In this document: in pieces, positions 1-64,000 of the stretch
Layout of the letters: the number at the start of each line of letters is the position of its first letter
How positions within the stretch are numbered: position 1 is the stretch's first letter
NCBI GenBank assembly: GCA_003249215.1
Contig: QKJR01000012.1
Coordinates: 1 to 64,000, forward strand
DNA from: Rhodobacterales bacterium
Lineage (GTDB): Bacteria > Pseudomonadota > Alphaproteobacteria > Rhodobacterales > Rhodobacteraceae
Length of the DNA: 64,000 nucleotides
Direction: 5' to 3'
The notes under the pieces: model-generated
What the model was told of the DNA's origin: nothing
Seen by the model: the letters and a program-made list of their open reading frames with translations, nothing else
Database searches by the model: none
Position numbers and translations under genes: made by a program

Positions 1-957
1 GCGGAATGCGTTGTTCATCAGGACGGCGACCAGAAGCATCACGCCGATGATCAGGGCCGACCAGTTGCGGTCGAGCTGGGTGAAATAGATGCCCTGGCTG
101 ACGACGGCGAAGGTGAGCGTGCCGATGAAGATGCCGAGCACCGAGCCGAAGCCCCCGGTCAGCAGCACACCGCCGACCACCACCGAGACGACGGCGTTGA
201 AGATGTAGTTCATGCCGCCCGAGACCTGTGCCGAGTTGAACAGGATCGCGCCACACATCCCCACGAAGCTCGCCGAGGTCGAGGACAGCACGAAGAGGCC
301 GATGGTCATCTTGTCGGTCGGGATCCCCGCATTGCGCGCGCTTTCCTTGTCGCCGCCCATCGCGAAGAGCCAGTTGCCGAGCGGGCTCTTGTGGATCACG
401 AACCACAGCACCGCGGCGAAACCGATCCACCACAGGATGACGATCTGATAGTTGCCCGCGATCAGCGTGCCGAAGAGCGCCTTGGCCCAGTCCGGCGCCT
501 CGAGCGGCACCGAGGCCGCCCCGGTCAGCAGCACCGAGCCAGAGAGCACCAGCCCCTGCATCGCGACCAGCGTGGCCAGCGTGATGATCAGCGAGGGCAC
601 CGAGGTCTTGACCGTCAGGAAGCCGTTGATCAGCCCGACCAGAACCCCAAGCCCGAGCGCCACGGCAATGCCGACGACGATGGGCGCGCCGTAATAGCCC
701 GAGACGATCGCGATGCTCATCGAGCCCGCCGGGATCATCGCGCCGATCGAGATATCGAGCTCACCCGCGATCATCAGAAGGCCCACGGGCAGTGCGACGA
801 TCCCGAGGTTGGCGGCGAAGTTCACCCAGCTCGCGGCGCCCGCGAACTTGCCCAGGTTGGCGCCTCCGAAGATCACGAAGAACAAGGCGACGGCGATCAG
901 GCTCAGCACGGCACCCGCTTCGGGCTTGCGCAGGAAGGATCCGAGAGAAAGAGACAT
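1..957 (-). CDS. Sugar ABC transporter permease (RbsC-like), partial, runs off window start
   Basis: Manual minus-strand translation from ATG at 957: MSLSLGSFLRKPEAGAVLSLIAVALFFVIFGGANLGKFAGAASWVNFAANLGIVALPVGLLMIAGELDISIGAMIPAGSM; hydrophobic, closely similar to the adjacent permease. Confidence 0.88.
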   Translation of the reverse strand, partial: MSLSLGSFLRKPEAGAVLSLIAVALFFVIFGGANLGKFAGAASWVNFAANLGIVALPVGLLMIAGELDISIGAMIPAGSMSIAIVSGYYGAPIVVGIAVALGLGVLVGLINGFLTVKTSVPSLIITLATLVAMQGLVLSGSVLLTGAASVPLEAPDWAKALFGTLIAGNYQIVILWWIGFAAVLWFVIHKSPLGNWLFAMGGDKESARNAGIPTDKMTIGLFVLSSTSASFVGMCGAILFNSAQVSGGMNYIFNAVVSVVVGGVLLTGGFGSVLGIFIGTLTFAVVSQGIYFTQLDRNWSALIIGVMLLVAVLMNNAFR

Positions 958-968
958 GGTTTTGGTCC

Positions 969-2018
969 TCATTTCTTCTTCTTGGAGTAGCTCAGCGCCA
1001 TCTGGCGGAAAGTGTCGTTCATCAGAACCGCAACAAGGAGCAGCGCGCCGATGATGACCGAGCCGAGATTGGGGTCGAAGCCGGTGAAATAGATGCCCTG
1101 GTTCACCATCGAGAAGGTGATCGTGCCGAGTACGATGCCCATCACCGAGCCGAACCCCCCGGTCAGCAGCACCCCGCCGATGACCACGCACATGATCGAG
1201 TTGAAGATGAAGCTCTGCCCGCCGGAGACCTGCGCGCTTTGATAGACCATCGCCTGACCGACGCCGACGAAGGCCGCGGAAAAGCCCGAGAGCATGAAGA
1301 GCCCGATGGTCAGTTTCTCGGTCGGGATGCCGGCGTTGCGTGCCGAGGTCCGATCCCCGCCAAGCGCATAGATCCAGTTGCCGATCGGCAGGAAATGCAG
1401 CGCGAAACCGATGATCGCGACGAAGCCGATCCACCAGAAGATCGTCACCTGAAACATGCCGCCGACGAAGCCGCCGAGGATTGCCTTGAAAAACGGTGAC
1501 GGCACGATCGAGGTCGAGGTCGAACCGGTGAGCAGCACGGCAAGCCCGAGCGTGAGCCCCATCACCGCGAACATCGTGCCGATCGTCACGATCAGCGAGG
1601 GCATGGCCGTGCGGTTGACCGCAAAGCCGTTCACGAACCCCACCGCCGTACCCATCGCAAGGGCCGCAAGGATGCCGACGATCTCGGGCAGGCCGTAATA
1701 GCCCGAGACGATCGCCACGGTCAGCGAGGCGGCCGGGATGACCGAGCCGATCGACAGATCGAGCTCGCCCGCGATCATGAGAAGACCGATCGGCAGCGCG
1801 ACGATGCCGATCTCGGCCGCGACGTTGAGCCAGCTCGCCGTGCCCGCGGCCGAGGCGAAGATGCCGCCGGCCGAGATCACGAAGAAGGCGAAGACCGCGA
1901 TCAGGCCCAGAAACGAGCCCGCTTCGGGGCGTCGCATCGCGCGGCCCAGCGTGGCGCCGATCCCTCCCGAGGAGGAGACGGCCGCTGATTTATGTGTATC
2001 GGTGGCGGCGGATGCCAT
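969..2018 (-). CDS. Sugar ABC transporter permease (RbsC-like)
   Basis: 349 aa multi-TM protein with GIVALPIGLLMIAGELDLSIGS and GGFGSVMGIVLG motifs typical of BPD_transp_2 permeases. Confidence 0.92.
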   Translation of the reverse strand: MASAATDTHKSAAVSSSGGIGATLGRAMRRPEAGSFLGLIAVFAFFVISAGGIFASAAGTASWLNVAAEIGIVALPIGLLMIAGELDLSIGSVIPAASLTVAIVSGYYGLPEIVGILAALAMGTAVGFVNGFAVNRTAMPSLIVTIGTMFAVMGLTLGLAVLLTGSTSTSIVPSPFFKAILGGFVGGMFQVTIFWWIGFVAIIGFALHFLPIGNWIYALGGDRTSARNAGIPTEKLTIGLFMLSGFSAAFVGVGQAMVYQSAQVSGGQSFIFNSIMCVVIGGVLLTGGFGSVMGIVLGTITFSMVNQGIYFTGFDPNLGSVIIGALLLVAVLMNDTFRQMALSYSKKKK

Positions 2019-2143
2019 TGTGGATCTCCCTGGTCGTCCGAAGGCCGTGACCGACCCGTTTCGCGTGGCGCGAACCGGGGGGCGGCGTGGGGACCACCCG
2101 GCATCGCGCCGGATGGATCAGTGTCAGGATCGGAAGAGGGGCC

Positions 2144-3118
2144 TCAGCGGGTGCCCGCCTTGACGCCGGCGGCGGTCGCATCGACGTTGGTCGCGTCGAC
2201 GATCCCCGGGCCGGTCAGGATTTCGCGGGTCGGGATCTGCAGGCCATAGTTCACATAGCCATTGAGCATCGCGACGGCGAGATAGCCCTGCATGTAGCCC
2301 TGCTGGTCGATCGCGCAGGCCTGCTTGTCGGCCTTGATGTTGTCGAGGATCGCTTCGTTGAAGTTGATCCCGCAGACCGCAACCTGCCCGGTCTTGCCCG
2401 CTTGCTGGATACCCGAGATCGCGGCATTCGCATCGACGTCGCTGACGGTGAAGACGGCGTTGATTTCGGGGTGCTGCAGCAGGTGCGCCCGCACCGCCTG
2501 AGCCACCGCCGTTTGCGAACCGAACGAGGTCGCCGGCAGGGGCAGAACGTCGCCGCTGCCACCAGCCGAGGTGATCCCCTCGACAAAGCCACCGCAGAAG
2601 GCTTCGACGTTGGCGGCGCCCGGCAGCGTGTTCACGCACAGACCGTTGTTGTTGCCCTTGCCCGCCAGATAGGTGCCTGCGGCCTTGCCGGCCTCATGGT
2701 CATCCGAACCGACATAGTTCATGGCATCCAGACGGTCGGCCGCTTCGAGACCGCCAGCGTTGTAGATGATCAGCGGAATGCCCGCCGCGCGCACCGCCTG
2801 GAAAGCCGGGTCCATCGCCTCGGGCACCCAGTCGGGGCCGACGATGGCATCCGCGCCTTGGTCGATGGCCTGGCGGATAAGCTCGGCGGCGTCGACGCCG
2901 AGGTTGTCGTAGTTCTGCGGTCCGAGCCAGGTGACCGAGCCACCCTGTTCCTTGACCACGATGCCGGCATCCTCGGCGCCGCGCTTCACGATCGACCAGA
3001 ACGGATCGTCGGGCTTGCCGCCAACCACGAAGATATCGGCAGCCATGACGGCGGTCGCGGTGCAACCGGCAATGATGGCAGTCGAAGCTGTTGCCGCAAA
3101 ACGGCTGAATTTGGTCAT
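2144..3118 (-). CDS. Sugar ABC transporter substrate-binding protein (periplasmic binding protein type 1)
   Basis: Signal peptide MTKFSRFAATASTAIIAGCTATAVMAA followed by PBP1-like fold sequence (DDPFWSIVKRGAEDAG, INAVFTVSDVDANAAISGIQQAG); start chosen at 3118 rather than 3241. Confidence 0.9.
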   Translation of the reverse strand: MTKFSRFAATASTAIIAGCTATAVMAADIFVVGGKPDDPFWSIVKRGAEDAGIVVKEQGGSVTWLGPQNYDNLGVDAAELIRQAIDQGADAIVGPDWVPEAMDPAFQAVRAAGIPLIIYNAGGLEAADRLDAMNYVGSDDHEAGKAAGTYLAGKGNNNGLCVNTLPGAANVEAFCGGFVEGITSAGGSGDVLPLPATSFGSQTAVAQAVRAHLLQHPEINAVFTVSDVDANAAISGIQQAGKTGQVAVCGINFNEAILDNIKADKQACAIDQQGYMQGYLAVAMLNGYVNYGLQIPTREILTGPGIVDATNVDATAAGVKAGTR

Positions 3119-3206
3119 GTCGATTTCCTCCCTTTCCCATCTGCTGACGGGAACTCCTCGTGACAAATTTCCTAGATGAAGCTTGAAAACTATGAAATGA
3201 ATAAAG

Positions 3207-3254
3207 TTGATCGTATCAATGAATGTATCATAAAATCTCATTCATGATGATACA
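3207..3254. promoter_or_regulatory. Candidate LacI-family operator region
   Basis: TTGAT-CGT-ATCAA (3207-3219) and TGTATCAT-N15-ATGATACA (3224-3254) inverted repeats in the AT-rich gap between the transporter and the divergent LacI gene. Confidence 0.5.
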
Positions 3255-3275
3255 AAACCGGAGGGGAGGAGCAGC

Positions 3276-4310
3276 ATGAGCAGGCCGACAATCGCCGACC
3301 TGGCAGAAGAGGCGGGCGTGTCCATTTCGACCGTCAACCGCATCATCGCGGGCTCCGCCTCCGTTAAAGGTGCTACGATGCAGCGCGTGCAAGCCGCTGC
3401 CGAGAAGATCGGGTTCTACGGGATCGCGACGATCGAGGATCGGGTGCGGAAATCTGCGCCGCATTACCGGCTGGGCTTTCTGCTGCAACAGTCGAGTCGC
3501 GAGATATATCAAGTCTTTGGCCGCAAGGTCGTGGCCGCCTGCCACGAGCGCCGCGACGAGGTGATCCATCCCACGGTGGACTTCGTCGACCTGCTGACCC
3601 CAGAGAATATCGCGGCACGTCTCAAGGCGCTCGCCGCCAATAATGACGCGGTTGCCCTGATCGCCGCCGACCACCCGCTGATCGCCCAGGCGATCCGGGA
3701 ATTGCGCGAGGCCGGCAAGCCGGTCGTGGCCTATATCTCGGACCAGTCCGCGCCCGAACGAGCCGCCTATGTCGGCGCCGACAACTGGAAGCTGGGGCGC
3801 ACCGCGGCCTATCTGATCGCGCAAATGACGTCGACGCCGGGACGAATCGCGGTCTTCATCGGGAATCACCGCTATCAATGTCAGGATGTGGCCGATGCTG
3901 CGCTGCGCTCTTACATGCGCGAGCACGCGCCGCATCTGAGCGTGGACGATTGCCGCCCCACCCATGAGGAGGCCGCCGAGGCCTATGCGATGGTCAAGGA
4001 ATTGCTCGCCTCAAGCGAGGATCTCGTCGGGATCATGCTGAATGGCGGGGGCATTTCCGGGGTGCTGCGCGCCCTGCGCGAGGTGCCCGCAGAGCGCCGC
4101 CGCGGCATCCGCCTGATCTGCCGCGACATCGGCCCCGAAATTCGCAAGGGATTGTCGGAGGGGCTGATCACCGCGGCCTTGTGCCACCCGCTGGAACAGA
4201 TCTCGGCGGCGCTGGTGCAAACGATGATCGAAGCGACCGCACAGGGTGACAACTCGATTACCGTTCAGCGCACGATCCCCTTTGAGATCATTACGCCGGC
4301 GAACATATAG
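3276..4310 (+). CDS. LacI family transcriptional regulator
   Basis: N-terminal HTH MSRPTIADLAEEAGVSISTVNRIIAGSASVKGATMQRVQAAAEKIGF plus PBP1-like effector domain. Confidence 0.95.
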   Translation: MSRPTIADLAEEAGVSISTVNRIIAGSASVKGATMQRVQAAAEKIGFYGIATIEDRVRKSAPHYRLGFLLQQSSREIYQVFGRKVVAACHERRDEVIHPTVDFVDLLTPENIAARLKALAANNDAVALIAADHPLIAQAIRELREAGKPVVAYISDQSAPERAAYVGADNWKLGRTAAYLIAQMTSTPGRIAVFIGNHRYQCQDVADAALRSYMREHAPHLSVDDCRPTHEEAAEAYAMVKELLASSEDLVGIMLNGGGISGVLRALREVPAERRRGIRLICRDIGPEIRKGLSEGLITAALCHPLEQISAALVQTMIEATAQGDNSITVQRTIPFEIITPANI

Positions 4311-4750
4311 CGACCACATTGATCGCCCGCATCGCGCCGGGACCGGACAACACCCGGCCTTACCGACGCAAAGAGACGCTGGCTGCCCGGATCGCCTGCC
4401 ACCGCTCTGATGGCCTGACGATGGCCCATACGACAAGCCCACGGGCTCATCGCGCCATGCAGGCATTTCGCAAACCCGTAAGAGCGGCGCCATTAGGGGG
4501 CTCAACTGTGGGTGTCAGTCGTGGGCCTGTCGTTCGCAATTGACCAGCTTTCGTGCTGCGAATGGAGTGAGCGACTGGTTTGGCAGAACCGAACTTCCGC
4601 GCCTGCGGCACGATGAGCGTCTGCACTGGGCCGGTTCTGAGCGTCATTGGCAATGAAACCATCAGCGAAAGTCACCTGTGCCCGGCGTCCATGGGTGGGG
4701 GCCGGAAGACAAGACCGCCCCCCCGGCCGGCGATTCAAACAGATACAAGA

Positions 4751-4782
4751 AAGCCTCGGGGCGATGACCCGAGGCTGCTTGT
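4751..4782 (-). terminator. Rho-independent terminator for the class II RNR gene
   Basis: AGCCTCGGG-GCGATGA-CCCGAGGCT stem-loop; on the minus strand followed by TTCTTGT. Confidence 0.65.
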
Positions 4783-4864
4783 TCGCTTCATTCGGAAAAA
4801 TGAGCTTTTGAGACATTGAGGTCATGCCATGTGGCGCGGCACAAATACCAACGCCCCGCCCGCC

Positions 4865-7129
4865 TCAGCCGCATTTCGAATGGCCGCAATCGGCGCAGGT
4901 CATGCAGCCTTCGACCTTGCGCATCGCATAGGATCCGCAGCTCGGGCAGGCCTGACCGCGCGGGGCCTCGCCCACCGCCATCACCTCGGCCTTGGGATCG
5001 GATTTGAGGCCCATCCCCTCGCCGGCGATGAAGCCGATCGAGACCAGATGCCGCTCGATCACGCCGCCGATCGCCGCGAGGATCGAGGGAATGTATTGCC
5101 CCTGAATCCAGGCCCCGCCGCGCGGATCGAAGACCGCCTTCAGCTCTTCGACAACGAAACTCACATCGCCGCCGCGCCGGAACACCGCCGAGACCATCCG
5201 CGTCAGCGCCACCGTCCAGGCATAATGCTCCATGTTCTTCGAGTTGATGAAGACCTCGAACGGGCGGCGGTGGCCGGCCTGCACGATGTCGTTCACCGTG
5301 ATATAGATCGCATGTTCCGACCCCGGCCACTTGAGCTTGTAGGTCGCCCCTTCGAGCGCGGCGGGCCGGTCGAGCGGCTCGGTCAGATAGACTACCTCCG
5401 CACCCTGATCGGCCTCGGGGGCCTTCTCGGATTTCTCCGACACGGTCAGCACCGAGCCGGTCACATCGTTCGGGCGATAGGTGGTGCAGCCCTTGCAGCC
5501 CTGATCCCAGGCCGCCATGTAGACATCCTTGAACGCGTCGAAGGAAATATCCTCGGGGCAGTTGATCGTCTTCGAGATGCTCGAGTCGATCCATTTCTGC
5601 GCTGCGGCCTGCATCTTGACATGCGCGAGCGGCGGCAGGGTCTGGGCGTTGACGAAATAGCCGGGCAGTTCCTTGTCGCCGAACTTGTCGCGCCACATCT
5701 GCACCGCGTAATCGACCACCTCTTCCTCGGTGCGCGAGCCGTCCTTCTGCAGAACCTTGCGGGTATAGGCATAGGCGAAGACCGGCTCGATCCCCGAGCT
5801 GACATTGCCGGCATAGAGGCTGATGGTGCCGGTCGGCGCGATCGAGGTCAGCAGAGCGTTACGGATGCCATGGGTGCGGATCGCTTCGCGCACATCGTCA
5901 TCCATCTGCATCATATTGCCCGAGGCCAGATATTTCTCGGCGTCGAAGAGCGGGAAGGCGCCCTTTTCGCGGGCCAGATCGACCGAGGCGAGGTAGCTCG
6001 CCCGCGCGATCGCCTTCATCCAGATCTCGGTCTGTGCGGCGGCTTCGTCGGTGCCATATTCGAGCCCGAGCATCAGGAGCGCATCGGCAAGGCCGGTCAC
6101 GCCAAGCCCGATCCGGCGCTTGTTCGCGGCTTCCTCGGCCTGCTGCGGCAGCGGGAAGCGCGAGGCATCGACCACGTTGTCCATCATCCGCACCGCGGTG
6201 CGCACCAGCGTATCGAGCTTGTCGATGTTCATCATCGCCTGCGGCTCGAAGGGCCGCTCCACCAACCGCGCGAGGTTGACCGAGCCCAGCAGGCAGGCGC
6301 CATAGGGCGGCAGCGGCTGCTCGCCACAGGGGTTCGTCGCCGCGATCTCTTCGACGTAATTCAGATTGTTCATCTGATTGATGCGGTCGATGAAGATCAC
6401 GCCCGGCTCGGCGAAATCATAGGTCGCGCGCATGATCTTGTTCCACAGATCGCGCGCCTGCACCGTGTGATAGACCCGGCCCTCGAAGGTCAGATCCCAG
6501 GGGCCGTCGGCCTTGACCGCTTCCATGAAGGGGTCGGTGACCAGAACCGACAGGTTGAACATCCGCAGCCGCGCGCTGTCCTGCTTGGCGGTGATGAACT
6601 GCTCGATATCGGGGTGATCGCAGCGCATCGTCGCCATCATCGCGCCGCGGCGACTGCCCGCCGACATGATCGTGCGGCACATCGCATCCCAGACATCCAT
6701 GAAGCTGAGCGGCCCCGAGGCATCGGCGGCGACGCCCTTCACCTCGGCGCCGCGCGGGCGGATCGTCGAGAAATCATAGCCGATCCCGCCGCCCTGCTGC
6801 ATGGTCAGCGCGGCTTCCTTGAGCATGTCGAAGATACCCGACATCGAATCGGGGATCGTGCCCATGACGAAGCAGTTGAACAAGGTCACGGCCCGGCCGG
6901 TGCCCGCACCCGCGATGATCCGCCCGGCGGGCAGATATTTGAAATCCTCGAGCGCGGCATAGAAGCGCTCTTCCCATTGCGCCGGGTCTTTCTCGACGCT
7001 CGCCAGCGCCCGCGCGATCCGGCGCCATGTGTCCTCGACGCTCAGGTCGACCGGCGTGCCATCGGCCTCTTTCAGACGGTATTTCATGTCCCAGATCTGT
7101 TCGGCGATATTGGCAGCGAAACGGGTCAT
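4865..7129 (-). CDS. nrdJ: Adenosylcobalamin-dependent ribonucleoside-diphosphate reductase (class II RNR)
   Basis: GRIIAGAGTGRAVTLFNCFVMG, TNPCGEQPLPPYGACLLGSVNLARLV, APTGTISLYAGNVSSGIEP, C-terminal CPSCGSYAMRKVEGCMTCADCGHSKCG. Confidence 0.95.
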   Translation of the reverse strand: MTRFAANIAEQIWDMKYRLKEADGTPVDLSVEDTWRRIARALASVEKDPAQWEERFYAALEDFKYLPAGRIIAGAGTGRAVTLFNCFVMGTIPDSMSGIFDMLKEAALTMQQGGGIGYDFSTIRPRGAEVKGVAADASGPLSFMDVWDAMCRTIMSAGSRRGAMMATMRCDHPDIEQFITAKQDSARLRMFNLSVLVTDPFMEAVKADGPWDLTFEGRVYHTVQARDLWNKIMRATYDFAEPGVIFIDRINQMNNLNYVEEIAATNPCGEQPLPPYGACLLGSVNLARLVERPFEPQAMMNIDKLDTLVRTAVRMMDNVVDASRFPLPQQAEEAANKRRIGLGVTGLADALLMLGLEYGTDEAAAQTEIWMKAIARASYLASVDLAREKGAFPLFDAEKYLASGNMMQMDDDVREAIRTHGIRNALLTSIAPTGTISLYAGNVSSGIEPVFAYAYTRKVLQKDGSRTEEEVVDYAVQMWRDKFGDKELPGYFVNAQTLPPLAHVKMQAAAQKWIDSSISKTINCPEDISFDAFKDVYMAAWDQGCKGCTTYRPNDVTGSVLTVSEKSEKAPEADQGAEVVYLTEPLDRPAALEGATYKLKWPGSEHAIYITVNDIVQAGHRRPFEVFINSKNMEHYAWTVALTRMVSAVFRRGGDVSFVVEELKAVFDPRGGAWIQGQYIPSILAAIGGVIERHLVSIGFIAGEGMGLKSDPKAEVMAVGEAPRGQACPSCGSYAMRKVEGCMTCADCGHSKCG

Positions 7130-7336
7130 CGGGCTCCTCGAGGGTTGATGCAGGCAAGCGCAAGGCGTGGAAAACGGCAAAGTCCGCGGCACATCTCGTA
7201 CGCGACGAACAGAAATCCACAATACATAAGGGGGCCGGCGAGGACCAGATCGAAATGCCGCTTTCTCCCCGGCTTTCCGCGCCCCTTGTGTCGGCCGGGC
7301 TCGAGGCCTAGATTTCATCGCTCAGCGAGGCTTGCG

Positions 7337-7750
7337 ATGATAAACTTGATCAAACTCTGTGTCGGCGCCGAGAAGGTCGAGGACCTGATCGCGTGGCAAG
7401 CGGCGCGCTATGGCAAGGGCCCGGCGATGCATGTCACCCGGATGGCGCCGAAACGCGGCCCCGAGGTGCTGGATGGCGGCTCGCTTTACTGGGTGTTCAA
7501 GGGCGTGGTGCTGGCGCGTCAACGGATCGTTGCGCTCGACGAGGTGATGGGCGCCGACGGCATCCCGCGCTGCGCGATCGTGCTCGACCGCAAGGTGGTG
7601 CGCACCGAGGCTCTGCCCCGCCGCCCATTCCAGGGCTGGCGCTATTTCAAGCCCGAAGATGCGCCCGCCGACCTCCCCCCCGGCCGCGAACGCGAAGAGC
7701 CGTTGCCGCGCGAACTGCTCGCAGCGCTCTCGGAAATCGGCTTGCGGTGA
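7337..7750 (+). CDS. DUF1489 family protein
   Basis: MINLIKLCVGAEKVEDLIAWQ...KGPAMHVTRMAPKR...LYWVFKGVVLARQRI; recognised alphaproteobacterial family. Confidence 0.8.
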   Translation: MINLIKLCVGAEKVEDLIAWQAARYGKGPAMHVTRMAPKRGPEVLDGGSLYWVFKGVVLARQRIVALDEVMGADGIPRCAIVLDRKVVRTEALPRRPFQGWRYFKPEDAPADLPPGREREEPLPRELLAALSEIGLR

Positions 7751-7895
7751 GGGGGCGCTGCCCCCGTCCTTCGGACTCCCCCGGGATATTTGGATCAGGT
7801 TGAAAGCACATGATTTCCCCTTCAACCTGACCGAAATATCCCGGGGGTGAGGACGCAGTCCGAGGGGGCAGCGCCCCCTGCACCCTCTCCGCCCG
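7750..7895. repeat. Long imperfect inverted repeat, Rhodobacteraceae-type intergenic palindromic element, possible bidirectional terminator
   Basis: GGGGGCGCTGCCCCCGTCCTTCGGACTCCCCCGGGATATTTGGATCAGGTTGAA matched in inverse by TTCAACCTGACCGAAATATCCCGGGGGTGAGGACGCAGTCCGAGGGGGCAGCGCCCCC, between convergent genes. Confidence 0.85.
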
Positions 7896-7898
7896 CGC

Positions 7899-8702
7899 CT
7901 AGCGCAGGATCGGCGGCTTCGACGGGTCCATCCCCGGCGCAGTGGGCTTGAGCTCCTGCACCTCGTCCTCGACCGGTTCGGGCAGATGCAGCACCAGCGC
8001 CTTTTCCAACAGCACCGCGGCGCCCGGATCCTCGGGCGCAAGGAAGGTCACATCGAGCTCGCCCGCCTCGAGACCCGAGAAGGCCAGCGCCTCGGCCATG
8101 GCCTTGGCGATGCCGGGCCGCGCGGCCTCGGTCGTGCCGAGGAAGGCCAGCACATGGCCGCGCCGCCCGTCGTCATAGGTGACCCCGCCGAGCAGCGCCG
8201 CCGAGGCGAGGCCCGCGAGCTGATCGAATTTCGCCTCGAAGGCCGGCAGCAGGAGGCCCAGCACCGCGGGCGGCAGCGCGGGGGCGTCGAAGGCCACCGG
8301 CCGCCCTTCGGAGGCCTCGGGCGCATGGGTCAGCGCGTGCGCCAGCCAGTCCATCGCCTCGGGCGGCAGCAAAAGCGCGCTCTCGGCCACGCCGAGATTG
8401 ATCCCGAGCCCGATGCCTTCGCCCGCGAGATGTTGGGCGATCACCCGGCCCGGCAGCGCGGCATAGGGCGCGGGCGCGCCGGTGAATTCGGCCAGACGTT
8501 CCTCGAGGTCGAAGGCGAGGACGAACTCGCCCTCTTCGGTCTCGAAGATCTGCGGCGTGATGTCCTCATCCTCGGGCTCGGCCTCGAGCAGCAGGAACAG
8601 CTCGGCATCGGCCAGCCGGTCATAGACGGCCAGCCGCAGCGCCTCATTGCCGGGATCGGCCTCCATCGCGGCATGGGCGCGGTCATAGGCGGTCGTCGTC
8701 AT
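7899..8702 (-). CDS. SseB family protein
   Basis: MTTTAYDRAHAAMEADPGNEALRLAVYDRLADAELFLLLEAE...EDEDITPQIFETEEGEFVLAFDLEERLAEF typical of SseB N-terminal domain. Confidence 0.8.
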   Translation of the reverse strand: MTTTAYDRAHAAMEADPGNEALRLAVYDRLADAELFLLLEAEPEDEDITPQIFETEEGEFVLAFDLEERLAEFTGAPAPYAALPGRVIAQHLAGEGIGLGINLGVAESALLLPPEAMDWLAHALTHAPEASEGRPVAFDAPALPPAVLGLLLPAFEAKFDQLAGLASAALLGGVTYDDGRRGHVLAFLGTTEAARPGIAKAMAEALAFSGLEAGELDVTFLAPEDPGAAVLLEKALVLHLPEPVEDEVQELKPTAPGMDPSKPPILR

Positions 8703-9367
8703 CGCAATACCTCCTTCACCCGGGCGCGCAGGGCGGGCAGCAGATCGGCCTCGAACCACGGGTTGCGTTTCAGCCATCCGGTATTCCGCCAGGACGGATG
8801 AGGCAAGGGAAAGACGCGCGGCGCATGATCGCGCCAGCCCGCCACCGTTTCGGTCACGTTGCGGGTGCCAAGGTGCCAGCGCTGCGCCGCGCCGCCCACC
8901 AGCAGGGTCAGATCGACGGGCCCGAGCGCCGCCAGCACCCGATCCCGCCAGGTCGCGGCACAGAGCGGCGGCGGCGGCAGATCGGCGCCCTTCGCGTCAT
9001 AGCCCGGAAAGCAAAAGGCCATCGGCACGATCGCGATCCGGTCGAGATCGTAGAAGCTGGCCTCGTCCACCCCCATCCAGCCGCGCAGCCGGTCGCCCGA
9101 GGGATCGGTGAAGGGCCGCCCCGAGGCATGGACCCGCGCGCCCGGCGCCTGTCCCACGATCAAGAGCCGCGGGCCGCGCGCGCTGTGCGGCCGGAACCAG
9201 ACCACCGGGCGCGGCAAATGGCCCGTGGCGGTCGCCGCGAAACGCCCCGTGCAGAGGCGGCAGGCACGGATCTCGCCCACCAGATCACCGCCCGCAAGCG
9301 GCTCCGGATTTTCCCCCTGCACGGTCTTTTCCCCTCCGGTTATGGTTTCCCGATCAGCAACAAACAC
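8699..9367 (-). CDS. Uracil-DNA glycosylase family protein
   Basis: CRLC...RGPRLLIVGQAPGARVHASGRPFTDPSGDRLRGWMG and LPHPSWRNTGW motifs; start uncertain. Confidence 0.85.
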   Translation of the reverse strand: MFVADRETITGGEKTVQGENPEPLAGGDLVGEIRACRLCTGRFAATATGHLPRPVVWFRPHSARGPRLLIVGQAPGARVHASGRPFTDPSGDRLRGWMGVDEASFYDLDRIAIVPMAFCFPGYDAKGADLPPPPLCAATWRDRVLAALGPVDLTLLVGGAAQRWHLGTRNVTETVAGWRDHAPRVFPLPHPSWRNTGWLKRNPWFEADLLPALRARVKEVLR

Positions 9368-9416
9368 CGGTGGATCGTTTCCATTGGCGGCAATCGGACA
9401 TATTATTGCCCGAATA

Positions 9417-9428
9417 CACCTGTAGGTG
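9417..9428. promoter_or_regulatory. Candidate inverted-repeat operator upstream of capsule-export genes
   Basis: CACCT-GT-AGGTG inverted repeat about 60 bp upstream of the ABC ATPase start; regulator unknown. Confidence 0.25.
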
Positions 9429-9487
9429 AATTGTTAACCCGGCCGCGGGATGGTGAATACGCGGCACAAGAGGCAGATCCGCAGGCG

Positions 9488-10141
9488 ATGCTCGAGTTCG
9501 AAAATGTCAGCAAGTCCTTCTGGACCGGCAAGCAGCGCAAGGTGATCCTTGACCGCGCCAGCTTTCGCGTGGAGCTCGGCAACAGCCTCGGCATCCTCGC
9601 GCCGAACGGCACCGGCAAGACCACGATCATCAACATGATGGCCGGGCTCGAGAAACCCGACGAGGGCGAGATCCGCAAGACCTGCCGCGTCTCCTTCCCG
9701 CTCGGCTTCATGGGCGGGGTCGTGGGCAAGCATACCGCGCGCGAGAATGCGCGCTTCATCGCCCGGCTCTACGGGCTCGACCCGGATTACGTCGAGGCCT
9801 TCTGCCGCTGGCTCTGCGGGATCGAGGAATATTTCGACATGCCGATCGGCACCTACAGCCAGGGGATGCGCGCGCGCTTCACCTTCTCGCTGTTGCTGGC
9901 GCTCGAATTCGATATCTATCTGATCGACGAGGGGATGCCCTCGACCACCGATGTCGAGTTCAACCGCAAGGCCGGGTCGATCCTCAAGGACCGGCTGCGC
10001 GAGGCAACCGTGATCGTCGTCTCGCATCAGGCCTCGACGCTCGAGAAATTCTGCCGCTCGGCCGCGGTGCTGAAAAACGGCCAGCTCTACATGTTCGACA
10101 CCCTCGAAGAAGCGAAGCGGATGTATGACTACAATGCCTAA
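9488..10141 (+). CDS. Capsule polysaccharide ABC exporter ATP-binding protein (KpsT-like)
   Basis: MLEFENVSKSFWTGKQRKVILDRASF, Walker A APNGTGKTTIINM, TYSQGMRARFTFSLLLALEFDIYLIDEGMPSTT. Confidence 0.9.
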   Translation: MLEFENVSKSFWTGKQRKVILDRASFRVELGNSLGILAPNGTGKTTIINMMAGLEKPDEGEIRKTCRVSFPLGFMGGVVGKHTARENARFIARLYGLDPDYVEAFCRWLCGIEEYFDMPIGTYSQGMRARFTFSLLLALEFDIYLIDEGMPSTTDVEFNRKAGSILKDRLREATVIVVSHQASTLEKFCRSAAVLKNGQLYMFDTLEEAKRMYDYNA

Positions 10142-12026
10142 AGCCACGAAATACCGGATCCGCCGCGTGACCTCGCCCGCGGGTGTCGCCGCCGCGACCG
10201 GCACCGCTGGCGCCGCCGCCGCGCCGGTTCCACTCGCCGAAGAGCTGCGACAGAGCCGGCTGGCCGCCGTCGAGGGCGGGGCGGTCGATGCGGCCGCGGC
10301 CGCCGCAACGGAGGCCGCGGCTGCCCCCGCGTCTGCGCCGCAGGTCGAGGATCCGGCCGCGCTCTTCGAGCCGCAGGACGACGGGTTCGGCGAGGCGATC
10401 TTCCCGACCGCGGGGCGCGCGCGCGCCGCGGCGACCGCGAAGGCCAGCGCGGCAAAGGCGCCGCAGGGCGGCCACAGCCTCGCCCCCGAGGGCGCCACGG
10501 TGCTCGGGCCCTCCGAAATGACCGCCGAGGAGGAGATCGCGCGGATCCGGGCCGAAGGCCTGACGGGTCGACAATTGCGTCTGGCGCGGCGGATGGCGCA
10601 GAAACACGGGATCGAGGCGACCTCGGATTTCGACGCGGTGCGGCTCTTGCGCCGGCGCGGGATCGACCCGTTCGACCGCTCGAACATCCTGCAGATGGTG
10701 CGCCCGACGGCGGAGGGCAGAGCCGAGGCGGCGGGCGAAGGGGCCGAGGCGGGCGATGCCACGACCCGGGCGCTGGCGCGGATCGACGGGGCCGGAGCCG
10801 ATACCCGGGTGCAGCTTCCGCAGACCGTGAAACCCGGGCAGGTGCCCGCGACCGAGGTGATGAACGAGGATCACCGCGCCCGCGAGATCATCCGCATCCA
10901 GCGCGACATCGCACGGCGCCGCCGGCGCAAGCTCGTGCTGCTCGCGGCGCGGCTGGCCTTCTTCGTCTTCCTGCCGACGCTGATCGCGGGTTATTATTAC
11001 TACGTCGTCGCCACGCCACTCTATGCGACGAAATCCGAATTCGTGATCCAGAAGGCCGATGGTCTGACCACCGGCGGCAGCGGGATGTCGGGGCTTCTGG
11101 CGGGGACGCAATTCGCGACCAACCAGGATGCGATCACCGTGCAGAGCTATCTGAGTTCGCGCGATGCGATGTTGCGGCTCGATCAGGATCTGCACTTCAA
11201 GGAGCATTTTTCGACCCCCGAGCTCGACCCGATCCAGGGTCTCGAACCCGGCGCCACGAATGAACGCGCCTACAAGATCTACAAGCGCAACGTGAAGATC
11301 GGCTACGACCCCTCGGAAGGCATCATCAAGATGGAGGTGATCGCGCCGAAGCCGGAACTGTCGCGGCAATTCTCGGAACTGCTGATCTCCTATGCCGAGG
11401 AGCAGGTCGACCGGCTGACCGCGCGGCTGCGCGAGGATCAGATGAAGGGCGCGCGCGAGAGCTATGACGATGCCGAGGCCAAGGTCTTCGCGGCGCAGGC
11501 GCGGGTGCTCGAGCTGCAGGAGAAGGTCGGGATCATGGATCCGGTCTCGGAAACCTCGCTGGTGATGGGCCAGGTTTCGGGGTTCCAGACGCAGCTGCAG
11601 CAAAAGCGGCTCGAGCTCGGGCAGCTCCTCTCGAACCCGCGCCCGAGTGCGGCGCGCGTCGACGGGGTCAAGGGCGACATCGCGCGGCTCGAGAACCTGA
11701 TCGCCGAGCTGCGCGCGCAACTGACCGTGAACACCGGCGCCACCGAGTCGCTCGCCGCGGTGACCGGGCAGTTGCGCATCGCCGAGGCCGAGCTCGAGAC
11801 CCGTCAGGGCCTGCTCGCGGCGGCCGCGCAATTGATGGAAACCGCCCGGATCGAGGCCAACAAGCAGGTGCGCTATCTCGAGATGGGCGTGCGCCCGGTG
11901 GCCCCCGACGAGCCGACCTATCCGCGCGCCTTCGAGAACACGCTGCTGGCCTTCCTGATCTTTTCGGGTATCTACCTGATGTTGTCGCTCACCGCCTCGA
12001 TCCTGCGCGAGCAGGTCTCGAGCTAG
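10125..12026 (+). CDS. Capsule polysaccharide export inner-membrane protein (KpsE-like) with long Ala-rich N-terminal cytoplasmic extension
   Basis: TM then YYVVATPLYATKSEFVIQKAD, coiled coil, C-terminal TM; overlaps the ATPase gene. Confidence 0.88.
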   Translation: MTTMPKATKYRIRRVTSPAGVAAATGTAGAAAAPVPLAEELRQSRLAAVEGGAVDAAAAAATEAAAAPASAPQVEDPAALFEPQDDGFGEAIFPTAGRARAAATAKASAAKAPQGGHSLAPEGATVLGPSEMTAEEEIARIRAEGLTGRQLRLARRMAQKHGIEATSDFDAVRLLRRRGIDPFDRSNILQMVRPTAEGRAEAAGEGAEAGDATTRALARIDGAGADTRVQLPQTVKPGQVPATEVMNEDHRAREIIRIQRDIARRRRRKLVLLAARLAFFVFLPTLIAGYYYYVVATPLYATKSEFVIQKADGLTTGGSGMSGLLAGTQFATNQDAITVQSYLSSRDAMLRLDQDLHFKEHFSTPELDPIQGLEPGATNERAYKIYKRNVKIGYDPSEGIIKMEVIAPKPELSRQFSELLISYAEEQVDRLTARLREDQMKGARESYDDAEAKVFAAQARVLELQEKVGIMDPVSETSLVMGQVSGFQTQLQQKRLELGQLLSNPRPSAARVDGVKGDIARLENLIAELRAQLTVNTGATESLAAVTGQLRIAEAELETRQGLLAAAAQLMETARIEANKQVRYLEMGVRPVAPDEPTYPRAFENTLLAFLIFSGIYLMLSLTASILREQVSS

Positions 12027-12052
12027 GGCGATCCGTCAGAGCGGAGGACAAG

Positions 12053-12886
12053 ATGAAGGATGTGAAGATCGGCGGGCTGACCGTCGGCAACGATCGGCCG
12101 CTCACGCTGATCGCGGGGCCGTGCCAGCTCGAAAGCCTCGATCATGCGCTGATGATCGCCGAGCCGCTGGCCGCGGCGGCCGCCGCCGAGGGGGCGCAGT
12201 TCATCTTCAAGGCGAGCTACGACAAGGCCAACCGCACGAGCCTCAAGGGCAGGCGCGGGCTCGGGATCGAGGCGGGGCTCGCGATTCTCGAGGCGGTGCG
12301 CGCGCGCCTCGGCTGTCCGGTGCTGACCGATATCCACGACCCCGAGCAGGCGCGGATCGCGGGCGCGGTAGTCGACGTAATCCAGATCCCGGCGTTTCTG
12401 TGCCGGCAGACCGACCTGCTGATCGCCGCCGGAGAGACCGGCTGCGTGGTCAACGTCAAGAAGGGTCAGTTCCTCGCGCCCTGGGACATGGCCAACGTGG
12501 CCGACAAGGTCGCCTCGACCGGCAACGACAAGATCCTGCTGACCGAGCGCGGCACCTCCTTTGGCTATAACGCGCTGGTGGCCGACATGCGCGGTCTGCC
12601 CACGATGATGAAGACCGGCTATCCGGTGATCATGGACGCGACCCATTCGGTGCAGCAGCCGGGGGGCCTCGGCGGGTCCTCGGGCGGGCAACGCGAGATG
12701 GCGCCGGTGATGGCGCGCGCGGCCGTCAGCCTCGGCATCGCCGGGGTGTTCATCGAGACCCACGAAGATCCCGACAACGCGCCCTCGGACGGGCCGAACA
12801 TGATCCATCTCGACCAGATGCCGAAGCTGATCGCGAGCCTGATGGCCTTCGACCGGCTCGCCAAGGCCGATCCGATCCGCCTGTGA
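12053..12886 (+). CDS. kdsA: 3-deoxy-8-phosphooctulonate synthase
   Basis: LTLIAGPCQLES, FKASYDKANRTS, VLTDIHDPEQA, DATHSVQQPGG...GG motifs. Confidence 0.96.
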   Translation: MKDVKIGGLTVGNDRPLTLIAGPCQLESLDHALMIAEPLAAAAAAEGAQFIFKASYDKANRTSLKGRRGLGIEAGLAILEAVRARLGCPVLTDIHDPEQARIAGAVVDVIQIPAFLCRQTDLLIAAGETGCVVNVKKGQFLAPWDMANVADKVASTGNDKILLTERGTSFGYNALVADMRGLPTMMKTGYPVIMDATHSVQQPGGLGGSSGGQREMAPVMARAAVSLGIAGVFIETHEDPDNAPSDGPNMIHLDQMPKLIASLMAFDRLAKADPIRL

Positions 12887-12894
12887 TCGCGCAG

Positions 12895-12962
12895 GAGGGG
12901 GGCTCTGCCCCCCGCGCTTACGCGCTCCCCCCGGGATATTTTTGTCAGGTTGAAGATGAGGT
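12895..12962. repeat. Second copy (partial) of the CCCCGGGATATTT intergenic element
   Basis: GGGGGGCTCTGCCCCCCGCGCTTACGCGCTCCCCCCGGGATATTTTTGTCAGGTTGAAGATGAG parallels the element at 7750-7895. Confidence 0.8.
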
Positions 12963-13079
12963 CGGGGTGCGAAAGCGTTCCAACCGCTCAGGATATGGGG
13001 ACCGCCGGCCGCCGCTTGCCCAGCTCCCGCTTTCGTCGTGCCGGTGACTCCGAGGTCCCAGGTCGCGCCGCGGCCGCGT

Positions 13080-14273
13080 TCAGACGACCTGCCCCGCAGC
13101 CCAGGCCGAGGCCCAGGCCCATTGGAAATTGTAGCCGCCGAGCCAACCGGTGACATCCACGACCTCACCGATGAAGAAGAGGCCCGGCACCGCGCGCGCC
13201 TCCATCGTCCTGGCGTCGAGCCCATCGGTGGCCACGCCCCCGAGCGTCACCTCGGCAGTGCGGTAGCCCTCGGATCCGACCGGGCGCAGCACCCAGTGCC
13301 CGATCTGCCCGCCGAGCGCGTCGAGCACCCGGTTCGACTGATCGGCGAGGCGCCCGCCGAGGCCCGCCTCGGCCACCATCAGCGCCGCGAGTTTCTCGGG
13401 CAGGAGCCGGCCGAGCGCATTGTGCAGCGCGCCGCGCCCTGCCTGCTGGCGCATCGCGGCAAGTTCGGCGCCGATGTCGCGCCCCGGGGCGAGATCGACG
13501 GCGATCGCCTCGCCCTCGCGCCAGTAGTTCGAGATCTGCAGCACCGCGGGGCCCGAGAGCCCGCGATGGGTGAAGAGCAGATCCTCGTCGAAGCGGGTGC
13601 GGCCATGGCCGATCCGCACGGGCAGCGCGAGGCCCGCAAGCGGGGCGATCCGGCCGAGATCCTGTTCGGCGAAGGTGAGCGGCACGAGGCCCGGCCGCGT
13701 CTCGGTGAGCCGCAGGCCAAAGGCTTCGGCGATCCGGTAGCCGAGCCCGCTCGCGCCCATTTTCGGGATCGACTTGCCGCCCGTGGCGACGACGAGGCGG
13801 TCGGTCCGGATCGTGCCGCTGTCGGTGACGACCTCGAAGCCCCCCGCGGTGGCCGAGACGGTCTCGACCGTGGTGCCGAGGCGCAGCTCGCCGCCCTGCC
13901 GCAGGGGCGCGAGCAGCATCTCGACCACCTGCCCGGCCTTGCCATCGCAGAAAAGCTGGCCGCGGTGTTTCTCGTGCCAGGCGATGCCCGCCGTCTCGAT
14001 CCGGGCGATGAAATCGGCCGGGGTGAAGCGGGAGAGCGCCGAGAGGGCGAAGCGCGGGTTTTCCGAGAGGAACCGCTCGGCCGCGTTCTGGCGGGTCAGC
14101 TCGCGATTGGTGAAATTGCACCGCCCGCCGCCCGAGATGCGAATCTTCTCGCCCGGACGCGCGGCGTGATCGAGCACCAGGACACGGCGGCCGCGGCGCA
14201 CCGCCTCGCCCGCACAAAAGAGCCCCGCCGCCCCCGCCCCCAGCACCAGAACATCATAGTTTTCCATGGCCAA
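13080..14273 (-). CDS. NAD(P)/FAD-dependent oxidoreductase (HI0933/BaiN-like)
   Basis: YDVLVLGAGAAGLFCAGEAVRRGRRVLVLD, ISGGGRCNFTN, GVATDGLDARTMEARAVPGLFFIGEVVDVTGWLGGYNFQWAWASA. Confidence 0.93.
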   Translation of the reverse strand: MAMENYDVLVLGAGAAGLFCAGEAVRRGRRVLVLDHAARPGEKIRISGGGRCNFTNRELTRQNAAERFLSENPRFALSALSRFTPADFIARIETAGIAWHEKHRGQLFCDGKAGQVVEMLLAPLRQGGELRLGTTVETVSATAGGFEVVTDSGTIRTDRLVVATGGKSIPKMGASGLGYRIAEAFGLRLTETRPGLVPLTFAEQDLGRIAPLAGLALPVRIGHGRTRFDEDLLFTHRGLSGPAVLQISNYWREGEAIAVDLAPGRDIGAELAAMRQQAGRGALHNALGRLLPEKLAALMVAEAGLGGRLADQSNRVLDALGGQIGHWVLRPVGSEGYRTAEVTLGGVATDGLDARTMEARAVPGLFFIGEVVDVTGWLGGYNFQWAWASAWAAGQVV

Positions 14274-14366
14274 AGCCTTATCCGCAGGCCGATGACAGTT
14301 ACAGTGGAATTTCCGCGTTTTTTCTCTTGAAGCCCGTGCGCAGCTTGTCTAGATAGCGTCGCATGT

Positions 14367-14442
14367 TGGGATGTAGCTCAATTGGTAGAGCACCGGTTTT
14401 TGGTACCGTAGGTTGTAGGTTCGAGTCCTACCGTCCCAGCCA
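14367..14442 (+). tRNA. tRNA-Gln (anticodon TTG), CCA encoded
   Basis: TGGGATGTAGCTCAATTGGTAGAGCACCGGTTTTTGGTACCGTAGGTTGTAGGTTCGAGTCCTACCGTCCCAGCCA folds as a cloverleaf; CCGGT-TTTTGGT-ACCG anticodon arm. Confidence 0.93.
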
Positions 14443-14845
14443 CTTTTCCTTTTGAACGCACAGGCTTAAGCCGCGGATCAGGGGCTTTTCCACTGCGGTG
14501 AAATCGCCCCGAAGGATGCCGCAATCCGGCGTCTTCGGGGGATCGCGGCGGCGTTCGCGGGGTCCGGCGGAACGCCAGTTCGCGACGCTGCGCAATCGAC
14601 CCCGTCGCCGGAAAGCTCACGCTCGCACCGAAGAGTGTCTCCTCGAAGCCCCAACCCAAGGGGATCTGGGCAGGCGCGGCGCCCGTCGTTGCACCGATGC
14701 CCCCACCCCACGCAAAGGCGCGAGAGCCCGGGTTTACGCCGGCCCCTCATCCGTTCGCCGCCGCTGCGATGTCCCATGATGGCACCGGCGGACGGCGACG
14801 GGAGCGGCGTGGATCAAAGTCGGGGCGCGAACGCGCGCGTGGGGA

Positions 14846-15799
14846 TCAGATCGTCACCACCACCGAGCCGCGTTTGTGCCCGCTTTCGGCAAGGGCATGT
14901 GCGGTCTCGATGCTCTCGAACGGGATGGTCGCACCGACAACGGGCCGCAGCGCGCCCCGCGAATGCAGATCGAGCACTCTGCGCATCGCCGCGGGCCCGT
15001 CCGCCGAGGTCGTCCCGCTGATCCGGCGCTGCCCCTTGCGGTTCGCGCGCAGCATGGCACCGATCATGGCGCCGAGGGATGCGGTCACCGGCAACAGCGT
15101 CCCGCCGGGCGCCAGCAGGGCCTCGGCCTGTTTCCAGGGCAGGGTTCCCGCGATATCCATCACCAGATCCCATTGCCCCTTCGGCGCGCCGTCACGGTAG
15201 TCGTGGGCATGATGGGCGCCAAGATCGCGGACAAGATCGTGGTTCTCGGCGCGGCAAACCGCGGTGATTTCAGCGCCGTGAAACCGCGCGATCTGGAGGG
15301 CGGCGCAGCCGACTTCCCCCGACGCGCCATTGATCAGCAGCCTTGCACCCGGTCCGATCCCAGCCTTGTCGATCAGAAAATCGGCAGCGGTCAATCCTCC
15401 GAAGAACAGGGCCGCGGCGTCCACGTCGCAAAGGCTGTCCGGTATCGGCAGGATGCGCCCGGGGTCGACCGTGAGCTCTTCGGCATGTGCCCCCATCGCC
15501 ATGCCGGTATTGCCGAAGACGCGCGCGCCCGCCGGCAGGCCCGCAGCCGCCTCGGCCAGTCGGCCGCTGAAGACCATTCCCAAGATCGGTTGTCTCGGGC
15601 GTCGCAGGCCGAAGGCAAGGCGCAAACCCGCAGAAAGCCCCGCCGGGGCCTCGGCGGCCCTGATCCGGGCGTCGCCCCGCGTCACCGCCGCCGCGACGAC
15701 GGAGATGCCGACCCGTCCATTGCGCGGAACCGGCGCGGGCAGCGTTTCGATCCTGACGACGTCGGGACCGCCATAGGCGCGGACGACAGCGGCTTTCAT
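14846..15799 (-). CDS. Zinc-binding dehydrogenase family / NADPH:quinone reductase-like
   Basis: MKAAVVRAYGGPDVVRIETLPAPVP, ARLLINGASGEVGCAALQIARFHGAEITAV. Confidence 0.9.
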   Translation of the reverse strand: MKAAVVRAYGGPDVVRIETLPAPVPRNGRVGISVVAAAVTRGDARIRAAEAPAGLSAGLRLAFGLRRPRQPILGMVFSGRLAEAAAGLPAGARVFGNTGMAMGAHAEELTVDPGRILPIPDSLCDVDAAALFFGGLTAADFLIDKAGIGPGARLLINGASGEVGCAALQIARFHGAEITAVCRAENHDLVRDLGAHHAHDYRDGAPKGQWDLVMDIAGTLPWKQAEALLAPGGTLLPVTASLGAMIGAMLRANRKGQRRISGTTSADGPAAMRRVLDLHSRGALRPVVGATIPFESIETAHALAESGHKRGSVVVTI

Positions 15800-16009
15800 T
15801 TTCTCTCCGACGGTCGATCCGCCAATAGCGACAGGCCTTATGTTTGAGCGTTTCTCGCGTGCTGCGCCACAGATATTTGTGCCCCCCTCCGAAGATCGGC
15901 CTTGCCGGAGTGCGGGACGTCGAGCGCGGTGCAGGCTGCGATTGCACCCGCCCACCTAAGCCGCGCCTGTCGCGCCAGGCCCGGACGCGGCAGGCCCAAT
16001 TCGCGGCCG

Positions 16010-16975
16010 CTAACCGGCCGTGGACAGCGCAGCCAGCAGCGTCTCGGGGTCGGCATTGCCGCCCGAGACGACCGCGATCACCGGGCCGTCGCCAAGCGCC
16101 TCGCCCCGGAACAGCGCCGCCGCAAGCGCCACCGCGCCCCCCGGCTCGGGCGTGATCTTGAGGCGCAGCATGGCATGACGCATTGCCGCCAGCGCCTCGG
16201 CATCGCTGACCGCAAGCCCTGGACCACACAGGCTTTTCAGGATCGGAAAGGTCAGCACCCCGGGCATTGGCGTGACGATCGCATCGCAGATCGAGCGCGC
16301 CTCGGGTGCATTCCCCAGACGCGTGCCCGCGGCGAGCGAGCGGGCGGTGTCGTCGAAGCCCTCGGGCTCGCAGGGGCGCACGCGCAGCTCCGGCGCACGG
16401 GCGGCGAGCGCGGTCGCGATCCCCGCGGTCATCCCGCCCCCGCCACAGGGCACCAGCACCTCGGCCCCGGTCAGGCCAAGCGCGGCCGCCTCGGCCGCGA
16501 TCTCGAGCCCGATCGTCCCCTGCCCGGCGATCACCTGTGGATCGTCATAGGGTTTGACCAGCACCAGCCCGCGCGCGGCTGCAATCGCATCCCCGATCTC
16601 CTCGCGGCTCTCGGCATGGCGATCGTAAAGAACGACCTCGGCCCCGAAGGCACGGGTGTTCGCGATCTTGAGCGCGGGCGCATCCGAGGGCATGACGATC
16701 ACCGCCGCAAGGCCCAGCATCTTCGCCGCCAGCGCCACGCCCTGCGCATGGTTGCCCGAGGAATAGGCGATCACCCCCGCGGTGCCGGGCGGCAGCGCGG
16801 AAAGCGCCGACCACGCGCCGCGAAACTTGAAGCTGCCGGTGTGCTGCAGGCATTCGGGTTTGACGAAGACCGGCCGCCCCGCGATCTCGTCCAGAAACGG
16901 CGAGCGCAGGAGTGGCGTCGGGCGCAGATGCCCCGCGAGCCGCCCCGCCGCGGCCTCGATCATCTCGATAGTCAT
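16010..16975 (-). CDS. Threonine/serine dehydratase (PLP-dependent, fold type II)
   Basis: LQHTGSFKFRGAWSAL PLP-lysine motif, SSGNHAQGVALAAK, VPCGGGGMTAGIA. Confidence 0.92.
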   Translation of the reverse strand: MTIEMIEAAAGRLAGHLRPTPLLRSPFLDEIAGRPVFVKPECLQHTGSFKFRGAWSALSALPPGTAGVIAYSSGNHAQGVALAAKMLGLAAVIVMPSDAPALKIANTRAFGAEVVLYDRHAESREEIGDAIAAARGLVLVKPYDDPQVIAGQGTIGLEIAAEAAALGLTGAEVLVPCGGGGMTAGIATALAARAPELRVRPCEPEGFDDTARSLAAGTRLGNAPEARSICDAIVTPMPGVLTFPILKSLCGPGLAVSDAEALAAMRHAMLRLKITPEPGGAVALAAALFRGEALGDGPVIAVVSGGNADPETLLAALSTAG

Positions 16976-17114
16976 CTGCCCTGCCTCTCTGATTGTCACG
17001 CGCCGGTCCTGCGGCCGCGGTCACGATAGCAGCGTGCCGCGCGACATCAACGGCGCAGTGCCGCGTCGGGGCCGCGAAGATTGACAACCCCGCCCGCGGC
17101 CGTTTACCTGACCG

Positions 17115-17306
17115 CGATGGTTCCCAATGCCATGGGATGAAAAGGGAACACGGTGAGGATTACCCATCAGGGGCCAAATCCGTGACTGCCCCCGCAACTG
17201 TGAGCGGCGAGTCCCCGGTCAGATGCCACTGGCTGTTCCGATCCACCGGAACATCAGCCGGGAAGGCGACCGGGCGCAACGACCCGCAAGTCAGGAGACC
17301 TGCCAT
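17115..17306 (+). ncRNA. Cobalamin riboswitch upstream of cbiMNQO
   Basis: GGTTCCC...GGGATGAAAAGGGAACACGGTG...AATCCGTGACTGCCCCCGCAACTGTGA...GATGCCACTG...GGGAAGGC...GACCCGCAAGTCAGGAGACCTGCC. Confidence 0.95.
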
Positions 17307-17387
17307 CGCTCTTGCGCTGCAAGCCGTCCGGGGCGGGGTGTCCCTGGGTCATTCGATAGCAGCGCGTCCGATGTGGAAGGATAAGAC

Positions 17388-18056
17388 ATGCACATCATGG
17401 AGGGCTTTCTGCCCGCGTCCCATGCTTTGGGATGGACCGCCGTTTCGGCCCCGTTCGTGATCGCGGGGGCCCTGCGCATCCGCACGATCATCCGCGACAC
17501 GCCCGAGGCGCGGATGACCCTCGCGGCCTCGGGGGCCTTCGCCTTCGTCCTCTCGGCGCTCAAGATCCCCTCGGTCACCGGCTCGTGCTCGCATCCGACC
17601 GGGACCGGACTCGGCGCCATCGTCTTCGGGCCGTCGGTGATGGCGCTGATGGGGGTGATCGTTCTGCTGTTCCAGGCGCTCTTGCTGGCCCATGGCGGGC
17701 TGACGACGCTTGGCGCCAATACCTTCTCGATGGCGGTGGTCGGGCCCTGGGTGGCCTGGGGGGTGTGGAAACTGGCCGGGCGTCTGGGCCTCTCGTTCGC
17801 GGTCTCGGTCTTCCTCGCCGCCGCGCTCGGCGATCTGGCGACCTATGTGACGACCTCGGTGCAACTGGCGCTGGCCTATCCCGACCCGGCCTCGGGCATT
17901 GCGGGGGCTGCGCTGAAATTCGGCTCGATCTTCGCCGTGACACAGGTGCCGCTCGCCATCGCCGAGGGGCTGCTGACTGTCGTCGTGATCGAGGCACTCT
18001 CGGGCAAGACCCGCGACAAGGACCGTATCGCACTGCTCGCCGGAGGGGAAAAATGA
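17388..18056 (+). CDS. cbiM: Cobalt ECF transporter S component CbiM
   Basis: [17 protein letters not shown]-terminus, [21 protein letters not shown]. Confidence 0.96.
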
Positions 18057-18349
18057 TGTCGAAACGCTCGTATTGGATGCTGCTCGGTGTGGTGCTGATC
18101 GTTCTGATCCCGCTGATCCGGGGCGGTGAATTCGGCGGCGCCGATGGTCAGGCGGCCGATCTGGTCGAGGCGCGCGAGGGGTTCGCCCCGATCTTCGAGC
18201 CGATCTGGGAGCCGCCGAGCGGCGAGATCGAGAGCCTGTTCTTCTCGCTTCAGGCCGCCCTTGGCGCGCTGATCGTGGGCTATGCCATCGGCCGCGCCCG
18301 GGGTCGCCGTCAGGCGCTGGACGAGGCCGCTCGCCGGCCCTCGGCCTGA
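18053..18349 (+). CDS. cbiN: Cobalt transport auxiliary protein CbiN
   Basis: 98 aa, two TM segments, [37 protein letters not shown]; between cbiM and cbiQ, ATGA overlap. Confidence 0.93.
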
Positions 18350-18350
18350 G

Positions 18351-19085
18351 ATGGCGATCGGAACGCTCGACCGGGCCGCCAGTGTGAACCGCTGGCGGCA
18401 CCGGGCCCTGACCGAGAAGGCGCTGATCGGGCTCGGGTTTCTCGCGCTCGCACTGGCGCTGCCGCCCTGGCCGGGGGCGGCGCTGGTGGGCGCGGCGGTG
18501 CTCGGCTTCACCTTCCTCGGCGCGCGGGTGCCGCTCAGGCTCTGGGCGGCGGCGGTTGCCGCACCGCTCGGCTTTCTGGCGATCGGGGTCGCGACGCTGA
18601 TGGTGCAGATCGACGGCGCGGGGATCGCGCTGGCGCCGGACGGGGCCGAGCGCGCCGCGGGCCTTGGCCTGCGGGCGATGGCGGCGACGCTGTGCCTGAT
18701 GTTTCTGGCCTTCACCACGCCCGCGGCCGAGCTGATCGGCGGGCTGCGCGCGCTGCGTGTTCCCGCCGAGATCGTCGAGCTGGCGCTGCTCACCTATCGC
18801 TTCGTCTTCCTGCTCGCGGACAGCGCGGTCGCCATGACCACGGCGCAGCGCGCCCGTCTGGGCCATTCGAGCCGCGCGCGCTGGCTGCGCTCGACGGGCA
18901 TGGTGATCGCGAACCTTCTGCCCCGCGCGATGGACCGCGCCCGGCGGACGGAAATTGGCCTTGCCGCCCGCGGCTGGCAGGGGCAGATGCCGGTCCTGCA
19001 CACCCGCCCGCCGGTCTGCGCGCGGCGCATCGCGCTGGTGCTGGCGGTGCAGGCGGGGGTTCTGGCGCTGGGGGTTTGGGCATGA
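18351..19085 (+). CDS. cbiQ: Cobalt ECF transporter T component CbiQ
   Basis: Hydrophobic protein with C-terminal RARRTEIGLAARGWQG; position in cbiMNQO. Confidence 0.92.
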   Translation: MAIGTLDRAASVNRWRHRALTEKALIGLGFLALALALPPWPGAALVGAAVLGFTFLGARVPLRLWAAAVAAPLGFLAIGVATLMVQIDGAGIALAPDGAERAAGLGLRAMAATLCLMFLAFTTPAAELIGGLRALRVPAEIVELALLTYRFVFLLADSAVAMTTAQRARLGHSSRARWLRSTGMVIANLLPRAMDRARRTEIGLAARGWQGQMPVLHTRPPVCARRIALVLAVQAGVLALGVWA

Positions 19086-19936
19086 GCGCGATCCTCGAGG
19101 CGCGGGACCTGCACTATGCCTATCCCGGCGGGATCGCGGCGCTCAGGCACCTGAACCTGAGTGTCACCGCCGGGCGCAAGCTCGCGATCCTCGGGCCGAA
19201 CGGTGCGGGCAAATCGACGCTGCTCTTGCATCTGAACGGCTCGATCCGCCCCGATCGCGGCCGGGTTCTGATGGCCGGTCAGCCGGGGGATTACTCGCGC
19301 CGCGGCCTGATCGGCTGGCGCAGCCGGGTGGCACTGGTGCTGCAAGATGCCGACGATCAGATCTTCGCCGCGACCGTGGCCGAGGATGTCTCCTTCGGGC
19401 CCCTCAATCAGGGCCTGCCCGCGACCGAGGCCGCGGCGCGGGTGCAGATGGCGCTTGCCGCGCTCGGGATCGAAGATCTGGCAGACCGGCCCACCCACAT
19501 GCTTTCGGGCGGGCAGAAGAAGCGGGTCGCGATTGCGGGCGCGGTGGCGATGCGCCCCGAGATCCTGCTGCTCGATGAGCCCACGGCGGGGCTCGACCGG
19601 GCGGGGGCGGATCAGCTCATCGCGCTTCTGGAACGGCTCGGACAGCGGGGGATGACGCTCGTCTTCTCGACCCATGACATCGAGCTTGCCGCGACGCTCG
19701 CCGATGAGGTGGCTTTGTTCGACGGCGGCACGGTGATCGCGCAAGACACAGCCGAAACCGTGCTGGGCGATGCCGATCTGCTGGCGCGCGCCGGGCTGCG
19801 CCCGCCGATGCTGATCGAGCTGTGGCTCGGCGCACAGGCGCGGGGTCTGATCGCCCCGGACGCGCCCCCGCCGCGCTCGGCCGGGGCGCTTCTGACGCTG
19901 CTGTCGCCGGGCGTGCCGCGCCGCGCGGCGGGTTAG
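19082..19936 (+). CDS. cbiO: Cobalt ECF transporter ATPase CbiO
   Basis: LGPNGAGKSTLLLHLNG, VLQDADDQIFAATVAEDVSFGP, LSGGQKKRVAIAGA, LLLDEPTAGLD. Confidence 0.95.
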   Translation: MSAILEARDLHYAYPGGIAALRHLNLSVTAGRKLAILGPNGAGKSTLLLHLNGSIRPDRGRVLMAGQPGDYSRRGLIGWRSRVALVLQDADDQIFAATVAEDVSFGPLNQGLPATEAAARVQMALAALGIEDLADRPTHMLSGGQKKRVAIAGAVAMRPEILLLDEPTAGLDRAGADQLIALLERLGQRGMTLVFSTHDIELAATLADEVALFDGGTVIAQDTAETVLGDADLLARAGLRPPMLIELWLGAQARGLIAPDAPPPRSAGALLTLLSPGVPRRAAG

Positions 19937-20556
19937 AACTCGACGCCCGGCTGGCCCTTGATGCCCGAGCGGAACGGATGCTTGACCAGCGTCATCTCGG
20001 TCACCAGATCGGCCGCCTCGATCAGCGCCTCCTTGGCGTTGCGGCCGGTCAGGCAGACATGGGTCAGTTCGGGCTTTTCATCGCGCAGGAAGTCGAGCAC
20101 CTCCTCGAGGTCGAGATAGTCGTAGCGCAGCGCGATGTTGATCTCGTCGAGCAGGACGAAGCGGATCGCCGGATCGCGGATCAGCTCCTTGGCCTTTTCC
20201 CATCCGGCACGGGCGGCGGCGATGTCGCGGGCCTTGTCCTGTGTCTCCCAGGTGAAGCCCTCGCCCATGGCGTGAAACTGGCAGAGCTCCGCGAAGTTTT
20301 CCTCGATCAGGCGGCGCTCGCCGGTGTCCCAGGCGCCCTTGATGAACTGCACGACCGCGCAGGGCATCCCATGCGCGATGCAGCGCAGGATCATCCCGAA
20401 CCCGGACGAGGATTTGCCCTTGCCCGCCCCGGTATGGACGATGATCAGCCCCTTCTCGCCCGATTTCCCGGCCATGATCTTGTCGCGCGCGACCTTCTTC
20501 TTGGCCATCTTGGCGGCGTGGCGCGCGAGGTCGTCGGTCTCGGTCGTCTCGGTCAT
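19933..20556 (-). CDS. cobO: Cob(I)yrinic acid a,c-diamide adenosyltransferase
   Basis: KGLIIVHTGAGKGKSSSGFGMILR, VVQFIKGAWDTGER, FVLLDEINIALRYDYLDLEEVL. Confidence 0.96.
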   Translation of the reverse strand: MTETTETDDLARHAAKMAKKKVARDKIMAGKSGEKGLIIVHTGAGKGKSSSGFGMILRCIAHGMPCAVVQFIKGAWDTGERRLIEENFAELCQFHAMGEGFTWETQDKARDIAAARAGWEKAKELIRDPAIRFVLLDEINIALRYDYLDLEEVLDFLRDEKPELTHVCLTGRNAKEALIEAADLVTEMTLVKHPFRSGIKGQPGVEF

Positions 20557-20616
20557 CGGGCGGCTCCTTGGTCCTTGACAGTGCCCGCGCCCTGCTTGAT
20601 GACAGGGGCATAGGCG

Positions 20617-20815
20617 CTGGTGCCTGTCTTAGGGCAGGCCAAAAGGGAATGCGACAGGATTTGGCCCAAGGCCCGGTCCAAGCGCAGCCGCCCCCGCGAC
20701 CGTGACCGGAAAGGTCTGTCCAATGTCACTGGCCGCAAGGTTCGGGAAGACGGGCAGAGCGCCGGGGCCAACCGCCCCGATATCCGCAAGCCGGGAGACC
20801 TGCCAGAGCCCGAAC
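20617..20815 (+). ncRNA. Cobalamin riboswitch upstream of the DUF1636-cobW-cobN operon
   Basis: GGTGCCTGTCTTAGGGCAGGCCAAAAGGGAATGCGACAGG...CAGCCGCCCCCGCGACCGTGA...TGTCACTG...GGGAAGACGGG...CCGCAAGCCGGGAGACCTGCC. Confidence 0.93.
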
Positions 20816-20911
20816 TGAAACGCGCGGACGGGGTGTGCCGTGACCTTCGGATATCGGGTCACGCGCACCCGTGCCGCAGGCTTATCCCGTTCGCCAAACC
20901 CGGGAGAGGCC

Positions 20912-21235
20912 ATGACCGCCGTTCTGCATGTCTGCACCACCTGCCGCGCCGGGCGCCGTCTGCATGACGCGCTTCTCGCCGCGGGCGCGCCCGAGGGCGT
21001 CACCATCCGCGCCGCCGAATGCCTCTCGGCCTGCGATCACGGTTGCAACGTGGCGCTCACCCGGCCCGGCGCCTGGTCCTATGTCTATGGCCGCCTGAGC
21101 ATGGACGACATCCCCGAGATCCTGCGCGGCGCGGGCCTCTATGCCGCGACCGCCGACGGCATCGTGCCCTGGCGCGAGCGCCCCGTGATTTTCCGCAAGC
21201 AAAGCCTTGCCCGCATCCCCCCGATGGAGCCCTGA
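20912..21235 (+). CDS. DUF1636 family protein, Cys-rich ferredoxin/thioredoxin-like
   Basis: LHVCTTCRAGRRLHDALL...AAECLSACDHGCNVALTRPGAWSYVYG; directly downstream of a B12 riboswitch. Confidence 0.85.
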   Translation: MTAVLHVCTTCRAGRRLHDALLAAGAPEGVTIRAAECLSACDHGCNVALTRPGAWSYVYGRLSMDDIPEILRGAGLYAATADGIVPWRERPVIFRKQSLARIPPMEP

Positions 21236-21236
21236 G

Positions 21237-22271
21237 ATGACCGACCTGACCAAGATCCCCGTCACCGTGATCACCGGCTTTCTGGGCGCGGGCAAGACCA
21301 CGCTGATCCGCCACCTGATGCAGAACCCGCAGGGCAAGCGCCTCGCCGTTCTGGTCAATGAATTCGGCACCGTGGGGGTGGATGGCGAGATCCTGAAATC
21401 CTGCGCCGATGCGAATTGCCCGGCCGAGAATATCGTGGAACTGGCGAACGGCTGCATCTGCTGCACCGTGGCCGATGATTTCATCCCGACGATCGAGGCG
21501 CTGATGGCCCTGCCCGAACGCCCCGAGCATATCCTGATCGAGACCTCGGGGCTTGCTCTGCCGAAGCCGCTCCTCAAGGCCTTCGACTGGCCCGCGATCC
21601 GCTCGCGCATCACGGTCGACGGGGTCGTCGCGCTGGCCGATGCCGAGGCGGTGGCGGCGGGTCGGTTTGCGCCCGATGTGGCCGCCGTCGATGCGCAGCG
21701 CGCGGCCGATGACAGCCTCGATCACGAAACGCCTTTGTCCGAGGTGTTCGAGGATCAGATCGCCTGCGCCGATATCATCTTGCTGACCAAGGCCGATCTG
21801 GCCGGTGAGGCGGGCCTTGCCGCCGCCCGCGCCGTGATCGAGGCCGAGGCGCCGCGCAAGCTGCCGATCCTGCCGGTGACCGAGGGCACGATCGACCCGC
21901 AGGTGATCCTCGGGCTCAATGCCGCGGCGGAGGATGATCTGGCCGCCCGCCCGAGCCACCATGACGGCCATGACGACCACGAGCATGACGATTTCGAAAG
22001 CGTGGTGATCGAGCTGCCCGAGATCGCCGATCCGGCCGATCTGACCGCCCGGATCGAGCGCCTCGCGCGCGAGCTGAACATCCTGCGCGTCAAGGGCCAT
22101 GTCGCGGTTGCGGGCAAGCCGATGCGCCTTCTGGTGCAGGCGGTGGGCGCGCGGGTGCGCCAGCAGTTCGACCGCCCCTGGGGCGCCGGGCCGCGGCTCT
22201 CGCGCCTCGTGGTCATCGCCGAGCATGACGACATCGACGAGGCCGCGATCCGCGCCGTTCTGGGGGTCTGA
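21237..22271 (+). CDS. cobW: Cobalamin biosynthesis protein CobW (GTPase metallochaperone)
   Basis: TVITGFLGAGKTTLIRH, CICCTVADDF, His-rich HHDGHDDHEHDD. Confidence 0.96.
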   Translation: MTDLTKIPVTVITGFLGAGKTTLIRHLMQNPQGKRLAVLVNEFGTVGVDGEILKSCADANCPAENIVELANGCICCTVADDFIPTIEALMALPERPEHILIETSGLALPKPLLKAFDWPAIRSRITVDGVVALADAEAVAAGRFAPDVAAVDAQRAADDSLDHETPLSEVFEDQIACADIILLTKADLAGEAGLAAARAVIEAEAPRKLPILPVTEGTIDPQVILGLNAAAEDDLAARPSHHDGHDDHEHDDFESVVIELPEIADPADLTARIERLARELNILRVKGHVAVAGKPMRLLVQAVGARVRQQFDRPWGAGPRLSRLVVIAEHDDIDEAAIRAVLGV

Positions 22272-22279
22272 GGCGCGCC

Positions 22280-25200
22280 ATGCACGTCGTCTTCCGCGAC
22301 AGCCGGGGTCTCGAGGCGGCCGATGCGCCCTTCGATGCGGGTCAGGATCCGGCGGATCTGATCGTGCTGTCGTTTTCCGACAGCGACCTTGGCGCCTTCG
22401 CGGCGGGCTGGCACCGGGCGGGCGGTGCGCTGCCCTCGGTGCGGTTGCAAAACCTCGTGGCGCTGCGCCACCCCGTTTCGGTCGATACCTATCTCGAGCG
22501 CACCTTGTCGGGCGCGCGCGCGATCCTGATCCGGCTGATCGGGGGCGAGGCCTATTGGCCCTATGGCCTGGCCTCGGTGCAGGATCTGGCGCGGCGGCGG
22601 GGGATCGCGCTGGCCGTTCTGCCCGCGGACGGACGGCCCGATCCCGCGCTCGATGCCGCCTCGACGGTGCCGGTCTCGGTGCTGCGGCGGTTGCAGGATC
22701 TGTGCGATGCGGGCGGCGCGGTCGCGGCGCAGGCGGCGCTCGCGCAGCTTGCCTTGGCCGCGGGGATCTATGCCGGGCCGGCGCCGGGCGACAAGCGCGT
22801 GCCCGACATGGGCTTTTACGACCCCGACCGGGGCGTGCTCGCCGCTCCGCCCGAGGGGCGCGCGATCTGGGTCAGCTTCTATCGCAGCTATCTGAGTGCC
22901 GCCGATACCGCCCCCGTCGATGCGCTGATCCGCGCCTTCCGGGCCGAAGGGTTCGCGGCGGCCGGGGTCTTCGCGCCCTCGCTCAAGGCGCCGGGTTTTG
23001 CCGACTGGCTGCGCCCGACGCTGACCGCGACACCGCCGCGCGCCGTGGTCAATGCCACCGCCTTTTCCGCGCGCGGTGACGATGGCACGACGCCCTTCGA
23101 CGGGGTGGATTGCCCGGTGTTTCAGGTCGCTCTGTCCACCGCGCGGCGCCGCGACTGGGTGGCCGAGGATCGCGGCCTTTCGCCCGCCGATCTCGCCATG
23201 CATGTGGTCCTGCCCGAGGTGGACGGGCGGCTGTTCGCGGGGCTGATCTCGTTCAAATCGCCGGGCAAGCGCGACCCGGATCTGCAATATGCCCGCTTCG
23301 CCCATCGCCCCGATGCCGAGCGGGTGGCGGCAGTTGTGGCACGGGTCAAGGCTTGGCTTCGGCTGGCCGAGGCGCCCACACCCGCGCGGCGGATCGCGGT
23401 GGTGCTCTCCACCTATCCCGGCCGCGCCTGGCAGATCGCCCATGCCGTCGGCCTCGATGCGCTGGCCTCGGCCGAAGCGGTGCTGGAGGATCTCGGCGCC
23501 AAGGGTTCGGGCCTTGGGCAGGCGCTGCAACGCGAAACGCTCGACTGGCCGCTGACCGAATATCGCGCGGCGCTCGCCCACCTGCCCGAGACCCTGCAAC
23601 AGGCGCTGCACGCGGCCTGGGGGGCGGCCGAGGATGACCCCGCCTGCACGGGCGGTGCTTTCCGTTTCGCTGCGGCGCAGCATGGCGCGGCGCTGGTCGC
23701 GCTGCAGCCCGAGCGGGGCGAGGTGGAGCAGCGCGATGACGACTATCACGACCTCGCCCGCGTGCCGCGGCACGGCTATGTCGCCTTCTACCTGTGGCTG
23801 CGGTCGCAGGGGCTGCACGCGCTCGTCCACATGGGCGCGCATGGCACGCTCGAATGGCTGCCGGGGAAATCGGTCGCGCTCTCGGCGGCCTGCTGGCCCG
23901 AGGCGCTGATCGGCGATCTGCCGGTGATCTATCCCTTCATCGTCAACGACCCCGGCGAGGCGGCGCAGGCGAAGCGACGGATCGGCGCGCTCACGCTCGG
24001 CCATCTGCCGCCGCCGCTGACCGCCGCCCGCCTGCCCGAGGGGATGGCCCGGCTCGAGCGGCTGCTCGACGAATATGCGACCGCCGACGGGCTCGACCCC
24101 GCGCGGCGCGACCGGCTGATCGCCGACATCCGCGCCGAGGCGCAGGCCGCGGGCGTCGAGGAGGATCTGGGCATTCCGCCGGGCGCAGGCGCCGCCGAGG
24201 CGATCACCCGGATCGACCGCTTCGTCTGCGACATCAAGGAAAGCCAGTATGGCGAGGGGCTGCATGTCTTCGGCCAGGGCGCCTGCGGGGCAGAGGAACG
24301 TGACGGCCTGCGCCGCGCTCTGGCGGGTCTGCGCGTCGCCCCCGGCCCTTCGGGCAGTCCGGCGCGGGGGCGTTCGGATGTGCTGCCCACCGGGCGCAAC
24401 CTGTTTGCCGTCGATCCCCGCGCCGTGCCGAGCCGCGCGGCCCATGCGCAGGGCGTGAAACTGGCCGAGGAGCTGCTGCGCAAGCACCTTCAGGATCAGG
24501 GCGACTGGCCGCGGGGCCTCGTCGTCGATCTGTGGGGCAGCGCGACGATGCGCACCGCGGGCGAGGAATTCGCGATGGCGCTGCATCTGGCGGGCCTCGC
24601 GCCGGTCTGGGATGCCGGATCGGGGCGGGTCTCGGGCGTCGAGGTGGTGCCGCTCGCGCTGCTCGGGCGGCCGCGGATCGACGTGACGCTGCGGATCTCG
24701 GGGCTCTTTCGCGACGTGTTCCCGGGGCTTGCCACGCTCTTCGAGACCGGGGCCGAGATGCTGGCCGCGCGCGACGAGGCCCCCGAGGACAACCCCTATG
24801 CCCGCCGCGCCGCGCGGGTCTATGGGCCGCGGCCGGGGCAATACGGGCTTGGGATGGGCGTGGCGATGGACGCTTTCACCCCCGAGGCGCGGGCCGCCGC
24901 GGGCGAGGCCTGGATCGCCGCCTCGAGCTGGGCGATCGGGGCGGATGGCGCCTCGCGCGATGACCGTGCGGGGCTCGAGGCGCGGCTGCGGGGCGCGGAT
25001 ACATTCGTCCATGCGCAGGACCTGCCGGAGAGCGACCTGCTGCTGGCCGCCGATTACGCCGCGCATGAGGCGGGCTTTGCCGCCGCGATGGCGCGTCTGG
25101 GGACCGCGAAACCCGCGCTCTATCACCTCGACGCGACGCAACCGGACCGCCCCCGCGCCCGCAGCCTAGCCGAGGAAATCGCCCGCGTGGTGCGCGCCCG

Positions 25201-25501
25201 CGCCGCCGATCCGCACTGGGCCGAGGGGATGATGCGCCACGGCTTTCGCGGCGCGGCCGAGATCGCGGCGACCGCCGATCACATGGCGGCCTTTGCGCAT
25301 CTCGCGGGCGTCGTGCCGCCGCATCTGTTCGACCTTTACCACGAGGCGACGCTGGGCCGCGCCGATCTGGTCGATTTCATGGCGCGCGACAACCCAGGCG
25401 CGCTCGAGGCGCTGCGCGATCTCTTCCGCCGTCTGGCCGAGGCCGGATTGTGGGTGACGCGCCGCAACTCGATCGCCGCGGCCCTGGAGGGGGGCGCATG
25501 A
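22280..25501 (+). CDS. cobN: Cobaltochelatase subunit CobN
   Basis: 1073 aa; HMGAHGTLEWLPGKSVALSAACWPEALIGDLPVIYPFIVNDPGEAAQAKRR magnesium/cobalt chelatase large-subunit signature. Confidence 0.96.
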   Translation: MHVVFRDSRGLEAADAPFDAGQDPADLIVLSFSDSDLGAFAAGWHRAGGALPSVRLQNLVALRHPVSVDTYLERTLSGARAILIRLIGGEAYWPYGLASVQDLARRRGIALAVLPADGRPDPALDAASTVPVSVLRRLQDLCDAGGAVAAQAALAQLALAAGIYAGPAPGDKRVPDMGFYDPDRGVLAAPPEGRAIWVSFYRSYLSAADTAPVDALIRAFRAEGFAAAGVFAPSLKAPGFADWLRPTLTATPPRAVVNATAFSARGDDGTTPFDGVDCPVFQVALSTARRRDWVAEDRGLSPADLAMHVVLPEVDGRLFAGLISFKSPGKRDPDLQYARFAHRPDAERVAAVVARVKAWLRLAEAPTPARRIAVVLSTYPGRAWQIAHAVGLDALASAEAVLEDLGAKGSGLGQALQRETLDWPLTEYRAALAHLPETLQQALHAAWGAAEDDPACTGGAFRFAAAQHGAALVALQPERGEVEQRDDDYHDLARVPRHGYVAFYLWLRSQGLHALVHMGAHGTLEWLPGKSVALSAACWPEALIGDLPVIYPFIVNDPGEAAQAKRRIGALTLGHLPPPLTAARLPEGMARLERLLDEYATADGLDPARRDRLIADIRAEAQAAGVEEDLGIPPGAGAAEAITRIDRFVCDIKESQYGEGLHVFGQGACGAEERDGLRRALAGLRVAPGPSGSPARGRSDVLPTGRNLFAVDPRAVPSRAAHAQGVKLAEELLRKHLQDQGDWPRGLVVDLWGSATMRTAGEEFAMALHLAGLAPVWDAGSGRVSGVEVVPLALLGRPRIDVTLRISGLFRDVFPGLATLFETGAEMLAARDEAPEDNPYARRAARVYGPRPGQYGLGMGVAMDAFTPEARAAAGEAWIAASSWAIGADGASRDDRAGLEARLRGADTFVHAQDLPESDLLLAADYAAHEAGFAAAMARLGTAKPALYHLDATQPDRPRARSLAEEIARVVRARAADPHWAEGMMRHGFRGAAEIAATADHMAAFAHLAGVVPPHLFDLYHEATLGRADLVDFMARDNPGALEALRDLFRRLAEAGLWVTRRNSIAAALEGGA

Positions 25502-26636
25502 GCGGGGCGTTTCAGGTGCAGGGCTGGTGCCCCGGGGCGCTGCGGCCGATGGCTTCGGGCGACGGGCTGGTGGTGCGGGTGCGCGCGCCGGGCGGGCGGC
25601 TCTCGCCTGCGCAGGCGGCTGGCATCGCGGTGGCGGCGCGGGCGCATGGCAACGGGCTGATCGACCTCTCGGCGCGGGGGAACCTGCAACTGCGCGGGGT
25701 GAGCGAGGCCAGCCACGCGCCGCTGATCGACGATCTGCGCGCGCTCGGGCTGATCGACGCGGATGCAGGTCAGGAGGCGCGGCGCAATCTCCTGATCACC
25801 CCCTTCGCCGATGCCGAAACCGACGCGCTGGCGGCGGCGATCGTGGCCGCGCTGCCCGCGATGCCGGATCTGCCGGGCAAGTTCGGGATCGTGGTCGACA
25901 CCGGTCCCGCGCCGGTTCTGGACGGGAGCGCGGGGGACATCCGGCTCGAACGCGAAACCGGCGGCGGGCTGATCCTGCGCTGCGAGGGCGCGGCGCTTGG
26001 CGCCCCGGTCGCGCCCGAGGAGGCTCCCTCGGCGGTGATCGCGCTGGCGCGGTGGTTCGTCGAGGCGGGCGGCGTGACCGACGGGCGGGGCCGGATGGCC
26101 GCGCTGATCGCGCGCGGGCTCACGCCCGGGGGCGCGCTCGCGCCGCGTGTGGCCCCAGCGCCCGCGCTGGACGCACCCGAACCGGCGCTGGTGGCGCAGG
26201 GCACGCTGGTCGGATTTGCCTTCGGCCAGATGGAGGCCGGGACGCTGGCGGCGCTCGCCACGCGCGGCGCGATGCGCCTCACGCCGTGGCGGATGCTGCT
26301 GATCGAGGGGCTGTCGCAAATGCCCGACCTGCCCGGCCTGATCACGCAACCCGACGATCCCTTGCGCCGGGTCGAGGCCTGCACCGGCGCGCCCGGCTGC
26401 CTTCAGGCGCGGGCCCCGGTGCGCGCCCTCGCCACCCGGCTCGCGCCGCAGGTGCCCCCGGGGCGGCGGCTGCATGTCAGCGGCTGCGCCAAGGGCTGCG
26501 CCCATCCCGGGCGGGCCGATCTTACCCTTGTGGCCACCGATGCGGGGTTCGATCTGATCCGCGACGGCCGCGCACAAGACACACCCGAACGGCGCGGGCT
26601 CGCCGCCGATGACATCGACCTTCAAGGGGATTTCTG

Positions 26637-26637
<1 letters not shown>
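25498..26637 (+). CDS. cobG: Precorrin-3B synthase CobG
   Basis: Sulfite/nitrite reductase-like: NGLIDLSARGNLQLRGV, VEACTGAPGC...HVSGCAKGCAHPG; ATGA overlap with cobN. Confidence 0.93.
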
Positions 26638-27266
<629 letters not shown>

Positions 27267-27268
27267 CC

Positions 27269-28012
27269 ATGACCGGAAAGATCATCTGCGTGGGGCTCGG
27301 GCCCGGCGATCCCGATCTGATCTCGGTGCGGGCCGACCGGCTGATCCGGGGCGCGCGCGACGTGGCCTTCTTCCGCAAGGCCGGGCGGCAGGGGCAGGCG
27401 CGGCGCATCGTCGAGGGGATGCTGGCGCCCGGCACCGCCGAACATGCGATGGAATATCCGGTCACGACCGAGCTGCCCTTCGACAGCCCCGCCTATATCG
27501 CGCAGCTCTCGGCCTTCTACGACGACTGGACCGCGCGGCTGCGCGCGATGGCCGAGGCGGGGCGCGAGGTGATCGTGCTCTGCGAGGGCGACCCCTTCTT
27601 CTACGGCTCGTTCATGCATCTTTATGTCCGGCTGCGCGATCTGGTGCCGGTCGAGGTGGTGCCCGGCATTCCCGGCATGGTCGGCTGCTGGAACGCGGTC
27701 GGGCAGCCGATCACCTGGGGCGACGATGTCTTGACCGTGCTGATGGGCACCCTGCCCGAGGCCGATCTGATCCGCCACATGCGCGGGGCCGAGGCGCTGG
27801 TGATCATGAAGACCGGGCGCAACCTGCCGCGGGTGCGGCGCGCACTGGCGACGGCCGGGCGGCTCGATCAGGCCTGGCTCGTCGAGCGCGGCACGATGCC
27901 GGGGCAGCGCATGGTGCCGCTGGCCGAGGTGGGCGACGACGACTGCCCCTATTTCGCGATCGTGCTGGTCCATGGCCACGGCCGCCGCCCCGTCGCCGAG
28001 GCCGCAGAATGA
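27269..28012 (+). CDS. cobI: Precorrin-2 C20-methyltransferase
   Basis: ICVGLGPGDPDLISVRADRLI, CEGDPFFYGSFMHLY, VVPGIPGM; alternative start 27263. Confidence 0.93.
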   Translation: MTGKIICVGLGPGDPDLISVRADRLIRGARDVAFFRKAGRQGQARRIVEGMLAPGTAEHAMEYPVTTELPFDSPAYIAQLSAFYDDWTARLRAMAEAGREVIVLCEGDPFFYGSFMHLYVRLRDLVPVEVVPGIPGMVGCWNAVGQPITWGDDVLTVLMGTLPEADLIRHMRGAEALVIMKTGRNLPRVRRALATAGRLDQAWLVERGTMPGQRMVPLAEVGDDDCPYFAIVLVHGHGRRPVAEAAE

Positions 28013-28749
28013 GTGCGGGCTGGATCGCCGTTGCGGGCCTCGGCCCCGGCGACGAGGCGTTGGTGACACCCGAGGTCACCGCGGCTTTGGCCGAGGCCAC
28101 CGATGTCGTGGGCTACATCCCCTATGTCGCCCGCGTCGCCCCGCGCGAGGGCCTGACACTGCACCCCTCCGACAACCGCGTCGAGCTGGACCGGGCGGGC
28201 TTCGCGCTCGATCTGGCCGCAAAGGGGCGGCGGGTGGTCATCGTCTCCTCGGGCGATCCCGGGGTCTTCGCCATGGCCTCGGCGCTTTTCGAGGCGCTCG
28301 AGGCGCGGCCCGACCGTCAGCAGACCGACATCCGCATCCTGCCCGGGATCACCGCGATGCTCGCGGCCGCCGCGCGGGCCGGTGCGCCGCTGGGGCATGA
28401 CTTCTGCGCGATCAACCTCTCGGACAATCTCAAACCCTTCGCCGAGGTCGAGCGCCGCTTGCGCCATGCCGCGCGCGGGGGCTTTGCGATGGCCTTCTAT
28501 AATCCCCGCTCGAAGGCGCGCCCGCATCAGTTTGCCCGCGTGCTCGAGATCCTGCGCGCGGAATGCGAGGGGGCGCGGCTGATCCTCTTTGCCCGCGCCG
28601 TCTCGACCCCGGACGAGACGATCCGCTGCGTCACGCTGGCCGAGGCCACGCCCGAGATGGCCGACATGCGCACCGTCGTCATCGTCGGCAACGAGGCCAC
28701 CCGCCGTGTCGGGCGCTGGGTCTATACGCCGCGTTCGGTGCCGGTATGA
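28009..28749 (+). CDS. cobJ: Precorrin-3B C17-methyltransferase
   Basis: VAGLGPGDEALVTPEV, DVVGYIPYV, SSGDPGVFAMA, LGHDFCAINLSDNLKP, AFYNPRSKAR. Confidence 0.95.
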   Translation: MSAGWIAVAGLGPGDEALVTPEVTAALAEATDVVGYIPYVARVAPREGLTLHPSDNRVELDRAGFALDLAAKGRRVVIVSSGDPGVFAMASALFEALEARPDRQQTDIRILPGITAMLAAAARAGAPLGHDFCAINLSDNLKPFAEVERRLRHAARGGFAMAFYNPRSKARPHQFARVLEILRAECEGARLILFARAVSTPDETIRCVTLAEATPEMADMRTVVIVGNEATRRVGRWVYTPRSVPV

Positions 28750-29474
28750 GCGAGCCAGCCGAGCACCTCCTCGACGGAGCCCACCACCCTGCGCGGCGGC
28801 AGCGCGGGCCGGTCGATCAGGACCACGGGCAGGCCAAGCGCGCGCGCCGCGTGCATCTTGGCCTCGGCCCCCGCCCCGCCCGCGTTCTTGGCGACGATAT
28901 GGGTGATGCCATGGGCGCGCATCAGATCGGCATCGGCCCCGGCCTCGAACGGCCCGCGCGCGATCACGACGCTGGTCTGCGGCAGGGGCAGCGGGGCTTC
29001 GGGCGGATCGACGAGGCGCAAAAGGTAATGGTGTTGCGGCTTGGCGGCGAAGGGCTCGAGCCCCTGCTTGCCGGTGGCGAGGAACACCCGCGCGGGCGTC
29101 CCGGGCAGCGCGGCGACCGCGGCCTCGACATCGGGCACGACGCGCCAGTCGTCGCCCTGCCCCGCCACCCATGCCTGGCGTTCGAGCGCGATCAGCGGAA
29201 CGCCGGTTTCGGCACAGGCGGCAATCGTGTTGCGGCTCATCTGCGCGGCGAAGGGATGGGTCGCGTCGATCAGATGCGTGATCCGCTCGCGGCGCAGATA
29301 GTCGATGAGCCCCGCGACCCCGCCAAAGCCGCCGATCCGCATCGGCAGGGGCTGCGCGACCGGCGCCCCGGTCCGCCCGGCATAGGAAAAGATCGCGTCG
29401 CTGCCCGACTCGGCCAGCGCGCGCGCAAGGCGGCTGGCTTCGGTCGTGCCGCCCAGCAGGAGGATGCGCGTCAT
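28722..29474 (-). CDS. cobK: Precorrin-6A reductase, antisense to the surrounding cob operon
   Basis: RILLLGGTTEASRLARAL, HLIDATHPFAAQMSRN, FLATGKQGLEPF, IVAKNAGGAGAEAKMHAARALGLPVVLIDRPALP. Confidence 0.95.
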   Translation of the reverse strand: MTRILLLGGTTEASRLARALAESGSDAIFSYAGRTGAPVAQPLPMRIGGFGGVAGLIDYLRRERITHLIDATHPFAAQMSRNTIAACAETGVPLIALERQAWVAGQGDDWRVVPDVEAAVAALPGTPARVFLATGKQGLEPFAAKPQHHYLLRLVDPPEAPLPLPQTSVVIARGPFEAGADADLMRAHGITHIVAKNAGGAGAEAKMHAARALGLPVVLIDRPALPPRRVVGSVEEVLGWLAHTGTERGV

Positions 29475-30651
29475 GTCTGATCCCTGGCTCGCCATCATCG
29501 GTCTGGGCGAAGATGGACCGGAGGGGCTGTCCTCGGCAAGCCGTGCCGCGCTGGCGGGCGCCGAGGTGGTCTTCGGCGCGCCGCGGCATCTTGCGCTGGT
29601 CGATCCGGGCGCGCGGGGGCGGGACTGGCCGGTGCCCTTCGACCTTGCGCCGCTGCTGGCGCTGCGCGGGCGGCGGGTGGCGATGCTGGTCTCGGGCGAT
29701 CCGTTCTGGTTTGGTGCGGGGGGATCGGTTGCGGCGCATCTGGCGCCGGGTGAGTGGCGCGCCTTTCCGGTGGCGGGGGTCTTTTCGCTGGTGGCCTCGC
29801 GGCTCGGCTGGCGGCTTGAGGAGTGTCTTTGCCTTGGCCTGCACGCAGCCCCCTTTGCCCGTTTGCGCCCGGTTCTGGCGCGCGGGGTGCGGGCGATCTG
29901 CACGCTGCGCGATGCGGCGGCGGTCGCGGGGCTCACGGGCTGGCTTGCCGAGAATGGCTTCGGTGCCGCGCGTCTGACGGTCTGCGAGGCGATGGGCGGC
30001 CCGCGCGAGCGGCTGCGTGCAGGGACCGACTGGCCCGACATTGCGGCGCCGGTGGCGGTGGCGATCGACGGCACGGACCTGCCGCGCGACGCCGGTCTGC
30101 CGCGCGGCTTCGGCCTGCCCGACGCGCTGTTTGAGAGCGACGGGCAGATCACCAAGGCCCCGGTGCGGGCGATGACCCTAGCCGCGCTTGGCCCCCGACC
30201 GGGCGAGGTGCTGTGGGATATCGGCGGCGGCTCGGGGTCGGTTTCGGTCGAATGGTGTCTGGCGGGTGGCCGCGCGCATTGCCTCGAGCAGCGGGCCGAT
30301 CGCGTGACCAATATCCGCGCCAATGCCGATGGCTTCGGCCTCGCGCACCGGCTGACGGTTCGCCATGGCGCGGCGCGCGACCTGATCGGCGATCTGCCCG
30401 CGCCCGATGCGGTCTTCGTCGGTGGCGGGGGCGAGGCCGCGCTTTATGAAATGCTCTGGCCGCTCCTGCCCGCGGGGGCGCGGATCGTGGCCAATGGCGT
30501 CACGCTCGAGACCGAGGGCGTGCTCGCCGATCTGCAGGCGCGCCACGGCGGCACGCTGATGCGGCTCGAGCTGTCCCAGGCCGCGACGCTCGGGCGCTTC
30601 CGCGACTGGCGCGCCGCGCGGCCGGTGGTGCAATGGCGGGCGGTCAGATGA
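29473..30651 (+). CDS. cobL: Precorrin-6Y C5,15-methyltransferase (decarboxylating)
   Basis: [51 protein letters not shown]-terminal [33 protein letters not shown]. Confidence 0.95.
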
Positions 30652-31016
30652 GGGTGGCGGGGTTTGGATGCCGCGCGGGGGTCACGCACGAGGCGCTGGC
30701 TGCGCTCCTCGGTGCGGCCGAGGCCGAGGCGGGCCCCGTCGCGGCGCTGGCCTGTCCGCCGCATCGGGCGGAGGAGCCGGGCCTTCGTGCCCTCGCCGCC
30801 GCGCGCCGCCTGCCCCTGAAGGCCGTGCCCGTCGCGGGCGTCGAAACCCCCACCCGCTCGGCCCGGATCGCCGAGTGCTATGGCACCGGATCGGTCGCCG
30901 AGGCGGCGGCGCTGGTCGCCGCAGGCCCCGGCGCAAGAATCACGCGGACGCGGATCGTCGCGCCCGATGGCATGGCCACCTGCGCCATCGCCGAAACGAA
31001 GGACACCCCAGAATGA
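30648..31016 (+). CDS. cobE: Cobalamin biosynthesis protein CobE (CbiG C-terminal-like)
   Basis: [21 protein letters not shown]...[23 protein letters not shown]. Confidence 0.9.
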
Positions 31017-31786
31017 CCGTTCACTTCATCGGCGCCGGGCCTGGCGCGGCCGACCTGATCACGCTGCGCGGACGCGATCTGATCGCCGCCTGCCCGGTCT
31101 GCCTCTATGCCGGCAGCCTCGTGCCCGAGGCGCTTCTGGCGCATTGCCCGCCCGGCGCGCGGATCGTGAATACCGCGCCGCTCAGCCTCGATCAGATCAT
31201 CGCCGAGATCGTCGCCGCCGATGCCGCGGGTCAGGACGTGGCGCGGCTGCATTCGGGGGATCTCTCGGTCTGGTCGGCGATGGGCGAGCAACTGCGCCGG
31301 TTGCGCGTGCTCGGCATTCCCTATGACGTGACGCCCGGCGTGCCCTCCTTTGCCGCCGCCGCCGCGGTGCTCGGGGCCGAACTGACCCTGCCCGGCGTCG
31401 CGCAATCGGTCGTGCTGACCCGCACCTCGGGGCGGGCAAGCGCGATGCCCGAGGGCGAGACGCTGGAAAATTTCGCGCGCACCGGGGCGACGCTTGCGAT
31501 CCATCTCTCGGTTCATGTGCTGGCCGATGTGGTCGCGCGCCTGACGCCCTCCTACGGTGCCGATTGCCCGGTCGCGGTGGTCTTCCGCGCGAGCTGGCCC
31601 GATCAGAAGGTGGTGCGCGCGACGCTCGGCACGATCGAGAGCGCGATCGGCGCGGGCGAGCGCACGGCGCTGATCCTTGTCGGGCGCGCGCTCGGTGCCG
31701 AGGAGTTCGACGAGAGCCGGCTTTACGCGGGCGACTACGACCGCCGCTATCGCCCGGTCGGCACCGCGCCCCGGTTCCCCGAATGA
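31013..31786 (+). CDS. cobM: Precorrin-4 C11-methyltransferase
   Basis: [65 protein letters not shown]. Confidence 0.95.
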
Positions 31787-33126
31787 TGCCCCCCGGCCTG
31801 CTGATCTCGGCGCCCGCCTCGGGGACGGGCAAGACCACGGTCACGCTCGGGCTGATCGCGGCGCTGCGGGCGCGGGGGCTGGTGGTGCAGCCCTTCAAAT
31901 GCGGGCCCGATTACATCGACCCGGCGTTTCACGCGGCGGCGGCGGGGCGGGCTTCGGTCAACCTCGACAGCTGGGCGATGGCGCCGGGGCGGATCGCGGC
32001 GCTCGCCGGCGCGGCGGCGGGGGCCGATCTGGTGATCGCCGAGGGCTCGATGGGGCTCTTCGATGGGGTTGCCCGCGCGGGTGAGACCGGGACCGGCGCC
32101 AGCGCCGATATCGCCGCGCGGATGGGCTGGCCGGTGATCGCGGTGCTCGATGTCTCGGGTCAGGCGCAGACGGCGGCGGCGGTGGCGGCGGGGCTTGCCG
32201 CGTTTCGTCCGGGGTTGCGGGTTGCGGGGGTGATCCTGAACAAGGTCGCCTCGCCCCGGCACGAGGCGCTGGTGCGGCTCGGGATGCAGGCTGCGGGCCT
32301 GCCGGTCTTCGGCGTTCTGCCGCGCCGGGCCGCGGTCGCCCTGCCCGAGCGGCATCTGGGTCTGGTGCAGGCCGAAGAGCTGCCACGGCTGAGCGCGATC
32401 CTGTCCGAGGCGGCCGCCTTCGTGGCCGAACATTGTGATCTCGAGGCGATCCGGGCGGCGGCCGGGGCTGCGCCCGTCGCGACGCCTTCGGCCGCCCCGG
32501 TCCCGGCCCCCGGCGCGCGGATCGCGCTCGCCCGGGATGCCGCCTTCTCCTTCGTCTATCCGCATCTGCTGTCCGACTGGCACGCGCAGGGGGCGACGAT
32601 CCTGCCCTTCTCGCCCCTCGCCGATCAGGCGCCCGACCCCTCGGCCACGGTCTGCTGGCTGCCGGGCGGCTACCCCGAGTTGCACGCGGGCCGCCTTGCC
32701 GCGGCCGAGCGCTTCCGCGCCGGGCTGACGGAGTTCGCCCGGACCCGGCCCGTCCATGGCGAATGCGGGGGCTATATGGCGCTTGGCGCGGGGCTGGTTG
32801 CGGCCGATGGCACGCGGCATCGGATGGCGGGGCTGCTCGGGCTGGAGACGAGCTTTGCCAAGCGCCGGATGCATCTGGGCTATCGGCTGGCGCGGCCGCT
32901 GCACCCGCTGCCCGGGCCGCTCGCAACGCAGCCGCTGCGCGGGCATGAATTCCACTACGCCACGATCCTCGCACAGCCCGACGCCCCGCTCGCCCGCGTC
33001 GAGGATGCCAATGGCGCGCCGGTGGCCGAGACCGGCTCGATCCGCCAGGCATCGGGCGGCGGGCAGGTCAGCGGCACCTTCTTCCACCTGATCGCCCCGG
33101 CCTCCGGCGCAGGAGTTGAGCAATGA
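31783..33126 (+). CDS. cobB: Cobyrinate a,c-diamide synthase
   Basis: [64 protein letters not shown]. Confidence 0.95.
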
Positions 33127-33896
33127 TAGACCTGACCCTGATCGGGATCGGAACCGGCAACCCCGATCACGTGACGCGCGAGGGCGCGCGCGCGATGAAC
33201 GCGGCCGATCTGATCCTCATTCCGCTCAAGGGCGAGGACAAGGCCGATCTGGCGGGTCTGCGAATGGAGATCTGCCGCAGTTGCGTGACCAATCCCGCGA
33301 CCCGGATCGAGGGGTTCGACCTGCCGGTGCGCGACCCGGGGACGCCCGATTACCTTCGGCGGGTGAGCGACTGGCACGACCGGATCGCCGAGGTCTGGCA
33401 CGACGCGATCGCGCGGCATCTGGCGGCGGGGGGCGGGCCAAGGGTGGCCTTCCTCGTCTGGGGGGACCCCTCGCTTTACGACAGCACGCTCAGGATCGCC
33501 GAGCGGCTGGGGCGGCGGATCACCCTGACGCTGCGGGTCATTCCGGGGATCACGGCGATCCAGACGCTGTGCGCGGCCCATGCCATTCCGCTCAACGATC
33601 TGGCCGCGCCCGTGACCATCACCACCGGGCGGCGCCTGCGCGAAGCGGGCTGGCCCGCGGGGGTGGATACCGTGGTGGTGATGCTCGACAGCGGCGGTGC
33701 CTTCGAGGCGGTCGCGCCCGAGGGCGTGACGATCTGGTGGGGCGCCTATGTCGGCATGGCGCGGCAGATGCTGATCGCCGGGCCGCTGAGCGACGTGGCC
33801 GGGCGGATCCTCGAGGCCCGCGCCAAGGCCCGCGCCGAGCATGGCTGGATCATGGATATCTATCTGATGCGCCGCGCGGCCGAGCCCCGCCCCTAG
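33123..33896 (+). CDS. cobF: Precorrin-6A synthase (deacetylating)
   Basis: LTLIGIGTGNPDHVTREGARAMNAADLILIPLKGEDKADLAGLRMEIC. Confidence 0.95.
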   Translation: MIDLTLIGIGTGNPDHVTREGARAMNAADLILIPLKGEDKADLAGLRMEICRSCVTNPATRIEGFDLPVRDPGTPDYLRRVSDWHDRIAEVWHDAIARHLAAGGGPRVAFLVWGDPSLYDSTLRIAERLGRRITLTLRVIPGITAIQTLCAAHAIPLNDLAAPVTITTGRRLREAGWPAGVDTVVVMLDSGGAFEAVAPEGVTIWWGAYVGMARQMLIAGPLSDVAGRILEARAKARAEHGWIMDIYLMRRAAEPRP

Positions 33897-34651
33897 GGCA
33901 GGTGATGCAGCACGAGCGGCCGCTCGCCATGGGTCGCGACCGCGATCTCGGTCTCGTAGAGCGCCGAGAGCGCGGGGGCGGTCAGAACCTCGTGCGGCGT
34001 GCCCTCGGCCACCACGGCGCCCCCCTTCATCGCCACGACATGATCAGCCCAACCGGCGGCGAAGTTCAGATCGTGCAGCACGATCAGCACCGAGCGCCCG
34101 CCGTCGCGCAGCCGCGCGAGATAGGCCATCAGCGCACGGGCATGCGCCAGATCGAGGTTGTTGAGCGGCTCGTCCAGGATCAGCCAGGGCGTCTCCTGCG
34201 CCGCCGCCATCGCCAGATGCGCGCGCTGCGCCTGACCGCCCGAGAGCGTGTCGAGGAAGCGTTTGGCCAGCGGCTCCAGCTCGAAATCCTGCAACGCCTG
34301 CGCCACCGCCGCGCGGTCCGCGGCACCCGGCCGACCGTGGCAATGCGGCCAGCGCCCGAAGGCCACCAGTTCGCCCACCCGCAGCCGTGAGGCAAGCCCG
34401 GTGTGCTGCCCCATGAAAGCCAGTTCCCGCGCCAACCGCCCGCCGTGGGTCGTGGCCACGTCGAGCCCGTTGACCCGCACCGTCCCCGCAGGCGGCGCCT
34501 CGATCCGCGCGATCAGCCGCGAGAGCGTGGATTTCCCCGCCCCGTTCGGCCCGATCAGCGCGGTGATCTGACCCGCGGGCAGCGTCAGCGTGGTCGGCGC
34601 GAGGATCTGCGTGCCGCGAATGGAATGGCTCAGCCCGGAAATCTCGATCAT
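33893..34651 (-). CDS. Iron-chelate ABC transporter ATP-binding protein (FecE/FepC-like)
   Basis: ALIGPNGAGKSTLSRLIARIEAP, LSGGQAQRAHLAMAAAQETPWLILDEPLNNLDLAHA. Confidence 0.93.
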   Translation of the reverse strand: MIEISGLSHSIRGTQILAPTTLTLPAGQITALIGPNGAGKSTLSRLIARIEAPPAGTVRVNGLDVATTHGGRLARELAFMGQHTGLASRLRVGELVAFGRWPHCHGRPGAADRAAVAQALQDFELEPLAKRFLDTLSGGQAQRAHLAMAAAQETPWLILDEPLNNLDLAHARALMAYLARLRDGGRSVLIVLHDLNFAAGWADHVVAMKGGAVVAEGTPHEVLTAPALSALYETEIAVATHGERPLVLHHLP

Positions 34652-35595
34652 CGGATCTTCCCCCGCATCAGAAGCGTCAGAAACAGCACTCCGCCCGCAA
34701 ACTCGATCACGAGGCTGAGGGTCGCCTTGAGGCCCAGCACCCGCTCGAAGGCCCATTGCCCGCCGATCAGGCCCACCGCCGCCAGACCCGCCGCGAGCAA
34801 AAGCAGGCTGCGATGCCGCGCGCCGGGTGCGAGGCTGTGGGCGAGGCCCGCGACGATCAGCCCGAAAAAGGCGACCGGGCCGACGAGCGCGGTCGCGCTC
34901 GCGGTCAGGACGGCGACGATCCCGAGCGTGACCAGCACCATCGCCCGGTGTGGAAGGCCAAGCGAGACCGCCCGTTCCCGCCCGAGCACCAGCACGTCGA
35001 GCCGCGGCCCGAGGGTCAGCGCCAGCGCCATAGCGGGCAGGGCAAGGCAGGCCGCCCAGAGCGTGGTTTCGACCGAGGGGCGCGAGAAATTCGCAAAGCT
35101 CACCGCCTGCACTACCGCATTGGCATTGGGGTCCAGAAGGCGCATCACCAAGGTCGCGCCAGAGCGGAAGAGCACGCCAAGGATCACCCCGCTCAGGATC
35201 GTGCGGCCGATGTCGCGCCCGCCCGCGCGGCCCAGAAGCGCACCGAAGAGTGCGACGGCGAGCCCCGCCATCAGCGCCGTCTCGATCAGGAACTTCGGCC
35301 CGGCGGGCAGGCCGACGAAGCCGGAAATGCCGAGGCTCGCGAGCGCGAGGCTCTGCACCAGCAGGTAAAGCGCGTCGAAGCCCATGATCGAGGGCGTCAG
35401 GATGCGGTTTTGCGCCACGGTCTGGAAAAGCACCGTCGCCATGCCGACCGAGGCCGCGACGAGCACGAGCGCCGCGAGCTTGCCCAGACGCAGCGAGAGC
35501 ACGAAACCCACGTTGCCCGAGAGCCCCTGAAAGAGCCAAAGCGCCACGACGCCCGCGCAGAGCACGCCAAGCGCGACCCATCCCCTAGCCCGCAT
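34648..35595 (-). CDS. Iron-chelate ABC transporter permease (FecCD family)
   Basis: RLGKLAALVLVAASVGMATVLFQTVAQNRILTPSIMGFDALYLL. Confidence 0.92.
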   Translation of the reverse strand: MRARGWVALGVLCAGVVALWLFQGLSGNVGFVLSLRLGKLAALVLVAASVGMATVLFQTVAQNRILTPSIMGFDALYLLVQSLALASLGISGFVGLPAGPKFLIETALMAGLAVALFGALLGRAGGRDIGRTILSGVILGVLFRSGATLVMRLLDPNANAVVQAVSFANFSRPSVETTLWAACLALPAMALALTLGPRLDVLVLGRERAVSLGLPHRAMVLVTLGIVAVLTASATALVGPVAFFGLIVAGLAHSLAPGARHRSLLLLAAGLAAVGLIGGQWAFERVLGLKATLSLVIEFAGGVLFLTLLMRGKIR

Positions 35596-36538
35596 CGCGA
35601 TCCCCCCGCCACAAGAGCCACAGGAAGGCGAGCGCGCCCAGAACGCCGACGATGGTGCCCGCCGGGATTTCGTAGGGGTGGATCAGCACCCGCCCGAGGA
35701 TGTCGCAGCCAAGGACAAAGATCGCGCCGCCGAGCGCCACGACGGGCAGCGCGGCGCGCAGGTTGTCGCCCATCACCCGCGTCACCAGATTGGGCAGGAT
35801 CAGCCCGACGAAGGGGAACATGCCGACGCTGACCACCACCATCGCGGTCACGAGCGCGACGACCCCGAGCCCGAGCCGCAGCACCGCCCGCGGGTTCAGG
35901 CCAAGCGCGGTCGCGGCCTCCGGCCCGAGGCCAAGGATCGCGAAACGGTCGGCGGCGAACCACGCAAGTGCGGCCGCCGCCCCGGCGATCCAGAGGAGTT
36001 CATAGCGCCCCGCGATCACGCCCGAAAACTCGCCCGACATCAGCCAGACCGAGACATATTGCAGAAGGTCGGTTTCCCAGGCGACGAAGGTCACGCCCGC
36101 GCCGATCACCCCCGCAAGGATCAGCCCGGCCAGCGGCACGAGGAAGACCTCGCGCGCGGGCAGGCGTCGGATCAGCGCGGCGAAGAGCACCGCGCCGCCC
36201 AGCGCGGCAAGCGCCGCCACCGCCATCTTGACCCAGATCGGCGCCCCCGGCGCGATCAGCGTGACGGCAAGGAGACCCGCCGCCGCCGCCTCGGGGGTGC
36301 CCGCGGTCGCGGGCTCGACGAAGCGGTTGCGCACGATCTGCTGCATCACCACGCCCGAGACGGCGAGCGCCGCGCCGGTCAGGATCGCCGCCGCCGTGCG
36401 CGGCACCCGCGAGACCCAGAGCAGCGTTTCCGCCGAGGTCTGGCCGCTCTCGAAACTGGCGGCGCCGATCATCAGGCTTGCGATCGCAAGCAGACCGAGC
36501 ACCGCCGCCGCGAGCGGCCAGAGAAGGCGGGTCGGCAC
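35585..36538 (-). CDS. Iron-chelate ABC transporter permease (FecCD family)
   Basis: RVPRTAAAILTGAALAVSGVVMQQIVRNRFVEPATAGTPEAAA, FVGLILPNLVTRVMGDNLR. Confidence 0.93.
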   Translation of the reverse strand: MPTRLLWPLAAAVLGLLAIASLMIGAASFESGQTSAETLLWVSRVPRTAAAILTGAALAVSGVVMQQIVRNRFVEPATAGTPEAAAAGLLAVTLIAPGAPIWVKMAVAALAALGGAVLFAALIRRLPAREVFLVPLAGLILAGVIGAGVTFVAWETDLLQYVSVWLMSGEFSGVIAGRYELLWIAGAAAALAWFAADRFAILGLGPEAATALGLNPRAVLRLGLGVVALVTAMVVVSVGMFPFVGLILPNLVTRVMGDNLRAALPVVALGGAIFVLGCDILGRVLIHPYEIPAGTIVGVLGALAFLWLLWRGDRDAG

Positions 36539-36542
36539 CGGG

Positions 36543-37427
36543 TCAGCCCTCGAACGCCGTGGCCAGCTCGGACAGGTTTTCCATCAGCGCCTGATAGCCG
36601 CCGCCCGCGATATAGAGGTTGGCAGCATTCAGCATCACGATATGACCCGCCTGCCCCGCCTTGGTGCCATTGACCAGTGGATTGTCGAGCGTCTCGCGCG
36701 CCGAGGCCCCCTGCGCCCCGGTCGCGGCGCCGCGGTCGACCACGATCAGCCAGTCGGGGTTCACCTCGGCGATGAATTCGAAGGAAATCGCATCGCCATG
36801 CACCTCGGGTTTCAACTCGGGGTAAGCCTCGGGCAGGCCGACGGTGTCATGCAGCCAGCCGAAGCGCGAGCCGCGGCCATAGGCCGAGATCTTGGGCCCG
36901 TTCGTCAGCACGATCAGCGCCGTGCCCTTGCCCCTGGCCACCGCCTGCACCTCGGCGATGCGGGCATCGAGCGCGGCGCTGAGTTCGGCGGCCTTGTCCT
37001 CTTTGCCAAAGAGCGTGCCATAGGCGGCCAGCCGCGCCTTGGCGTCGCCCACGACGTCGGGCGAGATCGTCATGTCGATCGTCGGGGCGACCTGCGCCAC
37101 CGCGTCGAACTTGGGCGCCGAGCGGCCGCCAAGCACGATCAGATCGGGGGCGAGACCCGAGAGCGCCTCGAGATCGGGCTCGAAGAGCGTGCCGATCCGG
37201 GTGGCTTTTTCCGCGTCGAGATAATCGACATAGAGCTTCTCGGGCAGGCCGGTCGGCGTCACGCCCAGCGCCTCGAGCGTATCGGCCGCGGCCACGTCGA
37301 AGACCGCCACCGACTGCGGCGCAGGCTCGAGCGCGACCGGCCCGCGGGCGGTGGCGATCTCGACCGGATCGGCAAACACGGGAAGGGCGGCAAGGCACAG
37401 CGCCGCCGCAAGGCCAAGGCGTTTCAT
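36543..37427 (-). CDS. Iron-chelate ABC transporter substrate-binding protein
   Basis: Signal peptide; VAVFDVAAADTLEALGVTPTGLPEKLYVDYLD, LSGLAPDLIVLGGRSAPK. Confidence 0.92.
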   Translation of the reverse strand: MKRLGLAAALCLAALPVFADPVEIATARGPVALEPAPQSVAVFDVAAADTLEALGVTPTGLPEKLYVDYLDAEKATRIGTLFEPDLEALSGLAPDLIVLGGRSAPKFDAVAQVAPTIDMTISPDVVGDAKARLAAYGTLFGKEDKAAELSAALDARIAEVQAVARGKGTALIVLTNGPKISAYGRGSRFGWLHDTVGLPEAYPELKPEVHGDAISFEFIAEVNPDWLIVVDRGAATGAQGASARETLDNPLVNGTKAGQAGHIVMLNAANLYIAGGGYQALMENLSELATAFEG

Positions 37428-37536
37428 CGGGTTTCTCCTGATCTGGCGTGGCTGTGATTGGCTTCGCGCGGGGTCAGATAGCCCCTTGTCCCGGGCTTGG
37501 CCAGTGGATAGCTTATAAAAAAACTAAGGAAATGCC

Positions 37537-37830
37537 ATGTTTGTGACCACTGCCCGGCTCGTGACCCCGAATGCCGCAAAATACATCGCCCAACTCTGCA
37601 AGCATTTCGCGCACAAGGTGCCCGTCGAATGGGACGAGAGCCGGGGCCGGGCCGAGCTGCCCTCGGGGCTGGCGGAGATGACGGCCGAGGCCGATGCGCT
37701 CACCGTGCGGATCACGGCGGCGGATGCCAAGGCGATGATCTCGGCGCGGTTCGCGATTGACTCTCATCTGGTGACCTTTGCCTATCGCGAGGATTTCACG
37801 GGATTTTCCTGGGAGATCATCGCGCGCTGA
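37537..37830 (+). CDS. DUF2218 domain-containing protein
   Basis: MFVTTARLVTPNAAKYIAQLCKHFAHKVPVEWDESRGRAELP..., about 97 aa; family typically encoded with siderophore-uptake genes. Confidence 0.82.
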   Translation: MFVTTARLVTPNAAKYIAQLCKHFAHKVPVEWDESRGRAELPSGLAEMTAEADALTVRITAADAKAMISARFAIDSHLVTFAYREDFTGFSWEIIAR

Positions 37831-37836
37831 CAGCCT

Positions 37837-38694
37837 CTAGCGCCACAGGAACGCCACGGCCGCCGCGAGGAAGGGCGTGGCCGAGGCGCCGTGGCTGAGG
37901 CCCGGAAACTCGATCAGCGGCACCGCGAGATCCCGCGACATCCGCGCGATGCGCCCGGCCATGTCACGCTCGGCCAGACGCTTGACGCGCGCGGGATCGG
38001 TGCCTGCCGCGGCCGCCGCCTCCGGGCGTTCGAGGCCGCCCATCGTGATCAGAACCTGCGGCCGCGCGGTGCCCTCGGGCGGTGCGACAAGCCCCTCGGG
38101 ATCGGTCCAGAGCGAGGGACTGCCCGCGCCGACATGGCTGAAGAGATCGGGCCGCGCGAACCCCGCCCGCAGCGCGAAAGCCCCACCGAAGGAATGGCCA
38201 AGCACCATCCGATGCGCGGGATCGACCGGCAACGCGGCCTCGACGCGCGGTACGATCGTCTCGGTCAGAACCGCGAGCGTCGCCTGCGCCCCTTCGGGCT
38301 CGGCGAGATCCGGGCCGCGCCGGGCGAGGTCGATCATCCCCGGCCCGGGCCAGCCGATGCCCACCAGAACGGTCGGGCGCACCGGTCCCGCCGCCTGCGC
38401 CGAGCCCTGCAACATCAGCGCATCGCCGAGCGTGCCGAGCGTCCATCCCGCATCGAGGGCGTAGATGATGCCATAGCCCGCGGGCGGGGGCGGCGCGGCG
38501 GGCCAGGTGACCTGCACCACGAGCGGCCCCTGCGCGCCCGGCACCTCGAAGCGCGCGGTGCGCTCAAGCGTGACCGGGGCCCCGAGCGTTTCGGGGGCCA
38601 TCACAGGCCCGGCGGATTGCGCCAACGCCTCCCCACCCGTCAGGGTGGAGAGGGCCAGACCCAGAGCGGCAGCCATCGTGATCGGCGCCCGCAT
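37837..38694 (-). CDS. Alpha/beta hydrolase, siderophore esterase-like (Fes/BesA type)
   Basis: GYGIIYALDAGWTLGTLGDALM, RMVLGHSFGGAFALRAGFARPDLFSHVGAGSPSLW nucleophile elbow GHSFGG. Confidence 0.85.
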   Translation of the reverse strand: MRAPITMAAALGLALSTLTGGEALAQSAGPVMAPETLGAPVTLERTARFEVPGAQGPLVVQVTWPAAPPPPAGYGIIYALDAGWTLGTLGDALMLQGSAQAAGPVRPTVLVGIGWPGPGMIDLARRGPDLAEPEGAQATLAVLTETIVPRVEAALPVDPAHRMVLGHSFGGAFALRAGFARPDLFSHVGAGSPSLWTDPEGLVAPPEGTARPQVLITMGGLERPEAAAAAGTDPARVKRLAERDMAGRIARMSRDLAVPLIEFPGLSHGASATPFLAAAVAFLWR

Positions 38695-40823
38695 CAGAAC
38701 TTCTGCGTGAAGGCCACGCTCAGCGTCCGCGGCTCGCCCCGGAAGTTGAACACGGAGGTGCCGCCGACCCGGGTGTAATACTCCTTGTCGAAGGCGTTGG
38801 AGAGCGAGAGGCGCAGCAGCCCCCCCTGCCCGATTTCCCGCGCGGCGCTCAGATCGACGACGCCATAGCCCGGCGCTTTGATCGTCGTGCCGCCCGAGAC
38901 CGAGGAGAAGCCGGTCATCGCGCGCAACTGCCCGCCGAAGCTCCAGCCCTCGAGCGCGCCCTTGGTCACCGCATATTCGGCCGAGAGCTTGAACAGATGC
39001 TCGGGCGTATAGGTCGAGAAGGTCGCCCCCGCGCTCGGCCCGTTCAGATATTCGGTATCGGTGAAGGTGTAGCCCGCGGCGAGATGCAGGTTCTCGCCGA
39101 TCTCGCCCGCCGCTTCAAGCTCGAGGCCCTGAACGCGGACCGCGCCCTCGGCCTCGTAATAGCTCTCGCCGGTGACGGCCAGCGCGCGGTTGACCTGCTC
39201 CATGCGGAAGAGCGCGGCCGAGATGTCGAGCCCGTTGGCCAGACCCGCCTTCACGCCGATCTCGTATTGCTGCCCCTCCATCGGGTCGAGCACGTCGCCG
39301 TTCACATCCACCACGCTCTGCGGCTGGAAGATCTCGGTATAGCTCGCGTAGAGCGTGGCCGCCGGCGAGAGGTCGTAGGTCAGACCGATATAGGGGGTGA
39401 TCTTGCCGTTCTCGGTCATGCTGGTGACGGTTTTCGCCCCGGTGGTCAGCGTGGTCGAGGTCACCTCGCTCTCATACCAAGAGAGCCGCGCGCCGCCGAT
39501 CAGGGTCAGCGCCTGCAAGGGCTTCACCCGGAGCTGCGCATAAAGGCCGCGCTGGTCGATCTCGGTCTGGGTGCGGCTGGTGTAGCTGTCGATATTTGCC
39601 GGCTCGGCGAAGTTCGACACATCCCAGTTGTCGAGATCCCAGCTGCCGTTGACCGCGCCCGAAACCGCATAAAGATCGCCGCTGTAGCTTTGCAGGTCCG
39701 CACCGACGATCGCCATCCCCTCCATCGCGCCGATCGCGAAGGGCAATTCGCCATGCACGTCGAGCGCGAGGTTTTCCATGTCGAAGTTGCGGTGCAGCCA
39801 GGACATCCGCGAGACGGTATTGTCCGCCGCCGCCGCCGAGCCGGTATAGGCATAGGCGAAATCGCCCTTCTGCCAGCTCTGCCGCACGCTCGCCTTGACG
39901 CGGGCGCCATTGTCGAAATGGTGCTCGATCGCGGCGACGACATCGGTCACCTCGTTCTCGAACGTATTCCAATCGGCCGCGGTCGTGGCCGAAGGGTCGA
40001 GCCAGAGGAGCGTGCCGTCGGCATAGCTCGGCAGGCCGTTGAAGGGGGCGATGTCGCGCTCCATCCGGCTGACCGAGAAGGTGGCGGTGGTGTCGGGCGT
40101 GATGTCCCAGGCCAGCGTGCCATAGACCTGTTTGACGCCGTTTTCCTGCTTGTCGACCGCGCCGTCACCATCCGCCCAGGCCACGACCGCGCGCCCGCGC
40201 AGGGTTCCCTCGGCATTGAGCGCCGAACCATAGTCGAGCTCGGTGCGCAGGTGGCCGTTCTCGTCGGCGGTGACGGTCGCATAGCCGCCCGGATCGGTGC
40301 GGTTGGCCTGTTTCAGGCGCATGTTGACCGAGCCCGCGGGGGAGCCGGTGCCCATGAACAACCCCGAGGGCCCTTTCAGCACCTCGACATGGTCCATGAT
40401 CGACAGGTCCGGCTGCGTGCCATAGATCGAGCTGACCGGCGCGGGCAGGCCGTCGTAATAGAGATAGTCGAATTCGAACCCGCGCGAGAAGATCGAGGAC
40501 CGCCCGGTGTCGTTGCTCAGGATCATGATGCCGGGCGCCGCATCGAGCGCGGTTTCGAGCGCGGTGAAGCCGCCGTCCTCGATCTGCTTGCGGGTGATCA
40601 CCGTGGTCGATTGCGGCACCTCGCGCGGCGTCATCGCCGCCTTCTCGCCCACCGAGATCAGCCCGCTCTTGTAGCTGTCGGTGCCCTCGGTCTCATAGCT
40701 CGCGCCCTCGACATTGATCGCGTCGAGCTCGATCGTTTCCTGCGCGGTGGCCATGCCCGCAAGCATCGGCGCGACGAGGGCGGTGCAGAGCGCGAGGCCC
40801 CGGCGGATCGACTTGGTCTGCAT
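38694..40823 (-). CDS. TonB-dependent siderophore receptor
   Basis: MQTKSIRRGLALCTALVAPMLAGMATAQ signal; plug MTPREVPQSTTVITRKQIEDGGFTALETALDAAPGI; C-terminal SNAFDKEYYTRVGGTSVFNFRGEPRTLSVAFTQKF. Confidence 0.95.
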   Translation of the reverse strand: MQTKSIRRGLALCTALVAPMLAGMATAQETIELDAINVEGASYETEGTDSYKSGLISVGEKAAMTPREVPQSTTVITRKQIEDGGFTALETALDAAPGIMILSNDTGRSSIFSRGFEFDYLYYDGLPAPVSSIYGTQPDLSIMDHVEVLKGPSGLFMGTGSPAGSVNMRLKQANRTDPGGYATVTADENGHLRTELDYGSALNAEGTLRGRAVVAWADGDGAVDKQENGVKQVYGTLAWDITPDTTATFSVSRMERDIAPFNGLPSYADGTLLWLDPSATTAADWNTFENEVTDVVAAIEHHFDNGARVKASVRQSWQKGDFAYAYTGSAAAADNTVSRMSWLHRNFDMENLALDVHGELPFAIGAMEGMAIVGADLQSYSGDLYAVSGAVNGSWDLDNWDVSNFAEPANIDSYTSRTQTEIDQRGLYAQLRVKPLQALTLIGGARLSWYESEVTSTTLTTGAKTVTSMTENGKITPYIGLTYDLSPAATLYASYTEIFQPQSVVDVNGDVLDPMEGQQYEIGVKAGLANGLDISAALFRMEQVNRALAVTGESYYEAEGAVRVQGLELEAAGEIGENLHLAAGYTFTDTEYLNGPSAGATFSTYTPEHLFKLSAEYAVTKGALEGWSFGGQLRAMTGFSSVSGGTTIKAPGYGVVDLSAAREIGQGGLLRLSLSNAFDKEYYTRVGGTSVFNFRGEPRTLSVAFTQKF

Positions 40824-40950
40824 TTCGGTTGGGCGTCCTTCATATCCGATAATTTTTGTAGTATATAAGTCCGGCCGGTTCCGCCCCGCCATGGCCGAAC
40901 CTTGTGAAACCGATCAACCTGCTTGCGAAAACCGTCAGATTGGGGCTGCC

Positions 40951-41886
40951 ATGACCCGGACCATCCTGCTGCGCGACATTGCCGCGACGGCGCATCTGTC
41001 GGGGCTCGACTTCGGCGCCTCGATTCGCCCCGAGCGGGTCGCGCTGCGCGGCCGGCGCGAGGTGGACAGCCTGCCCTCGGGGCTGCGGCTGCATACGCTC
41101 GACGCCGCCGCCGAGACGGATTTCGAGACCCGGATCCAGCGCGCGCCGAGCGTGGTGCTGCATGTCGTGCTCGAAGGCGCGGCCGAGGCCTCGATCGGGC
41201 CGCATCCGCTGCGGCTTGCCCGTCTCGGGGATGCGCCGGTGCGGATGGCCTTCTACGCGCTGCGCGATCCGGCGCCCTTCGTGCGGCGCGCGAAGGCGGG
41301 GGCGCATATGCGCAAGGTCACGATCGACATCGACTGGGACTGGCTCGCCGCGCGCGGGATCGGGCGCGATCTGGTGCTCGGCGGGGCCGATTTCCGGCAC
41401 GAAGACTGGCCCGCGAGCACCGCCGAGACGGCGATGGCGACCGAGCTTCTGGCGCTCGACCAGGCAACGCCGACTGGCGCGGCTGCAGTGCTGGCGCGCG
41501 AGGCGCTGGTCTTCGGCCTCGTCTCGGGGCTGATCGCGCGGCTCGCGGCGGGGGCGCATCCGCTGCGCCCGGCCGAGATGGAACGCCTGCAGCGGCTCGA
41601 GGACCGCGCGCTGCGCCCGGGTCCGGTGCCCGATCTGGCGCAGATCGCGTCGGAGGCGGGGCTGAGCCTGTCCTCGCTGCAACGGCTCTTTCATCGCGCC
41701 TATGGCACCTCCGCCAAGGACCGCATCCGCAGCCAGCGCATGGCCCGCGCCGAGGCCGCGCTGCGTGCCGGCGCGAGCGTCGCCGAGGCGGCCCATGTCG
41801 CGGGCTTCGTCTCGGTCGAGAGTTTTTCGACCGCGTTCAAGCGGCATTCGGGCCTTTCGCCCTCGGCGCTGCTCGGCCGGGAATGA
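40951..41886 (+). CDS. AraC family transcriptional regulator (PchR-like, divergent to TonB receptor)
   Basis: C-terminal IASEAGLSLSSLQRLFHRAYGTSAKDRIRSQRMARAEAALRAGASVAEAAHVAGFVSVESFSTAFKRHSGLSPSALL. Confidence 0.93.
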   Translation: MTRTILLRDIAATAHLSGLDFGASIRPERVALRGRREVDSLPSGLRLHTLDAAAETDFETRIQRAPSVVLHVVLEGAAEASIGPHPLRLARLGDAPVRMAFYALRDPAPFVRRAKAGAHMRKVTIDIDWDWLAARGIGRDLVLGGADFRHEDWPASTAETAMATELLALDQATPTGAAAVLAREALVFGLVSGLIARLAAGAHPLRPAEMERLQRLEDRALRPGPVPDLAQIASEAGLSLSSLQRLFHRAYGTSAKDRIRSQRMARAEAALRAGASVAEAAHVAGFVSVESFSTAFKRHSGLSPSALLGRE

Positions 41887-42002
41887 GGTCGGGTGCGCGC
41901 CGATCTTAAGTTGACAAAAACAGTAAATTCAGCCCAAGCATACCCGATGAAAAGACTCAAGGGTGTGGCCGCGCCGCCCCGCCCCCGTGACAGGAGCCCG
42001 CC

Positions 42003-42779
42003 ATGCCCCCCGCCGATGATGCCCTGATCCTGTTTCTCGACCGGCTCGGCCTGTCGGGTCTGGCCGAGGCGATGCGCGCCGCCGCGGGGTCCGAGGCGCT
42101 GACGCCGCTGGCGATGTTCGTGCATGCCGATGTGGTGGTGAAGGTGGTGATGCTCGGGCTGCTGGCGGCCTCGGTGCTGGCCTGGGCGATCTGGGCGGCG
42201 AAACTGCTGCAGCTCGCGCGCGCCCGGCGCAGTCTGACGCAGGGCTATCGCGCGCTGGCCGCGCAGGGGCGGCTCGACGCGCCGCGGACCGGGCGCGGCC
42301 CGATCGCGCGGATGCGCGCCGCCGCCGTGGCCGAGATCGCGGCCTCGGAGGGGCTGCCCGATGCGGGCGTCAAGGAGCGGGTCGCGATCGAGCTTGCCCG
42401 GATCGAGGCGGGCGCCGCGCGGGCGATGCAATCGGGAGTGACGGCGATCGGCTCGGTCGGCTCGACCGCGCCTTTCGTCGGGCTCTTCGGCACGGTCTGG
42501 GGGATCATGAACGCCTTCGTCGGCATCGCGCAGAGCGGCTCGACGAGCCTTGCGGTCGTCGCTCCGGGCATTGCCGAGGCGCTGATGGCGACCGCCATCG
42601 GTCTCGTCGCGGCGATCCCGGCGGTGCTGCTCTACAACCATCTGACGCGCGCGATCGGCGGCTATCGCGCGATGCTGGGCGATGCGGCGGCGCTGGTCGA
42701 GCGCACGCTCTCGCGCGATCTCGACCGCGCGCGGCACGCGCCTTCGGCCGAGAGCCCCCTGCATCTGGTGGCCGAGTGA
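42003..42779 (+). CDS. exbB: TonB-system energizer ExbB
   Basis: [65 protein letters not shown]. Confidence 0.95.
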
Positions 42780-43198
42780 TGGCGGCGCGGCTGTCCGACG
42801 GCAACGATCTCGCCCCCGAATCCGCGATCAACATCACGCCCTTCATCGACGTGATGCTGGTTCTGCTGATCATCTTCATGGTGGCCGCGCCGCTCTCGAC
42901 GGTCGATGTGCCGGTCGATCTGCCGGTGGCGGGCGCCAGGCCCACGCAGCGCCCGGCCGATCCCGTCGTGCTCAGCCTGCAGGCCGATGGCGCGCTCCTG
43001 CTCGGACGCGAGCCGGTCAGCCCGACCGATCTGCCCGCGCGGCTTGCCGCCCTGACCCATGGCGATCTTGAAACGCGGATCTTCGTTTCCGCAGACAAGT
43101 CCGTGGCTTACGGCGAGATGATGGGCCTCTTGAATCAGCTTCGCGCGGGGGGCTATCTCAAGGTCGGCCTCGTCGGGCTGGAAGAGGCCGCGCCGTGA
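42776..43198 (+). CDS. exbD: TonB-system transport protein ExbD
   Basis: [33 protein letters not shown]. Confidence 0.95.
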
Positions 43199-44007
43199 GC
43201 CTTGCCTTCGAGGCGCGCGGCACAGGGCCCGGCGGGCTCGTGCTCTGGGGGCTCGTGGTCTCGGTCGCGCTGCATGGCGCGGCGGTCGCGGTTTTCTCGC
43301 GCACCGAGGCGATGCCCGCCGCGCTGAGCGCCGCGGGCGACGGGGGCGAGGCGTTGGAAAGCATCGAGGCGATCGCCGCGACCTTCGTCGATCTCGCGCC
43401 CGAGATCACCCTGCCGCCGCCCGAAATGGTGCTGCCGCTGACCGCGCCCAAGATCGAGATCCCGCAGGTCGTGCTGCCCGATCCGGTGCTGCTGCCGCCC
43501 GAACCGCCGAAGATCGTTGTCGAAACGCCGCCGGAGCGAAAGCCCGAACCGAAACCGGTGCCCAAGCCCGTCCCCAAACGCGCGGATCCGCCGCCGCAGG
43601 CGAAACCCGCGCCGAAAGAGAGCGCGGGCCGCGCGGCCGAGCGCGCCGCAGGGTCCGGCGGCTCCGCGCAGGCGGGCAGCGGCGGCAAGGATGCGCAGGC
43701 CACCGTCTCGGCGGGCAGGACAAAGAGCCTGATCGGCAAATGGGGCGCGACGATCCGCGCGCGGATCGAGCGGCGCAAGAGCTATCCGGCGGCGGCGGGG
43801 CGGGCCGAGGGCGCGGTCGGGCTCGCGCTGACGGTCGCGCGCTCGGGGCAGTTGATGGCCTCGTCGGTGGCGAGATCCTCGGGCAATGCCGCGCTCGATG
43901 CCGCGGCGCTGGCGGCACTGCGCAAGGCGGGAAAATTCCCGGCCGCGCCCGCGGGGCTCGACCAGCCGAGCTATTCCTTCACCGTCACGGTGACCTTCTC
44001 GCGCTGA
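43195..44007 (+). CDS. tonB: Energy transducer TonB
   Basis: N-terminal TM, Pro/Lys-rich linker (PPERKPEPKPVPKPVPKRADPPPQAKPAP), C-terminal SYPAAAGRAEGAVGLALTVARSGQL. Confidence 0.93.
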   Translation: MSLAFEARGTGPGGLVLWGLVVSVALHGAAVAVFSRTEAMPAALSAAGDGGEALESIEAIAATFVDLAPEITLPPPEMVLPLTAPKIEIPQVVLPDPVLLPPEPPKIVVETPPERKPEPKPVPKPVPKRADPPPQAKPAPKESAGRAAERAAGSGGSAQAGSGGKDAQATVSAGRTKSLIGKWGATIRARIERRKSYPAAAGRAEGAVGLALTVARSGQLMASSVARSSGNAALDAAALAALRKAGKFPAAPAGLDQPSYSFTVTVTFSR

Positions 44008-44013
44008 GCCTGA

Positions 44014-45735
44014 TCAGGGCGCGCGCCAGGGCAAGGTGCCCGCGGGCAACGCGCGTCCGAACCGGTCGATGCCGATCACGATCAGCCCCACCAGCCCCAG
44101 CGCCAGAACCGAGATCGCGGCGGCGGCGGTCGAATTGCCCTCGTATTGCATCGAGAAGATCTGCACGCCGATCGTCTCGTGCCCCGCCGACCAGAGCAGC
44201 GCCGAGACGGTCAGCTCGTTCAGCGCGGTCATGAAGATCAGCAAGCCCCCCGCCACGGCGGCGGGCGCGAGCGCGGGCGCGGCGATCCGGGTGATGCGCC
44301 GCGCAACCCCCACCCCGGCGATCCGCGCCGCCTCGTCGAGCGAGGGATCGGCGCTGGCGATCTCGGCCTCGACGGGGCGCAGCACGAGCGGCAGGAAGCG
44401 CCCCAGATAGGCCAGCAGCAGGATCGCCGCCGTGCCATAGAGCGAGACCCCGAGGAGCGGCAGCGGGCGCAGATAGGTCAGGATCATCGCGAGGCCGAGC
44501 ACCGTTCCGGGCACCACAAAGCCCGCATCCGCGATCCAGCCGAGCGCCCGGGCAAGGCGGCTGCGCGCGACGCCCCCGGCCCAGCCGAGCAGGATCGCTA
44601 CGAGCGCGCTGATCGTGGCCGCGGCCGCCGAGAGCGCGAGCGAATTGGCAAAGCCCCGGCGCACGGCGGGGTTGCCCAGAACCGCTTCGAAATTCGCGAG
44701 CGTGGCGGTGCTCCAATTCAGGGGCACGCCGAGCGCGGGCACCAGCGCCGTGGCCAGCAGCGCCAGAAGCGGTGCGACCGACAGCACGAGCAACGCCCCC
44801 CAGAGCAGCAGCGCGAGCGGCAGCGCCGCGCGCCCCGGTGTAAAGCCGGCAAAGCCCCGCCCCGCCGGCAGCGGCACAGACCAGCGGCGGTGCAGCACAT
44901 GGCGCAGCACGAGCGCGGCCAGCGCCAGCGCCAACAGCACCGCCGCAATCGCCGCGACCTTGCCGATCATCGCGGGACCAAAGCCGTTCAGCCGCTGATA
45001 GATCAGCGTGGTCAGCACCGGGAACCGCCCCGGAATGCCCAGAAGCGCGGGCACCCCGAAATTCCCCACCGCCGCGGCAAAGGAGAGCATCGCCCCCGCC
45101 GCCACCGCAGGCCCGGTCAGCGGCAAGAGCACGCGCGCCACGATCCGCCCGGTGCCCGCGCCCGCGATCCGCGCCGCCTCGACCAGATCGGCGGGCACTG
45201 CGGTCAGCGCCGCGCGCACCGCGATGAATACCATCGGCATATGCTCGATCCCCATCAGCCAGACGACGCCGCCGCCGGAATAGAGCGGATTGGGCCGCCC
45301 CGGCGCGGGCACGAGGCCAAGCGGCCCGAGGATCGGCGAGCCCGGCCCCATCAGCTCGATCCAGCCGAGCGCCATGATCTGGGACGGGATCAGCACCGGC
45401 GAGAGCGCGAGGAAGGCGGCGAGTGCCCGCCCCGGCAGCCGCATCACCCCGGTCATCAGCGCGAGCCCGAGCCCGAGCGCGACCGATACGACGACCGAGC
45501 CCGCCGAGGACCAGAGCGTGTTCCAGAGCGCGCGACGGAAGGCCATGCTCGCGAGCGTCTCGCGCAGCAGGCCAAGCGGTGCGCCGGTCTCGTCCGGGCC
45601 GAGCGCCAGCGCGAAGAGCCGCGCCAGCGGATAGAGCGCCGTGACCGTCAGATAGAGCGCAAGAAGGGCGGCGATCCAGAGAACGCCGCCCAGACGCAGA
45701 CGCGGACGCAGACGCGCGAGGGGCAGATCAGCCAC
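44014..45735 (-). CDS. Fe(3+)-type ABC transporter permease (FbpB-like, duplicated permease domains)
   Basis: 573 aa with two BPD_transp_1 domains (EAARIAGAGTGRIVARVLLPLTGPAV; DEAARIAGVGVARRITRIAAPALAPA). Confidence 0.92.
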   Translation of the reverse strand: MADLPLARLRPRLRLGGVLWIAALLALYLTVTALYPLARLFALALGPDETGAPLGLLRETLASMAFRRALWNTLWSSAGSVVVSVALGLGLALMTGVMRLPGRALAAFLALSPVLIPSQIMALGWIELMGPGSPILGPLGLVPAPGRPNPLYSGGGVVWLMGIEHMPMVFIAVRAALTAVPADLVEAARIAGAGTGRIVARVLLPLTGPAVAAGAMLSFAAAVGNFGVPALLGIPGRFPVLTTLIYQRLNGFGPAMIGKVAAIAAVLLALALAALVLRHVLHRRWSVPLPAGRGFAGFTPGRAALPLALLLWGALLVLSVAPLLALLATALVPALGVPLNWSTATLANFEAVLGNPAVRRGFANSLALSAAAATISALVAILLGWAGGVARSRLARALGWIADAGFVVPGTVLGLAMILTYLRPLPLLGVSLYGTAAILLLAYLGRFLPLVLRPVEAEIASADPSLDEAARIAGVGVARRITRIAAPALAPAAVAGGLLIFMTALNELTVSALLWSAGHETIGVQIFSMQYEGNSTAAAAISVLALGLVGLIVIGIDRFGRALPAGTLPWRAP

Positions 45736-46723
45736 CGAAGAGATCCGCGAACGCCTCCTTGTTGGCCTGATCCTCGGCCCTCAGCTTGGCCGCATCGAGC
45801 GGCAGGATGTGCAGGTTCGCCAGATCGGGATAGCCGGCGGGCGCGGCCACGCCCTCGATGATCGGGAAATAGCCCTGCGCGACCGATTGCTCTTGCGCGG
45901 TCTTCGAGAGCTGCCAGTCGACGAAGGCCTTGGCAGCCTCTTCGTTGTCGGTGCCCTTGACGATCGCGACCGGCTGGGTGATCGCGCTCACGCCCTGCTC
46001 GGGCCAGACGAAATCGACCGGCGAACCCTTGGCCCTGGCGTTCATCGCCATGTATTCGATGATGATGCCATAGGCCTTCTCGCCGCGCGCGACGGCCTCG
46101 ATCACGGTGCCGTTGCCCTGACCGGCCACCGCGCCGTTCCGGGCCAGCTCCTCGTAATAGGCCCAGCCGAAATCGGGCTGCTGGGTCATCGTGCCGACAT
46201 GGATCACCGCGGCGCCGGAATAGAGCGGGCTCGGCATGATCGTCCGGGCGGCCACTTCCGGGGCGCGCAGATCGTCCCAGCCCTTGGGCGCCACCTTCAC
46301 CAGATCGGTGTTGTAGACGATGCCCGTGGTGATCAGCTTGGTGCCGAAGAAGGTGCGGTCGGGGTCGACCACATCGGCCGGAATGCCGGCGAGCGGCGCC
46401 TCTGCATAGGCCAGCAGACGGCCGTCGTTCTTGAGCCCGGTCATCGCCACCGCATCGGCGATCAGCAGGATATCGGCCGGGGTCGAACCGGCGGCGAATT
46501 CCGCCTGCAGCTTGGTCATCAGCTCGGTCGTGCCGGTGCGGAAGATCTCGACCTTCACATCGGGATAGTCCGCGTTGAAGGCCTCGACGACCTTGGCCAT
46601 CTGGTCTTGCGGCTGCGAGGTGTAGACGGTGATCTCGCCCGAGGGGCCGGCGATCGCGGGACCCGCGAGGGCCATGAGCGCGAGTGCGGCTGTGCGAAAA
46701 CGGGAGAGGGGAAGACGGGACAT
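45728..46723 (-). CDS. ABC transporter substrate-binding protein (FbpA-like)
   Basis: Signal peptide; GEITVYTSQPQDQMAKVVEAFNADYPDVKVEIFRTGTTELMTKLQAEFAAGSTPADIL. Confidence 0.92.
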   Translation of the reverse strand: MSRLPLSRFRTAALALMALAGPAIAGPSGEITVYTSQPQDQMAKVVEAFNADYPDVKVEIFRTGTTELMTKLQAEFAAGSTPADILLIADAVAMTGLKNDGRLLAYAEAPLAGIPADVVDPDRTFFGTKLITTGIVYNTDLVKVAPKGWDDLRAPEVAARTIMPSPLYSGAAVIHVGTMTQQPDFGWAYYEELARNGAVAGQGNGTVIEAVARGEKAYGIIIEYMAMNARAKGSPVDFVWPEQGVSAITQPVAIVKGTDNEEAAKAFVDWQLSKTAQEQSVAQGYFPIIEGVAAPAGYPDLANLHILPLDAAKLRAEDQANKEAFADLFGG

Positions 46724-46769
46724 GGGTGGCTCCTGTTGCGTGGGTTCGCGGCGTCTTATCCGGCGGGTT

Positions 46770-47106
46770 TGAAAGCTGCGTGACAGTCCCAGCCCGCGGG
46801 TGCGGACCGGTGCCGATCAGGGCGTGGATGTCGCGGTCGGTGCCGGACTGGGCGACGATCAGCGTGGGCGTGTTGCGGTCGATCCCGGCGCAGGCGGCGC
46901 GGATGCGCGCGCTGGGGGCCGCGGGCGATGCCCCTCGTGGCAGCCTGTCATCGCGGCGCAGGTGCGCCCGAGACCCGCGGACGGGATCGCAGACCCGCGC
47001 CCGGCGTCGGGGCCGAGACCGAGGCCGAAATCGGCCAGGATCCGCGGGCGCCCGGCTTCCCGCAGGAAACAGGCCGGACCCGTGGCGTCGAAACCACCAA
47101 AGACGG
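46770..47106 (-). pseudogene. Possible coding remnant (MBL-fold metallohydrolase-like N-terminus, frame-disrupted)
   Basis: Minus frame reads LTVFGGFDATGPACFLREAGRPRILADFGLGLGPDAGR, then loses coding character; another frame reads RIRAACAGIDRNTPTLIVAQSGTDRDIHALIGTGP. Confidence 0.4.
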
Positions 47107-48213
47107 TCAGGCGGCTCCGGCCGGAACGACCTGCGTCACGGGGGCCGCGGTCACACCCTGCCCCGCCTCCGCCGTGCGCGGCAGCACCCAGCCACCGCGC
47201 AGCGCGATCCGCATCCGCTCGCCCGGCCGTGCCGGATGATCGAGCCGCAGGGCCATCGGATCGGCGTGGGGCAGATCGTCGAAGAGCAGATGCGCGATGT
47301 GATAACCGTCCTCGAACCGGGTCTCGACCACGCTCGCGGCCAGCCCGCCCTCGGGCGTCGGCCGCAGATCGCAGGGATGCAGGCAAAGCCAGCCGGGCCC
47401 CGGCGGGGCGGTGCCGGGCAGCCGGATCGTGCCGGAGCCGAGCGCGATCCGGCAGTCCCCGCCCTCGCGGGCCAGAACCTGCACCGGCAGGGTCCGCCCC
47501 TGACCGACGAAGCGCGCGACCATCGGACTGGCCGGGCGTTCGAACAGGGTCTGGGGGGACCCGAGCTGTTCGAGCCGCCCGCGATCCATCACCCCGATCA
47601 GATCGGCGACGGCCATTGCCTCGTTCTGATCATGGGTGACGAAAATCATGGTGCAGCCGGTCTCGGAATGGATCCGGCGAAACTCGGCCAGCATGGTGCG
47701 GCGCAGATGCGCGTCGAGATTGGCCAGCGGCTCGTCGAGGAGCAGCACGCGCGGGCGCGCGGCGAGGCTGCGCGCGAGCGCCACGCGCTGCCGCTGCCCG
47801 CCCGAAAGCTCATGCGGGCGCCGGGCGGCCATCTCGCTCAGGCCGACCTTGCGCAGCGCCTCCCCGACCCGCGCGGCACGCTCGTCCCGCCCCAGCCGGT
47901 CGAGCCCGAAGGCCACATTGCCCGCCACCGTCATATGCGGCCAGAGCGCGTAGGACTGGAACACCATGCCAAGCCCGCGCCGTTCGGGGCCGACGAAGCG
48001 CCCGGGCCCGGCCACCACCTCGGCGCCGATCCGCAGCACGCCCGCATCGGGCCGCTCGAGCCCGGCGATCAGGCGCAGAAGCGTGGTCTTGCCGCAGCCG
48101 GACGGCCCGAGAAGCGCGAGGAACTTGCCCGCGGGGACCTCGGCGCTGACCGCATCGACGGCACGGGTCCGGCCGAAACGGCGGGTCAGGTCCTGGAGGG
48201 TCAGCGAAGCCAT
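47107..48213 (-). CDS. Fe(3+)-type ABC transporter ATP-binding protein (FbpC-like)
   Basis: LGPSGCGKTTLLRLIAGLERPDAG, LSGGQRQRVALARSLAARPRVLLLDEPLANLDAHLRR, TOBE-like C-terminus. Confidence 0.94.
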   Translation of the reverse strand: MASLTLQDLTRRFGRTRAVDAVSAEVPAGKFLALLGPSGCGKTTLLRLIAGLERPDAGVLRIGAEVVAGPGRFVGPERRGLGMVFQSYALWPHMTVAGNVAFGLDRLGRDERAARVGEALRKVGLSEMAARRPHELSGGQRQRVALARSLAARPRVLLLDEPLANLDAHLRRTMLAEFRRIHSETGCTMIFVTHDQNEAMAVADLIGVMDRGRLEQLGSPQTLFERPASPMVARFVGQGRTLPVQVLAREGGDCRIALGSGTIRLPGTAPPGPGWLCLHPCDLRPTPEGGLAASVVETRFEDGYHIAHLLFDDLPHADPMALRLDHPARPGERMRIALRGGWVLPRTAEAGQGVTAAPVTQVVPAGAA

Positions 48214-48302
48214 GCGGCCCTGATAGGGCCGATCTGCAACGGTTTCGTGACGGCGCGCCCGCAATCCTGGCGGCGTCCCGGCGGCGTCCTCGCGGCGCGG
48301 CT

Positions 48303-48467
48303 CTAGTCGGGCAAGGCGCCGCAGAAGCCGCCTGCCGCCGCAAGCCCCGAGCCGAAGGCAAAGGCCGGCGGCGCGCGGTAGGGATTGGGGGGCGATGCGG
48401 CAAGGTCGAAGGCCAGAAGCCCCGCAACCCCGAGAGCCATCAGCGTGGCGGTGGAGCGGCGCGTCAT
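48303..48467 (-). CDS. Small hypothetical protein (54 aa) with one TM/signal, downstream of YeeE/YedE
   Basis: MTRRSTATLMALGVAGLLAFDLAASPPNPYRAPPAFAFGSGLAAAGGFCGALPD; ATGT start overlapping the end of the upstream gene. Confidence 0.5.
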   Translation of the reverse strand: MTRRSTATLMALGVAGLLAFDLAASPPNPYRAPPAFAFGSGLAAAGGFCGALPD

Positions 48468-49594
48468 GTCCGGGCCTCCAGTCCCACGAGCGGACGGATA
48501 CGGATGCCGACGAAGGCCCCCGCGAAAGCCGCCGCGAACCAGACCCAGCCGTGCAGGCTGCCGGTCGAGATCCCCGAGAAGAAGGCGCCGACGTTGCAGC
48601 CGAAGGCAAGCCGCGAGGAATAGCCCAGCAGCAGCCCCGCGACGATCGTCGCCACCCAGGCCCGCGCCGGATAGCGCGGCAGTTTCTGCGACAGGCCCCC
48701 GCTGCGCCAGGCGGCGACACCGAAGGCCCCGGCGATCAGCCCCAGATCGGTGAGCGAGGTATAGTCGGTCAGAAGCGAGCTGGTGACCCGCTCCATCGAG
48801 CCGGGCGCCGCCCAGAAGGCCGAGCCGCCCAGATCGGCGCCCATCGCTACCGCGCCCTTGGCGACCCACAGGCCGAGGCCATAGACCACGCCCCAGGGCT
48901 GACCCGCCACCAGCAGGTTCGCGATGCCCAGCGCCGCAAGCAGCACCGCCGCCACGACATAGCGCGCGGGCAGACGCCGCGAGCCCGGCTTGCCGAGCGC
49001 CCAGAACAGCCCCGCGACCAGCGCCAGCGCCCCGAGCGTCACGCCAAGGCCGAAGCCCCCGCGCAGCGTCAGCACCGGCAGCGCGCCGAGCCCGGTCCAC
49101 CAGATCAGCCCATAGGCCCCCGCGAAGCTGCCGATGGCGAAGAAGGGCAGCGCCACAAGCCCGATCGGATTGCCCGAACCCGCATTCACCAGCGTCCCCG
49201 AGCCACAGCCCAGAACCACCTGCATCGCCGCGCCAAAGACGAAGGCGCCGCCGATCATCGCCCAGCCGATCGGCGCCTGCGCCCCGCTCAGCTCGCCCGC
49301 ATGCGAGCTCAGGAGCGGGATCGCCACCACCGAGACGAGGCCGATCGCCAGCAGTTGCGCGAGAATCCCCGCAGGCTCGCGGCGCAGGATCATCGCCCGC
49401 CACGGCCCCGCAAAGCCAAAGCGCAGCCCCTCGAGCGTGATGCCGAAGCCAAGCCCGATCGCCAGCATCAGCCCGTAGCGTGCGCCCACGAAGAGCGCGA
49501 CCGCCGCGACCGCCGCCAGCGCGCCCAGCAGCAGGGCCGCGCGCCGCGTCCCCTGCCCTGCGGGCCGCGCCTCGATCCCCTCCGCGAGCGCCAT
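48464..49594 (-). CDS. YeeE/YedE (TsuA-like) thiosulfate/sulfur transport membrane protein
   Basis: MIGGAFVFGAAMQVVLGCGSGTLVNAGSGNPIGLVALPFFAIGS, GYSSRLAFGCNVGAFFSGISTGSLHGWVW Cys motifs. Confidence 0.93.
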   Translation of the reverse strand: MALAEGIEARPAGQGTRRAALLLGALAAVAAVALFVGARYGLMLAIGLGFGITLEGLRFGFAGPWRAMILRREPAGILAQLLAIGLVSVVAIPLLSSHAGELSGAQAPIGWAMIGGAFVFGAAMQVVLGCGSGTLVNAGSGNPIGLVALPFFAIGSFAGAYGLIWWTGLGALPVLTLRGGFGLGVTLGALALVAGLFWALGKPGSRRLPARYVVAAVLLAALGIANLLVAGQPWGVVYGLGLWVAKGAVAMGADLGGSAFWAAPGSMERVTSSLLTDYTSLTDLGLIAGAFGVAAWRSGGLSQKLPRYPARAWVATIVAGLLLGYSSRLAFGCNVGAFFSGISTGSLHGWVWFAAAFAGAFVGIRIRPLVGLEART

Positions 49595-50523
49595 CAGTTG
49601 CCGCCCTTGAGCTGGTTCAGCAGATTGGTGAAGAGCCCCGGCTGGTTCGCCATTTTGCCGTCAGTATGGGAATATTCGACCATCGAGGCGGGATAGAGTT
49701 TGACGTTCTCGATCCCCGCGACCTCGGACAGCGCGAACCAGTCGGTCGCCGCCCAATGCCCGGTGTTGCAGAACGAGACCACCTCATCATCGGCCTCGAT
49801 CCCGAGACGCGCCTTGAGCGCGCTCGCGTCGCCGGTGGGGTCGATGGCGGTCGCCCCGGCACGGAAGAACTCGGTATAGGGCAGGTTCTGCGCGCCGGGC
49901 AGCGTGCCGGGACGGGCCGCGGCGGGGGCCGCTTTCTTGCCTTCGAAGAAGGCCGGGGGACGCGCGTCGACGAGGATCGCCTTGCTGGTGCCCGCAACCA
50001 CATCGCTCACCGCGGCAGTGTCGGCGGTCCAGGTGTCGTTCCAGGCGATGTTCAGATCGGTCGGCATCAGCGTGACCGTCTCGGTCGAGATCGGCAGGCC
50101 CGCGTTGACCCAGGCCGTCGCGCCGCCGTTCAGCACCGACAGATCGGTGAAGCCCGTGCTTTTTAGCGTCCAGTAGACCCGCGCGGCGGCGCCGAAATCG
50201 GTGTCGGTATCGCCTTGCGAGACGATCACCACCGGGCGTGCCGGATCGAGGCCGAGCGTTTCATAGGTCGCTTCGAGCTTTTCGACCGGGGGCACGGCGC
50301 CGGGGTTGTCCTCGGGGCCACGGAAGAGACCATAGGGGGCCGAGACAGCTCCCTCGATATGGCCCTCGGCATAGCCCTTGGTGCGGATATCGAGCACGAT
50401 CGGCGCCTCGGTCGTCGCGGCAAGCTCGGCCGGGGTCACAAGCGGGCCGAGGTCACCCGCGAAAGCAGTGCTTGCAAGCAGGGTAGCCAGACCGGAGAGC
50501 GGAAGAAGGGCGAGACGGGGCAT
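49594..50523 (-). CDS. Periplasmic sulfurtransferase (rhodanese, two domains)
   Basis: Signal peptide; APIVLDIRTKGYAEGHIEGAVSAPYG, VSFCNTGHWAATDWFALSEVAG. Confidence 0.92.
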   Translation of the reverse strand: MPRLALLPLSGLATLLASTAFAGDLGPLVTPAELAATTEAPIVLDIRTKGYAEGHIEGAVSAPYGLFRGPEDNPGAVPPVEKLEATYETLGLDPARPVVIVSQGDTDTDFGAAARVYWTLKSTGFTDLSVLNGGATAWVNAGLPISTETVTLMPTDLNIAWNDTWTADTAAVSDVVAGTSKAILVDARPPAFFEGKKAAPAAARPGTLPGAQNLPYTEFFRAGATAIDPTGDASALKARLGIEADDEVVSFCNTGHWAATDWFALSEVAGIENVKLYPASMVEYSHTDGKMANQPGLFTNLLNQLKGGN

Positions 50524-50741
50524 CGAGGTATCCTTGGCAGATGGGATGTTTTGTCCGCATTTGAGCAGTTTTGCGCGACAATCAAGGAACGGATGCCGGT
50601 CATGCGGCTGCGGACAAGGAACAGATTTCCGCTTTCCGGGGATACGCGCAACCCCGCGCATGTCGCGGGCGTGTGGGGCGGGATGCCCGTGCCACGCCGG
50701 GGGCGGGACCGGAAACGGGGTCCTTTTTCGCGGTCCTTGCC

Positions 50742-51716
50742 TCAGCCCTCTCCCGGCGGGAAGAGGATGCGGAATCGGGTTCCTGCCGGGGCAGGCATGG
50801 TGCGGATCCCGGCCCGGTGCGCCGCAAGCAGGTTGCGCACCACGGCGAGGCCCATGCCCGTGCCCCCGGCCTCGCGGCGCGTGGTGAAGAAGGGTTCGAA
50901 GATCCGTTCGGCATTGCCCGGCGAAATTCCCGGCCCGTCGTCCGCAATATCGAGGATCGCCCGCCCGGCCTCGGATTGCGCGCGCAGTGTGACCGCCCCC
51001 GCGCCACTCTCGGCCGCATTGCGCAGAAGCTGGCCGAGCACGATTGCGAGCCCGGGCGCGGCGAGCGGCAGCGGCGCCTCCGCGCCCTCGGCCTGCACCG
51101 TCAGCCCGGGCCAGTCCGCGCGCAATTCAGGCAGAAGTTCGGCCAGCGTGGTCGCGCCGAGATAGCGCGTCTCGCGGGCGCGGGCGGCCTCGCGCAATGC
51201 GCTCAGTTGCGCCTCGATCTGCGCGCGGGCGCCGTCGATCTGCGCCACGATCGGCGCGTCGGCGGGGTCGAGCGTGCCGCCATCCTCGAGCAGCTCGCAG
51301 GCCGCGCGGATCGCCGAAACCGGGGTCTTGATCTCGTGGGTCACGTGATCGGTGAAGCTGCGCACGGTCGCCTCTCGGTCGCGCAGGGCCTCGGCCATGG
51401 CGATCACGCGGCGCGCGGTGGCATGCAGCTCGCGGGTGCCGAAATGCGCGGGCGGCGGCGGCTCGGCGCCGCTCTCCTGGGCGCGGGCATAGGCCTCGAG
51501 CGCGTGGATCGGGCGCAGCAGCAGCCGCACCAGCAGCCAGCCGAGCGCCGCCGTCGCCAGCGCGATCGCCCCCCCGAGCGCGAGCGCCGCGGTGCGAAAC
51601 CCGATCGCCGGCCCCAGATAGCGCAGCGCCACCAGCCCCGCGAACGACAGCGCCAGCGTGCCCGCGAGCGCGCCCCCCAGCACGAAGCCGAGCGAGGGCC
51701 GCCAGCGACGGCTCAT
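50742..51716 (-). CDS. Sensor histidine kinase (CreC-like)
   Basis: [20 protein letters not shown]-box, [15 protein letters not shown]-box, [35 protein letters not shown]. Confidence 0.93.
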
Positions 51717-52362
51717 CGACAGGCCCCCATCCGCATCCCCTGACCGTGGACCGTCTCGATCGCATCGGCGCAGCCGGTCTCGGCCAGCTTGCGGCGCAGG
51801 TTGCGCAGGTGGCTGTCGAGCGTGCGATCCGAGACGGCACTGCGCCCCCCCAGAGCCCGGCCACCAGTTCGGTGCGCGGGGTCAGCCGCGCGGGGTCCTG
51901 CATCAGCCGCAGCAGCAGGCCGAATTCGGTGGCGGTCAGCGCGACCTCGAGCGCATCCACGCGGCAGATCCGGGCGTGGGGATCGAGCGAGAGCCGCCCG
52001 TGATCGAGCCGCGCCACGGGCGCCGGACCCGCCGTGCGCTTGAGGATCGCGCGCACCCGCGCGATCAGCTCGCGCGGGCTGAAGGGTTTGGTGACGTAAT
52101 CGTCGGCGCCGAGTTCGAGCCCGAGGATGCGGTCGATCTCGTCGTCGCGGGCGGTCAGGAACAGGATCGGCACCTTGGAGCGCGCACGGATCCGGCGGCA
52201 GGTCTCGAACCCGTCCATCTCGGGCAGGCCGACGTCGAGCACGATCAGATCGGGCGCCTCGCGCGCGGCATGGACCAGCGCCTGCGCGCCATCGGCGGCG
52301 GTGATCACGGCATGACCCGCCCGTTCGAGCGCGAGCCGCACCAGATCGCGCAGCCGGGGATC
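51713..52362 (-). pseudogene. OmpR/PhoB-type response regulator (CreB-like), apparent pseudogene: N-terminus missing and wHTH frameshifted
   Basis: Receiver [16 protein letters not shown]...[13 protein letters not shown]...[36 protein letters not shown] starts at the conserved DP; frame breaks in G7 (51845-51851 on +); next frame restores [42 protein letters not shown] whose TGA overlaps the kinase ATG. Confidence 0.85.
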
Positions 52363-52790
52363 GGCGGCCCCTCGGGGCGCTGCAGCCAGACGAGCGCCAG
52401 CACGAGCCCGCCGATCAGGAAGAGGAGCGACAGCGCCTGCAGGTAATCGACCACCGGCAGCGCCGCCAGCACGAACAGCGCCACTGGCCGGTGCCAGGCG
52501 CGGGCCCCGCTCAGCCGCACCGCCGCGATCAGGATCGCGCCCGCGAAAACCGCGAGCGACAGGCCCGGCGCGTGGTGCCAGAAGAGCAGATCCGCGAGCG
52601 CCACGAGACACAGGATCGCCCCCGCACGCCCCCTGCCTCGTGCGCCTGCGGTCTGCGACGGGCCCTGCCCGCCGCCGTCCCCGCCTCCGGTCCCGCCCCC
52701 CCCCGGCGGCAGCGGCGGCGGCGCATCCAGCCACCAGCCATCGCGCGCAAGCGATTGCGGCAGGCCGCGAATGATCAGGGTCTTGTCCAT
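52305..52790 (-). pseudogene. Truncated membrane protein (DUF4153/DUF4173-like), fused out of frame into the response regulator
   Basis: [29 protein letters not shown]... [26 protein letters not shown]...LVLALVWLQ, then reads into response-regulator DNA in the wrong frame. Confidence 0.6.
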
Positions 52791-53112
52791 GTCCCACACT
52801 CCGTTCGTTGAAGACTGGGGCGAGACTGCGCCGCGGGGCGTGCAGATCCCCGGGGCGAGACGTGCAGATTTCGTGCAGATCGCCAACGATCGCCCTGTCG
52901 AGCTGCGCGCGAGGCCCATGAGCATGCGCCGGCCCGAGCGGCGGGAGGCGAGCCTGAGCCTTCGCGTTGCGGCCTTCTGCGTTCTGCCGCCCTGCGACAG
53001 CCGGTGCTGGGGCTGTCACAAGGCGCGCGGCTGGCTTTCGCGCCGCAGCTTTCCGGGCCGCCCCCTGCCAGACCGGGATGTCACGGGCGCGGCACGCGCT
53101 TCCGAAACGCGA

Positions 53113-53140
53113 ACGGGCCGCCCCGGGGGCGGCCCGCTGT
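53113..53140 (-). terminator. Stem-loop terminator after the RND operon
   Basis: ACGGGCCGCCCCGGGGGCGGCCCGCTGT: CGGGCCGCCCC/GGGGCGGCCCG perfect stem just downstream of the RND permease stop. Confidence 0.55.
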
Positions 53141-53162
53141 CGTTTTGCGAGGGGCGTGGAGA

Positions 53163-56100
53163 TCAGGCCGTTGTCTTGCGGCGGCGGAACAGCAGATCCA
53201 TCAGCACGAAAAAGAGCGGCACGAAGAAGATCGCAAGCGCCGTCCCCGAGAGCGTGCCGAAGAAGGTCGCATAGCCGATCGCCTCTCGCGCCCCGGCGCC
53301 CGCCCCGGTCGACAGGATCAGCGGCACGACGCCGAGACAGAAGGCCATCGAGGTCATCAGGATCGGCCGGAACCGCAGCCGCGCTGCCGCGATCACCGCC
53401 TCGACCGCATTTTCGCCCATGTGCCGCATCCGGTCGCGGGCGAATTCGACGATCATGATCCCGTTCTTGCCGGTCAGGCCCACAACGGTCAGCAGACCGA
53501 CCTGGAAATAGACCCCGTTCGCCTGCCCGCCGAGCCAGGCGCCAACCAGCGTGCCGAGGATCCCGACCGGCATCGCGAGGATCACCGAGATCGGGATCAC
53601 CCAGCTCTCGTAAAGCGCCGCGAGGCACAGGAACACCGCCGCGAGCGAGAGCGCATAAAGCACCATCGCGCCGTTGCCGGCCTGCTTTTCCTCAAGCGAG
53701 AGGCCCGACCATTGCAGCGAGAAGCCGGGCGGCAGTTGTGCGGCCAGACGCTCCATTTCCGCCAGCGCCTCACCCGAGGAGACGCCGGGGCGCGGCGAGC
53801 CCTGGATCTCCATCGCGGGAAGCGCGTCATAGCGCACCACCTGCTGCGGACCATAGACCCATTCCTCGGTCGCGAAGGTCGAGAGCGCGACGAAATCGCC
53901 GTTCTCGTTGGGCACCCGCCAGAGCGCGAAATCCGCAGGCGTCGCACGCGCCCAGGGCTCGCCCTGAACATAGACGCGCTTGACCCGGCCCTCATAGAGG
54001 AAGTCGTTGACGTAGGTCGAGGACCAGACGGTGTTGAGGAACGCCCCGACATCGGCCGCGGTCAGCCCCACGGCGCCTGCCTTGGGCCAGTCGATGTTGA
54101 GCTTGAACTGGGCCGCATCCTCGACCCCGTTCGGACGCACCGCCATCAGCTTGTCACTTTGCCCCGCCATGCCCAGCAGCATGTTGCGCGCGGCCAGAAG
54201 CTCATCGTGGCTTTGTCCGGTGCGGGCCTGCAGGAAGGCGGTGAAGCCGTTCGAGTTGCCGAGTTCCAGAACCGGCGGCGGCACGATCGGGATCACGACC
54301 GCTTCCTTGATGCCGCCCATCAGCGGCCCGAAGGCGCGCGCGGCGATCGCCTGGGCGCTGTTCTGGGCGCCTTCGCGTTCGTCCCAGTCCTTCAGCTTGA
54401 CGAACATCATCCCCATGTTTTGACCCTGCCCGGCAAAGGAGAAGCCCACGACCGAGAACACCGAGGCGACGTTGTCCTTCTCGGCGTTGAGGTAGTATTG
54501 CTCGACCTTTTCGACGACGTTCTTGGTCTGCTCCGTGGTGGTGCCTGCGGGGGCCTGGATGATGGTCATCAGAACGCCCTGATCCTCGTTCGGCAGGAAC
54601 GAGGTCGGCGTGCGCATGTAGAGCCCGGCCATCGCCGCGACGAGGACGGCATAGACGAGAACCCCTTTGATCGGGTTACGCACGACCCATTTCACCAGCC
54701 CGCCATAGCCCCCGGTGATCCGGGTGAAGCGGCGCTCGAACCCGTTCGAGAACCACGAGGCAAAGCCCGGTTTCGCACCGCCATGCGGCTTGAGCATCGT
54801 GGCGCAGAGCGCGGGCGTGAAGACGATGGCGACGATCACCGAAAGCGTCATCGCCGAGACGATGGTGACCGAGAACTGCTTGTAAATCTCGCCCGTCGAG
54901 CCGCCGAAAAAGGCCATCGGCACGAAGACCGCCGAGAGCACCATCGCGATGCCCACCAGCGCGCCGGTGATCTCGCCCATGGATTTCTTGGTGGCCTCCT
55001 TGGGCGAAAGATGCTCCTCGGCCATGATCCGCTCGACGTTCTCGACGACGACGATCGCGTCATCGACCAGAAGCCCGATCGCCAGCACCATGGCGAGCAT
55101 GGTCAGCGTGTTGATCGAAAACCCGAAGGCCGCCATCACCCCGAAGGTGCCCAGAAGCACGACCGGAACCGCCATCGTCGGGATCAGCGTCGCGCGGATG
55201 TTGTGCAGGAACAGAAGCATCACGAGGAAGACGAGCCCGATCGCCTCGAGGAGCGTATGCACCACGGCCTCGATCGAAATCGTGACGAAGGGCGTGGTGT
55301 CATAGGGGATCACATAGCTCATGCCCTCGGGGAAGAAGGGGGCGACCTCGGCCAGGCGCGCCTTGACCAGCTTGGCGGTATCGAGCGCGTTGGCGCCCGA
55401 GGCGAGCTGGATCGCCATCCCCGACGAGGGGGCGCCATCGTAGAAGGCCGAGATCTCGTAGTTTTCGGCGCCAAGCTCGACCCGCGCCACGTCGCGCAGC
55501 AGCACCATGCCGCCGTCGGTATCGGCACGCAGCACGATGCGCTCGAAATCCTGCGGGGTTTTCAGCAGCGATTGCGCGGTGATCGTGGCGTTCAGGAGCT
55601 GCCCCTCGGGGGCAGGTTGCGCGCCGAAGGAACCCGCCGAGATCTGCGCGTTCTGGCCCTGCACTGCGGCGATCACCGTCGCGGGCGCCATGTCATAGGA
55701 TTTGAGCTTCTGCGGATCGAGCCAGATCCGCATCGCATATTCCGAGCCGAAGACCTGAACCGAGCCCACACCCGGCAGCCGCGAGAAGTTCTCGACCATC
55801 GAGGAGTTCATGTAATCGGCCAGCTCGACATGATTGCGCGAGCCATCGGGCGAGATCAGCGAGACGACCATCAGGAAGCCGGTGGTCGACTTCTTGACCG
55901 TCACCCCCTGCCGCGTCACCGATTCCGGCAGCGCGGCCTCGGCCTGACTGAGCTTGTTCTGCACCTGCACCTGCGCGATGTCCGGGTCGGTGCCCAGCTC
56001 GAAGCTGAGCGTGATCGTCGCGCGGCCCGTCGAGGTGGTGTCGGATTTGATGTAGCGCAGCCCGTCAAGGCCGGTCATCTGCTTCTCGATCACCTGCACG

Positions 56101-56282
56101 ACGGTATCGGCGACGGTTTCCGCCGAGGCGCCCGGATAGGTCGCCGAAATGACCACAGAAGGCGAGGCGATCGAGGGATATTGCGAGACCGGGAGCCGCA
56201 GGATCGAGAGCGCCCCGAGCCCCATGATCACGATCGCGATCACCCATGCGAAGATGGGTCTGTCGATGAAGAAACGCGCCAT
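53163..56282 (-). CDS. RND efflux pump inner-membrane permease (AcrB/HAE1 family)
   Basis: [71 protein letters not shown]. Confidence 0.96.
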
Positions 56283-56283
56283 C

Positions 56284-57417
56284 TCAGTTGCCCTCGCCCT
56301 GCGCGGCGAGGGTGCCTTCGGCAGGAACGATCTCGACCGGGGCGCCGACCGCAGTCTTCTGGAAGCCCGAGCTGATCACCTGATCGCCGTCTTTCAGGCC
56401 CTTGGTCACGATCCAGTCCGACCCCGACGATGTGGCGATCTGCACCGGGCGCTGCGCCACGGTGCCGCCCTCCACGACCCAGACATAGGCATTGCCCGAA
56501 CGGTCGCGCATCACCGTGTTCTGCGGCAGCGCGAAAGCGGCGCGCGCCAGCGCCTGCGGCAGGTCGACCTCGACATACATCCCCGGCAAGAGCAGGTGAT
56601 CGGGGTTCTGGAAAGTCATCCGCAGCGTGATCATGCCGGTCGTGGGCTCCACGTTCGGCTCGGCTGCGGCGAGGTGCCCGGTCTCGTGATAGATCGAACC
56701 ATCGGCGAGGATCAGGCTCGCGTCGCCGGTTGCGCGCATCTCGCGGCCCTCGGCGGTCGAGGTCAGCCGCAGGATGTCGGTCGCCGATTGGGTCACATCG
56801 ACATAGACCGTATCGAGCGCGCGGATGGTCGCGAGCGCGGTCGTCTGTTGCGCGGCGACGAGGGCGCCGGTCGTGGTTTGCGACAGGCCGATCTCGCCCG
56901 CGATCGGCGCGCGGATCGTCGTGCGGTCGAGGTCGATCTCGGCACTCATCAGTTGCGCCTCGGCGGCCTGCAGCGCGGCTTCGGCGCCCTGCCGGCCGGC
57001 CACGGCGGCATCGCGGTTCTGCGCCGAGCCCGCGTTGTTTCCATAGAGCCGGATCGCGCGCTCTTCCTCGGTCACCGCCAGATCGCGGTTGGCGCGGGCC
57101 TGCGCCACCGAGGCCTTGGCCGCCGCCACCGCCGCACGATAGCTGTCGTCCTCGATCTTGTAGAGGGGCGCGTCCTTGGCGACCGAGGCGCCCTCGTCGA
57201 ACAGCCGTTCGCGGATGATGCCCGAGACCTGCGGGCGCACCTCGGCCACGGTCGAGGCCTTGACCCGGCCAGGCAGGCGCGAGGTCAGCGGATGATCCGC
57301 GGCCTTGGCGGTGATCACGGTGACACGGGAGGGACCCTGCGCCTGTTGCGCGGCAAGCGGCGTGGCGAGGCCCAGCAGCAGGAGGGGCAGAACCCTGAGC
57401 GGTTTGGACAGAAACAT
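56284..57417 (-). CDS. RND efflux periplasmic adaptor subunit (AcrA-like)
   Basis: VTVITAKAADHPLTSRLPGRVKASTVAEVRPQVSGIIRERLFDEGASVAKDAPLYKIED. Confidence 0.95.
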   Translation of the reverse strand: MFLSKPLRVLPLLLLGLATPLAAQQAQGPSRVTVITAKAADHPLTSRLPGRVKASTVAEVRPQVSGIIRERLFDEGASVAKDAPLYKIEDDSYRAAVAAAKASVAQARANRDLAVTEEERAIRLYGNNAGSAQNRDAAVAGRQGAEAALQAAEAQLMSAEIDLDRTTIRAPIAGEIGLSQTTTGALVAAQQTTALATIRALDTVYVDVTQSATDILRLTSTAEGREMRATGDASLILADGSIYHETGHLAAAEPNVEPTTGMITLRMTFQNPDHLLLPGMYVEVDLPQALARAAFALPQNTVMRDRSGNAYVWVVEGGTVAQRPVQIATSSGSDWIVTKGLKDGDQVISSGFQKTAVGAPVEIVPAEGTLAAQGEGN

Positions 57418-57454
57418 GAGCGACCTTCGGATTGGGAGAGGAGGAGGGAGGAGA

Positions 57455-58867
57455 TCAGCGGGTGCCGCCGGCGGCTGCGGCGCTGAGGGTGATGAAATCG
57501 GCCGCGCGCTGCCACTCGGCGGCGGCGAGGCCCTGCTGGGCGGAGAGGTAGCTCCGTTCGGCGTCGAGAACAGTGGTAAAGTCGCCTTCGCCATAACCGA
57601 AATTGGTGCGCGACAGCTCGACTGCCTCGGCACTGGTCGTCACGAGGCGTGTTTGCGCAGAAATCAGGCGCCCGTCGCGGTTGTAGGCCGCCAGCGCGCT
57701 CTCGATTTCCTCGATCGCGCCCAGAACGGCGGCCTCCCAAGCGAGCTTGGCCTGAACCGCGCGGGCCTCGGCCCCCTTCAGGTTCGCGGTATTGGCGCCC
57801 CCCGAGAAGATCGGCAGGTCGATCGCGGGGCCCAGCGCCCAATAGGTGATCGAACCGGCCTTGCGGATGTCGGTGGGCGTGATCGAGCCCGACAGCGCGA
57901 TCGCGGGATAGAAGGCGGCCTTGGCCACCCCGATATCGTAGACCGCCGCGGCATAGGCGCGTTCGGCGGCCCGAACGTCGGGGCGCGCGGCCAGCACCTG
58001 CGCGGGCACGCCGACGCTCGCCTTGAACCGGGGCCGGGGTTGTGGGGCGCCGCGTTGCAGGCGCGGCCGCAGGCTCGCGCCCGGTTGCGCGGTCAGGTTG
58101 GCGATCTGCGCCAGCGCCTGATCGAAGGCGGTCTCGAAGCCCGGCAGTTGCGCCTCGCCTTCGGCCACCAGTTGTTCGGCCTGGATCTGATCGAGCCGCG
58201 AGGCATCGCCCGCCTCGACCTGCGAGCGGGTGATCTCGAGGCTGCGCTTGCGGCTCTCGATCGAGCGTTTGGTGAGCGCGATGCTCTCCTGATTGTAGCG
58301 CAGCGCGACATAGGCCTGGGCGATCGCGCTTTCCATCACGAGCCGCGCGACATCGGCCGAGAGATAGGCGGCGTCGAGGCGGGCCGCGGCGGCCTTGCGG
58401 CGGTTGCGGGTCGCGTCGAAGAGATCGAGCGCCCAGCCGACGGAGAGACCGGCCGAGCTCGTTTCCCCGGTTCCGGTGCCCTGGGTATCGCCGCGCGTGG
58501 CCGCGGCCGAGCCCGAAACCTGCGGCAGATCCGCGGCCCCGGCCGCCATGGCCCCGGCGCGGGCCTCCTCGATCGCGGCAACGGCCTGCCGGACGTCGAG
58601 GTTGCGCGCCTGCCCCGCCGCGATCAGCGCATCGAGTTCCGAATCGTAGAACGAGGTCCACCAGGCGCGCGCCGCCGGATCGCCGCTGCGCGCGGGCGCG
58701 TCGCCGTCGAAGCGATCCGTGACCGGCGTCACCGGCGGCTCATAGGCGACCTGCGTGCATCCCGCGAGCGCAAGCGCCGAGGCCGCGCCTCCAAGGAAGG
58801 CGCGACGCGACGGCGCCGGAACCGGGGCCAGCACCGGCCCCCGGGTCGCGATCAGTTTCCAGACCAT
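57455..58867 (-). CDS. Efflux outer-membrane lipoprotein (OprM/NodT family)
   Basis: GGAASALALAGCTQ lipobox-like, WWTSFYDSELDALIAAGQARNLDVRQAVAAIEEARA, RPDVRAAERAYAAAVYDIGVAKAAFYPAIALSG. Confidence 0.93.
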   Translation of the reverse strand: MVWKLIATRGPVLAPVPAPSRRAFLGGAASALALAGCTQVAYEPPVTPVTDRFDGDAPARSGDPAARAWWTSFYDSELDALIAAGQARNLDVRQAVAAIEEARAGAMAAGAADLPQVSGSAAATRGDTQGTGTGETSSAGLSVGWALDLFDATRNRRKAAAARLDAAYLSADVARLVMESAIAQAYVALRYNQESIALTKRSIESRKRSLEITRSQVEAGDASRLDQIQAEQLVAEGEAQLPGFETAFDQALAQIANLTAQPGASLRPRLQRGAPQPRPRFKASVGVPAQVLAARPDVRAAERAYAAAVYDIGVAKAAFYPAIALSGSITPTDIRKAGSITYWALGPAIDLPIFSGGANTANLKGAEARAVQAKLAWEAAVLGAIEEIESALAAYNRDGRLISAQTRLVTTSAEAVELSRTNFGYGEGDFTTVLDAERSYLSAQQGLAAAEWQRAADFITLSAAAAGGTR

Positions 58868-58937
58868 ATATCTTTCCTGTTTCCGGGCCGCCCCGCCCTT
58901 TCCCGGCTGTGACGGCGTCCTGCTGCTCGATCTGGCG

Positions 58938-58967
58938 ATTTACATACATTCACGCATGGATGTAAAT
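58938..58967. promoter_or_regulatory. Probable TetR/AcrR operator
   Basis: ATTTACATACATTCACGCATGGATGTAAAT: ATTTACAT/ATGTAAAT perfect outer arms, in the divergent gap between the RND operon and the TetR gene; resembles acrR-type operators. Confidence 0.75.
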
Positions 58968-59102
58968 GAGCTATTCTTGCACAAAGCCCGCTTGACCTGA
59001 ATGCCGCAAAAAGAGAGGAACGCCTGTGTCCTGTGGAACAGAACCAGTCCGCGCCCCGGTCCCGGGGCTGCACTGCCGGACCCGCAGACACCAGGGGGGA
59101 GC

Positions 59103-59717
59103 ATGAGACGCAGCAAGGCCGACGCCGAACAGACCCGGCAGAAGATCCTCGAGGCCGCCGAGCGTCTGTTCAGCGAACAGGGGATCGCGCGCAGCACGCT
59201 CGAACAGATCGCGCGCGCAGCGGGCGTGACGCGGGGCGCGTTCTACTGGCATTTCCGCGACAAGACCGCGGTGCTGAGCGCGCTCTACGAGCGCACCGCG
59301 GCCCCGCAGCTCGCGCTGATCCGGGCCGCCTCGGAACAGGAAAACCTCGACGATCCGCTCGCCTTTCTCGAAACCACGGGCCGGGATTTTCTCGCGCTCT
59401 TCGCCGCCGACAAAAGCCAGCAGCGCATGCATCTGATCATGACGAATGCCGCACTCTCCGAGGAGACGGGTGCCTGGCTGGCCGAGCTGAACGCGGAACT
59501 GTGGCGCGTCTTCCTGCGCCTCGTCGGCCGTGCAGGCGAGGCGGGTCTGCTCACCGACGCGCTGAGCGTCGAAGAGGTGGCCGTCTCGCTCATGGTGATG
59601 TTCAACGGCCTGCTGAACGAATGGCTGCGCAGCGACAAGGGGTTCGATCTCGCCGGTCTCGGTGCGAAACTGCTGCACCACCATATCGCTTCGCTGCGCC
59701 GGGTCCCGGGGGGCTGA
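59103..59717 (+). CDS. TetR family transcriptional regulator (AcrR-like)
   Basis: TRQKILEAAERLFSEQGIARSTLEQIARAAGVTRGAFYWHFRDKTAVLSALYER. Confidence 0.95.
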   Translation: MRRSKADAEQTRQKILEAAERLFSEQGIARSTLEQIARAAGVTRGAFYWHFRDKTAVLSALYERTAAPQLALIRAASEQENLDDPLAFLETTGRDFLALFAADKSQQRMHLIMTNAALSEETGAWLAELNAELWRVFLRLVGRAGEAGLLTDALSVEEVAVSLMVMFNGLLNEWLRSDKGFDLAGLGAKLLHHHIASLRRVPGG

Positions 59718-59776
59718 GGCCCCGATGAGAGGGCGGCATCCGAACCGGTCACCGCCCCCGAGGATCAGCCCGAAGA

Positions 59777-59944
59777 TCAGAACATCATCTGCATCGCCAG
59801 ACAGAGCGTCCGCCCCGGCTCGTTCACGCGCGAGACGGTCGCGTCGATCCGATCCTGACCGGTGGCCCAGTTCACCCGCGCCCCCGCGCTCCACAGCGCC
59901 TCGATCCAGGTCGCGCTCAGGCGCGTGAGGATCAGGGTGGTCAT
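59777..59944 (-). CDS. Small hypothetical protein (55 aa)
   Basis: MTTLILTRLSATWIEALWSAGARVNWATGQDRIDATVSRVNEPGRTLCLAMQMMF; ORF only, no family recognised. Confidence 0.35.
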   Translation of the reverse strand: MTTLILTRLSATWIEALWSAGARVNWATGQDRIDATVSRVNEPGRTLCLAMQMMF

Positions 59945-60121
59945 GAGGTATCCTCTGAACAGGTCTTGCAGGCGCGCCGGAGCGCGCAGCCCATCGCCGG
60001 GGCCGGCCGTATCGGGCCGCACCGCTCGGTCGGATCGTTCGATTCAGAGAAAGCCGGGCGGTCCGCGGATCGCGCGGCTGTCGTCATGCGCGCGATCCGC
60101 AGCGTGGGGTAGCGGTCGCGC

Positions 60122-60595
60122 CTATCGGCTGGCGGTGTCGACCGGATAGGCGGTGGTGAACTTGATCCGTTCGAGCGCCATATGCGAGGTGAACTTGCGG
60201 ATCGGCACCGCTTCGGTGAGCCGCGTATAAAGCCGGTCGAAACAGGCCATGTCGGGCACCGCGATCCGCAGCAGGTAATCGAGCTGCCCCGCCACGCGCC
60301 AGACCTCCATCACCTCGGGCATCGCCTCGATCGCGGCACAGAAGCGCGCGCGCCAGTCGGCGCCATGATCGGGCGCCTCGAGCAAGACGAAGACCGAGAG
60401 CCCGACCCCGAGCGCCGCCGGATCGGCCAGCGCCACGCGCCGCTCGATCACGCCCGCAGCCTCGAGCTTCTGGATGCGTTTCCAGCAGGGCGTCTGCGAC
60501 AGACCCACCCGCTCGGCGATCTGCGCCACCGGCAGCGTGGCGTCGCGCATCAGCTCCGCCATGATCTTGCGGTCGATCTGATCGAGGCCGGACAT
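60122..60595 (-). CDS. Lrp/AsnC family transcriptional regulator
   Basis: LDQIDRKIMAELMRDATLPVAQIAERVGLSQTPCWKRIQKLEAAGVIERRVALAD. Confidence 0.95.
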   Translation of the reverse strand: MSGLDQIDRKIMAELMRDATLPVAQIAERVGLSQTPCWKRIQKLEAAGVIERRVALADPAALGVGLSVFVLLEAPDHGADWRARFCAAIEAMPEVMEVWRVAGQLDYLLRIAVPDMACFDRLYTRLTEAVPIRKFTSHMALERIKFTTAYPVDTASR

Positions 60596-60743
60596 CGCTC
60601 TCTCCCTCTCGCTCGTGGTGTCGGGGGCAGCCTGCCACGATTCTTACAAATGTCCATCGCTATTGTCGTGATTTATCGGTCTCGACCGCAATCTCGACCA
60701 GATCGACGTTGATTTGTGCATTCCCCCTCCGTAATGCTGGGCC

Positions 60744-61196
60744 ATGATCACGCAGAAGATGAAATATGCGCTCAAGGCGCTGCTGGTTCTGGCCGACGAG
60801 GCCGGGCTCGAAGCGCCGAAACCGCTGACGATCGAAGAGATCGCCACGCGTTCGGATACGCCGAAGCGGTTTCTCGAACATATCCTGCTCGACCTGCGCA
60901 AGGCCGGCGTGGTCAGCTCGGTGCGCGGGCGCTCGGGGGGCTACAGCCTGCTCAAGCCCCCGCGCGAGGTCTCGATCTCGGATCTGCTGCGCCGGATCGA
61001 CGGGCCGATCGCCCCCCTGCCCTGTCTGTCGCGCAGCGCCTATCAACGCTGCGAGGATTGCGACAACGAGGAGACCTGCCGCATCCGCAAGGTCTTCGCC
61101 GAGGTGTTCTGGTCCTATCTGGTGCTGATCGACTCACTCACGCTCGAGGATATGCTGCGCGCGGGCGGCATCGGCGCGCGGATGCTGGACGTCTGA
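60744..61196 (+). CDS. Rrf2 family transcriptional regulator with Cys cluster
   Basis: MITQKMKYALKALLVLADE...LTIEEIATRSDTPKRFLEHILLDLRKAGVVSSVRGRSGGYSLLKPP, PCLSRSAYQRCEDCDNEETC. Confidence 0.93.
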   Translation: MITQKMKYALKALLVLADEAGLEAPKPLTIEEIATRSDTPKRFLEHILLDLRKAGVVSSVRGRSGGYSLLKPPREVSISDLLRRIDGPIAPLPCLSRSAYQRCEDCDNEETCRIRKVFAEVFWSYLVLIDSLTLEDMLRAGGIGARMLDV

Positions 61197-61220
61197 AAAC
61201 AACAAAAAATCAATGTATTG

Positions 61221-61243
61221 AACCCCGCTTCGGCGGGGTTTTC
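61221..61243 (+). terminator. Rho-independent terminator after the Rrf2 gene
   Basis: AACCCCGC-TTCG-GCGGGGTTTTC. Confidence 0.85.
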
Positions 61244-61375
61244 GTTGATGGCCCGTCGCCGGGGCGGAGAATGAATTTCCAAAATCACGACAAAGAAAGC
61301 CGAGATTATTCCCTTGATAATCACGACTGATTCGATGGAGATTTAGACATCGAAACCGTCATTGCCAGGGAGGAG

Positions 61376-61537
61376 ATGCCCATGATGCCGCCCGTCACCC
61401 CGCCCGCCCTGCAGGCCGTGCCGCAGATCACCGGTCCCGCTCTTGCCCGTCTCGGGCGGCCCGCGCCCAAGGCGATGACCTGCGCACCGCGCCCGTTCGG
61501 GCACCGCGTCCCGCGCCGTTTTCCGGGGGTGCTCTGA
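61376..61537 (+). CDS. Small ORF (53 aa) at head of the sulfate-uptake operon
   Basis: MPMMPPVTPPALQAVPQITGPALARLGRPAPKAMTCAPRPFGHRVPRRFPGVL; AGGGAGGAG just upstream of the ATG; TGATG overlap with next ORF. Confidence 0.4.
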   Translation: MPMMPPVTPPALQAVPQITGPALARLGRPAPKAMTCAPRPFGHRVPRRFPGVL

Positions 61538-61725
61538 TGGCCGCGCCCCTGCATGCCGTGTCGCTGATCAATGCCCGCACCGGCCGCCCGCATCGGGTCG
61601 GCGGTGCGGTGCTGATCCTCTTCACCCGCAACCCGGTCGAGGCGGCGCAGGATCTGATGCGCAACCGCGACCCCGACGACTGGCGTGTCGAGGCGCGCGC
61701 CTTCTCGCTCCGAACTCCGATTTGA
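61537..61725 (+). CDS. Small hypothetical protein (62 aa)
   Basis: MAAPLHAVSLINARTGRPHRVGGAVLILFTRNPVEAAQDLMRNRDPDDWRVEARAFSLRTPI; start overlaps stop of previous ORF, immediately upstream of sbp. Confidence 0.6.
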   Translation: MAAPLHAVSLINARTGRPHRVGGAVLILFTRNPVEAAQDLMRNRDPDDWRVEARAFSLRTPI

Positions 61726-61737
61726 AAGGACCAGCCG

Positions 61738-62856
61738 ATGCTGACCACGATCCGACTCTCGAACCATATCTCGGCGCAGGGGCACCTGACCCGAACCCAT
61801 GCCGACGGCCGCGTCACCATCTCCGACGGCGCGCAACGCCTGACCGGCTGGCCGATCGCGCGGCTGGTGCGCACGACGGCGCTCGCGCTGGCGCTCGGGC
61901 TTGCCGCACTCGGCGGTGGTGCGCCACAGGCCCGGGCCGAAACGCTGCTCAATGTGAGCTACGACCCCACGCGCGAGCTCTATCGTGAGGTGAACGCGGC
62001 CTTTGCGGGTTGGTGGACGGCGCAGGGCCATCCGCCCGCGCAGATCGAGACCTCGCATAGCGGCTCGGGCGCGCAGGCCCGCTCGGTGATCGAGGGCCTC
62101 AATGCGCAGGTGGTGACGCTCGCGCTCGCCTCGGACATCGACAAGATCGCCACGGCCGGCAAGCTGCCCGCCGACTGGCAGTCGAAGCTGCCGCACAATG
62201 CCTCGCCCTATACGTCGACGATCGTCTTCCTCGTGCGCGCGGGCAACCCCAAGGGCATCGCCGACTGGGGCGATCTGGTGGGGGACGGGGTCGAGGTGAT
62301 CACCCCGAACCCCAAGACGAGCGGCGGGGCGCGCTGGAACTATCTGGCCGCCTGGGCCTGGGCCGAGAAGAACGGTCAGGACCCCAAGGCCTTCCTGCAC
62401 GATCTCTTTGCGCATGTGCCGGTGCTCGACACCGGGGCGCGCGGCGCGACCACGACCTTTGCGCAACGTGGGATCGGCGACGTGCTCCTCGCCTGGGAGA
62501 ACGAGGCCTATCTGGCGCTGGCCGAGCTGGGCGAAGATCAGTTCGACATCGTCGTGCCCTCGGTCTCGATGCTGGCCGAGCCGCCCGTCGCACTGGTCGA
62601 GGGCAACATCGGCTCGGAGGATCAACGCGCGCTGGCCGAGGCCTATCTGAACTTCCTTTACACGCCCGAGGCGCAGGCGCTGGCCTTCAAGCATTACTAC
62701 CGCGCCTGGGATGCCTCGGCGGCCGATCCCGCCGATGTGGCGCGGTTCCCGAAACTCGATCTGGTGGACATCGCCCATTTCGGCGGTTGGGCCAAGGCGC
62801 AGCCCGAGCATTTCGGCGACGGCGGCCTCTTCGATCAGATTTACACGGCGAAGTGA
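61738..62856 (+). CDS. Sulfate ABC transporter substrate-binding protein with N-terminal extension
   Basis: ETLLNVSYDPTRELYREVNAAFAGWW, SHSGSGAQARSVIEGLNAQVVTLALASDID, PKTSGGARWNYLAAWAWA. Confidence 0.94.
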   Translation: MLTTIRLSNHISAQGHLTRTHADGRVTISDGAQRLTGWPIARLVRTTALALALGLAALGGGAPQARAETLLNVSYDPTRELYREVNAAFAGWWTAQGHPPAQIETSHSGSGAQARSVIEGLNAQVVTLALASDIDKIATAGKLPADWQSKLPHNASPYTSTIVFLVRAGNPKGIADWGDLVGDGVEVITPNPKTSGGARWNYLAAWAWAEKNGQDPKAFLHDLFAHVPVLDTGARGATTTFAQRGIGDVLLAWENEAYLALAELGEDQFDIVVPSVSMLAEPPVALVEGNIGSEDQRALAEAYLNFLYTPEAQALAFKHYYRAWDASAADPADVARFPKLDLVDIAHFGGWAKAQPEHFGDGGLFDQIYTAK

Positions 62857-62860
62857 GGGA

Positions 62861-63700
62861 ATGATGGCGCGGCCGCTGATCCAATCCTCGCCGATGCCGG
62901 GGCTCGGGCTGAGCTTCGGGATCACCCTCGCAATGCTCTCGGTCATCGTGCTCGCGCCGATCGGCGCGCTGGTGGCGCAAGGCGCCACGCTCGGGCCCGA
63001 GGGGCTCTGGGCGGCGATCGACCGCCCGCGCGTCTGGGCGGCGCTCTGGCTCTCGTTCCGGCTTGCGGCGCTGGCGGCGGGGTGCAACCTCGTGCTCGGC
63101 ACGGCGCTGGCCTGGGTGCTGGCGCGTTACGATTTCCCGGGGCGGCGGCTGGTCGATGCGGCGGTCGATCTGCCCTTCGCACTGCCGACCGCGGTCGCGG
63201 GGATCGCGCTCACCGCGCTTTATGCGCCGAACGGCGTGCTGGGCGGCCTTGCGCGCGAGATCGGCTGGAAGATCGCCTATACCGAATGGGGGATCTTCCT
63301 CGCGCTGCTGTTCGTCGGCCTGCCCTTCGTCGCGCGCTCGGTCCAGCCGGTGATCCACGAGATCGACCGCGAGGTCGAAGAGGCCTCCGCCACCCTCGGC
63401 GCGACCCGTCTGACCACACTGACCCGGGTGATCTGGCCGATGCTGATGCCCGCCGCGCTGACCGGCTTTGCGCTCGCTCTGGCGCGGGCGGTGGGCGAAT
63501 ACGGTTCGGTGATCTTCATCGCCGGGAACATCCCGATGCGCACCGAGATCGCCCCCCTGCTGATCGTGATCGAGCTCGAGGAGTTCGACTACGACGGCGC
63601 GGCGGCGATCGGACTGGCGATGCTGACGATCAGCTTCGCGCTGCTCTTCGCCATCAACCTTCTGCAAATCTGGAGCCGCCTGAGGATCGGTCATGTCTGA
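62861..63700 (+). CDS. cysT: Sulfate ABC transporter permease CysT
   Basis: LPTAVAGIALTALYAPNGVLGGLAREIGWKIAYTEWGIFLALLFVGLPFVARSVQPVIHEIDREVEEASATLGA. Confidence 0.94.
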   Translation: MMARPLIQSSPMPGLGLSFGITLAMLSVIVLAPIGALVAQGATLGPEGLWAAIDRPRVWAALWLSFRLAALAAGCNLVLGTALAWVLARYDFPGRRLVDAAVDLPFALPTAVAGIALTALYAPNGVLGGLAREIGWKIAYTEWGIFLALLFVGLPFVARSVQPVIHEIDREVEEASATLGATRLTTLTRVIWPMLMPAALTGFALALARAVGEYGSVIFIAGNIPMRTEIAPLLIVIELEEFDYDGAAAIGLAMLTISFALLFAINLLQIWSRLRIGHV

Positions 63701-64000
63701 CACCGCCCTGAATATCCGCCCCCATGCCGCCACGACCGAGGCGCCGCTCGCGCGCGCGCTCCTGATCGCACTGGCGATCGGCACGCTCGGGCTCTTCGTG
63801 CTCGCCCCCCTCGCCGTGGTCTTCGCCGAGGCGCTGTCCAAGGGCCTTGGCGCCGCGCTGCGCAGCCTCGCCGCCCCCGAGGCCCGCTCGGCGATCCGTC
63901 TCACCCTGCTCACCGCGGGCATCGCCGTGCCGCTCAACGCGGCCTTCGGGATCGCCGCGGCCTGGGCCATCACCAAGTTCGACTTTCGCGGCAAGGCGCT
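63693..64000 (+). CDS. cysW: Sulfate ABC transporter permease CysW, partial, runs off window end
   Basis: MSDTALNIRPHAATTEAPLARALLIALAIGTLGLFVLAPLAVVFAEALSKGLGAALRSLAAPEARSAIRLTLLTAGIAVPLNAAFGIAAAWAITKFDFRGKA; follows cysT. Confidence 0.9.
   Translation, partial: MSDTALNIRPHAATTEAPLARALLIALAIGTLGLFVLAPLAVVFAEALSKGLGAALRSLAAPEARSAIRLTLLTAGIAVPLNAAFGIAAAWAITKFDFRGKA

Follow-up and report, generated by a model that had tools for sequence, protein, structure and literature searches.

The cobK gene of this Rhodobacterales cob operon runs against all of its neighbours, and the plus strand opposite it carries a long open reading frame, here called the bridge ORF, that starts in the stop of cobJ and stops in the start of cobL. 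The geometry of this frame, the avoidance within cobK of the codons that would close it, and a promoter-shaped pattern of synonymous constraint inside cobL can all be read directly from the sequence. The reading that we favour, and consider probable, is that the plus-strand mRNA would be translated across the reversed gene by way of the bridge, with cobK expressed from a promoter of its own within cobL.

The cob cluster and its reversed gene

The window, that is, the whole stretch of 64,000 nucleotides analysed, holds a plus-strand cob cluster with the following features:

17101-17321, plus strand: first cobalamin riboswitch, upstream of the cluster
20601-20821, plus strand: second cobalamin riboswitch, ahead of cobW-cobN-cobGHIJ and onwards (RF00174, 85.4 bits)
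21207-22271, plus strand: cobW (Pfam and NCBIfam)
22280-25501, plus strand: cobN (Pfam and NCBIfam)
25498-26637, plus strand: cobG (Pfam and NCBIfam)
26637-27266, plus strand: cobH (Pfam and NCBIfam)
ending at 28012, plus strand: cobI (Pfam and NCBIfam)
28009-28749, plus strand: cobJ, precorrin-3B C17-methyltransferase (TIGR01466, 1.5e-85)
28722-29474, minus strand: cobK, precorrin-6A reductase (PF02571, 2.3e-73; NF005968, 1.1e-99; translation)
29473-30651, plus strand: cobL, precorrin-6Y methyltransferase, CbiE+CbiT (TIGR02467, 3.7e-25; TIGR02469, 2e-25)
downstream of cobL and ending at 33896, plus strand: cobE, cobM, cobB and cobF (Pfam and NCBIfam)

An earlier note on this DNA had placed a reversed cobK between cobJ and cobL with no free space on either side, and all of its coordinates proved correct against the sequence, the translation and the profile matches. 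The gene encodes a full-length CobK/CbiJ (PF02571, 247 bits with a cut-off of 28.6; NF005968, 333 bits with a cut-off of 231) and reads on the minus strand from an ATG at 29474 to a stop ending at 28722. Its 3' end overlaps the end of cobJ (28749) by 28 bp, and the CATG at 29472-29475 is common to its ATG and that of cobL (29473-29475), two further details of the note that the sequence bears out; free intergenic space is absent on both sides. Profile assignments and coordinates likewise agree with its description of the other cob genes as plus-strand and mostly overlapping: cobG, cobH, cobI and cobJ occupy 25498-28749, cobL, cobE, cobM, cobB and cobF occupy 29473-33896, and most junctions are stop/start overlaps. 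The genome assembly, 82% complete, yielded a single cobK copy. No sigma70-type consensus promoter was detected in 28000-30700 and no terminators at the gene ends around cobK. Nor does a cobalamin riboswitch lie near cobK, both being upstream on the plus strand, and the gene is outside riboswitch control save through overlap of the RNAs. The riboswitch at 17101-17321 precedes cobalt transporter genes at 17432-19082 (CbiN and CbiQ domains).

Conservation of the flip in related genomes, which the note had put forward as a check, was found throughout. Loci came from 80 named loci, 27 near relatives and evenly drawn class and phylum samples, and were annotated with profiles built in this analysis, start codons being assigned by rule. 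The main set comprises 142 non-redundant loci in which cobJ, cobK and cobL are adjacent, and covers Rhodobacterales, Hyphomicrobiales, Acetobacterales, Sphingomonadales, Burkholderiales and Halomonas. Every one of the 142 carries cobK in antisense orientation; the loci are related by descent and give counts that are not independent events, though their synonymous sites are far diverged. On the strength of this uniformity the embedded arrangement is, as judged from locus comparison, old and not due to chance, and it is already present in known clusters; the annotation of Rhizobium etli CFN 42, for instance, has an antisense cobK with the same overlaps. The exact CATG start overlap occurs in 88 of the 142 loci, and the tail overlap of cobJ and cobK is mostly 25 or 28 bp.

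The reversal is a property of this cluster type. The idea that cobK is antisense in every type was rejected, as sense cobK occurs in others, and in Pseudomonas-like and other clusters cobK is co-directional with cobL. A second alphaproteobacterial order places J-M before K, with cobK convergent with J-M and not embedded. In examples of this order (L138, L143, L149, L201, L204) the right neighbour of cobK is a gene of about 1.2 kb on the strand of cobK, possibly a cbiD, and the order may illustrate how cobK turned round before cobF replaced cbiD. One candidate evolutionary intermediate (L196) was rejected, the genes beside its cobK being unrelated. Eight Burkholderiales loci (L043, L050, L067, L079, L084, L094, L096, L107) and Halomonas cupida (L077) have a cob cluster of the alphaproteobacterial type; the Comamonadaceae and Halomonas copies include both the reversed cobK and an open bridge, which suggests transfer of the whole block. 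One genome of the same genus carries two different cob clusters on two contigs (L003 and L029), each with an antisense cobK. At two further loci (L227, L229) a 155-bp gap between cobK and cobL contains a palindromic, repeat-like insert between the divergent starts.

The open frame opposite cobK

28746-29480, plus strand: bridge ORF of 244 codons, in codon register with cobK antisense (translation; kept in 131 of 142 loci)

Codon for codon, the bridge is the reverse complement of cobK. Its start overlaps the cobJ stop in an ATGA (28746-28749), and its own stop, the TGA at 29478-29480, falls within the cobL start (ATGTCTGA, 29473-29480), five bases into that gene. This placement recurs across the loci, of which 105 are of the overlap type. 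Among these, the in-register bridge start lies at the cobJ stop as ATGA in 66, as GTGA in 24 and as a TGATG-type junction in 5, which gives a spacing of the coupled type in 95 of the 105, and the start follows a few bases beyond the stop in another 8. At the other end, the bridge stop sits at +5 of the cobL ATG (ATGNNTGA) in 94 and at +8 in 7. Both ends of the bridge thus have the stop/start overlaps that mark coupled co-directional frames (spacings of -4, -1 and -8). The last sense codon of cobJ ends in A in 92 of the 142 loci, whereas such codons make up 7.5% of cobJ. In the combined ranking of cobJ, cobK and cobL, cobL codon 2 comes second in constraint, and it is the T at its third position that completes the bridge TGA. 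Where cobK and cobL are separated by a gap, the bridge stop is still no more than 30 nt from the cobL start in 27 of 32 loci, and the phase is kept in 7 of 9 loci that lack the cobJ-cobK overlap (p=0.008).

Stops in the bridge frame can arise solely from the cobK codons TTA, CTA and TCA, the reverse complements of the three stop codons. Relative to cobJ and cobL of the same locus, no other codon in embedded cobK has an odds ratio as low as these three (CTA 0.23, TCA 0.27, TTA 0.34), with a median of 0.85 for codons ending in A. Fifty bridge-frame stops were observed, as against 214 in synonymous shuffles, and three loci, low in GC or distant, account for 33 of the fifty. Both remaining plus-strand frames opposite cobK are near expectation, with 711 stops for 556 expected and 734 for 883 expected, and the controls contain 218 with 222 expected by synonymous shuffle. 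The deficit appears within each of the larger groups, with 3 stops observed and 62 expected in Rhodobacterales, 2 and 18 in Hyphomicrobiales, and 2 and 10.8 in Burkholderiales.

That the open frame might be a by-product of GC-rich codon usage, opposite a gene reversed by descent, is a natural thought, as open antisense frames in codon register are common in GC-rich genomes and the phase of the overlap would be inherited. Descent does explain the orientation of cobK itself. As an account of the open frame we consider it highly improbable: it was rejected by comparison with cobJ and cobL of the same locus and with non-embedded cobK at matched GC3. Between GC3 0.7 and 0.8 the bridge frame has 4 stops where 85.6 are expected and the controls 36 where 25 are expected, and the avoidance that codon usage would impose on cobK anywhere is absent from 58 non-embedded cobK genes (CTA 1.10, TCA 0.76, TTA 0.89). 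Codon usage also leaves the start and stop placement at both ends unexplained. These comparisons indicate that the openness of the plus-strand frame opposite cobK is under selection, beyond base composition. An in-register stop within cobK is present in 18 loci, mostly at the normal ends of the bridge, and four loci have clear internal stops (L122, L140, L231, L237), all low-GC or distant, L122 and L140 being of very low GC3; given these stops, the bridge is not indispensable everywhere.

Because only translation reads a frame and its stops, the plus-strand RNA across cobK has presumably long been translated, and probably still is; translation across cobK in turn calls for read-through transcription from cobJ to cobL. 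It is therefore very probable that plus-strand RNA spans cobJ, cobK and cobL, to which the lack of any sign of a cobL promoter in cobK also points. The earlier note had held that any long plus transcript must carry a complete cobK antisense RNA, and such a transcript is made very probable by the loss of stop codons in just one frame opposite cobK.

The register sets third positions of cobK against first positions of the bridge, so a peptide under selection can be sought in the synonymous sites of cobK. Over 50 disjoint pairs, the difference at 4-fold sites is 0.423 for cobK, 0.412 for cobJ and 0.422 for cobL (p=0.63). A gene-like start and stop, and a frame open in most loci, would fit a functional protein gene encoded antisense to cobK. 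We nevertheless think a protein gene very doubtful: the 4-fold sites of cobK diverge as fast as those of its neighbours, codon constraint in cobK is no higher than in cobJ or cobL, the bridge product has no Pfam match, and its translation is a GC-rich antisense peptide. Selection on an encoded protein, the mark of a functional overlapping antisense gene, is thus absent from the bridge. Since synonymous sites of cobK are not slow, the peptide does not appear to be selected, and since the peptide is not conserved, it is the openness that selection would act on. Translation across the region, and not the peptide, would then be what counts.

Probable start signals of cobK and cobL

29534-29543, minus strand: -35-like element of the predicted cobK promoter (CGGCTTGCCG; core CTTGCC, 29540-29535), inside cobL codons 21-24
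29510-29515, minus strand: -10-like element CATCTT of the predicted cobK promoter, inside cobL codons 13-15, with an 18-nt spacer
29456-29464, plus strand: Shine-Dalgarno-like word of cobL, CAGGAGGAT, from the antisense of cobK codons 4-6 (sequence)

The strongest synonymous constraint in cobJ, cobK and cobL falls on cobL codons 12-23 (family-wise p=0.0017 in the genus and 0.023 over 82 loci); nothing was seen at these codons in 30 gapped loci. The constraint is two-part, with codons 12-14 and 22-23 constrained and the spacer codons free, a pattern that ranks first of 715 triplets; of the 826 codons in the three genes, the three under the strongest constraint include codons 22 and 23. On the cobK strand the order is CTTGC(C/A) and then, 18 nt after the TTG hexamer, CATCTT, which in the commonest case ends 35 nt before the cobK start. 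CTTGCC corresponds to the -35 motif cTTGcc of primary promoters in an alphaproteobacterium (PMC9549626). Measured against a sigma70-type promoter, with hexamers 16-18 nt apart, the spacer is 18 nt and CATCTT matches the consensus in part, with A-11 and T-7 retained; the element is conserved as DNA. The two-part footprint supports the proposal of the earlier note that the cobK promoter lies inside cobL, and the promoter predicted from it very probably lies in the 5' coding region of cobL.

The promoter-like element is absent from Burkholderiales and from most gapped loci. Its CTTGC part accompanies the start overlap in 76 of 102 loci and occurs in 2 of 29 others, a strong raw association that is not phylogenetically independent; dependence on the overlap was rejected, since the link reflects clade membership (10 independent pairs, 2.2 in the same direction and 1.1 in the opposite). 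A genome-wide motif was likewise rejected, the full pattern being present only at the cobK site in this genome, with looser matches elsewhere. An RpoH-type promoter for cobK (CTTG...CCAT; cf. PMC3441632) was tried and set aside; its spacing is long, and nothing decides it against sigma70. A second, weaker peak of synonymous conservation lies at 29676-29712, in cobL codons 69-80 (family-wise p of about 0.09 in the genus).

For cobL, the Shine-Dalgarno-like word is present in 87 of 105 loci, compared with 13% of random windows. Given this word, coupling between bridge and cobL may not be essential for the cobL start. The word lies inside cobK, and might be taken to go with a cobL promoter there too, such that no plus-strand RNA spans all of cobK. 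We consider this very unlikely. A synonymous scan detected no constraint at cobK codons 10-30, the expected site of a cobL promoter, the interval 28000-30700 lacks a sigma70-like site, and stop avoidance along cobK needs translation from the cobJ side.

Mechanism and relation to known systems

According to the favoured reading, transcription of this one-way plus-strand operon, with cobK reversed in its middle, would proceed from cobJ through the cobK region into cobL. Ribosomes ending cobJ would restart at the overlapping ATG or GTG, cross about 244 codons antisense to cobK and end within the cobL start, where the same or other ribosomes would begin cobL, and cobK would be transcribed from its own promoter within the 5' part of the cobL coding region. 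Operon RNA left untranslated loads Rho, giving rise to polarity (PMC12548453), and the likely benefit of the open frame would be that a 0.73-kb stretch is spared untranslated exposure to Rho termination and decay. A likely second benefit would be that cobL translation is kept coupled to that of cobJ.

The closest known layout is the noncontiguous operon menE-menC-MW1733-ytkD-MW1731 of S. aureus (PMC7154746), in which a reversed gene also lies wholly inside a co-directional operon and is flanked, as here, by cofactor biosynthesis genes. A reversed gene inside an operon, the layout that defines this class, is found in the window and at all 142 J-K-L loci. In S. aureus, however, base pairing joins the opposite mRNA to an untranslated stretch inside the operon RNA, whereas at the cob locus the corresponding stretch is an open frame, conserved and coupled to both flanking genes. 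We accordingly file the cob locus as a variant of the noncontiguous operon and not a plain member, because 131 of 142 loci keep a frame open opposite cobK, with a coupled start and a coupled stop.

This difference bears on the suggestion of antisense control, by which pairing of the plus-strand RNA with cobK mRNA, RNase III and polymerase collision would set CobK opposite to the riboswitch-controlled genes. The match to the S. aureus menE-menC-MW1733 case (PMC7154746) speaks for it; so do the signs of a read-through RNA and of a separate promoter for cobK, and the riboswitches serve the plus-strand genes. We nonetheless judge it unlikely. The paired stretch in S. aureus is untranslated, while the frame here is selected to be open and pairing should be limited; as a purpose, antisense control is less likely because ribosome-covered plus-strand RNA would be less free to pair with cobK mRNA. 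CobK is moreover required whenever the rest of the pathway is, which leaves opposite control without an obvious use, and no sign of such regulation is found in the sequence itself. A search of open-licence papers found none on cobK antisense control or start sites, and we make no claim of priority.

The ends of the bridge resemble coupled overlapping genes, with their NTGA, TGATG and NTGNNTGA spacings; -4, -1 and -8 spacings are enriched in co-directional coupled gene pairs (PMC12548453). Unlike such genes, the middle frame here appears to have no selected product and is antisense to another gene. The bridge also resembles antisense overlapping genes, asa of EHEC among them, where an open frame lies antisense to a known gene; in that account (PMC6294744) functional proteins are proposed, whereas the peptide sequence of the bridge is unconstrained. 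In the classical aerobic cob cluster of Pseudomonas denitrificans SC510 / Ensifer adhaerens, cobH-I-J-K-L are reported to overlap pairwise (PMC4070679); the genes are the same five, the opposite strand passes without comment there, and cobE, cobF and cobB are placed differently.

The chances seem evenly balanced that bridge ORFs form a general class, in bacterial operons that contain a reversed gene, of coupled frames that would take ribosomes past that gene and be selected for translation and not for product. The cob locus would offer a sequence-level account of what allows a long operon to carry a reversed gene, namely that the opposite strand is kept translatable. If this is true, it amounts to evolutionary evidence for read-through transcription obtained without RNA data, and it cautions that selection can keep long antisense ORFs that yield no useful protein. 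Under the same condition, one synonymous change in cobK, to CTA, TTA or TCA, is predicted to harm the downstream genes. For vitamin B12 production strains, the relevance is that cob blocks are placed on one promoter despite cobK facing the opposite way. The Ensifer overexpression constructs cobF-M and cobJ-M each use one promoter (PMC9157374), and if cobK is reversed in them as in relatives, it would be transcribed antisense there.
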